Below, one piece after another: positions 1 to 64,000 of a stretch of DNA of 64,000 bases. A model generated the notes under the pieces. That model was given only the letters and a program-made list of their open reading frames with translations. It had not been told where the DNA came from and did not search any database. Every line of letters begins with the position of its first letter. Positions within the stretch are counted from its first letter, which is position 1. The translations under genes were made by a program, and so were the position numbers. The DNA is taken from positions 1 to 64,000 of the forward strand of contig NZ_FPBO01000020.1 in NCBI RefSeq assembly GCF_900116645.1. Reading direction: 5' to 3'. Source of the DNA: Pseudoduganella namucuonensis. GTDB taxonomy: Bacteria; Pseudomonadota; Gammaproteobacteria; Burkholderiales; Burkholderiaceae_D.

Positions 1-1
1 C

Positions 2-340
2 CAGCTCCATCAATATTTGCGGCCAGTGATCGACAAGGACGTGTTACTGGTCAGTGATTCCAACGCTGCTTATCGCTACTTCGCTAGCGAAGCTCAGATT
101 ACTCACGAAGTGATCAACCTGAAGGCGAAACAGCGAGTAAGGGGCGCAATCCACGTACAAAACGTCAATGCTTATCACAGTCGCTGTCGCCAATGGTTGG
201 CGCGATTTCATGGCGTCGCAACGCACTACCTCCCCAACTACCTGGGATGGCGGTGGGCACTGGATGCTCGGCGCATCAATACACCAACGACACTACTGAA
301 AGCAGCGGTCGGCGTATTTCCACACCTAGCCGCGACATAG
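2..340 (+). CDS. IS1595-family-like transposase, 3' part (5' end outside the window)
   Basis: The reading frame is open to the window edge, so only about the last 112 residues are seen. The motif HVQNVNAYHSR followed by FHGVATHYLPNYLGWR resembles the C-terminal part of DDE transposases of the IS1595 group, recognised from memory of the family. The frame ends at TAG. An insertion sequence therefore abuts the histidine kinase gene. Whether the copy is intact cannot be judged, and I did not identify its terminal inverted repeat in the ~110 bases that follow. Confidence 0.7.
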   Translation, partial: QLHQYLRPVIDKDVLLVSDSNAAYRYFASEAQITHEVINLKAKQRVRGAIHVQNVNAYHSRCRQWLARFHGVATHYLPNYLGWRWALDARRINTPTTLLKAAVGVFPHLAAT

Positions 341-361
341 CCTTTTTTTTCGCCGTGGCGA

Positions 362-379
362 AATTACCAAATGGTAATT
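362..379. promoter_or_regulatory. 7-bp inverted repeat, possible operator
   Basis: AATTACC and GGTAATT are separated by four bases (AAAT), about 75 bases upstream of the hybrid histidine kinase start. It is a perfect dyad and could be a regulator site, or belong to the end of the neighbouring insertion sequence. There is no further support. Confidence 0.3.
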
Positions 380-454
380 CGTTAGACAAATATCAATGTG
401 TCGGTTTTTCTGCCAGTTATATTTTTCCAGGTGGAATGAGGTCAGGACCGGCAT

Positions 455-3541
<3,087 letters not shown>

Positions 3542-3542
3542 C

Positions 3543-5651
3543 ATGGCTGCGCTCACCCCCACTCCCCGCGGCACCGTCCTGGTGGCCGACGACGATCCCG
3601 TCATGCGCTTGCTGATGCTGGAAATGCTGGCCCAGGTCGGCCTGGACGCGATCGAGGCCGAGGACGGCCCGGCCGCCCTGGCCTGCTACCAGCACATCCA
3701 GCCCGACCTGGTCATGCTCGACGTCGACATGCCGCGCATGGACGGCTTCACCGTCTGCCGCGCGATCCGCGCGCTGGAGAGCGGCGCCACCGTCCCCATC
3801 ATCATGGTCACCGGCAGCGACGACCTGGAGGCCGTGACCCAGGCCTACGAGGACGGCGCCACCGACTTCATCTCCAAGCCGATCAACTGGCCCATCCTCG
3901 GCCACCGCGTGTTGTACGTGCTGCGCGCCAGCGACGCCATCGCCCGCCTGCGCGTGGCCGACGCCCACAACCGCGCGGTGCTGGCGGCCATTCCGGACAC
4001 CTTCTTCCGCATCAACCGCGACGGCTACTACCTGGACTACGAGCAGGGCCAGGACGCCTGCGCCGCCATCGACACCACCGACTGCGTCGGCCGCCACGTC
4101 AGCGAGGTGCTGCCGCCGGCCATCGCCGTGCACGTGCTGGAGGAGATGAACATGGTGCTGGAGACACACAACATCCGCTCGCTGGACTACGAGCTGCAGC
4201 ACGAGGGACAGGTGATGCACTTCGAGGCGCGCCTGGTGAGCACCGGCGCCGGCGACGTGCTGGGACTGGTGCGCGACATCAGCGAGCGCAAACGCGCCGA
4301 GGACCAGATCCGGCGCCTGGCCTATTGCGACAGCCTGACCGGCATCCCCAACCGCCAGGCCTTCCTGGAGACGCTGGAGCGGGAACTGGCGCGCTCGCGC
4401 CAGCTCGGCAAGAAGTTCGCCGTGCTGTTCATGGACCTGGACTCCTTCAAGCGCATCAACGACACGCTCGGCCACAACATCGGCGACCTGCTGCTCAAGG
4501 TGGTGTCCGAGCGGCTGCGCGAAACCATCCGCCCCAGCGACACCGTCACGCGCGCCGAGAACCACGGCAACCTGGCGCGCCTGGGCGGCGACGAGTTCAC
4601 CATCCTGATCCCGGACCTGGAAAAGGTGGACAGCGCGCTGGCCGTGGCGCAGCGCGTGAAGGACGCGATGCGGCGCCCGTTCCAGCTGGAGGGCCACGAG
4701 ATCTTCGTCACCGCCAGCATCGGCATCTCGCTGTACCCGCAGGACGGCGAGGATTGCGACTCGCTGCTCAAGTTCGCCGACACCGCCATGTACCACGCCA
4801 AGAACTGCGGCAAGAACAACGCCAAGCTGTACAGCTCCTCGCTGACGATGCAGATCATGAGCCACGTGAAGCTGGAGGTCGGCCTGCGCAAGGCCATGCA
4901 GAACAACGAGCTGTATCTGCTGTACCAGCCGCAGGTGGACGTGGCCAGTTCGCAGATCGTGGGCGTGGAGGCGCTGGTGCGCTGGCGCCATCCGGAGCAC
5001 GGCGTGATTCCGCCCAACGAGTTCATTCCCCTGGCCGAGGAGACGGGGCTGATCGTGCCGATCGGCGAATGGGTGCTGCGCACCGCCTGCGGCCAGGCGC
5101 GCGCGTGGCAGCACACCTGCCGCCGCGCGATCCGGATGGCGGTCAACCTGTCGGCGCGCCAGTTCAAGGACGACAACCTGACGCAGACGGTGGTGTCCGC
5201 GCTGGTCGACACCGGCCTGGAGCCGCGCCTGCTGGAACTGGAGCTGACCGAGGGGACGCTGATGGACGACGCGCGCGCCACCATGGCCACCTTGGAGCAG
5301 TTGCGCGGCATCGGCGTGTTCCTGTCGATCGACGACTTCGGCACCGGCTACTCGTCGATGAACTACCTGAAGCGCTTCGACGTGCGCGCGCTCAAGATCG
5401 ACAAGAGCTTCATCAGCGGCCTGCCGCAGGACTCGGAAAACGCCGCCATCACGCGCGCCATCATCGCCATGGCGCACGGGCTGAAGATGATCGTGGTGGC
5501 CGAGGGGGTGGAGACGGACGAGCAATTGCTGCTGCTGGAGCAATACGGCTGCGACATGGCCCAGGGCTACCTCCTGGGGCGGCCGTCTCCGCAGGAGGCC
5601 ATCACGCAGATGCTCACGGTGCAGCGCGGGCCCATCGCGAGGCTGGCCTAG
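3543..5651 (+). CDS. REC-PAS-GGDEF-EAL protein (c-di-GMP turnover)
   Basis: The product is 702 residues. The ATG at 3543 is chosen because AAAGGGA sits just upstream and the preceding gene stops at 3541. Domains in order are a receiver ([17 protein letters not shown]), a PAS-like region (~140-260), a diguanylate cyclase domain with intact GGDEF at residues 348-352, and a phosphodiesterase domain with intact EAL at 476-478 and DDFGTGYSS further on. Both catalytic motifs are kept, so either activity is possible. Pairing with the kinase immediately upstream suggests that its Hpt domain phosphorylates this receiver; that is inference. The gene converges end to end with the CoA-transferase. Confidence 0.92.
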
Positions 5652-6863
5652 CTACAGCACCTTCTCGGCGCGCAGGACGGCGATGTCGGCGTCCGAGTAG
5701 CCCAGCGAGCGCAACACCTCGTCGTTGTGCTCGCCCAGCCCCGGCCCCATCCAGTTGGTGTGGCCCGGCGTCTCCGACAGCTTGGGCGAGATCGCCGGCA
5801 GCTTGACCGGCGTGCCGTCGGCGAAGTGGTGCTGCTCGAACATGCCGCGCGCGACGAACTGCGGGTCCGTCATCATGTCGCGCACCGAGTAGATCTTCCC
5901 GGCCGGGACGTCGGCCGCCTTCAGCACCGCCACCGCCTCGTCGATGGTCTTGGTGTCGCACCAGGCCTGGATCGCGCCGTCGATGTCGGCTGTGCGCGCC
6001 ACGCGGCCGTCGTTGCGTTCCAGCTGCGGGTCGCCCGCCATGTCGATGCGGCCCATGGCAAGCATCAGGCGCTTGAAGATGGCGTCGCCGTTGCCGGCGA
6101 TGACGATGTTCTCGCCGTCCCTGGTGGTGTAGGTGTTGGACGGCACGATGCCCGGCAGCGCGCCGCCGGTGCGCTCGCGCACCACGCCGGCGTGGTCGAA
6201 CTCCGGCACCAGCGATTCCATCAGGTTGAACACGGATTCGTACAGCGCCACGTCCACCATCTGGCCCTGGCCGGCCTCGCGGCCGCCGGTGGCGTCGCGG
6301 TGGCGCAGCGCCATCATGGCGCCGATCACGCCGTGCAGCGCGGCGACCGAGTCGCCGATCGACACGCCGACGCGCACCGGCGGCCGGTCCGCGTGGCCGG
6401 ACACGTAGCGCAGCCCGCCCATCGATTCGCCGATGGCGCCGAAGCCCGGCTGGTCCCTCATTGGACCGGTCTGGCCGAAGCCGGACAGGCGCACCATGAT
6501 GGTGGACGGCCTGGCGGCCTTCAGCTGCTCGTAGCCGATGTCCCACTTCTCCAGCACGCCGGGGCGGTAGTTCTCGATGATGATGTCCGCCTCCAGCGCG
6601 AGTCGCTTGGCGATGGCGCGGCCGCGCGCGTCCTTCATGTTGAGGGTGATGCTCTTCTTGTTGCGCGCCTGGACCGACCACCACAGCGAGGTGCCGTCCT
6701 TCAGCACCCGCCATTTGCGGATCGGATCGCCCTCGCCGGGCGCCTCCACCTTGATCACCTCCGCGCCGAATTCGCCCAGCATGCGCGCGCAAAACGGGCC
6801 CGCGATCAGCGTGCCGAGTTCCAAGACTTTGATGCCCCGCAAAGGGCCGTGGGTGGGTTTCAC
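5652..6863 (-). CDS. CaiB/BaiF class III CoA-transferase
   Basis: This 403-residue protein belongs to the formyl-CoA/carnitine CoA-transferase family, which moves CoA between carboxylic acids through an aspartyl-CoA anhydride. The N-terminal GIKVLELGTLIAGPFC, the conserved ENYRPG and SGFGQTGP motifs and the probable catalytic Asp in VSIGDSVAALHG support this. The start is GTG, overlapping the recR stop by one base, so translation is probably coupled. It is the last gene of the dnaX-ybaB-yciI-recR operon. The acyl substrate cannot be predicted. Confidence 0.88.
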   Translation of the reverse strand: MKPTHGPLRGIKVLELGTLIAGPFCARMLGEFGAEVIKVEAPGEGDPIRKWRVLKDGTSLWWSVQARNKKSITLNMKDARGRAIAKRLALEADIIIENYRPGVLEKWDIGYEQLKAARPSTIMVRLSGFGQTGPMRDQPGFGAIGESMGGLRYVSGHADRPPVRVGVSIGDSVAALHGVIGAMMALRHRDATGGREAGQGQMVDVALYESVFNLMESLVPEFDHAGVVRERTGGALPGIVPSNTYTTRDGENIVIAGNGDAIFKRLMLAMGRIDMAGDPQLERNDGRVARTADIDGAIQAWCDTKTIDEAVAVLKAADVPAGKIYSVRDMMTDPQFVARGMFEQHHFADGTPVKLPAISPKLSETPGHTNWMGPGLGEHNDEVLRSLGYSDADIAVLRAEKVL

Positions 6864-7453
6864 TATGTGCTGCGCCTGTCGAGCATGGCCCGCGCGATGG
6901 TGCCCGCGTCCACATATTCAAGCTCGCCGCCGACCGGCACGCCACGCGCCAGACGGCTCACCCTCAGTCCGCGCGCCTTCAGCATCTCGCTGATGTAGTG
7001 CGCGGTGGCTTCGCCCTCGTTGGTAAAGTTGGTGGCCAGGACCACCTCGCCGACCACGCCGTCGTTGGCGCGTTCGACCAGTTTTTCAAGGTGGATGTCC
7101 TTGGGGCCGATACCGTCCAGCGGCGACAGCCTGCCCATCAGCACGAAGTACAGGCCCTTGTAGGTCAGGGTCTGCTCGATCATCATCTGGTCGGCCGGGG
7201 TCTCCACCACGCACAGCATGGCCTTGTCGCGCTGCTCGTCGGCGCAGGTGGCGCAGACCTCGTCCTCGGTGAAGGTGTTGCACAGCGCGCAGTGGTGCAC
7301 CGCCTCCACCGCCTGGTACAGGGCGCGCGACAGCATGGCCGCGCCCTCGCGGTCGTGCTGCAGCAGGTGGAAGGCCATGCGCTGCGCCGATTTCGGCCCG
7401 ACCCCGGGCAGGCGGCGCAAGGCCTCCGTGAGGAACTCCAGCGACTTCGCCAT
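6863..7453 (-). CDS. recR: Recombination mediator RecR
   Basis: RecR (196 residues, the usual length) works with RecO and RecF to load RecA on SSB-coated single-stranded DNA. The start [19 protein letters not shown] carries the helix-hairpin-helix. A C4 zinc finger (CALC near residue 55, then CATC) is followed by a Toprim domain ([16 protein letters not shown]). It sits in the classical dnaX-ybaB-recR order, three bases after the YciI gene on this strand. Confidence 0.97.
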
Positions 7454-7456
7454 CGA

Positions 7457-7747
7457 TCAGGCCTGCTTGAAGGCGCTGAGGATGTCGGCCGTCATGGTCG
7501 GCACGAACTCGGTGATGGCGTAGCTGGCCGCGCCGGCCTCGTTGAAGGGATCGAGTTCGATCACCGCCTCGATGTCGGCCCGGCTGTCGGCCGTGGCGAT
7601 GATGACGCCGCCGGTGCGCGGCACCATGCGGCCGGACATCAGGAACATGCCGTTGTCATACTGTTCGCGCAGGTACTCGCGATGCGCGGCCAGCAGGGCG
7701 TCGATCTCCTCGGCGGGCTTGAGGTACGTGAGCGCGATGATGAACAT
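7457..7747 (-). CDS. YciI family protein
   Basis: A 96-residue protein with the dimeric alpha/beta-barrel YCII fold, judged from the MFIIALTYLKP start, HREYLREQYDNGMFLMSG and a late DPF motif. Family members include stress-related and dehydrochlorinase-like proteins; the role here is unknown. It lies between ybaB and recR, 14 bases after ybaB and three before recR, so it is part of the same transcript. Confidence 0.85.
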   Translation of the reverse strand: MFIIALTYLKPAEEIDALLAAHREYLREQYDNGMFLMSGRMVPRTGGVIIATADSRADIEAVIELDPFNEAGAASYAITEFVPTMTADILSAFKQA

Positions 7748-7761
7748 GACGCGTGGCCGGC

Positions 7762-8088
7762 TTAGAACGGCATCTTGAAGCCGGGCGGCAGGGCCATGCC
7801 GGCGGTCAGGCCGCTCATTTTCTCGGCGGAGGTGGCCTCGGCCTTGCGCACGGCGTCGTTGAAGGCGGCGGCCACCAGGTCTTCCAGCATGTCCTTGTCG
7901 TCGGCCAGCAGCGACGGGTCGATCGACACGCGCTTGACGTCGTTCTTGCAGGTCATCACCACCTTCACCAGGCCGGCGCCGGACTGGCCCTCGACCTCGA
8001 TCGAACCCAGCGCCTCCTGGGCCTTCTTCATGTTGTCCTGCATGGCTTGCGCCTGCTTCATCAGACCGGCGAGTTGGTTTTTCATCAT
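7762..8088 (-). CDS. ybaB: YbaB/EbfC nucleoid-associated protein
   Basis: A 108-residue DNA-binding dimer of the YbaB/EbfC family, the usual partner of dnaX and recR. The start [17 protein letters not shown] and the core [17 protein letters not shown] are characteristic, and the C-terminus PPGFKMPF is typical. The first ATG of the ATGATG pair is chosen because CGGAG lies about ten bases upstream. It is 35 bases downstream of dnaX in the same operon. Confidence 0.95.
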
Positions 8089-8123
8089 GATGGTGTGCTC
8101 CGTTGAGGATAAGTATAGGGATT

Positions 8124-10793
8124 TTAATGCGCGGCAGGGGCCGGCGGCGGCACGATCGAACCGGGCACCACGAAGGCGCCGAAGTCGCGGATCATGCTCT
8201 TGATAAAGGGATCGTTGGCGACGGTCTGCTCGGCGGCGCGCTGCACCGCCTCCCGGTGGGCGGCGGCCTCGGCGCTGGCCGTGTAGAAGGCCGGTCCCAG
8301 CTCGGTCTCGACGCGCACCGGGCGGCCGAAACGCTCGGTCAGCGCGACGGCCAGCTTCTCCACGTTGGCCGGCGTGCGCCAGGTTTCGATCGGCACGCGG
8401 ATGCGGAACTGGGCGCTGTGCGCGCCGTCCGGCAGGCATTCGATCAGTTCGGCCTGGGTGGCCAGTTGCTGGGCCACGCCGCGCAACGGCAGGCGGGCGG
8501 CCAGCGCGGGCCAGTTGCCGTCCCAGTCCAGCTCGGGAACGGGCGTGATCACGTAGGCGTAGGTCGGCCTGGCGGGGGCGCGCGACGGCGCCTGCTGCTG
8601 CGGGGCCGGCGCGGCGGCGGCCTCGCCGGCCGGCATGGCGCTGGCGCTGTCGTCGGAGAATTCGGTGACCCATGGCGGCAGGTCGTCCTCGGGCTCGGGT
8701 TCGGGCTGGCGCTGGGCCGCGGCGGGCGCGGCGGCGCCCATCGAGGGGCGGCCATCATCCCACGGGGCCGACGCGGGCGCGGATGCGCGCGACGGCGCGG
8801 CTTGCCCCGACGCGTCATCCCATGGCGCAGACGCGGCGGCACGCGGCGCGGCGGACGCGTTCGCGGCGGGCGCGTCGTTCCAAGGCGCGGACGGCGCGCC
8901 GGCGGCGCGACCGGCCGTCCCGGGCGCGTCCGCCGAGGAGGCGTCCTCCCACGGCGCGGGCGAAGCGGCGCGGGACGGGGCCGTCCCGGCGGACGCGGGC
9001 GACGCGGCGGAGTGCGGCGCGCCGGCGGCCGGCGTGGCGTCGGGCTGCGCATCCTCCCAAGGCGCCGGCGCGCGCGCGGCGGCTGGCGCTGGTGTTGCGG
9101 CCTCGGCCGCGGCCGGCGCTTGCGGCGCGGCTGGCGCAGCCTCGGCCGAGGGCGCCGGCGCGACCGGACGGTTCAGAGGCTTCATGCCGGACGCCGCGCG
9201 GGCGGCTTCCAGCGCCGCCTGGATCGCGGCACGGGCCGGACTCAGCGGCACACTGGACGCGGAGGCGGCGGCCTGCGGTACGGACGCCGTAGACTGTGGC
9301 ACGGACGCGGCAGGCCGCAGTGCGGACGCGGCGGGCTGCGGCGCGGACGCCGTTGGCTGTGGCGCGGGAGCGGCGGGCCGCGGCGCGGCGCCGGCGGGCT
9401 GCGCCGCCATATGGCCACCCGTGCCGGCGGTGGCCGCCGCCGGCTGTGCATTCATCCCGCCGGCCGGAAAGCCAGCGGCTTGCGGCGCGGCCGGACGGCC
9501 CGCGTCGGCGCGCGCCATGGCGGCGGCACCGGCGACAACCGACGGCGACGGCGACGGCGGCAACGACGCGTGGCTGGCCAGCGAGGCGGACGCGGCGCGT
9601 GCCGGCGCGCCTGCCACCACACCCGCGGCGGCCGCGGCGGCGCGCGCGGCGCCCGGGCCACGGGCGGCGGCCGGCAATCCCTCGGCGCCGCCTACGCCGG
9701 GCCGAAAGGCCAGCATGCGCAGCAGCGTCATGGAAAAGCCCGCGTACTCGTCCGGCGCCAGTCCCAGTTCATTGCGGCCGTGCACGGCGATCTGGTAATA
9801 AAGCTGCACTTCCTCGGCGTCGAACTCGGCGGCCAGGCGCACGATGTCCGCGTATTCCGGCAGGTCCGACGGCACGGCCGACGGCACCGTCTGCGCCAGC
9901 GCGATACGGTGCAGCAAGGTGCCCAGGTCCTGCAGCGCGCCGTTGTACGACAGGCTGCGCGTGGCCATCTCGTCGGCCACCGCCAGCAGGTCGGCGCCGT
10001 CCTGCCGGGCCAGCGCGTCGAGCAGGCGGATCAGGTAGGACTGGTCCAGCGCGCCCAGCATGCCTTGCACCGCCTCCAGCGTCACCTCGCCGGCGGCGTA
10101 GGCGATGGCCTGGTCGGTCAGCGACAGCGCGTCGCGCATGGAGCCGTGCGCGCCCTGCGCCAGCAGGCGCAGCGCGGGCTGCTCGAAGGCGATGCCCTCC
10201 TGGCCCAGGATGTTGTCCAGGTGGCCGATGATGTGGCCGGGCGGCATCTGCTTCAGGTTGAACTGCAGGCAGCGCGACAGCACGGTCACGGGGATCTTTT
10301 GCGGGTCGGTGGTCGCCAGGATGAACTTCACGTGCTCCGGCGGTTCCTCCAGCGTCTTCAGCATCGAGTTGAAGGCGTGGTTGGTGAGCATGTGCACCTC
10401 GTCGATCATATAGACCTTGAAGCGCGCGTTCGACGGCGCGTACACCGCCTGCTCCAGCAACTGCGCCATCTCGTCCACGCCGCGGTTGGACGCCGCGTCC
10501 ATCTCTATATAGTCGACGAAGCGGCCGCCGTCGATGGCGGTGCAGGCCTCGCACACGCCGCACGGGGTGGCGGTGATGCCGCCGTCGCCGTCCGGGCCGA
10601 CGCAGTTGAGCGACTTGGCCAGGATGCGCGACAGCGTGGTCTTGCCGACCCCGCGGGTGCCGGTGAACAGATAGGCGTGGTGCAGCCGGCCGCTGTGCAG
10701 CGCGTGCGTGAGCGCGCGCACGACGTGCTCCTGGCCGACGAGCGTTTCAAAGTTCCGGGGACGGTATTTACGGGCGAGGACTTGATAGGACAT
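8124..10793 (-). CDS. dnaX: DNA polymerase III subunit gamma/tau
   Basis: The product (889 residues) is the clamp-loader ATPase. Walker A GTRGVGKT is at 45-52, four zinc-ligand cysteines are at 64, 78, 81 and 84, and Walker B includes Asp131-Glu132. The AAA+ and collar regions end near residue 370. Then comes a very long Ala/Pro-rich linker (~375-720) and a C-terminal tau domain (~745-889). It is long compared with E. coli tau (643), the excess being linker. The linker contains five copies of a PW[D/E/N]D motif between residues 579 and 678. I saw no A-rich slippery sequence for programmed frameshifting. Confidence 0.96.
8745..9075 (-). repeat. Repeated PW[DEN]D motif in the tau linker
   Basis: Within dnaX, five short motifs of the form APWEDA, APWEDAS, APWNDA, APWDDA and APWDDG occur at irregular spacing in an otherwise Ala/Pro/Ser-rich disordered linker. 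The tryptophans are the only bulky residues around. This is a protein-level repeat rather than an exact DNA repeat. Confidence 0.7.
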
Positions 10794-10859
10794 GGCGGAA
10801 TTCTACCATCCCACAGCCGGGATGCGACGGCGGCTTTGGCCGCGCCAAAAAGCGGAACG

Positions 10860-10887
10860 AAAAAAAAGCCGCTTGGGTAAGCAGCTT
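10860..10887 (-). terminator. Rho-independent terminator of the 4.5S RNA gene
   Basis: On the minus strand AAGCTGCTT pairs with AAGCGGCTT across the loop ACCC (nine pairs including one G-U), followed by a run of T. It begins about 10 bases after the end of the SRP RNA. Confidence 0.85.
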
Positions 10888-10897
10888 CTTTCTAAAA

Positions 10898-10993
10898 GGC
10901 GAGCCTGATCTGCGGCACTTGCGGTGAATAGCTGTGGCTGCTTCGTTCCCGACCTGACCAGGTTGGCCATGCCGCAATGCGCAGGGGCCCGCC
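10898..10993 (-). ncRNA. ffs: Signal recognition particle 4.5S RNA
   Basis: The minus strand carries the universal SRP apical domain, including CAGGTCGGGAACGAAGCAGCC with the GGAA-type tetraloop and conserved internal loops. The ends GGCGGGCC and GGCTCGCC pair to close a ~96-nt hairpin, the usual size of the bacterial small SRP RNA. It binds Ffh to target inner-membrane proteins. A TATAAT box lies 7 bases before the 5' end and a terminator follows. The location just upstream of dnaX is common in betaproteobacteria. Confidence 0.95.
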
Positions 10994-11000
10994 GGGGACA

Positions 11001-11006
11001 ATTATA
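11001..11006 (-). promoter_or_regulatory. -10 box of the 4.5S RNA promoter
   Basis: A perfect TATAAT on the minus strand lies 7 bases upstream of the inferred RNA 5' end. I see no good -35 hexamer at the standard distance (TAGGCG at best). Confidence 0.65.
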
Positions 11007-11036
11007 ACCGCTCTTGCCGATTCCGCCTAATGCCCC

Positions 11037-11098
11037 CCGGAAGCGGCGTCAGCGGCACTTTGGGGTCAGACCCCAGCCGTGGCTGACGCCGCTTCCGG
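11037..11098. repeat. 17-bp inverted repeat with inner GGGGTCAGACCCC palindrome
   Basis: Arms CCGGAAGCGGCGTCAGC (11037-11053) and its exact complement (11082-11098) enclose 28 bases, which themselves hold the palindrome TGGGGTCAGACCCCA (11061-11075). The element lies between the 4.5S RNA and the end of ubiD, so it may end ubiD transcription as a cruciform-type structure, but it lacks a T run. It shares its core with the element at 24683-24748. Confidence 0.85.
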
Positions 11099-11109
11099 AG
11101 GGCAAGCTC

Positions 11110-12594
11110 CTACAGGCCCAGTTCCTGCCAGATGCGGTCGACGCGGGATTTCACCTCCGGCGTCATGGCGATCGTGGTGCCCCACTCGCGGCTGGTCTCG
11201 CCCGGCCACTTGTTGGTGGCGTCGATGCCCATCTTGCTGCCCAGGCCGCTGACCGGCGAGGCGAAGTCCAGGTAGTCGATCGGCGTGTGGTCGACCAATG
11301 TGGTGTCGCGCGTCGGGTCGACGCGGGTGGTGATGGCCCAGATCACCTCCTTCCAGTCGCGGATGTCGACGTCCTCGTCCACCACCACGATGAACTTGGT
11401 ATACATGAACTGGCGCAGGAAGCTCCACACGCCGAACATCACGCGCTTGGCGTGGCCGGCGTACTGCTTGCGGATCTGCACCACCGCCATGCGGTAGCTG
11501 CACCCTTCCGGCGGCAGGTAGAAGTCGGTGATCTCGGTGAACTGCTTTTGCAGCAGCGGCACGAACACCTCGTTCAGCGCCAGGCCCAGCATGGCCGGCT
11601 CGTCCGGCGGCTTGCCGGTGTACGTGGAGTGATAGATGGGGTCGCGCCGCATCGTGATGCGGTCGATGGTGAACACGGGGAACCAGTCCTGCTCGTTGTA
11701 ATAGCCGGTGTGGTCGCCGTATGGCCCCTCCAGCGCGTGCTCGTAGCCGGACGGGTGGTTCTGGTCCGGATAGATATGGCCCTCCAGCACGATCTCGGCC
11801 GAGGCCGGCACCCGCAGTTCGCTGCCGATGGCCTTCACCAGCTCGGTGCGGCCGCCGCGCAGCAGGCCGGCGAACTGGTATTCGGACAGGGTGTCCGGCA
11901 CCGGCGTCACCGCGCCCAGGATGGTGGCCGGATCGGCGCCCAGCGCCACCGCGACCGGATACGGCTTGCCCTTGGTCTGCGCCCCGTGCTCGCGGAAATC
12001 CAGCGCGCCGCCGCGGTGCGCCAGCCAGCGCATGACGACCTTGTTCGGCCCCAGCACCTGCTGGCGGTAGATGCCCAGGTTCTGGCGCTTCTTGTTCGGC
12101 CCCTTGGTGATCACCAGGCCCCAGGTGATCAGCGGCGCCACGTCGCCCGGCCAGCAGTGCTGGATCGGCAGCCTGGACAGATCGACGTCGTTGCCCTCCC
12201 AGACGATCTCCTGGCACGGCGCGCCGCGCAATTCCTTGGGCGACATGTCCCACACCGCCTTCACCAGCGAGCCCATGTCCATCAAATCCTTGAATCCCCG
12301 GGGCGGCTCCGGCTCCTTCAGGCGGGCCAGCACGTGGCCGATCCTGCGCAGCTCGCCGACATCCTCGGCGCCCATGCCCAGCGCCACGCGGCGCGTGGTG
12401 CCGAACAGATTGGCCAGCACCGGCATGCTGTGGCCGGTCGGATTCTGGAACAACAGCGCCGGTCCGCCCGCCCGCAGCGTCCGGTCGCACACCTCGGTCA
12501 TCTCCAAATGCGGCGAAACGGGGGTGGAAATGGGCTTAAGTTCGCCCATTCGTTGCAACTGAGAAATAAAATCACGCAAATCTGAATATTTCAT
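11110..12594 (-). CDS. ubiD: UbiD family decarboxylase (4-hydroxy-3-polyprenylbenzoate)
   Basis: A 494-residue prenyl-FMN-dependent decarboxylase that removes the ring carboxylate in ubiquinone synthesis. The length matches E. coli UbiD. The start [20 protein letters not shown], the [17 protein letters not shown] motif, and the region [17 protein letters not shown] with [10 protein letters not shown] are characteristic. The prFMN-supplying partner ubiX is not in the window. The gene stands alone; an AT-rich stretch directly upstream probably contains its promoter. Confidence 0.95.
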
Positions 12595-13076
12595 ACTTTT
12601 TTACTTTTTTTTCGCTTTGGACGGGCCAAGTGAGGTTTTTATGTCAAGTGGTTGATTTTATTGGTTTTTGCTGCGGCGCAAGCCAAAATTCTAGATTCAA
12701 AAGTTATAAAGAACGCGTTTGTTAGTATTGACGTGATATAAAACGCCTTCTACAATTTGCCTACTTGAAGAGGACATGGTCACTTAGCCAACTTTGTTGT
12801 CACTCATTCATTCACGGAGCCGGGGCTCCACATGACATTTTAAGGAGTGTTTTCAAAAGGCGTCTGCCTTCCCCCCGAAAAAAGTTGTATTGCGACTGTT
12901 AGGCTTCACCTGCACTAGACCAGGTAGCAACAGCTCAGGCAAGCAATGATGGCGTCACCCGCGCGCTCCCAGCGGCGGTGGACGATTTAAATCTGATGCA
13001 CGGCATTGGCACATCGAGAACAGCTGCGTTTGAACGCGGCGGGGATGCGCTCGTTACGGACATTTCAGGGAGGTCT
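12595..13076. other. Long intergenic leader between ubiD and the transglycosylase gene
   Basis: About 480 bases without a convincing gene. The part next to ubiD is AT-rich (runs of T) and probably holds its promoter. Further right is a short hairpin GGAGC-CGGG-GCTCC and a C/G-run region. Protein-like reading continues upstream of 13077 to a GTG at 12978 but without a good ribosome-binding site. I recognise no riboswitch or RNA family. Confidence 0.5.
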
Positions 13077-13976
13077 ATGACTCATCGTAACACCGGGGTA
13101 GCCGTGTCTACCCACACGCTGGCCGCCGTGGCTACCAGCCTGGCGAAGTCGCGCGTCACCGTGCGCAGCCTGCTGACCACGTTCCAGCACACCCTCACGA
13201 TCTTCGGCGTCACCGCCCTGGTCGTCATCGGGGTACTGTACGCCCGTCCCGACCTCGCTCACGCCCTCAGCAAGAGCCTGGCGCAGCAAGCCGCGGTGGA
13301 AGTGGCCACCGTAACGGCCCCGCCCCTGTCGGCGCTGATGGAAGCCCCCGCGTCCGGCGCCCAGCCGGTCGCCGAGACGCCCCTGACGGCGGACGAGAAA
13401 GCCCTGATGGGCACGAAGAAGCAGCAGGAATGGGTGACCTCCTGGCTGTCCAAGCGCTACCGCGTGGCCGGCGACGCCGCCAACATGCTGGTGTCGACCG
13501 CCTACCTGACGGCGCGCGAAATCAAGCTGGACCCGCTGCTGATCCTGGCGGTGATGGCGATCGAATCGGGCCTGAATCCGTTCGCGGAAAGCCCGATGGG
13601 CGCGCAGGGCCTGATGCAGGTGATGTCCAAGGTGCACCACGACAAGTTCCAGGACTTGGGCGGCGTGCAGGCGGCGCTGAACCCGGTGGCCAACATCCGC
13701 GTCGGCTCGCTGATCCTGAAGGACTACGTGACCCGCGGCGGCTCGGTGGAAGCCGGCCTGAAGACCTACGTCGGCGCCGCCGCGTTCGAGTCGGACGACG
13801 GCTACGGCTACCGCGTGTTGGCCGAGTACCGTCGCCTGAAACAGGTTTCGGCCGGCAAGAAGGTGCCGACCACCAATCCGGTGATGGCGGCCGCTCCGGT
13901 GGCCCCGGCGCCGGCCAAGCAGCCCGAGACGGTCGCCGCGGCCAAGATGCCGGACTCGCAGATCGCCGGCCTGTAA
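13077..13976 (+). CDS. Membrane-anchored lytic transglycosylase (SLT, GH23-like)
   Basis: The ATG at 13077 is preferred because AGGGAGG lies directly before it, giving 299 residues; an in-frame GTG at 12978 would add 33. A single membrane segment lies around residues 38-60 (FGVTALVVIGVLYA), so the enzyme faces the periplasm. The SLT domain (~130-255) has the catalytic Glu in MAIESGLNPFAES, followed by GAQGLMQVM. Such enzymes cleave peptidoglycan glycan strands with 1,6-anhydro ends. The C-terminus is a Pro/Ala-rich tail. A strong terminator follows. Confidence 0.88.
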   Translation: MTHRNTGVAVSTHTLAAVATSLAKSRVTVRSLLTTFQHTLTIFGVTALVVIGVLYARPDLAHALSKSLAQQAAVEVATVTAPPLSALMEAPASGAQPVAETPLTADEKALMGTKKQQEWVTSWLSKRYRVAGDAANMLVSTAYLTAREIKLDPLLILAVMAIESGLNPFAESPMGAQGLMQVMSKVHHDKFQDLGGVQAALNPVANIRVGSLILKDYVTRGGSVEAGLKTYVGAAAFESDDGYGYRVLAEYRRLKQVSAGKKVPTTNPVMAAAPVAPAPAKQPETVAAAKMPDSQIAGL

Positions 13977-13998
13977 CAAGCGCCCGCACTATAAAGAG

Positions 13999-14027
13999 GC
14001 CCCTTGAGAACCAAGGGGCTTTTTTTC
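13999..14027 (+). terminator. Rho-independent terminator after the transglycosylase gene
   Basis: GCCCCTTG pairs with CAAGGGGC over a five-base loop and is followed by eight T. It separates this gene from the convergent histidine kinase gene. Confidence 0.9.
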
Positions 14028-14045
14028 GTCCCGTCTATCGGATAC

Positions 14046-15341
14046 TTAGGCGGCGGCCAAGCGCAGGGCGGCCCGCACGCCGCCGCCCTCCGGGTGCTCG
14101 ATGCGGACCGCGATGCCGGCCCGCTCCCCCAGCCGGCGCGTGATCGACAGGCCCAGCCCGAATCCGGCGCTGCCCTCGCCTTTCACGCCGGGCTGGCCGA
14201 CGCGCCCGCGCAGCGCGGCGGCGATGCCGGGGCCGCTGTCGGCCACCACCAGCCAGCCCTCCTCTATATAGATGCGCACCAGTCCCCGCCCGCCATGGCT
14301 GAAGGCGTTGCTGACCAGGTTGTCGAGCAGGATGGCGAACGCCGCCTCGTGGCACACTGCGCGCGCGTCGGCCGCCACCCGCACGTCGACCTCGGCGTCC
14401 GAACCGTCCAGCAGATGGGCGTAGCGCACCACCGCGCCCTCCACCAGCGGCAGCACGGCGAAGGACCCGGCCGGCCAGGCCGCCGGTCCGCCGTCGCCGT
14501 CGTCCTCGCGCGCCAGCGCCAGCAGGGTCCGCACCGATTGCGCCATGTGCGCGGCGGCGTCGCGGATGCGCCCCACCTGCTCGGCGGCCTGCGCCGGCAG
14601 CGGCTGCCTCGCCAGCAGGTAGCCCGCCCCCTCCACCACCGCCAGCGGCGTGCGCAGTTCGTGGCTGGCGTCCCGCGTGAAGTGCCGCTCGCGCTCGATG
14701 AAGGCGGCGATGCGGCCCATCGCCTGCTCCAGCGCGGTGGCCAGCGCGCCGATTTCATTGTCCGGGAAGCCGCGCGCGAAGCCTTGCGGCAGCTGGCCGG
14801 GCGCCGCGTCCGACATCAGCCGCGCCAGGCGGCTCAGCGGCGCGGTGGCGCGGTGCGCCAGCCAGTAGCCCGCCCCCAGCGTGACGCCGAGGATGGCCAG
14901 CGCCGACAGCCCGAGGAAGGTGGCGATGAACGGCAGGCGTGGACGCACCACCAGGTCGCGGCTGACCTCCGCCACCATATAAATAGGCGCGGCCTCGCCG
15001 GGCAGGCGCAGCGCCCGCACGTGGTAGTGGCGCCCCCGCTCGCCGTAAAACTCGCCGGCCCGCGCCGCGCCGGGCATCTGGCGCGCCAGGTCCGGCGGAA
15101 AGCCGGCCACGTCGCGGTGCAGGGAAATGGTGTCGCGCAGCGGCGGCGCCAGCCGGCGCGCCTGCGCCCAGGCGCGCGACTGGTGCGCGGCCTCCTGCTC
15201 CAGCATCTGCTCGAAGAAGCGGTCCTCGACCGTGTACACGAACAGCACGCAGAACGCGCTGAAGCACAGCGCCGACAGCAGCGCGAAGAAGGCGAAGGCG
15301 GCGACCAGGCGGCGGCGCAGGCCGTGGCGGGCCGCGCTCAC
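14046..15341 (-). CDS. Sensor histidine kinase (EnvZ/QseC type)
   Basis: This 431-residue kinase starts at a GTG whose GTGA overlaps the stop of the response regulator gene, indicating translational coupling. Two membrane segments flank a periplasmic sensor part (first near residues 11-33, second near 135-155), then a HAMP-like linker. The H-box is DASHELRTPLAVVEG, the N-box NLVSNAFSHGG, and the G-boxes DSGPGI and GFGLGLSI are intact. It should phosphorylate the regulator encoded just upstream. The ligand is unknown. Confidence 0.93.
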   Translation of the reverse strand: MSAARHGLRRRLVAAFAFFALLSALCFSAFCVLFVYTVEDRFFEQMLEQEAAHQSRAWAQARRLAPPLRDTISLHRDVAGFPPDLARQMPGAARAGEFYGERGRHYHVRALRLPGEAAPIYMVAEVSRDLVVRPRLPFIATFLGLSALAILGVTLGAGYWLAHRATAPLSRLARLMSDAAPGQLPQGFARGFPDNEIGALATALEQAMGRIAAFIERERHFTRDASHELRTPLAVVEGAGYLLARQPLPAQAAEQVGRIRDAAAHMAQSVRTLLALAREDDGDGGPAAWPAGSFAVLPLVEGAVVRYAHLLDGSDAEVDVRVAADARAVCHEAAFAILLDNLVSNAFSHGGRGLVRIYIEEGWLVVADSGPGIAAALRGRVGQPGVKGEGSAGFGLGLSITRRLGERAGIAVRIEHPEGGGVRAALRLAAA

Positions 15342-16009
15342 GCCGACGCGTCCAGGCGCAGGCCGACGCCGTGCACGGTCAGCAGCATCGGCCGGCCGAA
15401 GGGCTTGTCCAGCGCTTGCCGCAATTGGTAAAGATGGGTGCGCAGCGCGTCCGAGTCGGGCGGATCGTCGCCCCACAGCTTGCGTGTGAGCTCGCTGCGC
15501 GTGAGCACGCGCGGATGCGCCTCGGCCAGCGCCAGCAGGATACGGTAGCCCACCGGCTGCAGCCGCAGCGGCCGCCCATCCCGCGTCACGGCCTGGCTGC
15601 GCCGGTCCACGCGCAGGCCGCCCACCTCGACGGCGTACGATTCGTGGCGGCAGGCCAGCGCGTGGCAGCGCGCCATCAGCTCCTCCAGCGCGAACGGCTT
15701 GACCAGGTAATCGTCCGCGCCGCGCTCGAAGCCGGCCAATTTGTCGCGCAGGGTGTCGCGCGCCGTCAGCATCAGCACCGGGACGCGGCGCGCCTGGCGC
15801 GCGCGCAGCTGGCGGCACACTTCCAGCCCGTCCATGCCGGGCAGCGCCAGATCCAGGATCACCAGGTCGTAATCCTGCTCCAGCGCCAGCCGCAGGCCCA
15901 GCACGCCGTCGGCGGCGAAATCGGCCGTGTGGCCGTGCTGTTCCAGCGCATCCGCCAGGTTGCGCGCCAGCGGCGCGTGGTCCTCGACGACCAGTATGTG
16001 CAAAGGCAT
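15338..16009 (-). CDS. OmpR-family response regulator
   Basis: A 223-residue two-domain regulator. The receiver has the acidic pair ED at residues 9-10, phospho-acceptor Asp53 (LDLALPG) and Lys104 (VKPF). The C-terminal winged-helix DNA-binding domain includes RSELTRKLWGDD and SDALRTHLYQLRQALDKPF. It lies 16 bases downstream of the DJ-1-like gene and overlaps the kinase gene, so all three form one operon. Confidence 0.95.
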   Translation of the reverse strand: MPLHILVVEDHAPLARNLADALEQHGHTADFAADGVLGLRLALEQDYDLVILDLALPGMDGLEVCRQLRARQARRVPVLMLTARDTLRDKLAGFERGADDYLVKPFALEELMARCHALACRHESYAVEVGGLRVDRRSQAVTRDGRPLRLQPVGYRILLALAEAHPRVLTRSELTRKLWGDDPPDSDALRTHLYQLRQALDKPFGRPMLLTVHGVGLRLDASA

Positions 16010-16025
16010 CCGTTTTCCTGTGTTG

Positions 16026-17072
16026 TCATCCCCGGGCCAGGCGCTGCAGCTGGAAGGCGTCGGCCACCCGCCATTGCATGGCCGCCACCAGCGCGTGCAG
16101 CAGCACCAGCGACGGGTCGAAGCGCGCCACGCGCTCGGCCCGCGCCGCCGACAGGCCGCCCTGGTAATAGGCCGCCAGCATGCGCACGCTGTGCTCCTCC
16201 GGCGTGCGCTCGCGCGCCACCGGCCGGTGGCCCAGCGCCGCCACCATCGCCTCGGCCACCGACCAGGTGGACCATGGATTCTGCCCGGTCACGAGGCGGC
16301 CGTCCACCACCGTCGTGTCGACGAACTTGGGGCCGGCCTCGAAGCGGGCGCCCCGCTCGCGCGCGCGGTCCTCCAGCAGGAAGGGAAAGCGCGCGCGAGC
16401 GTCCTTCATCAGGAACAGTTCCTCGTCGTTGCTGAAACCCGTCATGCGCTTGCCCGCCACCAGCGGCCGGCCGTTTGCCAGGGTCACATCCAGCAGCGCG
16501 GCCGGGCCGTGGCAGACCGCGCCCACCACGCCACGCTCCGCCACGGCCCGCGCGATGCGGTTGATGTCGGCGTTGCCGGGAAAGTCGAACATCGCCCCCT
16601 TGCCGCCAACGAAGTAGACGGCGGCATAGTTCGATGGATCGACCCGCGCCAGCGGCAGCGTGTCCGCCAGCTTGCGCCGCGCCGCCGCGTCGTTGAGGAA
16701 GGCGTAATCGACGTCGCGCATGTCGTCGTCGTCGATGCGGGCGGCCGGCTGGCCCCCGGCGGGCGAGGCGATGTCCACCTCGTAGCCGTTGGCCTGGAAC
16801 ACATAATAGGCGCGCGACAGTTCGGTGAGCTCGTAGCCCGCCTTCTTTTGCGTGCCGGGGAAGCGGGGAGCGCTGCTGACCACGGCGAGCACGCGGCCGC
16901 GCTTCGCCGGTACGCTGTTTTTCAGATAGGCCAGTCCCTCCGGCGTGGCCAGCGGGTCGGCGGGCGTCGCGGCGTCCAGCCCGAAGCCGCGCGCGTACAG
17001 ATAGGCGCAGATGGCCAGGACGGCCAGGATCGCGGCCAGCCATGCGGCCGCGCGTAGGGTTTTCTTGAGCAT
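16026..17072 (-). CDS. DJ-1/PfpI-like (type 1 glutamine amidotransferase-like) membrane-anchored protein
   Basis: The 348-residue protein has an N-terminal membrane segment (residues 6-27) and then a DJ-1/PfpI domain. The nucleophile elbow is GAVCHGPAALL with Cys187-His188, as in Hsp31-type glyoxalases and chaperones; DIASPAGG and YFVGGKGAMFDF are family signatures. A ~100-residue C-terminal extension is not recognised. It is first gene of an operon with a two-component system, so it may be a detoxification or stress effector controlled by or feeding into it. The exact reaction is unknown. Confidence 0.82.
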   Translation of the reverse strand: MLKKTLRAAAWLAAILAVLAICAYLYARGFGLDAATPADPLATPEGLAYLKNSVPAKRGRVLAVVSSAPRFPGTQKKAGYELTELSRAYYVFQANGYEVDIASPAGGQPAARIDDDDMRDVDYAFLNDAAARRKLADTLPLARVDPSNYAAVYFVGGKGAMFDFPGNADINRIARAVAERGVVGAVCHGPAALLDVTLANGRPLVAGKRMTGFSNDEELFLMKDARARFPFLLEDRARERGARFEAGPKFVDTTVVDGRLVTGQNPWSTWSVAEAMVAALGHRPVARERTPEEHSVRMLAAYYQGGLSAARAERVARFDPSLVLLHALVAAMQWRVADAFQLQRLARG

Positions 17073-17159
17073 CGCTGCCTCCGTGAAGTCGGTAAGGCTG
17101 CCATGCTCGTCGAACGCGCGTGAAGGGGATGTGAAGAGGAAGGTGAAGGCGAGGAGCCG

Positions 17160-17663
17160 CTACTTCCAGAAACCCTCGTGGGCCCGCGCCGCCTCGTCCT
17201 CCAGCATCGGCCCCTCCACCGCGACGCGGCGCTGGCCGCGCGCGAACACTTCGCGGCACGGCAGCGAGAAGGTGGGATTCTCGGGATGGCTGCCGGTCAG
17301 CTCCAGCAGCTTGTGCTCGGACAGCGCGTACACCACGCGTCCCACGTTGGTCCAGTACACGGCGCCGGCGCACATGCAGCACGGCTCGGCGCTGGTATAC
17401 AAGGTGCACTTGGCCAGCTGCTCCGGCGTGAGGCGCCGCGCGGCCTCGGCCACCGCCACCAGTTCCGCGTGCTGGGTGGGATCGCCCTCCGGCGGCATGG
17501 AGTTGTTGCCGGCGCGCGCGACCACGTTGCCCTCCCCGTCCGCCACCAGCGCGGCGAAGGGATGGCGGCCGTCGGCGCGCGAGCGCGCCGACAGCGCGAT
17601 GGTTTCGCGCAGCAGCGCCAGGTCTTTCGCGTTCAGCGCCGCCGCGCCCGGATCATTGCTCAT
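17160..17663 (-). CDS. Nucleoside/guanine deaminase-like protein
   Basis: A 167-residue zinc-dependent cytidine/deoxycytidylate deaminase-fold protein. Zinc ligands and the catalytic Glu are visible as HAE at 65-67 and PCCMC (Cys95 and Cys98). The pattern EPCCMCAGAVYW with a C-terminus rich in aromatic residues fits the GuaD-type guanine deaminase subgroup better than tRNA adenosine deaminase TadA, but substrate is not settled. It reads alone, with a palindrome 66 bases upstream. Confidence 0.82.
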   Translation of the reverse strand: MSNDPGAAALNAKDLALLRETIALSARSRADGRHPFAALVADGEGNVVARAGNNSMPPEGDPTQHAELVAVAEAARRLTPEQLAKCTLYTSAEPCCMCAGAVYWTNVGRVVYALSEHKLLELTGSHPENPTFSLPCREVFARGQRRVAVEGPMLEDEAARAHEGFWK

Positions 17664-17728
17664 CTGTCGCCTCCATGGGTGGGAAGGCCATGGTAGCGCA
17701 CGACAAAATCGGCCCGTATATCGGCCGG

Positions 17729-17745
17729 CATATGGCGGCCATATG
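17729..17745. promoter_or_regulatory. 17-bp palindrome, candidate operator upstream of the deaminase gene
   Basis: CATATGGC-G-GCCATATG is a perfect 8+1+8 dyad. It lies between the nusB terminator and the deaminase start, where a promoter and operator would be expected. The binding protein is unknown. Confidence 0.4.
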
Positions 17746-17753
17746 AAAACATG

Positions 17754-17785
17754 AAAAAAGCCACCGGCGCTGGCGCGGCGGTGGC
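17754..17785 (-). terminator. Terminator of the rib-nusB operon
   Basis: On the minus strand GCCACCG pairs with CGGTGGC across a 12-base loop and is followed by six T, about 23 bases after the nusB stop. Confidence 0.75.
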
Positions 17786-17807
17786 TTCGGGAGGCGATGG
17801 AGGCGGA

Positions 17808-18284
17808 TCAGCGCTTCTTGTCGGCGTCCACCTCGTCGGGGCGGATGCGGCCGGCCAGCTTGTCCAGCACGCCGTTCACGTACTTGTGGCCGTCGATGCC
17901 GCCGAAGGACTTGGTCAGCTCGACCGCCTCGTTGATGACGACGCGGTAGGGGATCTCCAGGTTGTTCTTCAGCTCGTAGGCGCCGATCAGCAGCACACCG
18001 TGCTCGATGGGCGACAGTTCGGACACGCCGCGGTCCACCAGCGGCGCGAAGCTGTCGCGCAGCGCCTGGCAATCCTTGATGGCGCCGTACAGCAGGTGCG
18101 TGAAGTGCTCCGCGTCCGCCTTGTCGAAGCCGTGCGCGCCGCGGATGTTGTTGACGACGGTGGTGGCGTCTTCATTGTTCAGCAGCCACTGGTACAGGCC
18201 CTGCAGCGCGAACTCGCGCGCGCGGTGGCGCGGCGTGCGGTTCTTGCTGGGGTTGGCGTGCGTGGAAGTAGATTTGTCGGTCAT
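17808..18284 (-). CDS. nusB: Transcription antitermination factor NusB
   Basis: NusB (158 residues) binds boxA RNA with S10 during rRNA antitermination. RHRAREFALQGLYQW at the N-terminus, the LSPIEHGVLLIGAYEL motif and the EAVELTKSFGGIDGHKYVNGVLDKLA C-terminal segment are diagnostic (here quoted in part). The ATG at 18284 gives the normal length with a short charged N-terminal extension. It follows ribH by 26 bases, the common ribH-nusB order. Confidence 0.96.
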   Translation of the reverse strand: MTDKSTSTHANPSKNRTPRHRAREFALQGLYQWLLNNEDATTVVNNIRGAHGFDKADAEHFTHLLYGAIKDCQALRDSFAPLVDRGVSELSPIEHGVLLIGAYELKNNLEIPYRVVINEAVELTKSFGGIDGHKYVNGVLDKLAGRIRPDEVDADKKR

Positions 18285-18310
18285 GTTGTTGCCTATGTTC
18301 TGATTGCTTG

Positions 18311-18799
18311 TTACTCGTCGTCGCCGGCGTCTTGCTGCAGTTCTTCCAGCGCGATCGACAGGTTGGCCATTTCCACGGCCACGCGGGCCGCGTCGGCGCC
18401 CTTGACGGCCATGCGCACCTCGGCCTGCTCGTCGTTCTCGGTGGTCAGCACGGCGTTGGCGATCGGGATGCCGAAGTCCAGGCCGATGCGGGTGATGCCC
18501 GCGCCGGACTCGTTCGACACCAGCTCGAAGTGGTAGGTTTCGCCGCGGATGATGGCGCCCAGGGCGATCAGCGCGTCGAACTGCTGGGACTCGGCCAGCT
18601 TTTGCAGGATCAGCGGAATCTCCAGCGCGCCCGGCACGGTCACGTGCAGCACGTCCTCGTCGGCCACGCCCAGGTGTTTCAGCTCGGCCAGGCAGGCCGA
18701 CAGCAGGCCGTGGCAAACGTCCTCGTTGAAGCGCGCCTGGACGATACCGACGCGCAAGCCTTCGCCGGACAGATTGGTTTCGTAGCTTCCTACAGTCAT
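18311..18799 (-). CDS. ribH: 6,7-dimethyl-8-ribityllumazine synthase
   Basis: RibH (162 residues) condenses the pyrimidine from RibD with 3,4-dihydroxy-2-butanone 4-phosphate from Rib[28 protein letters not shown] and [19 protein letters not shown] are the conserved substrate-binding segments, and the catalytic His is in the last. It is 46 bases downstream of ribBX and precedes nusB. Confidence 0.97.
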
Positions 18800-18845
18800 G
18801 GCAGCCCTCTTGTATGGTGTGTGTTGGTTGAAAAAAGCGGGCGCC

Positions 18846-19958
18846 TCAGGCGGCCGGTCTGGCCAGGTAGCCCGTCACTTCGAGATCGAAACCGGTCATC
18901 GACGGCATCTTGCGCGGGCTGGCCATCAGTTGCATCTTGCGCACGCCCAGCGCGCGCAGGATTTGCGCGCCGATGCCGTAGGTGCGCAGGTCCATGCTGG
19001 CGGCGCGGCCCTGCGGCTTGGTTTCCGGCTTGTCCAGCGCGGCGAACTGGTTGAACAACTGCTCGGCCGTCTCCTCGCAGTTCAGCAGCACGATCACGCC
19101 CTGCCCGGACGCCTTGATCGCCTTCATGGACGAGGAGATGGTCCAGGAGTGAGTGGTCACTTCGGATTCCAGCACGTCCAGGATGGACACCGGCTGGTGC
19201 ACGCGCACCAGCGATTCCTGGCCGGCGGCCATGTCGCCGTGCACCAGCGCCAGGTGGGCCGAGCCGCTCGGGGTGTCGCGGAAGGCGATCATGCGGAAGT
19301 CGCCGTAGGCGGTTTTCAAGGTGCGCTCGGCCACGCGCTCGACCATGCACTCGTTCTGGCTGCGGTAGTGGATCAGGTCGGCGATGGTGCCGATCTTCAG
19401 GCCGTGCTCCTTGGCGAACTCCAGCAGGTCCGGCAGGCGCGCCATGGTGCCGTCGTCCTTCATGATCTCGCAGATCACGGAGGCCGGGGTCAGGCCGGCC
19501 ATCGCGGTCAGGTCGCAGCCCGCCTCGGTGTGGCCGGCGCGCATCAGCACGCCGCCCTTGACCGCCTTCAGCGGGAAGATGTGGCCGGGCTGGACGATGT
19601 CCAGCGGCTTGGCGTCCCTGGCCACGGCGACCTGGATGGTTTTCGAGCGGTCGGCCGCCGAGATGCCGGTGGTCACGCCCTCGGCCGCCTCGATCGAGAC
19701 CGTGAAGTTGGTGCCGAAGGAAGTGCCGTTGCGGGTCGTCATCATCGACAGGTCGAGCTGGTTGCAACGTTCCTCGGTCAGCGTCAGGCAGACCAGGCCG
19801 CGCGCGTGCTTGATCATGAAATTGATGGCTTCCGGCGTGACAAAGTCCGCCGCCAGCACCAGATCACCCTCGTTTTCCCGGTCTTCCTCGTCGACCAGTA
19901 TCACCATGCGGCCCGCGCGCAGTTCGGCGACGATTTCTTCGGTGCTGGAGATTGACAT
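18846..19958 (-). CDS. ribB: 3,4-dihydroxy-2-butanone 4-phosphate synthase with degenerate GTP cyclohydrolase II domain (RibBX type)
   Basis: The 370-residue protein has an intact N-terminal RibB domain: the acidic loop [12 protein letters not shown] (~24-35), [10 protein letters not shown] and HTEAGCDL are present. The C-terminal half (~210-370) aligns by layout with GTP cyclohydrolase II but lacks the zinc-binding cysteines (CLTGD...CDCG) expected there; the matching stretch reads [18 protein letters not shown]. Such fusions without cyclohydrolase activity are known as RibBX in proteobacteria. A separate RibA must then exist elsewhere. AAGGA precedes the ATG. Confidence 0.9.
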
Positions 19959-20116
19959 TGCTTTATCCTTGGTTTCAAGTTTCCCTAACCCTCTATTTTA
20001 AAGGATTTGGCGCGCCCCGGCCTGAATAACCCCTCAAAACTGCCGTGCGCCCCAGAAACAGGGCGCGGAGTAGCATCGGTTAGACTGGACAGATATTGAA
20101 GTTCCGTGGAGAGAGC

Positions 20117-23100
20117 ATGTCCGAATCCGACCCGAAGACCGATCCCGAGACAGAAGAGGCGCCCCCGCCGCCGCAAGGCCCGAGCCGCACCGTCCTGATC
20201 GTCGACGACCGTCCCACCAACCGCGCCTTCCTGGCCACCCTGCTCGGTTTCACCCCGCACAAGCTGCTGGAGGCCACCGACGGCGCCCAGGCGCTGGCGC
20301 TGGCGCGCGGCGAGCGGCCCGACCTGGTGGTGACCGACCTGCTGATGCCGACGATGGACGGCTACGCCTTCACCCAGCAGCTGCGCGCCGACCCGGACCT
20401 GGCGGACACCCCGGTGATTTTCTTCAGCGCCACCTATTCGCTGCAGGAGATGCGCGCCATGGCCGCCACCTGCGGCGTGCGCACCGTGCTGCAAAAGCCC
20501 TGCGACCCGCAGGCGATCCTGGACGCGGTGAGCATGGAGCTGGGGCTGGACGACGGCGGGCCGGAGCGGGACGCGCCGCCCGCCCCCCGGGACGGCGCGG
20601 CGCCCCCGTCCGGCATGGCGCAGGCTCTGGCCGCGCTGGCGCCGGCGCCGCCGGCCACCGCCGCGCTGCTGGTGGACCTGGGCCTGCGCCTGAACAGCGA
20701 GCGCGACTGCGCGGCCATGGCCGCGCTGTTCACCGAGGCGGCGCAGCGCATCCTGGACTGCGAGTGCGTCGCGCTGTGCCTGCTGGACTGCCACGAGCAG
20801 CAAATCCAGCACCTGTCGGCGCGCGGCGTCGGCGCCGCCGTGCTGCAACCGCACGCGCTGAACCGGGACGCCCTGCCCGGCTGTCTGCTCGAGAGCCGCG
20901 ACGTGCTGCGCCGCGCCGCGCCCGCGGGCGCGCTGGAGCGGCTGCCGGACGGCCATCCGCCGGTGCGCAACCTGATGGGCATGGCCATCCGCGACCAGTT
21001 CCACCTGCACGGCTGGCTGTACTTCGCGGGCAAGCACGGCGCCCCGCAGTTCAGCGACGAGGACGCCGAAACGGCCGCCACGCTGGCCGCCCAGCTGACC
21101 GTCGCCTACGACAACCTGAACCTGTACCAGGTGGTGCAGCGCCACGCGGCCCAGCTGCAGATGGAGGCCAGCGCCCGGCGCGACGCCGACCTGGCCCTGC
21201 GCGCCAGCGAAACGCGCTACCGCGCCATGAGCGAGTCGGCGCCGGACGCCATCGTCACCCTGGACCACGAGCTGCGCGTGCTGCACTTCAACCGCGCCGC
21301 CGTCGCCATGTTCGGCTACAGCGAGGCGGAGATGGTGGGCCAGAGCGTGATGGAGCTGATGCCCGAGCGCTTCCGCGACAAGGCGCGCCAGCGCTTCGGG
21401 CAGTTCCGCCGCACCCAGCGGCCCTATTACAGCGGGCGCGTGGTGGAGATGCACGGCCGCCGCAAGAACGGCGAGGAGTTCATCGCCGACCAGGCGCTGT
21501 CCATCGTCCACGTCGACGGCAAGCAGATCTTCACCGCCATCCTGCGCGACACCACCCAGCGCCGCCTGCTCGAGAGCCGGCTGCGGCTGTCGGCCATGGT
21601 GTTCGACAGCACGCAGGAAAGCATCACGATGACCGATTCGGACTGCAACATCATCGCCGTCAATCCCGCCTTCGAGCAGATCACCGGCTACCGCGAACAG
21701 GAGGTGCTGGGCCGCAATCCCAGTCTGCTGCACTCGGGCCGGCACGACGGCGCCTACTACCGCGCCATGTGGAACTGCCTGGAAACCGTCGGGCACTGGC
21801 GCGGCGAGATCTGGAACCGGCGCAAGAACGGCCAGGTCTATCCGGAACGCATGAGCATCTGCGCGGTGCGCGACACGCACGGCCACGTCAGCGCCTACGT
21901 CTCCGTGTCCAGCGACATCAGCGCGCTGAAGGAGGCCCACCATCAGCTCGACTTCCTCGCCAACCACGACCCGCTGACCCTGCTGCCCAACCGCAACCTG
22001 CTGAACGACAGGCTACAGCTGGCCGTCGCCTCGGCCGAGCACGGCAACGCGCTGGTGGCCATGCTGCTGTTTAACATCGACCGGCTGCAGCGCATCAACG
22101 ACAGCCTGGGCCACGACGCCGGCGACGCGCTGCTGCAGGAGCTGGCGCGCCGCCTGGCGAAAATCGTCGCGCCGGGCGACACGCTGGCCCACCTGGGCGC
22201 CGACGAGTTCGCGCTGATGCTGACCAAGTGCCAGGACGTGGACGACGTCATCGTGGCGGCGCGCCAGTTGATGGAGGAGATCGCCCGGCCGGTGCACCTG
22301 CAGGGCCAGGACGTCTACGTGACGGCCAGCGTCGGCATCAGCATGTACCCGCGCGACGCCAGCACCCCGGGCGCGCTGCTGATCGGCGCCGACGTCGCGC
22401 TGTCGCACGTGAAGGAGGCCGGCCGCAACGCCTTCCGCTTCTTCACCGGCGAGATGAACGCGCACGCGCAGCGCTTCATGTCGCTGGAAACCCATTTGCG
22501 CCACGCCATCGAAAAGGACGAGCTGCGGCTGCACTACCAGCCCCAGGTGTCGCTGATGGACGGCCGCATCAGCGGCATGGAGGCGCTGCTGCGCTGGAAC
22601 AGCCCGGAACTGGGCGCGGTGTCGCCGGCCGACTTCATCCCGCTGGCCGAGGACACCGGCCTGATCCTCGAAATCGGCGCCTGGGTGCTGAACCAGGCCT
22701 GCGCCCAGAACAAGGCGTGGCAGGCGACCGGGCTGGCGCCGCTGCCGGTGGCCGTCAACGTGTCGGCGCGCCAGCTCGCCGCCGGCAACCTGCCGCAGGT
22801 GGTGCGCACCGCGCTGGCCGCCAGCGGCCTGGCGCCGGCCAGCCTGGAGATCGAGCTGACCGAAAGCATCATGATGCATGACAACGAATCGACCCAGTCC
22901 CAGCTGGCCGAACTGGCGGCGATGGGCGTGGCCGTCTCGCTGGACGACTTCGGCACCGGCTATTCCTCACTGGGCTACCTGTCCCGCTTCACCCTGGACA
23001 AGCTGAAGATCGACCAGGCATTCGTGCGCAACATCACCTGCGAGCCGCGCAGCGCCGCCATCGCCCAGGCCACCATCGCGCTGGCGCACGGGCTGAACCT

Positions 23101-23668
23101 GGTGGTGGTGGCCGAGGGCGTGGAAACGCCGGGGCAGTTGAACTACCTGCGCAACATTGGCTGCGACAAGATCCAGGGCTACCTGTTCAGCCGGCCGCTG
23201 CCGGCCGACGAGATGGCCGTGCTGCTGCGCGAGAAGCGCACGCTGGACCAGGAAAACCTGGCACTGGCGCCCGCCCGCACCCTGCTGCTGCTGGACGACG
23301 AGCCCGGCATCCTGTACGCGCTGGTGCGCCTGTTCCGGCGCGAGGGCTACCGCATCCTGGTGGCGCACAACGCGCGCGAGGCGCTCGAGCTGCTGGCCGC
23401 CCACGCGGTCCAGGTGGTGATCTCGGACCAGCGCATGCCGGAAATGAACGGCACCGAATTCCTGGCCCGGGCGCGCGAACTGTACCCGGAGACGGTGCGC
23501 ATCCTGCTGTCCGGCTACGCCGACCTCAAGGAGGTGACGGACGCGGTCAACCGCGGCGCCATCTACAAATGCCTGAGCAAGCCCTGGGACGACGCCGACC
23601 TGAAGGCGGCCGTCCAGATGGCGTTCCGCGTGGCCGAGCAACTGCAGGGCGAGCGGGCCGCCGGCTAG
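20117..23668 (+). CDS. REC-GAF-PAS-PAS-GGDEF(degenerate)-EAL-REC signalling protein
   Basis: A 1183-residue soluble protein; the ATG at 20117 is chosen for the GGAGAG just before it. Order: receiver ([20 protein letters not shown]), linker, GAF-like domain (~185-335), two PAS domains (from ~365 and ~490), a diguanylate-cyclase-like domain whose motif is GADEF at residue 694 instead of GGDEF, an EAL domain with EALLRW at 822 and DDFGTGYSS, and a C-terminal receiver ([20 protein letters not shown]) of the kind found in RpfG-type proteins. It is probably a phosphodiesterase whose cyclase domain is weak or regulatory. It is transcribed away from ribBX. Confidence 0.9.
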
Positions 23669-23693
23669 CTGTTGCCGGGCCGCACTAAAAAAA

Positions 23694-23706
23694 TGGTAGC
23701 GCTACA
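23694..23706. promoter_or_regulatory. Candidate LacI-type operator upstream of the SMP-30 gene
   Basis: TGGTAGCGCTACA has the central-CG dyad typical of LacI/GalR-family sites (perfect GTAGC|GCTAC core). It lies about 65 bases before the start codon of a sugar-lactonase-like gene. No LacI gene is in the window. Confidence 0.45.
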
Positions 23707-23770
23707 CCGGAACGGCCGTTTTTGAGGCATAGTTACGCCTTCCATCCCGCTCGTTTTTCAACCCACACCA

Positions 23771-24673
23771 ATGAACGCCGTGACTGCACAATCCAAAGAC
23801 CTCACACCCCGCCTGCTGTGGCAACTGGGCGCCGAACTGGGCGAAGGCCCGCTGTGGCTGCCGGAACAGCAACGCCTGTATTTCGTCAACCTGAAGGGTT
23901 CCACCCTGCACGCCAGGGACGCCGACGGCGCCACCCACAGCTGGACGCTGCCCACCTACATCTGCTGGATCGTTCCGCGCCGCGACGGCGACGGCTTCAT
24001 GGCCGGCCTGCGCGACGGCATCGTGCGCCTGTGGCTGGAGCCCGAGCTGCGCTATGAATACGTGGGCAAGCCGGTGGCCGCCGACCAGGGCGTGCGCCTG
24101 AACGACGCCAAGGCCGACGCCCAGGGCCGCATCTGGGCCGGCTCCATGAACGGGTCCGACGTCAGCCGTCCGGACGGCCAGGTGTTCCGGCTGGACGCGG
24201 ACGGCGAACTGAGCGCCGTGCTGAACGATTATCACATCTGCAACGGCCCGGCCTTCAGCCTGGACGGCAAGACCATGTACCACAGCGACAGCTACCTGAA
24301 CCGCACCTACGCCTACGACGTGGCCGAGGACGGCGGCCTGGGCGAGCCGCGCCTGTGGCGCCAGTTCGGCGACGGCGACGGTTCGCCGGACGGCATGACG
24401 GTCGACAGCGAGGGCTGCGTCTGGATCGCGCAATGGGGCGGCGCCCGCGTCTGCCGCTACAGCGCCGACGGCGAGTTGCTGGCCACCATCCGCATGCCGC
24501 TGTCGCAGCCCGCGTCCTGCGTGTTCGGCGGGCCGGACCTGAAGACGCTGTACATCACCACGGCCTGGGAAGGCATGAGCGAGGAACAGCGCGCCGCCGA
24601 GCCGCTGGCCGGCTCCCTGTTCGCGGTCGACCTCGACGTGGCCGGCGTGCCGCCCGCCCGCTACGGCAAATAA
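23771..24673 (+). CDS. SMP-30/gluconolactonase/LRE family protein
   Basis: A 300-residue six-bladed beta-propeller lactonase. LGEGPLWLPEQQRLYFVN carries the first metal-binding Glu, RLNDAKADAQGRIWAGSMN the conserved ND and GR..W motifs, and SPDGMTVDSEGCVWIAQWGG the metal-binding Asp region. Such enzymes open sugar lactones such as glucono- or arabinonolactone. It stands alone behind a LacI-type palindrome; a repeat element follows. Confidence 0.9.
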   Translation: MNAVTAQSKDLTPRLLWQLGAELGEGPLWLPEQQRLYFVNLKGSTLHARDADGATHSWTLPTYICWIVPRRDGDGFMAGLRDGIVRLWLEPELRYEYVGKPVAADQGVRLNDAKADAQGRIWAGSMNGSDVSRPDGQVFRLDADGELSAVLNDYHICNGPAFSLDGKTMYHSDSYLNRTYAYDVAEDGGLGEPRLWRQFGDGDGSPDGMTVDSEGCVWIAQWGGARVCRYSADGELLATIRMPLSQPASCVFGGPDLKTLYITTAWEGMSEEQRAAEPLAGSLFAVDLDVAGVPPARYGK

Positions 24674-24682
24674 CGCCACCAA

Positions 24683-24748
24683 GGGGACAGACCCTCCGCG
24701 CCAGTCGCCTTCGCAAAGGCAGCCGGTGCGGATCGCCGGTCTGTCCCC
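24683..24748. repeat. Inverted repeat GGGGACAGACC / GGTCTGTCCCC
   Basis: Eleven-base perfect arms (24683-24693 and 24738-24748) flank 44 bases. The arm is related to the GGGGTCAGACCCC core at 11061-11075. It sits 10 bases after the SMP-30 stop. It may be a member of a dispersed repeat family or act as a transcription end point. Confidence 0.75.
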
Positions 24749-24901
24749 GGTTTGAAGCCGCGGCTCCCCATGCGGCCACCGCATATGCTTACCCCCCCCT
24801 CCCGCATAAGCTTACTCGCCCCCTCCAGATAAGCTAGCGCAATCTTATTCGTTCCACCACGCCGCGGGCGTGAATAGACTCGGTGTCTCCAGGTACTCAT
24901 A

Positions 24902-24917
24902 ACCTGTCATGACAGGT
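24902..24917. promoter_or_regulatory. 16-bp palindrome, probable operator of the GntR/UTRA regulator
   Basis: ACCTGTCATGACAGGT is a perfect palindrome nine bases before the regulator's start codon. Its position over the leader of a GntR-family gene that heads an operon fits autoregulation by the encoded protein. Confidence 0.6.
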
Positions 24918-24925
24918 CAGCCGCC

Positions 24926-25711
24926 ATGCCGTGCAACGAATCCCAAGTCTTTCAACCGATAGCGCTCTCGCCCGTTCCGCTGCACACCCAGCTGCGCGAA
25001 CGCCTGCGCGAACGCATCCTCGACGGCAGCTACGCCCCCCACGCGCAGCTGCCCGCCGAGAGCGAACTGGGCGCCATCTTCGGCGTCAGCCGCATCACCG
25101 TGCGCCAGGCGCTGGGCGACCTGCAAAAGGAGGGCCTGATCTTCAAGGTGCCCGGCAAGGGCACCTTCGTCGCCAAGCCCAAGGCCTTCCAGGAACTGAC
25201 CCAGCTCGAGGGACTGGCCGAGGCCATGTCGCGCATGGGCTACGAGATCTACAACCAGGTCGTCAGCCACAAGACCGTGCCCGCCTCCGCCAAGGTGGCG
25301 CAAAAGCTGGGCCTGGCCAAGGACCAGCCGGTGTGCGAGATCAAGCGCGTGCGCCACCTGAACCGCGAGCCGCTGTCGCTGGAGATCACCTATGTGCGCG
25401 CCGAACTGGGCGAGCGCCTGGCCGGCGAGGACCTGGCCGGGCGCGACATCTTCGCGATCCTGGAAAACGACTACGGCATCACCCTCGGCCACGCCGACCT
25501 GCGGATCGAGGCGGTGCTGAGCGACGCGGCGCTGGCGCACGCGCTGCGCGTCGACGAGGGCAGCGCCATCCTGCGCATGGAACGCCTGACCCACAGCGCG
25601 GGCGCGGACGGCACACCGCATTCGCAACAAGTGCCGCTGGACTTCGAATACCTCTACTTCCGCGGCGACGCCTTCCAGTACCGCCTGCAAGTCGCGCGCC
25701 GCCACCCATAA
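24926..25711 (+). CDS. GntR-family (HutC/UTRA) transcriptional regulator
   Basis: A 261-residue regulator with an N-terminal winged helix (~15-80: QLPAESELGAIFGVSRITVRQALGDL) and a C-terminal UTRA ligand-binding domain (~100-255). HutC-type members respond to small metabolites. It is 14 bases upstream of the flavoprotein gene and appears to head that operon, so it is the likely substrate sensor. A perfect palindrome lies just before its start. Confidence 0.92.
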   Translation: MPCNESQVFQPIALSPVPLHTQLRERLRERILDGSYAPHAQLPAESELGAIFGVSRITVRQALGDLQKEGLIFKVPGKGTFVAKPKAFQELTQLEGLAEAMSRMGYEIYNQVVSHKTVPASAKVAQKLGLAKDQPVCEIKRVRHLNREPLSLEITYVRAELGERLAGEDLAGRDIFAILENDYGITLGHADLRIEAVLSDAALAHALRVDEGSAILRMERLTHSAGADGTPHSQQVPLDFEYLYFRGDAFQYRLQVARRHP

Positions 25712-25725
25712 CGAACGGAGAGACC

Positions 25726-27471
25726 ATGGAAACACATTACCAAACAGTGGACGTGCTGGTGATCGGCGGCGGCACCGCCGGCCCGATGGCCGCCGTCAAG
25801 GCCAAGGAAGCCAATCCCGCGCTGCGCGTGCTGCTGCTGGAGAAGGCCAACGTCAAGCGCAGCGGCGCCATCTCGATGGGCATGGACGGCTTGAACAACG
25901 CCGTCGTGCCCGGCTTCGCCACGCCCGAGCAGTACGTGGAGGAGATCACCACCGCCAACGACGGCATCGTCAACCAGAAGACCGTGATGGCCTACGCCGA
26001 GGGCAGCTATCCGATGATCGAGGAGCTGGACCGCTGGGGCGTGAAGTTCGAGAAGGATGAAAACGGCGACTACGCGATGCGCAAGGTGCACCACATGGGC
26101 ACCTACGTGCTGCCTATGCCCGAGGGGCACGACATCAAGAAGGTGCTGTACCGCCGCCTGAAGCGGGCGCGCGTGGAGATCACCAACCGCCTGGTGGCGA
26201 CGCGGCTGCTGACGGCCGAAGACGGCGGCATCGCCGGCGCCATGGCCTTCGACTGCCGCACCGGCGACTTCCACGTGGTGCGCGCCAAGACCGTGGTGCT
26301 GTCCACCGGCGCGGCCGGCCGCCTCGGCCTGCCCTCTTCCGGCTACCTGTTCGGCACCTACGAGAACCCGACCAACGCGGGCGACGGCTACAGCATGGCC
26401 TACCACGCGGGCGCGGAACTGAGCGGCATCGAGTGCTTCCAGATCAACCCCTTGATCAAGGATTACAACGGTCCCGCGTGCGCCTACGTGACCGGCCCCT
26501 TCGGCGGCTACACCACCAACGCCAAGGGCGAGCGCTTCATCGAGTGCGACTACTGGAGCGGCCAGATGATGCAGGAGTTCTACAACGAACTCCAGGGCGG
26601 CAACGGCCCCGTGTTCCTGAAACTGGACCACCTGGCCGAGGAAACCATCAGCACCATCGAGACCATCCTGCACACCAACGAGCGTCCCAGCCGCGGGCGC
26701 TTCCACGAGGGCCGAGGCACCGACTACCGGCAGCACATGGTGGAGATGCATATCTCCGAGATCGGCTTGTGCAGCGGCCACTCGGCCTCCGGCGTGTGGG
26801 TCAACGAGCACGCCGAGACCACGGTGGCCGGCCTGTACGCGGCCGGCGATCTGGCCTGCGTGCCGCACAACTATATGCTGGGCGCCTTCGTGTACGGCAA
26901 GCTGGCCGGCGAGAGCGCGGCGCGCTACTGCGCCGAGCGCGAGCTGCCCGAGGTCGACGAGGCCCAGGTGGAGCTTGAACGCGCGCGCGTCTGGGCGCCT
27001 TTGGCCCGCAAGGACGGCCTGCCGCCCAACCAGGTGGAATACAAGCTGCGCCGCATGGTGAACGACTACCTGCAGCCGCCCAAGGTCACGCGCAAAATGG
27101 AACTGGGCCTGGCGCGCTTCGAGGCGATCCGCGCGGACCTGGACCGGCTGAGCGCCGCCAATCCGCACGAGTTGATGCGGGCGATGGAGATCCACGCGAT
27201 CCGCGACTGCGCCGAACTGGCCGCGCGCGCCTCGCTGTACCGCACCGAGAGCCGCTGGGGCCTGTACCACAACCGCGTCGACTACCCGGAGCGCAACGAC
27301 CAGGACTGGTTCGTGCACGTGCAGGTGAAGAAGGTGGACGGCGAGATGACCTGCTTCAAGCGCCCCATCGCGCCCTACATCGTGCCGCTGGACGAGCACG
27401 AGAAATCGGCCTACCAGCACCTGCGCGTGAAGAAACCGGAACCGGCGGCCAACGAAGCGCTCGCCGCATGA
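25726..27471 (+). CDS. AprA-like FAD flavoprotein (fumarate reductase/succinate dehydrogenase/APS reductase superfamily)
   Basis: A 581-residue flavoprotein starting at 25726 behind CGGAG. The FAD-binding GxGxxG is at 14-19 (GGGTAG). The pattern VKRSGAISMGMDGLNN, the NPTNAGDGYSMAYHAGAEL stretch and GLYAAGDLACV..YMLGAFVYGKLAGE resemble the APS-reductase alpha branch of this superfamily rather than succinate dehydrogenase. It has no signal peptide, so it is cytoplasmic. The next gene encodes an AprB-like two-cluster ferredoxin, the natural partner. The reaction is not known; neighbouring transporter genes suggest a redox step on an imported, perhaps sulfur-containing, anion. Confidence 0.85.
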   Translation: METHYQTVDVLVIGGGTAGPMAAVKAKEANPALRVLLLEKANVKRSGAISMGMDGLNNAVVPGFATPEQYVEEITTANDGIVNQKTVMAYAEGSYPMIEELDRWGVKFEKDENGDYAMRKVHHMGTYVLPMPEGHDIKKVLYRRLKRARVEITNRLVATRLLTAEDGGIAGAMAFDCRTGDFHVVRAKTVVLSTGAAGRLGLPSSGYLFGTYENPTNAGDGYSMAYHAGAELSGIECFQINPLIKDYNGPACAYVTGPFGGYTTNAKGERFIECDYWSGQMMQEFYNELQGGNGPVFLKLDHLAEETISTIETILHTNERPSRGRFHEGRGTDYRQHMVEMHISEIGLCSGHSASGVWVNEHAETTVAGLYAAGDLACVPHNYMLGAFVYGKLAGESAARYCAERELPEVDEAQVELERARVWAPLARKDGLPPNQVEYKLRRMVNDYLQPPKVTRKMELGLARFEAIRADLDRLSAANPHELMRAMEIHAIRDCAELAARASLYRTESRWGLYHNRVDYPERNDQDWFVHVQVKKVDGEMTCFKRPIAPYIVPLDEHEKSAYQHLRVKKPEPAANEALAA

Positions 27472-27484
27472 AAGGAGCAACACC

Positions 27485-27718
27485 ATGACCACAGCCTACA
27501 TCCCGGCCAGCCTGCCGGTACGCATAGACGAAGACCTGTGCATCGCCAACAAGGGCTGCACCGCCTGCGTCGATTCCTGCCCGCTGGACGTGCTGGCGAT
27601 CGACATGATCAAGGGCAAAGCCTATATGAAGTTCGACGAGTGCTGGTACTGCATGCCTTGCGAAAAAGACTGCCCCACCGGCGCCGTCACCGTCGATATC
27701 CCTTACTTACTGCGCTAG
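27485..27718 (+). CDS. 4Fe-4S ferredoxin, AprB-like electron-transfer partner
   Basis: A 77-residue ferredoxin with two cluster motifs: Cys19, 25, 28, 32 (first gap enlarged to five residues) and Cys53, 56, 59, 63. The enlarged first motif resembles the beta subunit of APS reductase, but the long C-terminal tail of true AprB is missing. It lies 13 bases after the flavoprotein gene and 10 before the binding-protein gene. Confidence 0.9.
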   Translation: MTTAYIPASLPVRIDEDLCIANKGCTACVDSCPLDVLAIDMIKGKAYMKFDECWYCMPCEKDCPTGAVTVDIPYLLR

Positions 27719-27728
27719 GAGTTAACAC

Positions 27729-29132
27729 ATGAAGCAAAAACTGATCGCCCTGCTGCTGTCCACCGCCATCGCCTCCGTCACCGGCGGCGCCGCCAGCGCA
27801 GAAACCATCCGCGTCGCCATCGGCACGCAGGACACCACCATCAACTGCGCCACCGGCGGCCTGCTGATCCGCGAACTGAAGCTGCTGGAGAAGTTCCTGC
27901 CGCGCGACGGCAAGTACAAGGACGCGCAGTACGACATCCAGTGGAAGAACTTCACTTCCGGCGCGCCGTTGACCAACGAGATGGTCGCGGGCAAGCTGGA
28001 CCTGGGCTCCATGGCCGACTTCCCCGGCTCCTTCAACGGCGCCGCCTTCCAGAAGGCCGGCAAGCAAAGCCAGTTCATCACCGTGCTGTCCGGCAGCACG
28101 CAGGGCAGCGGCAACGGCATCGTGGTGCCGAAGGCGTCGCCGGTGCAGTCGCTGGCCGAACTGAAAGGCAAGACCATCTCCGTGCCCTTCGCCTCCACCG
28201 CGCACGGCATGCTGCTGCGCGCCGTGAAGGCCCAGGGCTGGGATCCCGAGAAGGACGTGACCATCGTGACCCAGGCGCCGGAAGTGGCCGGCTCCGCCCT
28301 GCAGAGCAACAAGATCGAGGCGCACGCCGACTTCGTGCCCTTCGCCGAACTGTTCCCGCACCGCGGCTACGCCCGCAAGATCTTCGACGGCTCGCAGGCC
28401 AACGCGCCCACCCTGCACGGCAGCCTGGTGGACACCGACTTCGCCAGGAAGTATCCGGAGATCGTGGTGGCCTACCTGCGCGCCGCCATCGAGGCGGAAC
28501 GCCTGATCGCCGCCGAACCCGAGAAGTACAGCGAGTTGATCGCCAAGGTGACCGGCATCGAGGCCGAGGTGAACTACCTGTTCCACGGCCCGCTCGGCCT
28601 GCAGACGCGCGACTTCACCTGGAAGCCGGAATACCGCCAGGCGGTGAAGACGTCGATCGAGACGCTGCTGCTGATGAAGCGCACCGACGCGGGGCTGGAC
28701 GTGAACACCTTCATCAACGACCAGTACCTGAAAACGGCGTTCAAGCAGGCCGGCATCGACTACGACGCCAAGCTGAAGAACTACGGCCGCCAGCCATTGA
28801 CCGCCAAGGACGCCGCCACCGGCAAGGCCATCACCGACTTCAAGCGCGTGGCGCAGCTGTGGGTGGACGGCGAGCCGCTGGTGCGCTCCTACGCCTCCAC
28901 CGAGGCCGCGTTCGGCGAACTGGCCAAGCTGGAGAAGGCCGGCAAGAAGGTCCGCGTGGTGTACGCGCACGACCGCAACAGCGGCCTGAAACTGCTGGCC
29001 GAGGACGCGTGGTTCGTCAGCTCGAAGAAGGAGATCAGCAGCTTCCTGTTGAAGGACGCGGCCGAGGCCTGGGCCAGGAAGAACGGCGGCAAGGTGCTGG
29101 ACTTTAGCGCGGCGAAATCCGCCGCCATCTGA
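27729..29132 (+). CDS. NitT/TauT-type ABC transporter substrate-binding protein
   Basis: A 467-residue periplasmic protein; residues 1-24 form a signal peptide ending ASA-E. TIRVAIGTQDTTINCATGG starts the mature part. Motifs such as PLTNEMVAGKLDLGSMADFPGS are typical of aliphatic sulfonate/nitrate/taurine binding proteins, although it is longer than SsuA/TauA (~320), with an extra C-terminal region of ~120 residues. It is followed by its permease and ATPase. The ligand is unknown; an organic sulfonate or similar anion is the best guess. Confidence 0.88.
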   Translation: MKQKLIALLLSTAIASVTGGAASAETIRVAIGTQDTTINCATGGLLIRELKLLEKFLPRDGKYKDAQYDIQWKNFTSGAPLTNEMVAGKLDLGSMADFPGSFNGAAFQKAGKQSQFITVLSGSTQGSGNGIVVPKASPVQSLAELKGKTISVPFASTAHGMLLRAVKAQGWDPEKDVTIVTQAPEVAGSALQSNKIEAHADFVPFAELFPHRGYARKIFDGSQANAPTLHGSLVDTDFARKYPEIVVAYLRAAIEAERLIAAEPEKYSELIAKVTGIEAEVNYLFHGPLGLQTRDFTWKPEYRQAVKTSIETLLLMKRTDAGLDVNTFINDQYLKTAFKQAGIDYDAKLKNYGRQPLTAKDAATGKAITDFKRVAQLWVDGEPLVRSYASTEAAFGELAKLEKAGKKVRVVYAHDRNSGLKLLAEDAWFVSSKKEISSFLLKDAAEAWARKNGGKVLDFSAAKSAAI

Positions 29133-29146
29133 CAGGGAGACGCAGC

Positions 29147-30049
29147 ATGAGCACAGCCGCACAAACCGTACCGGGCCTGCCCGCGGGCGCGGGCGAGCAG
29201 CCATCGCCGCGCGGCGCGGCGACGGGGGGGGAGCCGCATCCGCCGGCGGCCCGCTCGCTGGCCGAGGCGGGCGCCCGCGCGGGCCACCTGTTCCTGCGCC
29301 TCGCCTCGCTGGCCCTGTGCCTGCTGGGCTGGCACTGGGCCTCGACCCACCGCGTCGACTTCGGCCTGGTCACGTTCCAGAACGTGCCGCCGCCGGTGGA
29401 GGTGCTGAACGCGGGCCTGGACCTGGTGCGCTCGCCGAAGCTCGGCCAGCACCTGGGCGCCAGCCTGGCGCGCGTGTTCGCCGGCTTCGCCGCGGCGGCG
29501 GCGGCCGGCATCGCCCTCGGCCTGCTGATCGGCCGCTCGCGCTGGGCCGAGGACGTGCTGCTGCCGCCGCTGGAAATGCTGCGCCCCATTCCCGCCGTGG
29601 CGTGGATACCGCTGGCGATCCTGATGTTCCCCTCGTCCGAAATGTCGATGGTGTTCATCACCTTCACCGGCGCGCTGTTCCCCATCCTGCTCAACACCAT
29701 CCACGGCGTGGAGCACGTGGACGCCCGGCTGGTGGCCTCGGCCCGCAGCCTGGGCAGCGGCCGGCTGTCGATCTTCACCGACGTGATCCTGCCCGGCGCC
29801 GCGCCCAGCGTGGTGACCGGCCTGGCGATCGGCATGGGCACGGCCTGGTTCTGCCTGGTGACGGCGGAGATGATCTCCGGCCAGTTCGGCATCGGCTACT
29901 ACACCTGGGCCTCGTACACGGTGCAGAACTACGCCGAGATCGTGGTCGGCATGCTGTTCATCGGCGTGTTCGGCATGGGCAGCAGCGCCCTGATCAAGCG
30001 GCTGGGCCACGCGCTCATGCCTTGGCAAACAGAGGAGAAAAAACCATGA
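29147..30049 (+). CDS. NitT/TauT-type ABC transporter permease
   Basis: A 300-residue inner-membrane protein with about six membrane segments after a ~45-residue Pro/Ala/Gly-rich N-terminal extension. The coupling segment ARSLGSGRLSIFTDVILPGAAPSVV is the EAA loop. It overlaps the ATPase gene by four bases (ATGA). Confidence 0.92.
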   Translation: MSTAAQTVPGLPAGAGEQPSPRGAATGGEPHPPAARSLAEAGARAGHLFLRLASLALCLLGWHWASTHRVDFGLVTFQNVPPPVEVLNAGLDLVRSPKLGQHLGASLARVFAGFAAAAAAGIALGLLIGRSRWAEDVLLPPLEMLRPIPAVAWIPLAILMFPSSEMSMVFITFTGALFPILLNTIHGVEHVDARLVASARSLGSGRLSIFTDVILPGAAPSVVTGLAIGMGTAWFCLVTAEMISGQFGIGYYTWASYTVQNYAEIVVGMLFIGVFGMGSSALIKRLGHALMPWQTEEKKP

Positions 30050-30912
30050 GCACAGGATCGAACACAAAAGCGGGTGGCCCGGCCACCGGGCAAATCAGCA
30101 TCGAGCGCCTGCACATCCATCTCGGCCAGGGCGCGCGCGCCTTCGAGGCGGTGCGGGACGTGAGCCTGGCCGTGGCGCCCGGCGAATTCGTCTGCCTGCT
30201 CGGCCCCTCCGGCTGCGGCAAATCCACCTTGCTGGGCGCCCTGGCGGGCCACCTGGACCCGAGCCGGGGCGGCATCGCCGTGGACGGCCAGCGCGTGCGG
30301 GGACCGCATCCCGAGCGCGGCCTGGTGTTCCAGCAGCACACGCTGTTCCCGTGGAAGAAGGTGCTGCAGAACGTGGCCTTCGGCCTGAAGATGAAGGGCG
30401 TGCCGCGCGCCGAGCGCCACGCCCGCGCGCTGGAGCTGATCGAGCTGGTGGGTCTGAAGGGTTTCGAGCACCACTACCCGTCGCAGCTGTCGGGCGGCAT
30501 GAAGCAGCGCGTGGAGATCGCCCGCGTGCTGATCAACCATCCGCGCGTGATGCTGATGGACGAGCCCTTCGGCGCGCTCGACGCGCAAACCCGGCTGATG
30601 ATGCAGCAGTTGCTGCTGGACGTGTGGGCGCGCATCAAGACCACCATCGTCTTCATCACGCACGACATCGACGAGGCCCTGTTCCTGGCCGACCGCATCC
30701 TGGTCATGAGCCCGCGCCCCGGCCGCATCGTCGAGGAACTGCGGCTGGACTTCGACCGTCCGCGCGACGCAGAGCTGGTGACCTCGCCCGAATTCACGCG
30801 CCTCAAGCGCCATTGCATGGCGCTGCTGCACCCGTCGGTGCACCAGTTGCCATTGGAACGCCTCAGCCCACTGGGCCCGGCCAACCCCACCCTGATACGA
30901 AAGACCGCATGA
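30046..30912 (+). CDS. NitT/TauT-type ABC transporter ATP-binding protein
   Basis: A 288-residue ATPase: Walker A GPSGCGKST at 53-61, Q-loop VFQQHTLFPWK, signature LSGGMKQR, Walker B VMLMDEPFGALD and switch His in FITHDIDEA. It overlaps the permease gene upstream and the HEAT-repeat gene downstream by four bases each, so all are translated together. Confidence 0.95.
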   Translation: MSTGSNTKAGGPATGQISIERLHIHLGQGARAFEAVRDVSLAVAPGEFVCLLGPSGCGKSTLLGALAGHLDPSRGGIAVDGQRVRGPHPERGLVFQQHTLFPWKKVLQNVAFGLKMKGVPRAERHARALELIELVGLKGFEHHYPSQLSGGMKQRVEIARVLINHPRVMLMDEPFGALDAQTRLMMQQLLLDVWARIKTTIVFITHDIDEALFLADRILVMSPRPGRIVEELRLDFDRPRDAELVTSPEFTRLKRHCMALLHPSVHQLPLERLSPLGPANPTLIRKTA

Positions 30913-31883
30913 CTACCATCCTGAACGACGATCCCGAACTGCTGGCCCGCATCCGGCACGAGGACAGCGGCGTGCGCCGCATCGCCCTGCTGGAACTGGC
31001 CGACTACGCCGACGACGAGCACATCCCCGTCTTCATCGCCGCGCTGAACGATCCCGCCGCCGACGTGCGCACCCAGGCCGCCCGCGCGCTGGAATCCTGC
31101 GAAAGCCCGGAAGGCACGGCGGCCCTGGCGCTGGCGCTGGCCGACGCCGACGAGGACGTGCGGGCCGCCGCCGCGCAGACGCTGTCCGAATTGAAGCAGA
31201 CCTCGTCCGCCGCGCCGCTGCTGCCGCATGTGTCGCACGCCTCGCCGTACGTGCGCGCCGCCGTCCTGCGGGGGCTGCGCGAGTTGCGCGTGCCCGGCAG
31301 CCTCGGCCCCGCCCTGGTCGCGCTGGAGGACGCCGACGCCACCGTGCGCCGCGAGGCCGTCTCCGTGCTCGGCTACCTGAAGCATCCCGACGCGCTCACG
31401 CCGCTGACCGCCGCCGCCCGCGGCGACGCCGCGCCCGAGGTGCGCCGCGCCGCCATCGGCGCGCTGGGCTACGCCGGCGACGCCGTCCCCGCCCATGTGC
31501 TCGACACGCTGCTGAACGCCCTCGCCGACCCGGTCTGGCAGGTGCGCGAGGAAGCGGCGACCACCTTGGGCAAGCTGCGCCCCGCCTCCGCCGCCGGCGC
31601 GCTGACCGCGCTGCTGGACGACGACTACTGGCAGGTGCGCCTGCGCGCCGCCCGCGGCCTGGGCCGGCTGCGCCACGCCGGCGCCATCGCGCCGCTGGCC
31701 GCCGCCCTGTCGCACACCATCGCCAACCTGCGCAAGGAGGCCGCGCTGGCGCTGGGCGAGATCGGCGACGCGCGCGCCCTGCCCGCGCTGGCCGCGATCC
31801 AGGACGACGCCGACCCCGAGGTCCGCAAATCGGCCCGCCTCGCCATCGGCCAGATCCGGAAGACCGCCGGGAGCGCCGCGTGA
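30909..31883 (+). CDS. HEAT-repeat (PBS lyase-like) protein
   Basis: A 324-residue protein built of about ten ~31-residue HEAT-like repeats with the recurring pattern D..VR..A...LG. No signal peptide or catalytic motif is seen. Such repeats act as binding scaffolds; PBS-lyase-type repeats occur in phycobilin lyases, but nothing suggests bilins here. ATGA overlap with the ABC ATPase and GTGA overlap with the DUF971 gene tie it to the operon, so it may be an assembly factor for the flavoprotein/ferredoxin or a transporter accessory. Confidence 0.88.
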   Translation: MTTILNDDPELLARIRHEDSGVRRIALLELADYADDEHIPVFIAALNDPAADVRTQAARALESCESPEGTAALALALADADEDVRAAAAQTLSELKQTSSAAPLLPHVSHASPYVRAAVLRGLRELRVPGSLGPALVALEDADATVRREAVSVLGYLKHPDALTPLTAAARGDAAPEVRRAAIGALGYAGDAVPAHVLDTLLNALADPVWQVREEAATTLGKLRPASAAGALTALLDDDYWQVRLRAARGLGRLRHAGAIAPLAAALSHTIANLRKEAALALGEIGDARALPALAAIQDDADPEVRKSARLAIGQIRKTAGSAA

Positions 31884-32185
31884 GCATCCAGGGCATCAGC
31901 AACGACCGCGCCGCCGGCACGCTGGAGCTGGCGCTGGAGGGCGGCGAAACGCGCCGCCTCAGCCACGCCGGGCTGCGCGCGCGCTGCCACTGCGCCGACT
32001 GCAAGGCGCTGCGCCGCCGCGGCGAGGAATTGCAGGTGGACAACAGCATCCGCCTGATCGACATCGTCCCGGTCGGCGCCTACGGCGTGCAACTGGTCTT
32101 CAGCGACGGGCACGACCGCGGCATCTACCCGTGGCGGCTGCTGGAGTCGCTGGAGCCGTCCATCCCGGAAACGCCTATCCCTTAA
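31880..32185 (+). CDS. DUF971 (gamma-butyrobetaine hydroxylase-like N-terminal domain) protein
   Basis: A 101-residue protein starting at a GTG that overlaps the previous stop. Cys36-X-Cys38-X2-Cys41 and His78 match the zinc site of the BBOX N-terminal domain. The oxygenase domain is absent. DUF971 is also found in HCF101/Mrp-type Fe-S carrier proteins, so a role in Fe-S or metal delivery to the ferredoxin in this operon is possible but unproven. Confidence 0.85.
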   Translation: MSIQGISNDRAAGTLELALEGGETRRLSHAGLRARCHCADCKALRRRGEELQVDNSIRLIDIVPVGAYGVQLVFSDGHDRGIYPWRLLESLEPSIPETPIP

Positions 32186-32255
32186 GTGAGCGGCGCGAAA
32201 TCCACGATCGGCATAGGATGGTCGCTCCCTGTACAACGTACTGAAAGGAGCGACG

Positions 32256-32678
32256 ATGAAGACTCACGGATCTGCCGTCTGGTCGGGCGGCATCAAGGAC
32301 GGCAAAGGCGCCATCAGCACCAATAGCGGCGCGCTGAAGGACTACCCCTACGGCTTCGCCAGCCGCTTCGAGGGCAAGCCGGGCACCAACCCGGAGGAAC
32401 TGATAGGCGCCGCCCACGCCGGCTGCTTCACGATGGCGCTGTCGCTGATCCTGGGCGAAGCCAAGCTGGTGGCGGAGAAGATGGAAACCAGGGCCGAGGT
32501 CACGCTGGACAAGGACGGCGACGGCTATTCCATCACCGCCGTGCACCTGACGCTGCAGGCGAAGATCCCCGGCGCGGACAAGGCCACCTTCGACGAGCTG
32601 ACCGCCAAGGCGAAAGCCGGCTGCCCGGTCTCCAAACTGCTCAACGCCGCCATCACCCTCGACGCGACGTTGCTGTAA
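32256..32678 (+). CDS. OsmC family peroxiredoxin
   Basis: A 140-residue OsmC-type hydroperoxide reductase. The two reactive cysteines are in AAHAGCFTMAL and AKAGCPVSKLL, the expected spacing for thiol-dependent reduction of organic peroxides. AAGGAG lies seven bases before the ATG. It is 70 bases after the DUF971 gene and could be read separately. Confidence 0.94.
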   Translation: MKTHGSAVWSGGIKDGKGAISTNSGALKDYPYGFASRFEGKPGTNPEELIGAAHAGCFTMALSLILGEAKLVAEKMETRAEVTLDKDGDGYSITAVHLTLQAKIPGADKATFDELTAKAKAGCPVSKLLNAAITLDATLL

Positions 32679-32755
32679 GCAGTTACTTTCGCGCGCTTGG
32701 AGGGCGCGCGGGTTGATGGTATAAATGGGACTCGCTTCCGAGCCCGAGCGTCCGT

Positions 32756-33424
32756 ATGCCCAGCAAACCCCAGCCCGCCCTCAGCGCCCTTTCCGCCGCC
32801 CCGGCGCCCGCCATGGCGCCGAAACGGCGCGGCCGCCCCGCGAAGAGCGAGAACGACAGCCTGCGCGGGGAGCTGATAAAAAAATCCGCTTTCCTGTTCC
32901 GCACCCAGGGCTACGACAACACCACGGTGCGCGACATCGCGGCGGCCGCCGGCATCCATTCGGGCAGCTGGTTCTACCACTTCAAGACCAAGCAGGACAT
33001 CCTGGCGGCCGTGATGGAGCAAGGGATGACGCAGTCGCTGGCCGACATCGAGGCCATCGCCCTGCACACGCTGGCGCCGCGCGACGCGCTGCGGCGCCTG
33101 GTGGAGGTGCACCTGCAAACGCTGCTGGCGCCCAACCACGATTTCATCCCCGTGCTGCTGTACGAATGGCGCTCGCTGGACCCGCTGTCGCGCGCCCGCA
33201 TCATCAAGCTGAAGGACCGCTACGAGGCCATCTGGGACGGGGTGCTGAAGGCGCTGCACGCGTCCGGCGAGTGGGCGATGCCGACCCGCTTCGACCGCCT
33301 GCTGATGTTCGGCGCCCTGAACTGGACCGCCCAATGGTACAAGCCGGGCGGCGCCATCGCGCTGCGGGACCTGGCCGACAGCGCGGTGACCTTCATCCTG
33401 CGCTCCCCGCCCCGGCCCGCGTAA
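32756..33424 (+). CDS. TetR-family transcriptional regulator
   Basis: A 222-residue regulator. After a ~25-residue Ala/Pro-rich, basic N-terminus, the helix-turn-helix is GYDNTTVRDIAAAAGIHSGSW followed by FYHFKTKQDIL. The C-terminal ligand domain is of the TetR_C type. ATG at 32756 is used; an internal ATG 19 codons later is an alternative since no strong ribosome-binding site is seen. Its target is not clear; the adjacent OsmC gene is possible. Confidence 0.88.
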   Translation: MPSKPQPALSALSAAPAPAMAPKRRGRPAKSENDSLRGELIKKSAFLFRTQGYDNTTVRDIAAAAGIHSGSWFYHFKTKQDILAAVMEQGMTQSLADIEAIALHTLAPRDALRRLVEVHLQTLLAPNHDFIPVLLYEWRSLDPLSRARIIKLKDRYEAIWDGVLKALHASGEWAMPTRFDRLLMFGALNWTAQWYKPGGAIALRDLADSAVTFILRSPPRPA

Positions 33425-33456
33425 GCACTTTGTTTTCGCCGCGGCGCCGCGCAGGC

Positions 33457-34320
33457 TCACGGCAGGTGGAAGTATTCCCTCGGTATCTGCCGGAAGGCGT
33501 TGCTGAGATTGGGGTTGTCGAGCTGGATGATGGTGCGCTCCCGCAGGTTGTCGCGCAAACGGATATCCAAATCCAGCAGCTTTTGCAGGCTGCCGTCGGC
33601 GAACGCCTTGCGCAGTCCCGCGTGGATCGCGTCGCGCAGCTCCTGGTCGCCCTTGCGGACAAAGAACAGCCTGGCGAACGGATAGTGCAGGGCCAGATGG
33701 GGTTCGACGACGACGTCGGGCGCCTGCGCCCTGTAGCGCTCCAGCAGCGGCAAGATCTCGTCCGCGCCCAGCGGATAGAAGTCGATGCGTTTCGCGTTCA
33801 CCATGCGGAACAGCGACGCGAATTCGGCGGTCTTCACGCCGATGCCCGCCGCGCTCAGGATCTTGATGTCGGCCCATCCCGGGCCCTGGCCGGCGGTCAT
33901 TTCCGCCAGCTGACCCAGCGTCCGTATGCGCGCGAAGTCCGGCGCGCGCTCCTTGTGGATGAGGAGCAGCCGGTAGCCGCTCAGGCCTCGGTCCAGGGGA
34001 AAGTAGACCGGATCGTAGCGCGCCTCGAAGTCCGCGCTGACGCCCGCGTCCAGCACCGAGATCTCGCCCCGCTCCAGCAGGAGGCGGGCGCGCTCCTGGT
34101 TCATTTTCACCTTCGACATGGACAGCGCGTGCGGCACGCCGGACTTCGCCAGCGCCAGTTCCAGCACCTTGTAGCCGTAGTCGTCCGGCGGCCGCTCGTC
34201 GATGCGCGGGTACACCACGTTCAGCGCGCACCAGGCCGGCGCCATCGTCAGCAACAGGCCGACCATGGCGCAGCGGCAAAGCAATCGGCGGAACCGGGTT
34301 TTCGACGCGAACGCGGGCAT
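33457..34320 (-). CDS. Periplasmic substrate-binding-like protein
   Basis: A 287-residue exported protein (signal peptide ~1-32) with a bacterial SBP_3-like fold suggested by ERARLLLERGEISVLDAGVS, LGQLAEMTAGQGPGWADIKIL and GLRKAFADGSLQKLLD. It resembles solitary extracellular solute-binding proteins of this bacterial group, which lack a transporter. It is convergent with tetR and divergent from the YtrA-type regulator. Its ligand is unknown. Confidence 0.75.
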   Translation of the reverse strand: MPAFASKTRFRRLLCRCAMVGLLLTMAPAWCALNVVYPRIDERPPDDYGYKVLELALAKSGVPHALSMSKVKMNQERARLLLERGEISVLDAGVSADFEARYDPVYFPLDRGLSGYRLLLIHKERAPDFARIRTLGQLAEMTAGQGPGWADIKILSAAGIGVKTAEFASLFRMVNAKRIDFYPLGADEILPLLERYRAQAPDVVVEPHLALHYPFARLFFVRKGDQELRDAIHAGLRKAFADGSLQKLLDLDIRLRDNLRERTIIQLDNPNLSNAFRQIPREYFHLP

Positions 34321-34440
34321 GCGTCCAACATATACCGATTCGGCGACCCGCTCAAGCCATTCGGAACGCGGCCATTACCCAATGGCAAGCACCTGGCGGC
34401 CGTGCATCAAGTCGCTTGACGCCACGCACGTCGCGATGTT

Positions 34441-34465
34441 ACTGTACTATCAATACTAGTACAGG
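34441..34465. promoter_or_regulatory. Inverted repeat, probable YtrA-type GntR operator
   Basis: CTGTACTA (34442-34449) and TAGTACAG (34457-34464) form a perfect dyad with a seven-base spacer, 12 bases before the start codon of a YtrA-subfamily regulator. YtrA regulators usually bind such extended dyads and repress their own operon. Confidence 0.65.
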
Positions 34466-34475
34466 AATTCACCCC

Positions 34476-34886
34476 ATGACACTCCGCGTCCCGCTCATGC
34501 TGCACATCGCCACCGGCGATCCCCGCCCCATCCACCGCCAGATCGTCGACGGCGTGCGCCGCCTGGTCGCGAGCGGGGACCTGCCCGTCGGCGCCGCCCT
34601 GCCCAGTGTTCGCGGCCTGGCCCAGCAACTGTCCATCAATCCCAACACGGTCGCCAAGGCCTACGGCGAACTGACGCAGGAAGGATGGCTCGACGCCCGC
34701 GCCGGGCTCGGCCTGTTCGTGGCGGTGCCGCGGCAGCGCTTGTCGAACGAGGAGCGCTCGCGCCGGCTCGACGACGCCGTGCAGCGCTTTGTCGGCGACG
34801 TGATCGGCCTCGACTACCCGAACGCCACGGTGCTCGACCGCGTCGCCGGTGAACTCGAACAATGCCAACCCAGGAAGCTCGCCTGA
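34476..34886 (+). CDS. GntR-family regulator, YtrA subfamily
   Basis: A 136-residue short GntR protein. DPRPIHRQIVDGVRRLVASG and PSVRGLAQQLSINPNTVAKAY form the winged helix; only a short helical dimerisation tail follows, as in the YtrA subfamily, which controls ABC exporters. The ATG at 34476 follows AGGA. It ends three bases before the ATPase start, and an inverted repeat precedes it. Confidence 0.93.
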   Translation: MTLRVPLMLHIATGDPRPIHRQIVDGVRRLVASGDLPVGAALPSVRGLAQQLSINPNTVAKAYGELTQEGWLDARAGLGLFVAVPRQRLSNEERSRRLDDAVQRFVGDVIGLDYPNATVLDRVAGELEQCQPRKLA

Positions 34887-34888
34887 AC

Positions 34889-35800
34889 ATGGACACGCCA
34901 GTCATCCACACCGAGGACTTGTGCCTGCAATACAAGCGCAAGATGGCGCTCGACCATCTCACCCTCACCATCGAGCGCGGCGGCATCCACGCCATCGTCG
35001 GCGCGAACGGCGCGGGCAAGTCCTCGCTGTTCCGCGTCTTGCTGGGCTTCGAAACGCCCAGCGCGGGCAGCGCGCGTTTGCTCGGCTGCGCCAGCGGCGG
35101 GCTGACGCCGGACGTGCGCGGGCGGGTCGGCTTCGTCAACGAGGAACACACGCTGCCCGGCTGGATGCGTGTCGACGAACTCGCCGCCATGCAGCGCCGG
35201 CAGTACGCGCGCTGGGACGATGGCCGCTACCGGGACGTCGTCCACAACTTCAACGTCCACGCCGACCAGAAGATCGCGCAGCTCTCGCGCGGCGAACGCG
35301 CCGGGGTCAACCTGGCGCTCGCGCTGGCGCAAGGCCCGGAACTGCTGATCCTCGACGAGCCCACGCTCGGCCTGGACGTGGTGGCCAAGCGCGCCTTCCT
35401 CGAAGCCCTCATGCAAACCAGCTACGACAGCGGCGCGACCATCATCTATTGCTCGCACCAGATGGAGGAAATCGAGCGCGTGGCCGACAATCTCGTCATT
35501 CTCGAACGCGGACAGCTGCGCCACCAATCCGAACCCGCCGCGTTTTGCGCCCGCGTGCGGCTGTGGGTCGCCGAGTTCCCGTTCAAGGCGCCGGACACGC
35601 GCTTGCTGCCCGGCGTGCTGGAGGCGCGGCGCATCGACGAAATGACCCACCTCATGGTGTTCGACCAGGACGAGGGCTTCGACGCGCGCCTGAAGCTGCT
35701 GGGCGCGCGTAGCGTGCACTCCATGCCCGTGAGCCTGGACCGCGCCGTCAACGGCTACCTCGCCAAAGGCCACATCTCCACCACGCCCCGCGCCGCTTAA
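34889..35800 (+). CDS. ABC transporter ATP-binding protein (YtrB-like)
   Basis: A 303-residue ATPase: Walker A GANGAGKS at 38-45, signature LSRGERAG (Arg for the usual Gly), Walker B LLILDEPTLGLD, and switch His in CSHQMEEIERV. ATG at 34889 is preferred; an in-frame ATG at 34862 would overlap the regulator gene. The C-terminal ~85 residues form an extension seen in YtrB/drug-exporter ATPases. Its membrane partner is the next gene. Confidence 0.92.
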   Translation: MDTPVIHTEDLCLQYKRKMALDHLTLTIERGGIHAIVGANGAGKSSLFRVLLGFETPSAGSARLLGCASGGLTPDVRGRVGFVNEEHTLPGWMRVDELAAMQRRQYARWDDGRYRDVVHNFNVHADQKIAQLSRGERAGVNLALALAQGPELLILDEPTLGLDVVAKRAFLEALMQTSYDSGATIIYCSHQMEEIERVADNLVILERGQLRHQSEPAAFCARVRLWVAEFPFKAPDTRLLPGVLEARRIDEMTHLMVFDQDEGFDARLKLLGARSVHSMPVSLDRAVNGYLAKGHISTTPRAA

Positions 35801-35808
35801 GGATCATC

Positions 35809-37650
35809 ATGCTCGACCTGTTCATCTCCGAGTGCCGCCGCTTCCGCACGCCGGCCATCCTCTTCGCCACCGCCAATTCGATGCTGCTCCTGCTGGCCAA
35901 CCAGCTCGCCGACATCCTTCAGGAACGGCGCGAAATCCACCTCGTCATCCTGGCGCTGTACATGCTGTGTGGGATGGCCTTCGCCCTCTACCAGTTCGGC
36001 AGCTATCGCCAGCCCGCGCGCTGGATCTGGCTGCTGCACCGCCCGCTGCCGCGCTGGCGCGTGTTCGCGGGCGTGATGCTGGCGTCGGCGTTGCTGATCG
36101 CGCTTTGCGTCGGCATACCCTCGCTGGCCGCGGTCGGCATCCTGGACGCGCTCACGGCGCGCACGGTGGACGCCCGCCATTACCTGGCCGCGACACAGCT
36201 GACGCTGTTCACGCTGATCGCGTGGCTGGCGGGGAGCTACATCGTCCTCAACCGCAGCAAGAGCGCGGTCGTGATACTGGTTCTGCCCATGCTGGTTCTT
36301 CTACGGATGGCCTCCGGCCTCGTGCTGGTCCCGTTGGCCTGCGCGTGCGTGGCGCTGCTGGCGTTCATCGTCTACGGCGCGTTCAAGCCCGACCGCATGG
36401 CGCCGCCGGCCTCCATCGCCGGCAAGCTCGCCACCGCCATCCCGCTGCAGATCAGCTGCTACTTCGTGCTGCTCTGGGCCGGCTCCACTCTTTTCCAGTA
36501 CGGCCAAGTCCTTTCGGGCGCGCACCCGTTCAGCATGCCCGCCGCGCCGGCCGGCGGCCATATCGAGGCGACACGCGCGCTTGGCTCGGAAAACATGCTG
36601 GCCGGCCTGGCTGGCTCAAGCGATCCGCGCGCCGCCGGGTGGCGGCGGCAGATCCCCTTGGTCAAACCGGGAAGCATGCTGCCGGACCAGCGGCAATACC
36701 CGGTCCGCCACATGCTGAGCAATGAAGGCGACGCCCGCTGGTATACCGATGCCGCGACCTGGAGCTTCAGCCACGACGACATGCGCTACCAGGGCATGGA
36801 CCGCCGCCGCGGCACGGCGCTTGGCTGGTACGGCGCGGCCGGATACGGCAGCGGCGCGGCGTTCCCGGCGCCGCCCGCGGTGAGGGTCGCGAACCACCGG
36901 GGTTATCTCGTCACGCCGCAGCAGGCCTACCAGATCGGCCAGGACACGCGCCAGTTGACCCCGCGCGTCGCGCTGGCCGGATCGGAACAGTTGCTGCACG
37001 TGCCAACGAAAATCGGCGCCCATGTCTACCTCGTGACCAACCATCGGCTGCTCGCGTACAAGGACGGCGCGGCCGGCATGTGGCCCGAGGCGTTCAGCGT
37101 ACGCCTCGCCCATGACGCCTCCACCTTGGCGCGCGTGGACGTGGCCGAATTGGCGGAAGGGACGCTCGCCACCTTCACCCACAGCGCGCGCATGGCGGAC
37201 GGCGCGGGCGAGGCGCGCCAGGTGACGGTATTCGTCGACCCGGCCGGCCACGCCGCGCAGGTCGGGCAGCGCGCGATGACCCACGACTTCCCCCGGCTGT
37301 TCGAGCACAAGGACTGGTGGCTCTCCCCCGTGCTGCACGCCGTCGTCGCGTTGCCCGACCTGCTGATCGACAAGGGCATGGTGCTCGACGCGGGACAGAA
37401 GCGGTTCGACAACGCCTACCTGGCGGTCCGTCCCGCGCCTGTGTGGTTCGCCGCGCTGGCGGTGTCGCTGCTGTCCGCGCTGGCGGCGCTGTGGTGGCTT
37501 GGTCCGCGCGGTTCCCAGCGCCGGGCGTGGATCGCCGCTTGCCTGCTGCTTGGCCCGGCGGCCTTCTGCGCGCTGGCCATACTGGAGCCGCGGGCGCGCC
37601 GCGAGCCCGCCGCCGTCGCGCAACCGGATGCCGTCGCCGCGAGCGGCTAA
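35809..37650 (+). CDS. ABC-2-type membrane protein with large extracytoplasmic domain
   Basis: A 613-residue membrane protein. About six segments lie in residues 15-240, then ~300 residues without membrane character (~240-540), then two segments near 545-565 and 578-595. Placed eight bases after the ATPase gene, it is the likely permease. The large external domain recalls permeases that handle peptide antibiotics or envelope stress, but no specific homologue is recognised. Confidence 0.75.
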   Translation: MLDLFISECRRFRTPAILFATANSMLLLLANQLADILQERREIHLVILALYMLCGMAFALYQFGSYRQPARWIWLLHRPLPRWRVFAGVMLASALLIALCVGIPSLAAVGILDALTARTVDARHYLAATQLTLFTLIAWLAGSYIVLNRSKSAVVILVLPMLVLLRMASGLVLVPLACACVALLAFIVYGAFKPDRMAPPASIAGKLATAIPLQISCYFVLLWAGSTLFQYGQVLSGAHPFSMPAAPAGGHIEATRALGSENMLAGLAGSSDPRAAGWRRQIPLVKPGSMLPDQRQYPVRHMLSNEGDARWYTDAATWSFSHDDMRYQGMDRRRGTALGWYGAAGYGSGAAFPAPPAVRVANHRGYLVTPQQAYQIGQDTRQLTPRVALAGSEQLLHVPTKIGAHVYLVTNHRLLAYKDGAAGMWPEAFSVRLAHDASTLARVDVAELAEGTLATFTHSARMADGAGEARQVTVFVDPAGHAAQVGQRAMTHDFPRLFEHKDWWLSPVLHAVVALPDLLIDKGMVLDAGQKRFDNAYLAVRPAPVWFAALAVSLLSALAALWWLGPRGSQRRAWIAACLLLGPAAFCALAILEPRARREPAAVAQPDAVAASG

Positions 37651-37821
37651 CGCCGGTCGATCCCAAGCGGTATTGCCCAAATATTTGTTTTCAAACACGC
37701 AGGATAGCGATAGCATGCCGATAGCTATTATGATATCGATAACATCGTCACCCGACCTTCACGCCGCATCCCGATTCGATAGCGGCGCGACTCTTCAACG
37801 CATCATCTTTCATCTATCTCT

Positions 37822-39963
37822 ATGATTTTTACACGGACCGCGCTTATCACGGTTGTGGCGCTCGGCGTCATGTCGAACGCCTGGGCTCAACAAGCGCCAG
37901 CGTCAAATGGGGCGCCGCCAGCGACGGTGGAGGTCAAGGGCATGGCGGACAGCGCCCGCCGCAACGACACCGCCGCCAAGATTGTCATCAACCAGGCGGA
38001 AATCGCGAAATTCGGCGATCCCTCGGTGCTCGACGTCATGAAGCGCCTGCCCGGCTTGACGGTCAGCGATTCGTCGGTGCGCATGCGTGGGCTGGGCAAT
38101 GGCTATACCCAAATCCTGCTCAACGGGGAACGGCCCCCGGCTGGATTTTCGCTCGATTCCCTGGCGCCGGATATGGTTGAGCGCATCGAGATCATCCGCG
38201 CCGCGACCGCGGAATTCAGCACCCAGTCGATCGCGGGCACGGTCAATATCGTGCTGAAAAAGGCCGTGGCGAAGGCCTCGCGCGAGATCAAGAGCGGTGT
38301 GGGCGCCGGCCCCGGAAGCCGTTCGCAACAGCTGAACCTGGCCATGTCGAACAAAATCGACGCCTTTTCCTACACGCTGGGCGCCACCCTGCTGCACCAG
38401 AACGCGCACCTGGCGCCGGTGGAATCGGTCGACCGGCGCGACGCCGCCGGCAAGCGGCTCCAGCAGTATGAAACCCGTTCCGACAATGACAACGCCTATA
38501 CGGCCGTGAACCTGAACGCGCGGCTGAACTGGAAATTGGACGGCATCGACAGCGTGACGTGGCAAACGTTTGTGGCCGATGGCCGGGCGCACGGCGCCGG
38601 CGAGCAAAGCACCAGCACCTCCGCCGGTCAACGCCACCCCTATGCGGCATTGCAAACCAGCTACTTCGGCAACACCACAAGCGTGCGCTCCGACGTCAGC
38701 TGGGTCGCCGGGATAGGCGGGACCGGCAGGCTGGATACCAAAATCGGCGTCGCCCTCTCCGACAACCAGCGCGGACTTTTCCGTGTGGCGCGCAACGACG
38801 CGGCGACGCCGGTGCTGGACCGCGACTACGTGAGCGATATCCAGGACGAGGGCCTGTCCTGGAGCGGCAAGTTGTCGATGCCGTGGGCGCGGGGGCATGC
38901 GCTCGGGATCGGCTGGGACACGGGCCACAACCGACGCGGCGAACGCGAAAACCAGGTGGACCGCGTGCCGCCCGGGAACGTGCCCTTCGATTTCGACAAC
39001 GGCTTCGATGCCCGGATCACGCGCGTGGCGCTGTACGCGCAGGATGAATGGGATATCTCCCCGGCCTGGTCGATCTACCTGGGCATGCGGGGCGAGGCGA
39101 TGCGCTCCCGGACCAGCGGCGCCGGCATTCCGACCTCGCGATCGCAGTTGCAAGTGCTCAGCCCGCTCGCGCAAACCTTGTGGAAAGTTCCCGGCGCCAA
39201 GGGCGACCAGTTGCGCCTGGCGCTGACGCGGACCTTCAAGGCGCCCGAACTGAGCCGCATGGTGCCGCGCCACTTCTATACCTCGTTCAATACCGAGATT
39301 TCACCCGACTTCACCGGCAATCCCCGGCTCAAGCCGGAGCTGGCGCGCGGGGTCGACTTCGCTTACGAGCACTACTGGGCGGAGGGCGCGCTTGTGTCGG
39401 CGAGCGCGAGCGTGCGCGAAATCGAAGGCCTGATCCGCGGCGAAGTCGCCTACAACGGCGGCCGTTGGGTCGCGGTGCCGCAAAACCTCGGCACGGCCCA
39501 TGTGCGCGGCATCGAACTCGAGTCGAAGTTTCCGCTCAAGGCCGTCATGGACACCGCCGCGCAGGTCGATTTGCGCGCCAGCGTCAGCCGCAACTGGTCG
39601 CGGGTCGAGGGCGTGCCCGGGCCGGACAACCGTCTCAACGGCCAGCCGCGCTGGTCGGCCAATTTCGGCGCCGACTATGCCAAGGGCGCCTGGAGCGGCG
39701 GCGCGAGCCTGGCGCTGGTGGCGGGCGGCTGGACGCGCGACGCCTTGTACGAATCGAAATTGCGCTCGGCGCAGCGAGCCCTGGAAGCGTACGCGGTCCA
39801 CAAGTTCGGCCCGCGCAGCCAACTGCGGTTTACCGTGCTCAATCTGCTCAAGGTCGGCCAGTCCGGGTCCGCGCGCTATGCCGATCCGTATGGCAGCGTC
39901 CAGAGCGACGAACGTCGCGCAGGCTATGTTTCCTGGCGCGCCCAGCACGAGTACCGTTTCTAA
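37822..39963 (+). CDS. TonB-dependent outer-membrane receptor
   Basis: A 713-residue receptor with signal peptide (1-22, ending NAWA-Q). The plug domain has IVINQAEIAKFGDPSVLDVMKRLPGL (quoted in part) and the RMRGLGNGYTQILLNGERPP segment; the barrel ends in a terminal Phe (HEYRF), as outer-membrane proteins do. It lies 171 bases after the ABC membrane gene, so it may be co-transcribed or have its own promoter. Its stop overlaps the stop of convergent ribE. The ligand may be the molecule sensed or exported by the ABC module. Confidence 0.92.
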   Translation: MIFTRTALITVVALGVMSNAWAQQAPASNGAPPATVEVKGMADSARRNDTAAKIVINQAEIAKFGDPSVLDVMKRLPGLTVSDSSVRMRGLGNGYTQILLNGERPPAGFSLDSLAPDMVERIEIIRAATAEFSTQSIAGTVNIVLKKAVAKASREIKSGVGAGPGSRSQQLNLAMSNKIDAFSYTLGATLLHQNAHLAPVESVDRRDAAGKRLQQYETRSDNDNAYTAVNLNARLNWKLDGIDSVTWQTFVADGRAHGAGEQSTSTSAGQRHPYAALQTSYFGNTTSVRSDVSWVAGIGGTGRLDTKIGVALSDNQRGLFRVARNDAATPVLDRDYVSDIQDEGLSWSGKLSMPWARGHALGIGWDTGHNRRGERENQVDRVPPGNVPFDFDNGFDARITRVALYAQDEWDISPAWSIYLGMRGEAMRSRTSGAGIPTSRSQLQVLSPLAQTLWKVPGAKGDQLRLALTRTFKAPELSRMVPRHFYTSFNTEISPDFTGNPRLKPELARGVDFAYEHYWAEGALVSASASVREIEGLIRGEVAYNGGRWVAVPQNLGTAHVRGIELESKFPLKAVMDTAAQVDLRASVSRNWSRVEGVPGPDNRLNGQPRWSANFGADYAKGAWSGGASLALVAGGWTRDALYESKLRSAQRALEAYAVHKFGPRSQLRFTVLNLLKVGQSGSARYADPYGSVQSDERRAGYVSWRAQHEYRF

Positions 39964-40601
39964 CCATTCATGGTCACACTGGATACCGACAGCATCCGCT
40001 CGACGTAGCGCGCGATGAGGTCGATCTCCAGGTTGACCTTTTTGCCGGCCGCCAGGTGCTTCAGCGTGGTGACCGAAATGGTGTGCGGGATCAGGTTGAT
40101 CGAGAACTGGCACACCAGGTCGTCGCCGCTGCCGATGTCGGTCACGCGGTTGACGGTCAGCGAGACGCCGTTCACCACCACGGAACCCTTGAACGCCAGG
40201 TACTTGGCCAGGTCGCGCGGGGCTTCGATGACCAGCTCCCACGATTCGCCCACCGGCTCGAACTTGCGCACCACGCCCAGCCCGTCCACGTGGCCGGACA
40301 CCAGGTGGCCACCCAGGCGCTCGGCCAGGGTCAGGGCTTTTTCCAGATTCACCTCGGTGGTGCCGTCCAGGCCCACGGTGCAGTTCAGGCTTTCGCGCGA
40401 GACGTCGACCTTGAAGGTGGTGGCGGTCTTTTCGATCACGGTCATGCAGGCGCCGTTCAGGGCGATGGAGTCGCCCAGGGCGACGTCGGCCAGCGGCAGG
40501 CCGCCGGCGTCGATTTCCAGGCGCACGCCGGCGTCATGGCCGCCCGCCAGCGGCTGCACCGAGGTGATTTTGCCGACGGCGGCAACGATTCCAGTAAACA
40601 T
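39960..40601 (-). CDS. ribE: Riboflavin synthase alpha subunit
   Basis: A 213-residue enzyme that dismutates 6,7-dimethyl-8-ribityllumazine to riboflavin. The starts of its two lumazine-binding repeats are MFTGIVAAVGKI and LVSGHVDGLGVV; SIALNGACMTV and SVVVNGVSLTV are the paired conserved loops. It is 12 bases after ribD. Its gene ends head-on into the TonB receptor gene. Confidence 0.96.
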   Translation of the reverse strand: MFTGIVAAVGKITSVQPLAGGHDAGVRLEIDAGGLPLADVALGDSIALNGACMTVIEKTATTFKVDVSRESLNCTVGLDGTTEVNLEKALTLAERLGGHLVSGHVDGLGVVRKFEPVGESWELVIEAPRDLAKYLAFKGSVVVNGVSLTVNRVTDIGSGDDLVCQFSINLIPHTISVTTLKHLAAGKKVNLEIDLIARYVERMLSVSSVTMNG

Positions 40602-40613
40602 AGTCGTAAGGTC

Positions 40614-41717
40614 TTATTGAGTGGTGAATCGGGCAAGGATACGCAAATCGGCGCCGATCTGCTTGACCTCGTGGAATTTCAGGCTGTGCTTGCCGCCCAG
40701 GTGCGCCAGCGGCGGCAGCGAGAACATGCCCTGCGCGTCGCCCAGCAGCATGGGCGCCAGGTAGACCAGCAGCTCGTCGGCGCAGCGCTCGCGTATCAGC
40801 GAGCCATTCAGCTTGCCGCCCGCCTCGACGTGCAGTTCGTTGATCTGGCGGCGCCCCAGTTCGCGCATCAGCGCCGGCAGGTCGACCTTGCCGTGCGGGT
40901 TGGGCAGCTTGATGATCTCGGCGCCGGCGGCGCGCAGCGCGGCCTCCTTTTCCGGGTCGTCCACGGCGGCCACCACCCAGGTCCCTCCGCCCTCGAGCAC
41001 GCGCGCGGAGGGGCTGATGTCGAGCCGGCTGTCGACCACGATGCGGCGCGGCTGGCGCGGCGTGTCCACCGCGCGCACGTTCAGTTGCGGGTCGTCCGCC
41101 TTGACGGTGCCGATGCCGGTGAGGATGGCGCAGGCGCGGGCGCGCCAGGCGTGGCCGTCCGCCCGCGCCTCGGGCCCGGTGATCCACTGGCTTTGGCCGT
41201 TGTGCAGCGCCGTCATGCCATCCAGGCTGGCGGCGGTCTTCATGCGCACCCACGGCAGGCCGCGCGTCATGCGCGAGAAGAAGCCGATGTTCATTTCATG
41301 CGCCTCGTCGGCCATCGGACCGGTGGCGACCTCGATGCCGGCGGCGGCCAGCCTGGCCATGCCCTGCCCGGCCACCAGCGGATTCGGGTCCTCCATCGCC
41401 GCCACCACGCGGCCCAGGCCAGCGCGCACCAGCGCGTCCGAGCATGGCGGCGTGCGGCCGTGGTGGTTGCACGGTTCCAGGGTGACGTAGGCGGTGGCGC
41501 CGCGCACGTCGTGGCCGCGCCGCTGCGCGTCCTTCATGGCCTGGATTTCGGCGTGGTCCTGGCCGGCCGGCTGGGTCACGCCCTCGCCTATCACCCGGCC
41601 GTCGCGCACGATCACGCAGCCGATGCGCGGGTTCGGCGACGTGGTGTACAGCCCCTTGGCGGCCCATTCCAGGGCCAGCTTCATGCCTTCGGCGTCGTTT
41701 GCGATGTGTACGGTCAT
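40614..41717 (-). CDS. ribD: Bifunctional deaminase/reductase RibD
   Basis: The ATG at 41717 gives 367 residues. The N-terminal deaminase has the zinc motif HAE (DHAEIQAM) and PCNHHGRTPPCSDALV; the C-terminal reductase has VRMKTAASLDGMTA, ILTGIGTVKADDPQLNVR and ELHVEAGGKLNGSLI. The start is five bases after the fimT stop, so ribD is translated behind the pilin genes with no clear ribosome-binding site of its own. Confidence 0.95.
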   Translation of the reverse strand: MTVHIANDAEGMKLALEWAAKGLYTTSPNPRIGCVIVRDGRVIGEGVTQPAGQDHAEIQAMKDAQRRGHDVRGATAYVTLEPCNHHGRTPPCSDALVRAGLGRVVAAMEDPNPLVAGQGMARLAAAGIEVATGPMADEAHEMNIGFFSRMTRGLPWVRMKTAASLDGMTALHNGQSQWITGPEARADGHAWRARACAILTGIGTVKADDPQLNVRAVDTPRQPRRIVVDSRLDISPSARVLEGGGTWVVAAVDDPEKEAALRAAGAEIIKLPNPHGKVDLPALMRELGRRQINELHVEAGGKLNGSLIRERCADELLVYLAPMLLGDAQGMFSLPPLAHLGGKHSLKFHEVKQIGADLRILARFTTQ

Positions 41718-41722
41718 GGTCT

Positions 41723-42253
41723 TCAATCCGCGCCGGCGCAGTCGGGTTGCGTGCTGGGATCGCACACCCTTACCCGGCCCAGCATGTTGATTTTAATATG
41801 CCGCCGCTGTTCGCCCGCCTCCAGCGTGAAGGTGCCCCAGCGGGCGGCCTGGCTGTTGTCGGAACGGCAGCTGCGTCCAGCGGCATTATATGCAATATAG
41901 CTGTTTCCGGTGCCGGCGGTGAATTGCGCACGGATATGCAGGCCATGGGCCAGCGCCGCTTGCTTGTGGAACGATTCCTCGCCCGGATCGCGGCGGCGGT
42001 TGCCGTTGCGGTCCGCGAAAACGGTCCAGCCCTGGTCCCAGCCGGCGCCCGGATCGGCCTGCGCCAGCACCACGATGGCGCCGCGGCCGATGGCGAGGGA
42101 ACGGGTGAGCGCGATGTCGCCCAGCAGGTCGTTGAGCGCGGCGCGCATGCGCTGGCGCTCCAGCATGGTCTGGTAGGCCGGCGCCGCCGTCCCGGCCAGC
42201 ACGCCGGCGATCAGCAACGCGACCACCAGCTCCACCAGCGTGAAGCCGCGCAT
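41723..42253 (-). CDS. fimT: GspH/FimT family minor pseudopilin
   Basis: A 176-residue pseudopilin with the type III leader MRGFTLVELVV, cleaved before Phe with Glu at mature position 5, and the GspH-type C-terminal domain (MLGRVRVCDPS). It primes or stabilises type IV pili. The ATG overlaps the pilE-like stop by one base (TGATG). Confidence 0.9.
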   Translation of the reverse strand: MRGFTLVELVVALLIAGVLAGTAAPAYQTMLERQRMRAALNDLLGDIALTRSLAIGRGAIVVLAQADPGAGWDQGWTVFADRNGNRRRDPGEESFHKQAALAHGLHIRAQFTAGTGNSYIAYNAAGRSCRSDNSQAARWGTFTLEAGEQRRHIKINMLGRVRVCDPSTQPDCAGAD

Positions 42254-42720
42254 CAGCGCCAGCAGCCGGTGGAGGCGCCGGTGGCCTTGCGTTCGCCGGC
42301 GCTGGTCAGGATCAGGCTTTCGCACACGGCGTCCTTGTAGTTCGCGTCCACCTGGGCGGTGCCGGGCTTGGCGATCAGTTGCACGCAGTCGCCTATCTCC
42401 TCGCCGTCGCAGGCCTTGCCTTCCACCTCGTAGGCGCTGTCGGCGGCCTTGACGCCGGTCCACCATTTGAACTTGCGCTCGTCCGCGTCGGTGGATGAGG
42501 AGGAGAAGGCGAGGTAGCTGTTATGCACGCTGAAATAGCGCTCCTGCTGCTGCATCAGCAGGTACAGCGAGGCCTGCGCCTCGGTGCGCTTGCCGCGGAC
42601 GACGAACTGGGCGTAGGACGGGTAGGCGGCGGCCGCCGTGACCATCATGATGACCAGCACGATCATCGCTTCGATCATGGTGAAGCCCTGGCGGCGTATG
42701 GCGTTCCTGGCGTTGTGCAT
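42253..42720 (-). CDS. pilE: PilE-like type IV minor pilin
   Basis: A 155-residue pilin. The leader RRQGFTMIEAMIVLVIM has the prepilin-peptidase site G|F and Glu5; the C-terminal pair of cysteines (CESL, GCWR) and the YFSVHNSYLAF segment are typical of PilE in pilVWXY1E clusters. It is 11 bases after the PilY1-like gene. Confidence 0.92.
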   Translation of the reverse strand: MHNARNAIRRQGFTMIEAMIVLVIMMVTAAAAYPSYAQFVVRGKRTEAQASLYLLMQQQERYFSVHNSYLAFSSSSTDADERKFKWWTGVKAADSAYEVEGKACDGEEIGDCVQLIAKPGTAQVDANYKDAVCESLILTSAGERKATGASTGCWR

Positions 42721-42731
42721 GCGGGTCTCCT

Positions 42732-44861
42732 TCAGCGCTTGGCCGCCTGGTGCAGTTCGCGCCAGTTGGCTACTTCGCGCCAGCTGATACGGCCGGCGGG
42801 GATGGCCACGCGGGTGCGCGCGGCCGCTAGTGGGCCGGGTGTTCCGGCGCCGAAATTGATGACGGCGACCTCCTTGGCGACGACGGCGCGTCCGCCCGCG
42901 CGCCGCGCGCGGGTGCGCGCGATGGTCACCGGGGCCGGGGCGGCCGGCAAATAGTCGCTGGTCAATTCGCCGGTGGACTCGCCGGTGGCCGGCAGGCCCA
43001 GGCTGTCCGGCGCGAGGCCGGCCAGCGGGTCCAGCACGTAGCTGCGGCTGGCCAGCGGCGCGCACGGGCCGCCGCCGGGCAGTATGGTGTTGAAGTAGAG
43101 CTTTCCGTCGGCCAGTGTGGCACTGGCGGTGCTGCGCTCGCCGGTGCTGGCCGCGTTGGGAAAGTCGATGTACCACCCGCCGCGCGCGGACGCGCCGGTG
43201 TAGCTGAATCCTCGCCCCCGCACGACGACGTTGCGCGCGCCGGGGGCGCCGTCCAGCTCCCGCCGCGCGAGATCGGCGCGGTCCATGGGCCGGGCGGACG
43301 ACGCGGGCGTCGCGCCCGGGCCCGACGGGTCGTCCAGCACGGCGTAGAACGATTGCGTGTCCTTGCGCTCGCGGTCGGTTTCCTCCAGCAGCCGGCCGGT
43401 GCCGAACAGGATGACGTAGCCGCCATCGGGCGCATACGCGGCTTGCGGCTGCTGGGTGATGGGCTGGCGCTTGCCGTCCGCGTCGCGCGCGACGAACAGG
43501 GGCTCGGAGCCGCTGGCGCCACTCCACGGCGCGACACCGGTGAAGCTGAAGCGCCACAGGTTGCCCTGCAGGTCGCCCGCGTAGGCGTGGCGCAGCGCGC
43601 CGCTGTCGTCCAGTATCAGCGCGGGCGCGCCCAGGCCGTTGGCGAGGGCCGGGTCCCCGGCCGGCGTCCGCAGGCGGTAGTAGTTGACGCCGCGGCGCCA
43701 GGCCTCGTCCTTCGGTTTGTCCAGCGCCAGCAGGAACAAGGCGTTGGCCGCCGTGCCGTCGGCGTTGCCGTCCTGCGCATAATTGTTCACGCCGCTGGGA
43801 ACGACGGCGAAGTAGCGGTACTCCGGCACGCCGCCGCGGGTGCGCACGTGCGCGCGCGCGATCCGCGGCGGCGTGGTCACATTGCCCATGGCGTCGTCGT
43901 CGCGGTCGGTGAATTCCCATAGCGCGCCGGCGCCGTTGACGAAATCCGCGGGATCGGTGATGTCCAGCGCGAACACGCCTTGCGCGCCGCCGCCCATGGC
44001 CGACACCAGCACGGTGCGCCATGCGCCGGCCAGCTGCGCCTCGGCCGCGGTGGCGGGTCCGTCGATGTAGGCGTGGTGCTCATAGCCGGGGTCCGGCAGG
44101 CGGTTCAACAAGGGGAACAGCGCGTCGGGCACGTAGGCGAACAGCTCGGCGCCGGTGACGGCGTCGAACGCGTGCAGCATGCCGTCGTTGGCGCCAAGGT
44201 AGACGGCGGCGCGGCGCGCCTTGTGGCGTTCGAGGAAGCCGGCGTAAGCCTCGCCCTGCAGGTCCACGCGCGGCGGGCCGACGTACAGCGGCGCGCTGTG
44301 GACCGCGTCCCCCAGGACGTGGCCCCGCCGGCGGAAAAGGCCGCCTTCCTCGCTCCGGTCTCCGCGCAACCAGGCGAGCCGCGATTCTCCGCGCCGGTCG
44401 GATAGGGGTTTGGCCGGCGGCGGCGGGCGATTGAGGGCGGTGCGCTGCTGGGTGGAAAGGCTGTCCCATTCAAAGGGCATCGTGGTCCGCACACCTTGCA
44501 CCAGCGCGGACGTGTAGATGCGGCGGGCGTGGTTCACGTCCAGCAAGTCCGCCGCGTCCCATAGCTGGCGCGTTTGCGGTAGGCCGGCGGCGTCGACGCT
44601 CAAGGCGCCGCGCGTGAGCTGGCCGCTCCAGTCGACAGGACGGGCGCCGGCCTGGAACACCGCCGTGCCGTCGGGGGTCGCCGCCACGGCCGCCGCGCCG
44701 CGCATGAATGCCGTGCCAGGGCCGCATGCGGCGTTGAGCGGTTCGGCCGCGAGCTCGATGACGGGCGGCGCGGCCGTCGCCGGCGGCGCGGCAAGCGCGG
44801 CGGCCAGGAAGGCGGCGACGAAAGCCGCGTGGCGGGCGGCGCGGGCAGCTCCGGCCCTCAT
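42732..44861 (-). CDS. pilY1: PilY1-like beta-propeller protein (short form)
   Basis: A 709-residue exported protein with signal peptide (~1-30). The C-terminal propeller carries family motifs GDAVHSAPLYVG, VYLGANDGMLHAFDA, GYEHHAYIDGPAT and GGYVILFGTGRLLEE. Typical PilY1 proteins are 1000 residues or more with an N-terminal von Willebrand-like region; that region is essentially missing here. ATGA overlap with pilX. It should be a pilus tip-associated adhesin or retraction regulator. Confidence 0.88.
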   Translation of the reverse strand: MRAGAARAARHAAFVAAFLAAALAAPPATAAPPVIELAAEPLNAACGPGTAFMRGAAAVAATPDGTAVFQAGARPVDWSGQLTRGALSVDAAGLPQTRQLWDAADLLDVNHARRIYTSALVQGVRTTMPFEWDSLSTQQRTALNRPPPPAKPLSDRRGESRLAWLRGDRSEEGGLFRRRGHVLGDAVHSAPLYVGPPRVDLQGEAYAGFLERHKARRAAVYLGANDGMLHAFDAVTGAELFAYVPDALFPLLNRLPDPGYEHHAYIDGPATAAEAQLAGAWRTVLVSAMGGGAQGVFALDITDPADFVNGAGALWEFTDRDDDAMGNVTTPPRIARAHVRTRGGVPEYRYFAVVPSGVNNYAQDGNADGTAANALFLLALDKPKDEAWRRGVNYYRLRTPAGDPALANGLGAPALILDDSGALRHAYAGDLQGNLWRFSFTGVAPWSGASGSEPLFVARDADGKRQPITQQPQAAYAPDGGYVILFGTGRLLEETDRERKDTQSFYAVLDDPSGPGATPASSARPMDRADLARRELDGAPGARNVVVRGRGFSYTGASARGGWYIDFPNAASTGERSTASATLADGKLYFNTILPGGGPCAPLASRSYVLDPLAGLAPDSLGLPATGESTGELTSDYLPAAPAPVTIARTRARRAGGRAVVAKEVAVINFGAGTPGPLAAARTRVAIPAGRISWREVANWRELHQAAKR

Positions 44862-45478
44862 GGCTCGCCTCCCTCGTCCTTGCGGTAACTGCTTTGCAGG
44901 ACCACCTCCGTGGACTCCCGCGCGCCGAATCCAACGGCGGTGACGCGGTAGAAGTATTGCGGCGGACCGGCCGCGTCGGCACCCGGCGGACGATAGGGCA
45001 CGCGCTCGATCACGTAACGGGGATGGCGGAATGGCAGGAAGCCCTGCCCCGTCTCCATCTCCGCGCCCGTGTAGCGGCCATACGGCACGGAGCGGGATCC
45101 GGGGCCGTCGTCGCCAATGTCCACCGTTTGCCACACGGGCGGCTCGTCGGCCCCCGCTTGCGCGCACAGGCCAAGGCCGGACGCTTCGCCGCCGCATCCC
45201 CGCACGAAGCCCGCGCCGCCGGCCAGCAGTGCCTGCCGCTCCGGCGAGTTGCCGCCGCCGGACAACTCCTTTTCCGCGTCGTGCAGCGCGTCCTCGGCGG
45301 ACTGGATGGCGACGTAGCGGTCGCGGTCCGCGCGCGCGGCCTTCTCGCCCTGCACCGCCATGCGGGCGGCGGACGCGCCCATCAGCAGCACGGCGATCAA
45401 CATCAGCAAGGCCACCAGCAGCGCCACGCCCTGCTGGTGGAACACGCCGCTATCGGATGCTTGCCTGAGCGCGGCCAT
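44858..45478 (-). CDS. pilX: PilX-like minor pilin assembly protein
   Basis: A 206-residue protein with the leader QQGVALLVALLMLIAVLL and a PilX N-terminal domain (MAVQGEKAARADRDRYVAIQSAEDALHDAE, in part). Two starts are possible, GTG at 45481 or ATG at 45478; the ATG forms a TGATG junction with pilW and is chosen. Confidence 0.88.
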   Translation of the reverse strand: MAALRQASDSGVFHQQGVALLVALLMLIAVLLMGASAARMAVQGEKAARADRDRYVAIQSAEDALHDAEKELSGGGNSPERQALLAGGAGFVRGCGGEASGLGLCAQAGADEPPVWQTVDIGDDGPGSRSVPYGRYTGAEMETGQGFLPFRHPRYVIERVPYRPPGADAAGPPQYFYRVTAVGFGARESTEVVLQSSYRKDEGGEP

Positions 45479-46431
45479 CACGCACCTCCCGCGTTGCGCA
45501 GCACGATGGTGGTGGTGAACACGCGCCGCGCGCGCTGCCTGTCCTCCCGCGGCAAACGGTCCTCATCGATATGGACGCCGGGATCGCGTCCCTGCGCGGC
45601 GTCGGTATAGGCGGCGCCGAACAGGTCGTACTTCAAGGCCGCGCCGTCGAAACGCGAGTGCCGTTCGCCATGCAGCAGCAGCGCCACCTGGATGCTGGCG
45701 ACGCGCTTCCACCAAGTCTTGCGGTTGTGGTCGCGCCCGCGCGCGGCCTCGTCCTCGCCCTCCAGCGGCAGTGCCGCGTCCATTTGCTTGATGGCGGTGG
45801 CGTTCAGGTAGGCGTTGGGGACGCCGTCCGCCGGCGTGTCCGTGTCGACGCCGTACAGCACCTGGAAGGTGTCGACGCCGCGCACGATGGCGTCCGCGCC
45901 CCAGCCATTTTCCCCCTTGTATTTGCAACGCAGTTCGGCCGCGCCGTCGCCGCCGACGGCCACGTAGAAAATGCTCCAGCCCCGCTGCGCCTCGCTGGAC
46001 GCGGCGCCGACGCCGAAGCCCGCGCAATTGAGGATGGAGCCGTCGCCATCGCCCGCGCCGGAGCCGGCGTAGCGGATCGCCAGCACGTCGCTGCCGTTGG
46101 CGTCGGAGGGACGCGGGTTGTCGATGCCGTCCGAGTTGCGCGAGACGCTGGCGGCGTCCAGCCCGGCGATGCTGGCGCCGGCGTCGGGCAGCACGGCGGA
46201 CGGGGCGTCGCGGTCGTCCCAGTTGACGAAGGCCGCCTGCCGCACCGCGCCGGCGATACCGGCCAGCGCATAGCGTCCGCCATCGTTCAGGCGCGCGCTC
46301 TCGGCGTGGTGCACGTAGCTGGCGTTGGCCTCGACCAGCATGCCGCTCGCCACCAGCGTGACCAGCACGCCCAGCATCAACGAGACGATCATCTCCACCA
46401 GGCCGAAGCCGGCCGCGCGACGGGCGCTCAC
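45478..46431 (-). CDS. pilW: PilW-like minor pilin assembly protein
   Basis: A 317-residue protein; the leader RRAAGFGLVEMIVSLMLG has the G|F site and Glu5. The GTG start overlaps the pilV stop (GTGA). The C-terminal part has the DTFQVLYGVDTD stretch typical of PilW. It belongs to the pseudopilin set priming type IV pili. Confidence 0.88.
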   Translation of the reverse strand: MSARRAAGFGLVEMIVSLMLGVLVTLVASGMLVEANASYVHHAESARLNDGGRYALAGIAGAVRQAAFVNWDDRDAPSAVLPDAGASIAGLDAASVSRNSDGIDNPRPSDANGSDVLAIRYAGSGAGDGDGSILNCAGFGVGAASSEAQRGWSIFYVAVGGDGAAELRCKYKGENGWGADAIVRGVDTFQVLYGVDTDTPADGVPNAYLNATAIKQMDAALPLEGEDEAARGRDHNRKTWWKRVASIQVALLLHGERHSRFDGAALKYDLFGAAYTDAAQGRDPGVHIDEDRLPREDRQRARRVFTTTIVLRNAGGA

Positions 46432-46976
46432 GGCCCCACTCCCGCCAGCGCCAGCGCCACGCCGGGCGCGTATTCGCCGGCATCGTCCTTGCCCGGCGTG
46501 CCGTCGGGGTTCTTGCCGCGCCAGCCTATCTTCACGACCACCGGCGCGCCGGCGCCGCCGCTGCACGCCCAGCGCAAGCGCCCGGCGCTCCACATGCCCG
46601 CGTCGCGGCAGATGCGCGCGCGCCCGGAAGGGAATTGCGCGGCCACCTGCTGTTTCAGTTCGTAGAGGTCCGCCCGCGCCACGGCGGCGCTGTCGCAGCC
46701 GCCGTTCCAGCACAGCGGCGGCGCGGAGGGGACGGGATCGGCGTGCGCGTCGTAATCGAGCGTCAGGTAGACCGCGCCGATCTGCCCGTCGTTGGCGCGC
46801 ATGCGGTCCGCCATGCCGGACGCGAGCTGCATCGCGGCCGACATCAGCACCGACTCCTGCCGCACACGCATCGCCGTCAACTGCATGGCGGCCGCGCCCA
46901 GCACGCCCAGCGCGAGCACCAGCAGCGCCACCAACACTTCAAACAGGGTGAATCCCGTCGCCAGCCGTGGTCGCAT
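46428..46976 (-). CDS. pilV: PilV-like minor pilin
   Basis: A 182-residue protein with leader ATGFTLFEVLVALLVLALG and the ASGMADRMRAN motif of PilV. It is the first gene of the minor pseudopilin operon pilV-W-X-Y1-E-fimT, all overlapping or nearly so. The major pilus machinery is not in the window. Confidence 0.92.
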   Translation of the reverse strand: MRPRLATGFTLFEVLVALLVLALGVLGAAAMQLTAMRVRQESVLMSAAMQLASGMADRMRANDGQIGAVYLTLDYDAHADPVPSAPPLCWNGGCDSAAVARADLYELKQQVAAQFPSGRARICRDAGMWSAGRLRWACSGGAGAPVVVKIGWRGKNPDGTPGKDDAGEYAPGVALALAGVGP

Positions 46977-47060
46977 GCGGCACCTCCGCGAAAAACGGAT
47001 GAATGGATGACCTGGACTTGAAGTTAGCAGCGGACGCTACTTGTGGTATGACGCGGATCA

Positions 47061-47080
47061 AGGCCGGTGCGAACCGGCCT
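47061..47080. terminator. Perfect hairpin with GNRA/UUCG-type loop between nrdR and pilV
   Basis: AGGCCGGT and ACCGGCCT pair perfectly around a four-base loop (GCGA on plus, TCGC on minus). It is 76 bases past the nrdR stop in the direction of transcription. No T tract follows on either strand, so it could be a Rho-dependent end, a processing structure or a repeat. Confidence 0.4.
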
Positions 47081-47155
47081 CATAAATACGGGGAATGTTT
47101 GCCCGGCACTATTGCGGGGCGGAATAGAATGTGCTGGCGCAATAACGGCCAGGCG

Positions 47156-47626
47156 TCAGAGCTTGCGCGGCGCGCGCTCCTGGCCCGCTTCGACGATGGC
47201 GTCCTGGAACTCGGCCAGGTCCTCGAAGTTCTTGTAGACCGAGGCGAAACGGATGTAGGCCACCTTGTCCAGGCGCTTCAGTTCCTGCATCACCAGCTCG
47301 CCGATGTAGTGCGAATCGACCTCGCGCTGGCCGCTGGTCAGCAGCTTTTCCTCGATCGACTGCACCGCGTTGTCCACCGCCGCTGCGGCGACGGGACGCT
47401 TGCGCAGGGCCAGCGACAGGCTGCCGCGCAGCTTGGCCGCCGAGTACTCGGTGCGGCTGCCGTTCTTCTTGACCACGTAGGGCATCACCAGCTCGATGCG
47501 CTCGTAGGTCGTGAAGCGCTTGTCGCACTTGCCGCAGCGGCGCCGGCGGCGGATCGCATCGCCCTCTTCCGACACGCGGGTGTCGAGGACGTGGATTTCT
47601 TCATGCTGACAAAACGGACATTTCAT
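47156..47626 (-). CDS. nrdR: Transcriptional repressor NrdR
   Basis: A 156-residue repressor of ribonucleotide reductase genes. The N-terminal zinc ribbon has CPFC and CGKCDKRF, and the ATP-cone domain follows ([20 protein letters not shown]). ATP/dATP occupancy controls DNA binding. Position after glyA is the standard betaproteobacterial order. Confidence 0.97.
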
Positions 47627-47649
47627 GTGGCGATACGCCTTTAAAAGTT

Positions 47650-47680
47650 AAAAGAGCGCCGGCCCCAGGGCGCGGCGCTC
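47650..47680 (-). terminator. Terminator after glyA
   Basis: On the minus strand GAGCGCCG pairs with CGGCGCTC over an 11-base GC-rich loop, followed by TTTTAACTTTTAA. It lies 21 bases after the glyA stop, just before nrdR, so nrdR may be read through or have its own promoter. Confidence 0.7.
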
Positions 47681-47700
47681 CGATGTTACCAAAACAACAA

Positions 47701-48945
<1,245 letters not shown>

Positions 48946-49035
48946 GAATAAAACTCCGTGAGGGTAGATGATTTGGCGGTGGATCGAATGAGGAAAGCCG
49001 GCGATACGGATAGGCAGCCTCTTCCGTGCAACTCC

Positions 49036-49158
49036 ATCGGTGGCTGCCCAGGCGAACGGCTATTTGAAATTCTCACGTTCCCCGGTGGATGCCCACCTTT
49101 CGCCGATAGATCGCGCTGCTGCAGCGGCGACCCGGCTTTTCGCCAGTCACGTGAGACG
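49036..49158 (-). promoter_or_regulatory. ZTP (pfl motif) riboswitch in the glyA leader
   Basis: The minus strand shows the pfl-motif signatures in order: CACGTGACTGGCG, a variable stem, CCACCGGGGAACGTG (closing the first stem with CACGT), a linker, then CGCCTGGGCA. In this class ZMP/ZTP, which build up when 10-formyl-THF is short, switch on one-carbon and purine genes; glyA is a classical target. Downstream of the aptamer GGCAGCC, which overlaps the conserved 3' element, can pair with GGCTGCC (49013-49019), a plausible expression platform. I recognised this by motif, not by covariance search. Confidence 0.85.
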
Positions 49159-49171
49159 TAATGGAGCCCAG

Positions 49172-49200
49172 ATTGTATGTTAAGTGCCTGATTTGAGCAA
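49172..49200 (-). promoter_or_regulatory. Promoter of the glyA riboswitch transcript
   Basis: On the minus strand TTGCTC, 17 bases, TACAAT. The expected start of transcription lies just upstream of the riboswitch aptamer. Confidence 0.55.
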
Positions 49201-49251
49201 GAAACGATGCCGCCCTGTCAAGCCGCCCGCCCGTAGGCTACAATTTTCCCA

Positions 49252-49297
49252 AAAAAGACCCCAGGGGTACTTATGAAATTACCCCTGGGGTCTTTTT
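49252..49297. repeat. 18-bp perfect inverted repeat, terminator-like on both strands
   Basis: AAAAAGACCCCAGGGGTA (49252-49269) and its exact complement (49280-49297) enclose ten bases. Both strands end the stem in a T run, so it looks like a bidirectional terminator, yet it lies between two divergent genes and only 31 bases before the SDR start. Confidence 0.85.
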
Positions 49298-49328
49298 CCC
49301 GCAGGTCAACTTTCTTCCAGGATAGAAC

Positions 49329-50075
49329 ATGATCGTCTTCATCACCGGCGCCAGCGCCGGCTTCGGCGCCGCAATGGCCCGCGTTTTCACCGCCAACGGC
49401 CACAAGGCCATCGTCAGCGCGCGCCGCGTGGACCGCTTGCAGGCCCTCGCGGCCGAACTGGGCGACAAGGTGCTGCCGATCCAGCTGGACGTCACCGACA
49501 AGGCCGCCATCGCGGCGGCGCTGGCCGCCCTGCCCGCCGAGTGGCGCGAGATCGACGTGCTGATCAACAACGCCGGCCTGGCGCTGGGCGTGCAGCCGGC
49601 CCACGAGGCCTCGCTGGAGGATTGGGAGACCATGATCGAGACCAATTGCAAGGGCCTGGTCACGATGACGCGCGCCGTGCTGCCGGCGATGGTGGCGCGC
49701 GGCAGCGGCACCGTGATCAACCTGGGCTCCACCGCCGGCGCCTATCCCTATCCGGGCGGCAACGTGTACGGCGCCACCAAGGCCTTCGTCGAGCAGTTCA
49801 CCCTGAACCTGCGCGCCGACCTGGTGGGCACCGGCGTGCGCGCCACCAACCTGGCGCCCGGCCTGTGCGGCGGCACCGAGTTCTCCAACGTGCGCCTGAA
49901 GGACGACGCGGCCGCAGCCAAGGTCTACGAGGGCACCACGCCGCTGTCGCCGGAGGACATCGCCAACACGGCCTACTGGATCGCCACCCTGCCACCGCAC
50001 ATGAATGTGAACCAGATCGAATTAATGCCAACCTGCCAAGGTTTCTCACCGTTCAATATCAAGCGGAAATCGTAA
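49329..50075 (+). CDS. SDR-family NADP-dependent oxidoreductase (YdfG-like)
   Basis: A 248-residue short-chain dehydrogenase. TGASAGFGAAMA binds the cofactor, NNAGLALG is the structural motif, and catalytic Ser, Tyr and Lys lie in LGSTAGAYPYPGGNVYGATK. The sequence is closest in feel to YdfG, which reduces 3-hydroxy acids such as L-allo-threonine and serine. A terminator-like hairpin sits in its leader. Confidence 0.93.
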   Translation: MIVFITGASAGFGAAMARVFTANGHKAIVSARRVDRLQALAAELGDKVLPIQLDVTDKAAIAAALAALPAEWREIDVLINNAGLALGVQPAHEASLEDWETMIETNCKGLVTMTRAVLPAMVARGSGTVINLGSTAGAYPYPGGNVYGATKAFVEQFTLNLRADLVGTGVRATNLAPGLCGGTEFSNVRLKDDAAAAKVYEGTTPLSPEDIANTAYWIATLPPHMNVNQIELMPTCQGFSPFNIKRKS

Positions 50076-50245
50076 GCGGATGTTACAACTGTTGGTATTT
50101 AGACTCGAATAGTCTCTACTGTCGCCGGTGCAACGAGGCCCGTACGGGTTCCCGCTATATTTCGTGAGAATTAAGCCGGGAATCCGCGTCCTGAGCTGCA
50201 AAATCGCGTAAAATGTTGCCCAATCTCATTAGTAGTCAAAACAAC

Positions 50246-50650
50246 ATGCCATCAGAGTTCACCTGGAATGTCCGTGTCTATTACGAAGACACCGATGCCG
50301 GCGGCATTGTCTATTATGCAAATTACCTGAAGTTTTTCGAACGCGCGCGCACCGAATGGCTGCGCGCGATCGGCGTTAACCAGCACGCGCTCTTGCAGGA
50401 ACACGACGCCATGTTCGTTGTAAAGAATGTTAGCGCTGACTATCATGCGCCTGCAAAGCTCGACGATGTACTAAAATTAACGTTGAGAATCGAAAAGCTG
50501 GGCCGCGCCTCCATCCTGTTCGCGCAGGAAGCGTGGAACGGCGAGCAATTGCTCAACACGGCGCGCGTCAAGGTAGGCTGCGTCGACTCTTCCCTGCGTC
50601 CCCGCGCAGTGCCCGACGTGGTCGCGGCCCGCATGCGCGGCGCCGAGTGA
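50246..50650 (+). CDS. ybgC: Tol-Pal-associated acyl-CoA thioesterase YbgC
   Basis: A 134-residue hot-dog thioesterase. VRVYYEDTDAGGIVYYANYL contains the catalytic Asp and the family signature. The start at 50246 matches the usual N-terminus; an upstream in-frame ATG at 50213 would add 11 residues. It heads the tolQRAB-pal-cpoB operon as in many proteobacteria. Confidence 0.94.
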   Translation: MPSEFTWNVRVYYEDTDAGGIVYYANYLKFFERARTEWLRAIGVNQHALLQEHDAMFVVKNVSADYHAPAKLDDVLKLTLRIEKLGRASILFAQEAWNGEQLLNTARVKVGCVDSSLRPRAVPDVVAARMRGAE

Positions 50651-50672
50651 AACCCGAACAGACTGAGAACCA

Positions 50673-51365
50673 ATGAACGTCACCCAAGACCTGTCCTTTT
50701 TCGCCCTCATCGCCAACGCCCACCTGATCGTGCAGCTGATCATGGCGCTGCTGGTGGCGATTTCGCTGTTCAGCTGGACCTATATTTTCCGCAAGATGTT
50801 CGCGGTGCGCGCCGCCCGCCGCCAGACCGGTGATTTCGAGAAGACCTTCTGGGCCGGCGGCAACCTGCACGCGCTGCACCAGAGCGCCGGCAACAACCGC
50901 GAACAGAGCGGCGCGCTGGCGCGCATCTTCGAGGCCGGCATGGGCGAATTCATCAAGGGCAAGGCGGCCTACGCGGCCAGCCGCGAGAGCATGGACCTGG
51001 GCGCGGTGCTGGACGGCGCGCGCCGCGCCATGCGCGCCGCCTTCCAGCGCGAGATGGACGTGCTGGAAAGCCACCTGGCCTTCCTGGCCTCGGTCGGCTC
51101 GGTGTCGCCGTACATCGGCCTGCTGGGCACCGTGTGGGGCATCATGAACGCCTTCCGCGGCCTGGCCAACGTGCAGCAGGCCACGCTGGCGGCCGTGGCG
51201 CCCGGCATCGCCGAGGCGCTGATCGCCACCGCCATCGGCCTGTTCGCGGCCATTCCGGCCGTGGTCGCCTACAACCGCTTCTCGCACGACATCGACCGCC
51301 TGGCGATCCGCTTCGAGAGCTTTGTGGAAGAGTTCTCCAACATTCTGCAGCGCCAGTCGCGCTGA
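50673..51365 (+). CDS. tolQ: Tol-Pal system protein TolQ
   Basis: A 230-residue inner-membrane protein, homologue of ExbB/MotA. Three membrane segments (~18-40, ~135-160, ~170-195); the conserved LGTVWGIMNAFRGLA and PGIAEALIATAIGLFAAIPAV line the proton channel. It works with TolR to energise TolA. Confidence 0.96.
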   Translation: MNVTQDLSFFALIANAHLIVQLIMALLVAISLFSWTYIFRKMFAVRAARRQTGDFEKTFWAGGNLHALHQSAGNNREQSGALARIFEAGMGEFIKGKAAYAASRESMDLGAVLDGARRAMRAAFQREMDVLESHLAFLASVGSVSPYIGLLGTVWGIMNAFRGLANVQQATLAAVAPGIAEALIATAIGLFAAIPAVVAYNRFSHDIDRLAIRFESFVEEFSNILQRQSR

Positions 51366-51380
51366 TCGGGCGGAACAGCC

Positions 51381-51824
51381 ATGGCCTCTTCCTTCTCCAG
51401 CAGCATGCGCGGCGGCCGTGGCGGCCGCAACAAACTCAAGTCCGAGATCAACGTCGTGCCCTACATCGACGTGATGCTGGTGCTGCTCATCATCTTCATG
51501 GTGATGCCGTCGTCGAACAACCCGTCGCAGATCGACCTGCCGCAGGCCGAGCGCTCGACCCGGCCGCCGGACGACTACCTGCAGATCGTGATCAAGCCCA
51601 ACGGCGCGCTGTCGATCGGCGTGCAGGGCAAGAACCAGGAGGCGCCCGAGACGGCGCCCAACCGCGACGCGCTGGTGAAGAAGCTGCGCGCGCTGCACCA
51701 GGACCACCCCGAGTATCCGGTGTTGATTTCCGGCGACAAGGAAAGCAAGTACGACGACGTGATCCAGCTGATATCCGAAGCGAAGAAAATGGGCATCAAC
51801 CGGGTTGGCCTGGCCACGAAGTAA
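51381..51824 (+). CDS. tolR: Tol-Pal system protein TolR
   Basis: A 147-residue ExbD-like protein with one membrane segment carrying the proton-binding Asp in VVPYIDVMLVLLIIFMV. The periplasmic part ends MGINRVGLATK. It lies 15 bases after tolQ. Confidence 0.96.
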   Translation: MASSFSSSMRGGRGGRNKLKSEINVVPYIDVMLVLLIIFMVMPSSNNPSQIDLPQAERSTRPPDDYLQIVIKPNGALSIGVQGKNQEAPETAPNRDALVKKLRALHQDHPEYPVLISGDKESKYDDVIQLISEAKKMGINRVGLATK

Positions 51825-51828
51825 CGGC

Positions 51829-52773
51829 ATGACGATGAAATCGGGAACTGCGGGCGGCCCCTACAAGGTGCCGAAGGATGAAAACGGTTTGCGTTCGCTC
51901 GGCATGGCCGCCGCGATGCACGCCGGGCTGCTGCTGTTCCTGTGGATAGGCGTGTCTTGGCAGAACAACGAGCCCGTCGCGGTGGAGGCCGAGGTGTGGG
52001 ACATGTCGGTGCAGCAGGCCGCGCCGGCCGCGAAGCCGCCCGAGCCGGAACCGGAGCCGGAACCGCGGCCCGAGCCGACCCCGGCCCCGCCGCCGCCCCG
52101 TCCGGTGGCGCCGCCCGTCGAGGCCCCGCCGCCCGCCAAGGACCCGGACATCGCGCTGGCCAAGCGCAAGGCCAAGGAAAAGGCCGAGAAGGAAAAGGTC
52201 GCCGAGGAAAAACGCCTGGCCAAGCTGAAGCAGGAGCAGGAAGAAGAGGACAAGGCCAGGAAACTGGCCGAGAAGAAGGCCAAAGAGCTGGAACAGAAAA
52301 AGCTCGACGAGAAAAAACTAGCGGAAGAGAAGTCCAGGGAAGAGAAGAAGCAAGCCGAGAAGCTGGCCAAGGCCAAGGCGGAAGCCGAGCAGAAGAAGCT
52401 GGACAAGCAGCGCGAGGCGGAAATGAAACGGATGGCCAACGTGCTGGGCACCGGCACCGCCGGCGCCACCGGCACGGCCGCGAAGTCGACCGGGCCGCGC
52501 ACGGACGCCGGCTACCAGGCCGCCATCCGCGCCAAGGTGCAAGGCAACATCTCGTATTCGGGCAGCAAGCAGGACGTGGAGGCCGTGTTCCGCGTCACGC
52601 AGTTGCCGACCGGCGAGATCATCTCGGTGAGGAAAGTGAAGAGCAGCGGTAATTCGACTTACGATACCGCGGTGGAAAACGCCATCAACCGCTCCAGCCC
52701 GCTGCCCAAGAAGAAGGACGGCAGCGTGGACCGGGAGCTGGAACTGGTGTTCAACTTGAAAGACATGCCCTGA
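51829..52773 (+). CDS. tolA: Cell envelope integrity protein TolA
   Basis: The ATG at 51829 gives 314 residues; a second ATG two codons later is also possible. One membrane segment (~25-45), a Pro/Glu repeat (PEPEPEPEPR), a long charged Lys/Glu/Ala coiled coil (~115-220) spanning the periplasm, and a C-terminal TonB-like domain (RVTQLPTGEIISVRKVKSSG). It links TolQR to Pal and TolB during outer-membrane constriction. Confidence 0.94.
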   Translation: MTMKSGTAGGPYKVPKDENGLRSLGMAAAMHAGLLLFLWIGVSWQNNEPVAVEAEVWDMSVQQAAPAAKPPEPEPEPEPRPEPTPAPPPPRPVAPPVEAPPPAKDPDIALAKRKAKEKAEKEKVAEEKRLAKLKQEQEEEDKARKLAEKKAKELEQKKLDEKKLAEEKSREEKKQAEKLAKAKAEAEQKKLDKQREAEMKRMANVLGTGTAGATGTAAKSTGPRTDAGYQAAIRAKVQGNISYSGSKQDVEAVFRVTQLPTGEIISVRKVKSSGNSTYDTAVENAINRSSPLPKKKDGSVDRELELVFNLKDMP

Positions 52774-52777
52774 GACC

Positions 52778-54040
52778 ATGAAAAAACTGCATAAAATCAT
52801 CTTCTATTCGGGCCTGCTGATCGGCCTGAACGCCCACGCGCAGCTGCGCGTGGAAATCTCCGGCGTGGGCAGCAACCAGATCCCCATCGCCATCGCCGCC
52901 TTCGCCGACGAGGACATCGCGCCGGCCAAGATCTCGGCCATCATCAAGGCCGACCTGGAGCGCAGCGGCGCCTTCAAGATCATCGACGCCGGCGCCATCG
53001 CCAACGTCAACGACATCGATTACAGCCAGTGGAAATCGCGCGGCGCCAACGCGCTGGTGGTCGGCACGGTCGAGAAGCTGGCCAACGGCAGCTTCGACGT
53101 GCGCTACAAGCTACACGACACCATCAAGGCCACCAAGCTGTCGCAGCTGGACCAGTCCGCCGTGCCGCAATACACCCGCCTGTCGGCGCACAAGATCGCC
53201 GACGACGTGTATGAAAAGCTGACCGGCGTGCGCGGCGCCTTCGCCACCCGCATCGCCTACGTGACCCAGCAGGGCCGCTCCTTCCGCCTGGAAGTGGCGG
53301 ACGCCGACGGCGAGGGCGTGCAACTGGCGCTGAGCTCGAACGAGCCCATCATCTCGCCGTCGTGGTCGCCGGACGGCACCCGGGTGGCCTACGTGTCGTT
53401 CGAGCAGAAGAAGCCCGTGGTCTACGTGCAGAACCTGGTGACGCGCGCGCGCGCCGTGATCGCCAACGAAAAGGGCAGCAACTCGGCGCCGTCGTGGGCG
53501 CCGGACGGCAACAAGCTGGCGGTGGCCCTGTCCAAGGACGGCCACACCCAGGTCTACACCGTGAACGCCGACGGCTCCGGCCTGCGCCGCGTGTCCAACA
53601 GCGCCGGTATCGACACCGAGCCGCAGTTCTCGGCGGACGGCCAGAGCATCTACTTCACCAGCGACCGCAGCGGCGGCCCGCAGATCTACCGCATGGGCGC
53701 CAACGGCGGCGACGCGCAGCGCGTCACCTTCGGCGGCAGCTACAACATCAGCCCGCGTATTTCCTCCGACGGAAAGACGCTGGCCTACATCTCCCGGCGC
53801 GACGGCAACTTCCAGCTTTATGTGATGGATCTTGCCAGCGGCCAGGAACAACGCCTCTCCGACACCACCAGCGACGAGTCGCCCAGTTTCGCGCCCAACG
53901 GCAAATTCCTGCTGTACGCGACCGAATCGGGACGCCGCAAATCGCTGGCCGTGGTGTCGGTGGACGGCCGCGTTAAGCAACGCTTGACCATTCAAGCGGG
54001 CAATATCAAGGAGCCCACGTGGGGTCCTTTCATGAAGTAA
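52778..54040 (+). CDS. tolB: Tol-Pal system beta-propeller protein TolB
   Basis: A 420-residue periplasmic protein with signal peptide ending NAHA-Q (1-21). The N-terminal domain is followed by a six-bladed propeller with repeats such as SPSWSPDGTRVAYVSFE and APSWAPDGNKLAVALSKDG. It binds Pal and TolA. Its start is four bases after tolA. Confidence 0.97.
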   Translation: MKKLHKIIFYSGLLIGLNAHAQLRVEISGVGSNQIPIAIAAFADEDIAPAKISAIIKADLERSGAFKIIDAGAIANVNDIDYSQWKSRGANALVVGTVEKLANGSFDVRYKLHDTIKATKLSQLDQSAVPQYTRLSAHKIADDVYEKLTGVRGAFATRIAYVTQQGRSFRLEVADADGEGVQLALSSNEPIISPSWSPDGTRVAYVSFEQKKPVVYVQNLVTRARAVIANEKGSNSAPSWAPDGNKLAVALSKDGHTQVYTVNADGSGLRRVSNSAGIDTEPQFSADGQSIYFTSDRSGGPQIYRMGANGGDAQRVTFGGSYNISPRISSDGKTLAYISRRDGNFQLYVMDLASGQEQRLSDTTSDESPSFAPNGKFLLYATESGRRKSLAVVSVDGRVKQRLTIQAGNIKEPTWGPFMK

Positions 54041-54078
54041 ATAAAGTAGTCCTTTACCAACGACCAGGAGAAATACCA

Positions 54079-54606
54079 ATGCGTACCGTTAAAAGCGTAG
54101 CCTTCCTCATCAGCACCGCGGCCCTGCTGTCCGCTTGCTCGACCCCAGTGAAAATCGCCGAGCCGGCCAAAGTGGAAGAAAAGCCAGTGACCCCGGCTGC
54201 GCCAGTGGCCGACAGCCGCGCCGTGGCCCCAGTGCAGACCCAGTCGATCGATCCGCTGGACGATCCTAAAGGCGTGCTGGCAGCCCGTTCCGTGTACTTC
54301 GACTTCGACAGCTACGTCGTGCGCGAAGACGGCAAGCCAGTGGTGCAAAACCACTCGGCCTACCTGGCCAAGAACAGCAAGCGCAGCATCCTGATCCAAG
54401 GCAACACCGACGAACGCGGCGGCGCCGAGTACAACCTGGCCCTGGGCCAGAAGCGCGCCGAAGCCGTGCGCAAGTCGATGGCCGCCCTGGGCGTGCCTGA
54501 GAGCCAGATCGAAGCCGTATCGCTGGGCAAAGAGAAGCCAAAAGCCGAAGGTCACGACGAAGCAGCATGGGCGCAAAACCGCCGTGCAGACATCGTCTAC
54601 AAGTAA
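54079..54606 (+). CDS. pal: Peptidoglycan-associated lipoprotein Pal
   Basis: A 175-residue lipoprotein; the lipobox LLSAC gives lipidated Cys20. The OmpA-like domain has VYFDFDSYVV and the peptidoglycan-binding NTDERGGAEYNLALGQKRAE. It anchors the outer membrane to peptidoglycan. ATG at 54079 follows CAGGAG. Confidence 0.97.
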   Translation: MRTVKSVAFLISTAALLSACSTPVKIAEPAKVEEKPVTPAAPVADSRAVAPVQTQSIDPLDDPKGVLAARSVYFDFDSYVVREDGKPVVQNHSAYLAKNSKRSILIQGNTDERGGAEYNLALGQKRAEAVRKSMAALGVPESQIEAVSLGKEKPKAEGHDEAAWAQNRRADIVYK

Positions 54607-54688
54607 TCCACAGCACGCAGCATGGCAACACACGGGGCGGCGCGCAGTTTATACTGCGCCCTGCCCCGTTTCCATTTGAAAGCGCTCA

Positions 54689-55447
54689 ATGACGACATTC
54701 ACCAAATCCGGCCTGGCCGCCGCAATGCTGGCCGTGTTCGCATACCTGCCCCTGCATGCCAACGCCGCCCTGTTTGACGACGACGAGGCCCGCAAGGCGA
54801 TCCTGGACCTGCGCGCCAAGGTCGAAGCCATGCGCAACGAGCTGGGCGGCCGGATCGACACCAAGGCCGACAAGAGCAGCACGCTGGACCTGGTCAACCA
54901 GCACGAAGGCACGATGGCCGAGATCGCCAAGCTGCGCGGCCAGATCGAGGTGCTGGCCAACGAGATCGCCAACACGCAAAAACGCCAGAAGGACTTCTAC
55001 CTGGACCTGGACGCCCGCATCCGCAAGCTCGAGCCGCGCCAGGTCAACATCGACGGCAAGGAGGCCGCCGTCGACCCGGCCGAACAGAAAGCCTACGACG
55101 CCGCCCTGCTGCTGTTCAAGGCGGGCGACTACAAGAACGCCGGCCTCGCGCTGGGCGACTTCGTGCGCATGTATCCGGAGTCCGGCTACGCGGCCAACGC
55201 GCAGTACTGGCTGGGCAACTCGCACTACGCGCTGAAGGACTGCAAGGCTGCCATCCTGGCACAGCAGGTGGTGGTGAAGGCCTACCCCGACAGCCCGCGC
55301 GCCGCCGACGCCCTGCTCAACATCGCCAGCTGCCAGACCGAGCTGAAAGCCCTGCCCAACGCCAAGAAGACACTGAACGAGCTGATCTCCAAGTATCCGG
55401 ATTCGGAGGCTGCCGCGACGGCGAAAGAGCGGCTGAAGGCCAAGTAA
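54689..55447 (+). CDS. cpoB: Cell division coordinator CpoB (YbgF)
   Basis: A 252-residue periplasmic protein with signal peptide (1-26, ending ANA-A), an N-terminal trimerising coiled coil (~28-110) and C-terminal TPR repeats (AYDAALLLFKAGDYKNAGLAL, in part; AQYWLGNSHYALKDCKAAI). It adjusts PBP1B and Tol activity at the septum. Last gene of the tol-pal operon. Confidence 0.95.
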   Translation: MTTFTKSGLAAAMLAVFAYLPLHANAALFDDDEARKAILDLRAKVEAMRNELGGRIDTKADKSSTLDLVNQHEGTMAEIAKLRGQIEVLANEIANTQKRQKDFYLDLDARIRKLEPRQVNIDGKEAAVDPAEQKAYDAALLLFKAGDYKNAGLALGDFVRMYPESGYAANAQYWLGNSHYALKDCKAAILAQQVVVKAYPDSPRAADALLNIASCQTELKALPNAKKTLNELISKYPDSEAAATAKERLKAK

Positions 55448-55510
55448 TAATCGGAGCCCGGCGCGTGCTCCTGCCTGTGGCGGTGCACGTCCTCTGGGGC
55501 GAGTCATGCC

Positions 55511-55576
55511 CGTGCCGCCAGCGTCTCATCCTCGTGCCGCCAGCGTCTCATCCCCGCGCCGCCAGCGTGTCATCCC
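55511..55576. repeat. Three tandem 22-bp repeats
   Basis: Units 55511-55532, 55533-55554 and 55555-55576 follow the pattern CGTGCCGCCAGCGTCTCATC plus two bases, the third with two or three changes. They run into the REP-like hairpin that follows. Confidence 0.85.
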
Positions 55577-55590
55577 CGCGCAGGCGGGGA
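55573..55590. repeat. REP-like hairpin TCCCCGC-GCAG-GCGGGGA
   Basis: A seven-pair perfect hairpin within GTCATCCCCGCGCAGGCGGG, a motif resembling REP-type elements widespread in beta- and gammaproteobacteria. It follows cpoB. Confidence 0.6.
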
Positions 55591-55631
55591 TCCAAGTTCA
55601 GCACTCCACGAACGTTAGTGCTGTAGAGCAT

Positions 55632-55660
55632 TTGACAGCTTAGCCGAAGGCCCCTATAAT
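55632..55660 (+). promoter_or_regulatory. Consensus sigma-70 promoter of the tRNA-Lys genes
   Basis: TTGACA, exactly 17 bases, TATAAT: a full match to the consensus, 14 bases before the first tRNA. Confidence 0.92.
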
Positions 55661-55674
55661 CTTGCTTCTTTCGG

Positions 55675-55750
55675 GGGTCGTTAGCTCAGCTGGTAGAGCA
55701 GCGGACTTTTAATCCGTTGGTCGCAGGTTCGAATCCCGCACGGCCTACCA
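55675..55750 (+). tRNA. tRNA-Lys (anticodon TTT), copy 1
   Basis: A 76-base cloverleaf: D arm GCTCAGCTGGTAGAGC, anticodon arm CGGACTTTTAATCCG with TTT, T arm CAGGTTCGAATCCCG (T stem closing approximately), and encoded CCA. The acceptor stem starts with a G-U pair. Confidence 0.95.
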
Positions 55751-55778
55751 CTCGAAAGAAGCCAAGGTTTACACCTTT

Positions 55779-55854
55779 GGGTCGTTAGCTCAGCTGGTAG
55801 AGCAGCGGACTTTTAATCCGTTGGTCGCAGGTTCGAATCCCGCACGGCCTACCA
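55779..55854 (+). tRNA. tRNA-Lys (anticodon TTT), copy 2; island attachment site
   Basis: Identical in sequence to copy 1, 28 bases downstream. Its 3' half and the terminator beyond it are repeated in diverged form at 63861-63979, which marks it as the integration site of the following island. Confidence 0.95.
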
Positions 55855-55920
55855 AGAATTGTCAAGGAAGCCCACGAATTTCGGTTCGTGGGCTTTTTTG
55901 TTTCTGGTCCATTTCTGGTC
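55806..55920. other. Probable attL: direct repeat of tRNA-Lys 3' half plus terminator
   Basis: From the anticodon stem of tRNA-Lys copy 2 to the doubled TTTCTGGTCC motif (55910-55930 region), this stretch matches 63862-63979 with roughly nine of ten bases identical. Such repeats arise when an island integrates in a tRNA gene. Confidence 0.75.
55869..55899 (+). terminator. Terminator of the tRNA-Lys genes
   Basis: AGCCCACGAA pairs with TTCGTGGGCT over TTTCGG and leads into six T. Confidence 0.9.
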
Positions 55921-56420
55921 CTTGCCTCGCCGCCCCTCTCCTTGGGACCGGTGCACATTGTTCTCCGGTGGATAAAGGGAGGGAAATTGAAACCACAAAG
56001 CGAGGGGGCAAAGCGACAGTTGTATGCCCGTCTGGGCGATATTGGTTGCCACTCATCCTGCGGAGGGCTCTAAATAGGACATTGTGGCGAGGCTGGCTAG
56101 CACAGGCACCAACGCGTACCACTTGGTGGCAGCGTCCCCCATCAAAAGCCAGAGCGACGGACAACGCGTCAGTAGCAATTCAGTGCATGAAACTCAGTCT
56201 GCCCAACGGATGACGTGTCTATAAGGGGCACTGACCTGACCAGCTTCAAGGGAAAAGCGTTCAACTATAATTTGACCATTGTCCGACGCATGAATTTTTG
56301 ATTCTTCTTTACCACAGGTGCAAATTTATTTGATCAAAGTGACAATTGGTTAGAAATTCAGAGCTGCCCCTATCGCACAATCTGCTTAAGTAAACATTGA
56401 TTTTGCGCAAGGAGTTGCTC
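55900..56420. other. Island left non-coding region
   Basis: About 520 bases without a supported gene. It contains two direct copies of TTTCTGGTCC one base apart (possible recombinase arm sites), a 44-base segment repeated at 60429-60472, and an AT-rich stretch before the protease gene that should hold its promoter. Confidence 0.5.
55951..55994. repeat. 44-bp imperfect repeat, copy 1
   Basis: From GTGCACATTGTTCTC to ATTGAAACC. About 34 of 44 bases match copy 2 at 60429-60472 without gaps. Both copies lie upstream of an island gene module. Confidence 0.7.
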
Positions 56421-57806
56421 ATGCACAAGCCTTCAAAGAAGAGTTTTTGCCTCAGCGCCCTATTCAGCACCTGCGCCAGCGCAGGCGCTGAACCGATGAG
56501 TTTTACAGTTGAAGTGGAACCATCGACCAGCGCCTATCTGTCAAAGAGCGATGGTAAGTTCCTTCAAGCTCTCGGCAAGCTATCTCTAAAGCACACATTT
56601 ACGCACACACCATCCGCCCCATCAGCCTTTGCTGAAATCATCCCGGGACTCAGTTCCGAGACCGAAAAACGACTGAAATTATCGGCGATCGCAAAAATGG
56701 GGGGCGGCGCGAATGGATGTTTGGCGGCAGGCACGAAAGCCGTAGCAGCTACCGCGACATCAAAATTCCTCATTAAATTCGGCGCAGACACCTTGCCGGG
56801 AAAGTACCGCGTCGCCATCAACTCTAAACTGGCTGGCGATGGGGCTGCCGACATGATTTTTCTGCGCGACTCAGAAAACCGCACTGTCGTCCCGGACGAA
56901 AACGGTGTAATCGAGTTCGAAGCAAAACGGAACAGCGCTGCAACGGTTACCGCAGATGTGCGCACAACAGCGGGGCTTAGCGATAACGGGTGTGTCAACC
57001 AAAGCAAGGGCGCACTGGACATAACGCTATCAGTTACTCGTGCCCCTATGATGGGTGGGGCAGTCGTTCCCTTCATGCTTCATAGCCCAATCACACAAGA
57101 TTTCGGCGCTGTAGGCGTTATTGCAAAGAAAAATGCGGAAAATAAATACGAGACTCATTGCACCGGCACGTTGATTGCCAGCAAATCAGTCCTCACTGCA
57201 GCACACTGCGTTGCTGGAGACTACGAAAACGAATTTAACGCAGGAAGATACTACTTCGTGCTCGGCTACGATACCGTCGCCGCCATCTCTCCAATACCGA
57301 TCAGCGGAGTTACCTATCCAACAGGAGAGGCCCCCTGGAAATTTACATACGCCAAGACATCCATCGACGGGAATGACACTACCAAAAACGATGTCGCGCT
57401 CATCTACCTTAAGACTGCGCAAACCGAACGCCCCCTATCCTTGTATGAAGGCGACCCATCCTTAAAGAATATTTACAACACCAAAGAAGAATTGCTTTTT
57501 GTGGGATTCGGGTACAACAACATCGATAGCAATGGCAAGCCCAATTACAAAGAGACAGACAAAAAGCGCAGTGCAAAATTGCCCATCAGCTCCATGGATG
57601 ATTTTATCTTCAGCTATCAAGCAAATGCCAAAGGCCAACTAACTTGCCGCTATGACTCAGGCGGTCCCGCCATGCGGCTGACACCGACAAAGGGATGGCA
57701 AATTATTGGCGTCACCGCCTTCGGTTCAAAGTTTTGCGACGTGAGCGGAAGCAGTATGCGGGTCGATACCTATGCCGGATGGATACGAAGCAAAATCAAA
57801 AACTAG
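56421..57806 (+). CDS. Secreted trypsin-like (S1) serine protease
   Basis: Start ATG at 56421 follows AAGGAG. The 461-residue protein has a signal peptide (~1-24), about 200 residues of unrecognised N-terminal region containing VTADVRTTAGLSD, and an S1 peptidase domain from ~235. The triad is visible: His262 in LTAAHCVAG, Asp324 in TKNDVALIYL, Ser413 in CRYDSGGPAM (Tyr where GDSGGP normally has Gly). Codon use is AT-richer than the host genes. It is followed by two more exported proteins, suggesting a secreted attack or processing cassette. Confidence 0.85.
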   Translation: MHKPSKKSFCLSALFSTCASAGAEPMSFTVEVEPSTSAYLSKSDGKFLQALGKLSLKHTFTHTPSAPSAFAEIIPGLSSETEKRLKLSAIAKMGGGANGCLAAGTKAVAATATSKFLIKFGADTLPGKYRVAINSKLAGDGAADMIFLRDSENRTVVPDENGVIEFEAKRNSAATVTADVRTTAGLSDNGCVNQSKGALDITLSVTRAPMMGGAVVPFMLHSPITQDFGAVGVIAKKNAENKYETHCTGTLIASKSVLTAAHCVAGDYENEFNAGRYYFVLGYDTVAAISPIPISGVTYPTGEAPWKFTYAKTSIDGNDTTKNDVALIYLKTAQTERPLSLYEGDPSLKNIYNTKEELLFVGFGYNNIDSNGKPNYKETDKKRSAKLPISSMDDFIFSYQANAKGQLTCRYDSGGPAMRLTPTKGWQIIGVTAFGSKFCDVSGSSMRVDTYAGWIRSKIKN

Positions 57807-57869
57807 CGCTTCAGGATTCAGTAGTCTTTTCCAATGTAGCATTCAACAGCAACTCAAAAAAGGGCTCTC

Positions 57870-59156
57870 ATGGACTACTATCGTTTTCTGCCAATAACCA
57901 CTCTCAGTCTTGCGCTGCTGGCCCCGACATGTGCCGATGCCGCCAACAAGAGCAACAGTGATATAGCTAAATTAGCCAAGGCAGCCGAGGATGCGGCGCA
58001 AGCTGCCGCAGCAGCAGCCAAGGCAGCGGCCGTCGCAGCGGAGGCTGCCAACAAGGCCGTTACAGCTCTTCAGGCAGCCTCCGCTCCAAAAAAAGAAGAG
58101 TCTAAGCCTTTGACTCCCGAACAACTCAAAGAAAAGGCGAAGGCTGAAACAATTGCGGAAAATCAAGGCAAGAATTTTTTCACACCATCAGCGCAAGACT
58201 CTCCTGAGAAAAACCCTTCCGCCAGTTGGATATATATATCCTCACTGCCATTGGACCCTGACCACAGTAAATTTATGCAAGACCCGCCTCTCCGCTTTTA
58301 TCACAGGGATCAATTCACGCCGATCCCAGCATTTGAAAAGCCCACCTTTAAAAATCAATCTATCGGGTTCACAAAGTCTGGTCGCCCTCCCGAAATGAAA
58401 TTGTTCGAACCAGGGAGGGAGATATGGGAAAAAGGGCATGAGATAAGAATCGGCTACATTGTACCAGGCGATTGCAAGGACATTCCTGAGTTTGTGGCGT
58501 TCAACGAAGAACAACGGTCGACGCTGCTTCAGAATCAGGCCAAACAGTTGGCAAGCTCACTTATCAAGGCAGATAAGTCAACAACCAATACGGACGAGGA
58601 CCGGTACTGCATATACGGCGACGGTTACACGCTGCAGGAAAAGCGCGCCAATTTGAAGCTCGATGTGAAGGGTACCGGCGCTGATGAACGCAAAACCAAA
58701 TCTGCGACCATAATCACCGGACCGGAAGAACACTGGTACCTGTCCACCGAAGCCCGCCTCAATTCGCTGAAAGAACTGACTTACGACAAGGCCACAAAGA
58801 GCATCACGGAAAAGAAGAAATCGGGAAATATGTACCTGGGGCTGAATTATATGGTCGGCGATATTCTGACCGATCACGGCCTAACTTCCCTGAAAAATTT
58901 CGGGGTGAAGCTCATGGTCAATGCACATGACAAGCCACTCGACTCCATCGGCCTAGGCGTGTCCTATCAACTCAAGTCCAATGTATTGGGCACCAACCTG
59001 CCGGTCTCCTATGCGGTTTTTGGCGGCTACTTCCGCCAAAAGGGCCAGAACGGTGCGGCCAGCAGCGGCGCGTGGGCGTGGGGTCTCAGCTACAACTTCG
59101 TCAGCGGGGAAAACCCCAAGGAAACGGAAGCCAAAGACTCTGCGGCAAAAAAATAA
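57870..59156 (+). CDS. Exported protein with Ala-rich coiled coil and beta-rich C-terminus
   Basis: A 428-residue protein with signal peptide (1-24, ending ADA-A), then an Ala/Lys coiled coil (~30-75), a central domain, and a C-terminal stretch with alternating polar/apolar beta strands (GLGVSYQLKS, PVSYAVFGGYF, AWGLSYNFVSG) resembling an outer-membrane barrel. I do not recognise the family. It is 63 bases after the protease gene and 20 before the phospholipase gene. Confidence 0.75.
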   Translation: MDYYRFLPITTLSLALLAPTCADAANKSNSDIAKLAKAAEDAAQAAAAAAKAAAVAAEAANKAVTALQAASAPKKEESKPLTPEQLKEKAKAETIAENQGKNFFTPSAQDSPEKNPSASWIYISSLPLDPDHSKFMQDPPLRFYHRDQFTPIPAFEKPTFKNQSIGFTKSGRPPEMKLFEPGREIWEKGHEIRIGYIVPGDCKDIPEFVAFNEEQRSTLLQNQAKQLASSLIKADKSTTNTDEDRYCIYGDGYTLQEKRANLKLDVKGTGADERKTKSATIITGPEEHWYLSTEARLNSLKELTYDKATKSITEKKKSGNMYLGLNYMVGDILTDHGLTSLKNFGVKLMVNAHDKPLDSIGLGVSYQLKSNVLGTNLPVSYAVFGGYFRQKGQNGAASSGAWAWGLSYNFVSGENPKETEAKDSAAKK

Positions 59157-59176
59157 ACAAAAGAGGGAAGTCTTTT

Positions 59177-60151
59177 ATGATGCATGTTCACAGACACATG
59201 ACGACCTTGGCCTGGGCAGCGTCGCTGGCACTTTCTCCTGCAGTGTTTGCCCAAGAGTTGGCCAATGGTGGGGATAGCCGCTATTTGTCTCGCCTTGTGC
59301 CTTTCGAATCAAGCCATGCGATTGTTCAGCGCGCCCAAAATGACGAGACTGCGCTGAACGCCCGCTACTCGTTCCGCTATAGCATCATCTCGGATGAATC
59401 TCATCACATGCCCTGCCGGGCTGCTACGCCGGACGCAACTGATGAGAGAGATTGCAGCGAATGGTTTCTTGCCTATAACGGAGAGTTTGATTTCTATGCA
59501 GGGACCCGCCCGTCTGGGCCGGTGATTAACCGAACCAGCAATCCCTCTGGACATTTTCGTTGGCGCGACAAAGAGGGATCCTACGTAGATGTCGGCATCC
59601 AGCATCGCTCGAACGGTCAAGTCCAGGACCCCAGCGATCCGCTGGTTCAGGAACGGGCCGCGCATGCCTATGCCATTGGCGATCATGCTTACTTTGACGG
59701 CATGAGCCGTAGCTCAAACTACGTGTCGCTGGAGGGTGGCAAAAGGTGGCGTGAGAACTATCAACTCACGGCCAGCGGCAAGCTTTATTTTGCTCAGGAT
59801 GGCGACGTCAGCTGGGGACCGCTGGCCAACTCCCGGTCCAAACTCTCCGACTATGACCGCCTGCAATTCCGGGCGCGCGCCAAGTTCTGGCGTGCGGATG
59901 CCGGAATCGAATGGACTGTCGGCGACAAAGGTTTGCATACCGACTCCTGGAATGCAGACATATCCATTGTCTATGGCGGCCTCCCCTTTTACCTTCGCTA
60001 CCATCACGGTCCCATGCGTACCTTGTCCAACTACACCGTGCCGCAGAGCACAATTGGATTTGGCCTGATATTCCTGCCCGACCCCTGGGCGCGTGCAAAC
60101 AGGGATACCGATACCAAAGCCCGCAAACAGGACAGCAAGAATGTCCAATGA
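59177..60151 (+). CDS. Outer-membrane phospholipase A-like protein (OMPLA/PldA family)
   Basis: A 324-residue exported protein; the ATGATG start follows GAGGGAAG and a signal peptide ends FA-Q near residue 25. The OMPLA active-site motif HxSNG appears as QHRSNGQ with His143 and Ser145, very close to the positions in E. coli PldA; later beta strands and DRLQFRARAKFW fit the barrel. Such enzymes hydrolyse phospholipids in the outer membrane when activated. Its place in a mobile island beside a secreted protease is unusual. Confidence 0.85.
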   Translation: MMHVHRHMTTLAWAASLALSPAVFAQELANGGDSRYLSRLVPFESSHAIVQRAQNDETALNARYSFRYSIISDESHHMPCRAATPDATDERDCSEWFLAYNGEFDFYAGTRPSGPVINRTSNPSGHFRWRDKEGSYVDVGIQHRSNGQVQDPSDPLVQERAAHAYAIGDHAYFDGMSRSSNYVSLEGGKRWRENYQLTASGKLYFAQDGDVSWGPLANSRSKLSDYDRLQFRARAKFWRADAGIEWTVGDKGLHTDSWNADISIVYGGLPFYLRYHHGPMRTLSNYTVPQSTIGFGLIFLPDPWARANRDTDTKARKQDSKNVQ

Positions 60152-60236
60152 GCCAACAAGCTCCCCCAAAGCCGCCCACGGCGGCTAAGGCATAGCTACC
60201 ACGCAAATGCGCGTGCCAGATGCGCTGCATGCAATG

Positions 60237-60440
60237 CTCTTACTTGACAGGCTTTTTCTTAGCACCATGGGCGGCTTCGTAAATAGTCTTGACGTCCTTG
60301 TGCGTCTGGTCGATAGTTGTCCTCGTGCTTGACGAAGAACGCCTTGTCTTACGCACCGACCACCGGCTTGACGGCGGTGGCTTCGGCCATGCCGTATTTT
60401 TCGAAGATCAGTTTACTTGCCTGGGTCGGTGTACATCGTT
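60237..60440 (-). pseudogene. Possible remnant of a coding gene, frame-broken
   Basis: On the minus strand two frames give natural-looking protein pieces with GC-rich codons (ending ...KKKPVK and stop; and ...YGMAEATAVKPVVGA and stop). They cannot be joined without frameshifts. The original product is not recognised. Confidence 0.3.
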
Positions 60441-60472
60441 CTCTGGGGGATATAAGGGGCGGAGTTGAAACC
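60429..60472. repeat. 44-bp imperfect repeat, copy 2
   Basis: From GTGTACATCGTTCTC to GTTGAAACC; counterpart of 55951-55994. It precedes the NACHT-protein module. Confidence 0.7.
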
Positions 60473-60660
60473 AACTGCCCTCCGCCCTCGACTCCGCTCG
60501 CTATGGCACCGTCTAGGCCGATGCAGCTTGAACCGCATGCTGAGGTGAATCGCCAGCGACACTTGAAGAAGATTGACTGTTTAGTACCCGAAGACATAGA
60601 CTGCGCTAGTATCGCGACGACTGTAGTCGCTCAGTGAACGCAGCCAAACTAGGGAGCTTC

Positions 60661-63627
60661 ATGCAAGGTAATCTGTTAGACCTCATTCGCGGCTATTCAA
60701 TGCCGTACGTTAAACGCCTCACAGGCTCGCCATCAGATGCTCGCGAATATGCGGCACTCGTAGATTTTCAGATAAAAGTTGCCCTTACTCTGCTTGCAGC
60801 TTATAGCGGTCGGACAGCCGCCCCAATTAAGCTCGGTGACACGCCGGGAGTTGGGCAAATGCTAAGCGGAATTAAACTTGCCAAGAAATGGACCGCTAGC
60901 CTAGACCCTGTTATCGTTGGGTGGCGCGAGTTCGCAGAGAGACTTCTTAATGAATTTTCCAGGAACATCCATGATGGCAAAGGCTTTAAGGCCATCCGCG
61001 ATGAACTTTCGCATGGCACGCCAATTCCCGTCGAAGATGCTTCTGCCGCCGCTATCTGCACAGCCTTGCGCGAATTTTCTGAGATAGTCGGTCAACACAT
61101 TGAAACTCAGGTCAGCAAATTCTGCTATGCGGCGACCCCTACGTCGATTCGGCTCTCATGTGGAGCGGACAATCAAGAAGTTGCCCCGTTGTGGGACTTC
61201 AACGCAGCGCAAGGTGTAATTGGGATCTACTCAACCTTTGACACCGATGGCGTGTATTACCTATGCCCGTCCATTGGCGCCTATCGCAATCAGAGACCTG
61301 AGAATACGGCAGCGTTTCGTACGACATTTCTTAGCAAAGATCCCACAGAAAAGCATTTCGGCCAGTTCGTATTTGAAATTACACGAGATATTGCGGGTTT
61401 CTGTGAAGATCATTCTCCGCCGCCTTATGACTTCGGTGAAGGCGAGCACGCTGGTGTTATTTTTGTAACTTGGACCCAGGCGAGCAGCCAGGGCAATACT
61501 CACAGGACGGATATGTTCCGTCGCGGGCAAGATAATCGATACGAATGGTTTGACGTCAGCGCTAACACTTGGATTGGATTTTCCAGTTTCCTCCGAAAAA
61601 TTGCGAATTGGACTCTACTGGCGCGACGCGTCCGCATAGAGCTTGACGAACAAGAGCGGCGCAAACAAGTGGCTGAGATGGGAACATCACAGCCGACAGG
61701 CGGCATGAAAATCACGGCGGTGCTAGTCGAAGAGGCCGAGACTCCTGATGATTCGTCGCCTGTTCAGGTGACTCCAATTAACCTTCAAGCGCGCGCCGAC
61801 AATTCTTGCCAGCCCTCAAAGAATTTCACAACCGTATATTTTGTTGTCGGCGACGCAGGCATGGGTAAGACTGATTATCTACTGACGCTCGCCCGTGCTC
61901 GTGCCCATGCAGTCGAAACAAATCCGACAGTCGAATCACCGCTCTATTTGTTCGTTAGCTCTACAGGACGCGCTCTTTCCAACCTAGACGATGCGATTAA
62001 CACTTCACTCAGCATTACACACATACTAAACAACCATAGCGCGAAGGTCCTATGCCGAAACGGTTTGCTTGTGCTTATCGTCGATGGTTTCGATGAACTT
62101 CTGGGCAGCAGTGGCTATGATAATCCGCTCGGCTCTCTAGAAGGATGGTTCAAGGATTTGCGCGGCCGAGGAGTTATGATCGCCTCTGCCCGCTCTTCTT
62201 ACTATATGACCCGGTATCGTCGCTCTCTTAGCGAGACAACGGACCTGAATGTGGAACATACGGTTGCGGATATTCAGCCATGGACACCAGAAGATACAAC
62301 AGCATTCCTGCATAGCTATGGCGTTCCTGCAACGGCCCTGACCGACCTCAGTGCACGTGACTGGCGGTTGCTGACTATCCCCTTCTTTGCCAAAGCATTT
62401 GCGACCTGGTCTACGACGTCTCGATCCAATGGTGAGGAACCGACTGGAGTCTTCCAGATCGTTGTTGAACAATACCTCTCGCGTGAATCAACGAAAATTG
62501 CGGACCAAAATAACGCGCCTATTCTCTCTAAGTTAGAGCTTCAAACTCTGTTCAGTGAGTTCGCTGAGATGATGCACATTGAAGGCAAGAGAGAGCTTGA
62601 GCAATCAGATCTGGAACTTTGTGCTAGTGCGGCGCTAGGGTTCAATGACATCGATAAAGAAAGACCCGGATTGCGACGTCGTCTAACCTCGCTGTGCGGC
62701 CTATCAGTCGGAGAAATGGTTGCTGGGGACAGCAAATTTGGATTCTCTCACGAAGTAATCTTCGATTGTTTTCTGTCTCTAAGCTTGCAACGGCGTTGTG
62801 CGGCAGGAGTCGAAATGACTTACGTCAACAACGTTTTCAGCAAGGCGGCGATTAATACAGCTGTCATTGAGTGGTTTGTCGCAGCCAACGTAAACGTGGC
62901 GCAAAGCGTCCTGGACATCCTCCGTCCCGCTGGCGGCACGTCTTCGATCTGGAAGAAAAACGTTGGAGCTCTCTGGACCGCGCTTCTAAATCACAGCGGG
63001 GGCATGCCCCCCACTCTGGCAGCGTCAGAGCTTGAATTCCAAACCGTTGAATTGAGTATGGGCCGAGGGAAGCAACTCACAATGCGCGGTGCCAAAATCG
63101 ATCAACTTAAAATCTCGCGGGATGCCCCCATCATTGATATCAAAGAAACATCCATCAAATACCTAACTGTGGATGAAGCCTCAACGCTTAGCCTGCTTCG
63201 TGGTGTCGCGCCTGAAATGATCCAAAAAATGCAAGCTCCGGGGAGTTATTGTGACACGACCGCGAGCGTCCGCACCGTCTTGGAAGAGGCTGGAGTTATT
63301 GCAAAACAAGCATCTGCTGCGACCCTGGAATGGCTAGATACGGCTAACTACTTTATTGAATCGCTGGTAAGCCGCCCGGATGCACCCATAGTAGTAATGC
63401 ATGACAACCTAGAACCGGACTCGGAACGGTTAGGCTGGGCAACGAGGCTCGGATTGGCGAAATGGACACAATTTCTTAATCGACTCACCCAATGCAAACT
63501 GGCATCGTGGGAACCACTTGTTGCCAAAAAGCAACCAAAGAAGCGACTGGTATTCCATGTGTCTCCTGCTGAAATTTCGCGGCGAAATAGCAGCATTCCT
63601 GGGATAGCCGATTTTTGGAACTCCTAA
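60661..63627 (+). CDS. HEPN-like/NACHT (STAND) NTPase, candidate anti-phage defence protein
   Basis: A 988-residue cytoplasmic protein; ATG at 60661 is chosen for GGGAG just before it (an in-frame GTG at 60634 is an alternative). The N-terminal ~130 residues are helical and contain Arg113-X4-His118 in IRDELSHGTP, the HEPN ribonuclease pattern. The NTPase core has Walker A GDAGMGKT at 397-404 and Walker B LIVDGFDEL at 472-480, the NACHT form with DGFDE. Helical arrays follow, and the C-terminal ~250 residues are unrecognised and may sense the trigger. NACHT proteins in bacteria are known to abort phage infection; this role here is inferred from architecture and island location. Confidence 0.75.
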   Translation: MQGNLLDLIRGYSMPYVKRLTGSPSDAREYAALVDFQIKVALTLLAAYSGRTAAPIKLGDTPGVGQMLSGIKLAKKWTASLDPVIVGWREFAERLLNEFSRNIHDGKGFKAIRDELSHGTPIPVEDASAAAICTALREFSEIVGQHIETQVSKFCYAATPTSIRLSCGADNQEVAPLWDFNAAQGVIGIYSTFDTDGVYYLCPSIGAYRNQRPENTAAFRTTFLSKDPTEKHFGQFVFEITRDIAGFCEDHSPPPYDFGEGEHAGVIFVTWTQASSQGNTHRTDMFRRGQDNRYEWFDVSANTWIGFSSFLRKIANWTLLARRVRIELDEQERRKQVAEMGTSQPTGGMKITAVLVEEAETPDDSSPVQVTPINLQARADNSCQPSKNFTTVYFVVGDAGMGKTDYLLTLARARAHAVETNPTVESPLYLFVSSTGRALSNLDDAINTSLSITHILNNHSAKVLCRNGLLVLIVDGFDELLGSSGYDNPLGSLEGWFKDLRGRGVMIASARSSYYMTRYRRSLSETTDLNVEHTVADIQPWTPEDTTAFLHSYGVPATALTDLSARDWRLLTIPFFAKAFATWSTTSRSNGEEPTGVFQIVVEQYLSRESTKIADQNNAPILSKLELQTLFSEFAEMMHIEGKRELEQSDLELCASAALGFNDIDKERPGLRRRLTSLCGLSVGEMVAGDSKFGFSHEVIFDCFLSLSLQRRCAAGVEMTYVNNVFSKAAINTAVIEWFVAANVNVAQSVLDILRPAGGTSSIWKKNVGALWTALLNHSGGMPPTLAASELEFQTVELSMGRGKQLTMRGAKIDQLKISRDAPIIDIKETSIKYLTVDEASTLSLLRGVAPEMIQKMQAPGSYCDTTASVRTVLEEAGVIAKQASAATLEWLDTANYFIESLVSRPDAPIVVMHDNLEPDSERLGWATRLGLAKWTQFLNRLTQCKLASWEPLVAKKQPKKRLVFHVSPAEISRRNSSIPGIADFWNS

Positions 63628-63860
63628 CTTGCTGGGGATATCAATCATTAGCTGCAGCCAACAGCTCTTAGCGTGCTGAAGCAAGGAGTCTACGCTCTGC
63701 TGACCAGTCAAGAATCCGGTCAATGTACGGTTCTACGGCCCGCTCTGGTCCTGTTCTGGTCCTCGCAAGGAGCCAATTGACTCGGCGCGCTATTAGCTAT
63801 GTTTGCAGGTGGATGGGCGTTTATACATGCTGAGCGTCAAAGGTAACTACTGCGCCCCAC
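63628..63860. other. Right non-coding end of the island
   Basis: About 230 bases without an intact gene. It contains a doubled TTCTGGTCC motif (63744-63762 region) like that beside the left boundary and, on the minus strand, a short reading frame resembling a piece of a tyrosine integrase. Confidence 0.45.
63672..63802 (-). pseudogene. Possible integrase fragment
   Basis: The minus-strand frame reads RAVEPYIDRILDWSAERRLL and then stops. The ILDW..ERR pattern recalls the start of the catalytic domain of P4-type tyrosine recombinases, which is what one expects beside an attachment site. The fragment is too short for certainty. Confidence 0.3.
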
Positions 63861-63979
63861 CGGACTTTTAATCCGTTGGTCGCAGATTCGAATCCCGCAC
63901 GGCCCGCCACGAATTGTCGAGGAAGTCCACGAATTTCGGCTCGTGGGCTTTTTTGTTTCTGGCCCATTTCCGGCCCGTC
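63861..63979. other. Probable attR: diverged tRNA-Lys 3' half plus terminator
   Basis: Starts in the anticodon stem (CGGACTTTTAATCCG) and runs through the T arm, CCA-like end, the terminator hairpin CCCACGAA/TTCGTGGG-type and the doubled TTTCTGGCCC motif. It lacks the 5' half of a tRNA and carries changes in the T arm and acceptor stem (GATTCGAA, GGCCCGCCA), so it is not a working tRNA gene. Confidence 0.75.
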
Positions 63980-64000
63980 CCTCCATCCCCACCGTTGTTA

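What the first reader, a model, noticed from the sequence alone, without database searches (positions are those of the whole stretch)
56421..60151. Secreted protease, exported barrel-like protein and OMPLA phospholipase as one mobile cassette
Three consecutive genes (gaps of 63 and 20 bases) all have signal peptides. Two are hydrolases acting on protein and on membrane lipid. OMPLA genes are normally chromosomal and solitary. Travelling together on an island suggests a joint function such as envelope lysis, release of cargo, predation or killing of competitors, or envelope-level phage defence working with the NACHT protein.
Basis: partly seen in the sequence, partly recalled or inferred. Interest (0 to 1): 0.6.

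Follow-up and report, generated by a model that had tools for sequence, protein, structure and literature searches.

The report
Exported protease–phospholipase cassette in defence hotspot
A bacterium carries, in a tRNA-gene slot where several of its relatives keep anti-virus systems, a rare set of three neighbouring genes for proteins sent to the cell envelope (a protease, an unknown protein and a probable membrane-lipid-cutting enzyme), which may be an untested envelope-level defence but was not seen as a set in any other genome searched.

Summary
At 56421-60151 three same-strand genes (gaps 63 and 20 bp) encode an exported trypsin-fold protease with an intact triad, an exported protein of unknown family, and a remote OMPLA relative keeping the His-Ser-Asn pattern. 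They lie in an 8-kb low-GC element bounded by a 126-nt repeat of the tRNA-Lys 3' end; no integrase was recognised in it. The genome has an ordinary OMPLA elsewhere. What I add: copies of this tRNA-Lys repeat, or of the 47-nt sequence beside it, border islets in other genomes of the genus, and 9 of 13 examined carry known or candidate anti-phage genes (type I RM, Kiwa, two retrons, Shedu, PD-Lambda-1, NACHT, GmrSD/SEFIR, ATPase/HEPN). The sample was not random. So the cassette sits in a defence hotspot. My best reading is a wholly exported, envelope-acting accessory system, most likely anti-phage, in which envelope damage and proteolysis unleash an outer-membrane phospholipase in the producing cell. 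Anatomy is solid; function is inference (0.4). Rivals: a degradative cassette, or chance neighbours.

The parts
55675..55750 (+). tRNA-Lys (TTT), first copy
   Evidence: ARAGORN
55779..55854 (+). tRNA-Lys (TTT), second copy; its 3' part is in the island's left repeat
   Evidence: ARAGORN; repeat D2
55803..55928 (+). left 126-nt att-like direct repeat (tRNA 3' part plus terminator-like stem)
   Evidence: stem 55863-55900
55949..55995 (+). 47-nt repeat next to att; similar sequence follows att copies in G583 (L094) and G562 (L095)
56421..57806 (+). P1: exported trypsin-fold (S1) protease, H262/D324/S413, about 240-aa N-terminal region of no family
57870..59156 (+). P2: exported protein of unknown family; Ala/Lys-rich segment after the signal peptide, C-terminal region shared with a G132 protein (31% over residues 243-369)
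59177..60151 (+). P3: exported OMPLA-like protein, H143/S145/N181, twelve longer strands in a low-confidence model
60317..60377 (.). 61-nt stretch 74-79% identical to sequence near or downstream of the tRNA-Lys site in five other fetched loci; opposite orientation here
60427..60473 (+). second copy (79%) of the 47-nt repeat; likely left edge of a separate NACHT islet; a match also in G579 near Shedu
60634..63627 (+). NACHT-domain gene, 997 aa; probably not part of the cassette
   Evidence: PF05729 E 2.3e-7
63858..63983 (+). right 126-nt att-like repeat (90%), lacking the tRNA 5' part
   Evidence: tRNA 3' part 95.7% over 47 nt

Best explanation
The three genes are one accessory operon delivered by site-specific integration at tRNA-Lys into a slot that this genus often uses for defence genes. 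I think it most likely works as an envelope-level anti-phage system acting in the producing cell. P1 would be an exported serine protease restrained by its N-terminal region or by P2; P2 an exported scaffold or sensor; P3 a dormant outer-membrane phospholipase. Envelope damage during phage attack or lysis would release the protease and activate the phospholipase, which breaches the outer membrane and stops the infection by killing the cell or spoiling phage release. Shown: genes, active-site residues, att-bounded element, hotspot context. Inferred: co-transcription, export, enzyme activities, trigger, anti-phage function.
For: Contiguous same-strand genes with no terminator-like site in the gaps. 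Protease triad intact. OMPLA-type His-Ser-Asn pattern kept. Element bounded by 126-nt repeats. Known or candidate defence genes in 9 of 13 genomes examined that have an att or 47-nt copy; as a per-ORF yardstick, 1 of 31 window core ORFs matches PADLOC at E 1e-10, some of those ORFs probably not real genes. The host has an ordinary OMPLA as well, so P3 is an added function. Two P1 relatives (G138 at 30%; G547, weak, protease domain) are preceded on the same strand by another gene with a lipoprotein-like N-terminus by eye, which fits protease-plus-partner modules. Published: OMPLA activity is generally induced only by envelope perturbation (PMC5043575, start of abstract in a listing); trypsin-like proteases activate partner nucleases in several defence systems (PMC12799240, abstract and passages).
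Against: No second genome with the trio or with two of the three. The protease-activated defence pairs of PMC12799240 are not described there as exported: its main text has no occurrence of 'signal peptide', 'periplasm' or 'membrane'. P1, P2 and P3 match no defence model strongly (best LmuA E 2e-4 and Avs1b E 6e-4, over the trypsin region only). P3 differs slightly in GC from P1 and P2 (0.56 against 0.51), and a promoter-like match overlaps its start. P2- and P1-like genes in G132 and G138 lie beside a GMC oxidoreductase/hydrolase/PhoD giant protein, which suggests lipid or nutrient chemistry instead. The hotspot sample was chosen by att copies in a truncated list, not at random, and 4 of 13 showed no identified defence gene.
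Confidence: 0.4

Rival explanations
1. A secreted degradative cassette: an exported protease plus a surface phospholipase used for scavenging, predation or attack on other cells, which happened to land in a tRNA island.
For: The closest P2 relative found (G132) and the closest P1 relative found (G138) each lie beside a rare giant protein with GMC oxidoreductase, alpha/beta hydrolase and PhoD-like domains (domains scanned for the G132 protein) plus a response regulator and hybrid kinase. Two further loci near this site carry hydrolase-like genes with lipoprotein-like N-termini by eye (L096 DUF900 hydrolase; L103, no Pfam match, GHSLGAQ motif by eye).
Against: No immunity gene or dedicated secretion gene recognised among the ORFs of the cassette. 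P3, if a barrel, sits in the producer's own outer membrane. 9 of 13 islets examined at the repeat carry defence genes. The giant-protein link is post hoc and holds in 2 of the 6 genomes where I found a hybrid of at least 1100 aa.
Confidence: 0.25
2. Three unrelated exported genes that accreted next to each other on a mobile element, with no joint function.
For: P3's relatives are solitary: in G067 it lies beside a chemotaxis-receptor-like gene (by eye), and G574 has a fragment only. No trio or pair elsewhere. P3 GC3 0.63 against 0.56 and 0.58. A promoter-like match overlaps the P3 start.
Against: Short gaps, same strand, all with signal-like N-termini; 5 of 30 core ORFs passed the crude signal test, so three in a row is not expected, though P1 itself just failed that test.
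Confidence: 0.25
3. The three genes and NACHT form one system: NACHT senses infection in the cytoplasm and the exported proteins execute it.
For: All four genes lie inside the same outer att repeats; STAND NTPases and trypsin-like proteases do co-occur in known or proposed systems (PMC10907252 and PMC12799240, passages).
Against: 482-bp gap holding a second 47-nt repeat and a remnant of sequence that lies near the site elsewhere; compartments differ; in G544 a NACHT gene is the only ORF of 100 aa or more in the same slot (L088).
Confidence: 0.1

Closest known systems
Outer membrane phospholipase A (OMPLA/PldA, PF02253)
   Same: His-Ser-Asn pattern in HxSNG...SRSxN; remote profile similarity; twelve longer strands in the low-confidence model; OMPLA chains recur among Foldseek hits
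   Different: below the Pfam cut-off, longer segment between Ser and Asn, encoded beside an exported protease on an att-bounded element; the host keeps an ordinary OMPLA
Trypsin-fold S1 serine proteases (PF00089)
   Same: clear domain match and catalytic triad
   Different: about 240-aa N-terminal region with no family; only 2 of 141 family genomes, this one included, match the whole protein
Nuclease-protease pairs of Hachiman, AVAST, Lamassu and DRT (PMC12799240)
   Same: a trypsin-like protease with an adjacent enzyme, on a defence-type island
   Different: P1 is predicted exported and not fused to a defence enzyme; the neighbour is an outer-membrane-type phospholipase, not an MBL nuclease; 'signal peptide' does not occur in that paper's main text
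tRNA defence hotspots of E. coli mobile elements (PMC10121019)
   Same: small islands with defence cargo at a tRNA gene
   Different: [quoted passage not shown] the window has no ORF similar to the integrases found in G559

Membership tests
OMPLA / PF02253 | Pfam gathering score | tested here: not met
   P3 13.3 bits against 27; G067 relative 23 bits
OMPLA / PF02253 | catalytic His, Ser and Asn in the HxSNG...SRSxN context (roles recalled) | tested here: met
   H143, S145, N181 aligned with two ordinary OMPLAs; in G067 the His, Ser and later Asn are kept, HRSDG replacing HRSNG
OMPLA / PF02253 | 12-stranded outer-membrane barrel | tested here: inconclusive
   twelve strands of five or more residues but pLDDT 47; Foldseek OMPLA hits at ranks 3, 5, 9-11, 20, 26, 34 with E from 0.018 and TM 0.24-0.35; ranks 1 and 2 are other barrels (SAM complex, EspP) and no hit reached E 0.001
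OMPLA / PF02253 | calcium-dependent phospholipase activity, activation by dimerisation (recalled) | not testable with these tools
   needs purified protein
S1 trypsin | domain match above cut-off with intact His-Asp-Ser | tested here: met
   55.7 bits against 20.6; motifs
AVAST type 1 / nuclease-protease pairs | trypsin-like domain fused to a defence enzyme, MBL nuclease upstream | tested here: not met
   no MBL match among the island proteins scanned; P1 ends with the protease domain; only weak Avs1b/LmuA hits over that domain
Site-specific tRNA genomic islet | tRNA-derived direct repeats at both ends, low GC | tested here: met
   126-nt repeat, 90%; GC 0.52
Site-specific tRNA genomic islet | own integrase | tested here: not met
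   no window ORF of 80 aa or more similar to the G559 integrase at E 1e-3 (other recombinase families not sought there); no integrase match for the four island proteins
Known anti-phage defence system | match to a curated defence model | tested here: not met
   P1, P2, P3 against PADLOC: best E 2e-4, P1 only

The most novel reading that the evidence does not exclude
A wholly exported, three-protein immune system: phage damage to the envelope releases a periplasmic protease that, through P2, unleashes an outer-membrane phospholipase acquired apart from the housekeeping one, so the infected cell is opened from outside before phage can be assembled.
Probability: 0.2. Interest if true: 0.8.

Novelty: new variant of a known kind. 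Interest (0 to 1): 0.48.

Why it matters
If the cassette is defensive, every one of its parts works outside the cytoplasm and its executioner attacks the outer membrane; I saw no such system in my paper searches (listings and some passages only). Independently, the tRNA-Lys slot is a compact defence hotspot in this genus, and its unknown cargo (this cassette, the L096 and L103 hydrolase-like genes, the L113 ATPase) is a short list of candidates to test.

Tried and rejected
P2 as a phage, plasmid or viral protein: no match in plasmids or phages, none in viral contigs or genome contigs. P3: none in plasmids, phages or viral contigs. P1: four Rhizobium-group plasmid trypsins at 25-26% over the protease domain, no phage or viral match. 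NACHT: no plasmid or phage match. Solved structures: P3 nothing (by profile one irrelevant chain at E 0.54), P2 nothing convincing. AF2 of P2 failed (pLDDT 32), so no fold search was made with it. The phrog_2636 tail-fibre match of P2 (E 0.009, residues 20-82) was set aside as Ala-rich sequence. Order-level P1 hits (15 of 300 genomes including this one) covered mainly the protease domain with E above 4e-6; in 13 of their loci that I listed I saw no P2- or P3-like neighbour by eye, but the flanks are short. A P2 hit in G531 (E 7.5e-4, one stop inside) was treated as noise. The giant GMC/PhoD protein: 14 stretches fetched, no further P1-P3 relative by phmmer at E 1e-3.

Hotspot count, rows and drops. 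One search lists nine genomes besides this one with an att copy lacking the tRNA 5' half (G583, G559, G538, G572, G591, G536, G544, G594, G543); its list was truncated. I added G562, G570 and G560 (weaker copies, 76-90% over 70-98 nt) and G579 (47-nt copy only). No identified defence gene: G583, G536, G560, and G543 (an SMC-like ATPase, Pfam only). G544 counts by its Pfam NACHT match (1.8e-7); its best PADLOC match is only E 1e-5. Six more genomes fetched (G584, G593, G588, G565, G547, G548) showed only complete tRNA copies or weaker fragments (G593 46 nt, G588 37 nt) and were not counted; with G593 and G588 it would be 9 of 15. For G572, G591, G536 and G543 the orphan copies lie on contigs other than the one with the best tRNA hit, so their place at this site is not proven. 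Proteins scanned singly against PADLOC were hand-picked: 13 of 20 matched at E 1e-10; a batch scan of 39 gave a tally only.
Full report
What is there. The window is positions 1-64000 of a 147,307-bp contig in an 8.49-Mb draft genome whose genus-mate G067 is, by equal contig length and position, Pseudoduganella violaceinigra DSM 15887. After tolB, pal, a cpoB/ybgF-like gene and two tRNA-Lys genes (the tolB and pal names are by eye), GC falls from 0.61-0.66 to 0.49-0.56 and the three genes follow: P1 56421-57806, P2 57870-59156, P3 59177-60151, gaps 63 and 20 bp. A NACHT gene follows at 60634-63627.

The proteins. P1 is a trypsin-fold protease (E 8e-15) with H262, D324 and S413. P2 has no convincing family match. 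P3 is a remote OMPLA relative: below the Pfam cut-off, but with the His-Ser-Asn pattern in register with two ordinary OMPLAs, a relative at 45% identity in G067 with PF02253 E 6.8e-5, and a profile match to six OMPLAs at probability 79.6. Results against it: a first profile comparison with two OMPLAs gave 1.7%, an OMPLA HMM put P3 alone at E 6.7, and the model is poor (pLDDT 47; OMPLA chains at eight of the first 34 Foldseek ranks but only from E 0.018, behind two other barrels). The genome has a standard OMPLA on another contig (E 1.7e-91); 13 of 21 genomes, this one included, have such a match.

The element. A 126-nt direct repeat, 90% identical, containing the 3' part of tRNA-Lys, lies at 55803-55928 and 63858-63983. 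A 47-nt sequence 20 nt after the left repeat recurs at 60427 (79%); similar copies follow att copies in G583 and G562, and one lies near the Shedu gene of G579. Just before the second copy, 60317-60377 resembles sequence near or downstream of this site in five other fetched loci, in the other orientation. I read this as two islets side by side, the trio and NACHT. No ORF similar to the integrase of G559 is in the window or in the other hotspot loci compared; other recombinase families were not sought there.

The hotspot. All 74 genus genomes match the tRNA-Lys query. Of 13 genomes examined with an att or 47-nt copy, 9 have a known or candidate defence gene: type I RM (G572), KwaA and KwaB (G591), retron II-A RT with its deoxyribosyltransferase (G594), retron IV RT (G570), PD-Lambda-1 (G562), Shedu (G579), NACHT (G544), GmrSD plus SEFIR plus ATPase (G538), and a PDC-S06-type ATPase with HEPN, RT and integrase (G559). 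Yardstick, per ORF and not per genome: 1 of 31 window core ORFs matched PADLOC at E 1e-10; these ORFs were picked by length and some are probably not real genes. The sample was not random and the scanned proteins were hand-picked; dropped rows are in Tried and rejected.

Co-occurrence. Matches at E 1e-3, counting this genome: P1 2 of 141 family, 15 of 300 order, mostly protease domain only, 2 of 74 genus. P2 2 of 145 family, 1 of 399 order, 2 of 74 genus. P3 2 of 141 family, 3 of 392 family. The samples overlap. No other genome appears in the tables of two of the three proteins. Two leads remain. First, the P1 relatives in G138 and G547 are each preceded on the same strand by a gene with a lipoprotein-like N-terminus (319 and 563 aa, by eye); the G547 match is weak (E 9.4e-4), its gene pair has GC 0.51-0.52 and lies upstream of a tolB-like gene (by eye). 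Second, the P2 relative of G132 and the P1 relative of G138 both lie by a giant GMC/hydrolase/PhoD protein with a response regulator and hybrid kinase.

Mechanism. OMPLA is generally activated only when the envelope is perturbed (PMC5043575, start of abstract in a listing), and trypsin-like proteases activate partner nucleases in several defence systems (PMC12799240, abstract and passages). Joining these with the hotspot context gives the envelope-defence reading at 0.4. Export, co-transcription, activity and phage protection are all untested. A barrel in the producer's own membrane argues for action in the producing cell (inference).

Novelty. In the papers searched (listings, plus passages of three papers and of PMC7383365) I saw no protease-OMPLA defence cassette and no report of this tRNA-Lys hotspot; most subscription-journal papers and all preprints are outside that library. 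Hotspots of defence cargo at tRNA genes are known in E. coli (PMC10121019, passages).

Noticed in passing
window 55803-63983 and L088, L090-L093, L095, L096, L098, L100: The tRNA-Lys site is a defence hotspot in the genus, with islets bordered by partial tRNA copies; of those compared only G559 (L093) showed ORFs similar to its integrase.
   Followed up: partly
L011 6233-9094 (G138): A TP_methylase gene (PF00590) followed by a repetitive WSG(I/Y)YGT protein: resembles a borosin RiPP cluster (recalled), close to the P1-like protease.
   Followed up: no
L005 2974-8619, L012 6797-12490, L025 3580-9363: A giant protein of about 1,900 residues joining GMC oxidoreductase, alpha/beta hydrolase and PhoD-like domains (scanned for L005), beside a response regulator and hybrid kinase in L005 and L025.
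   Followed up: partly
L116 4924-7925 (G547): Low-GC overlapping gene pair: a 563-aa protein with a lipoprotein-like N-terminus and an exported trypsin-like protease (PF00089 E 2.4e-12), upstream of a tolB-like gene (by eye).
   Followed up: partly
L096 911-2149 and L103 722-2092: Hydrolase-like genes with lipoprotein-like N-termini near the same tRNA-Lys site (DUF900 in the same gene run as Shedu; an unclassified GHSLGAQ protein).
   Followed up: partly
L113 10354-12522 (G543): GC 0.38 SMC-like ATPase gene next to an orphan att copy near a contig end; not scanned against PADLOC.
   Followed up: no
L109 / L112 (G574): 71-residue open fragment matching the C-terminal part of the P3 family: probable remnant.
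   Followed up: partly
window 60634-63627: NACHT protein whose first 389 residues match no Pfam family and which has no plasmid or phage match.
   Followed up: partly
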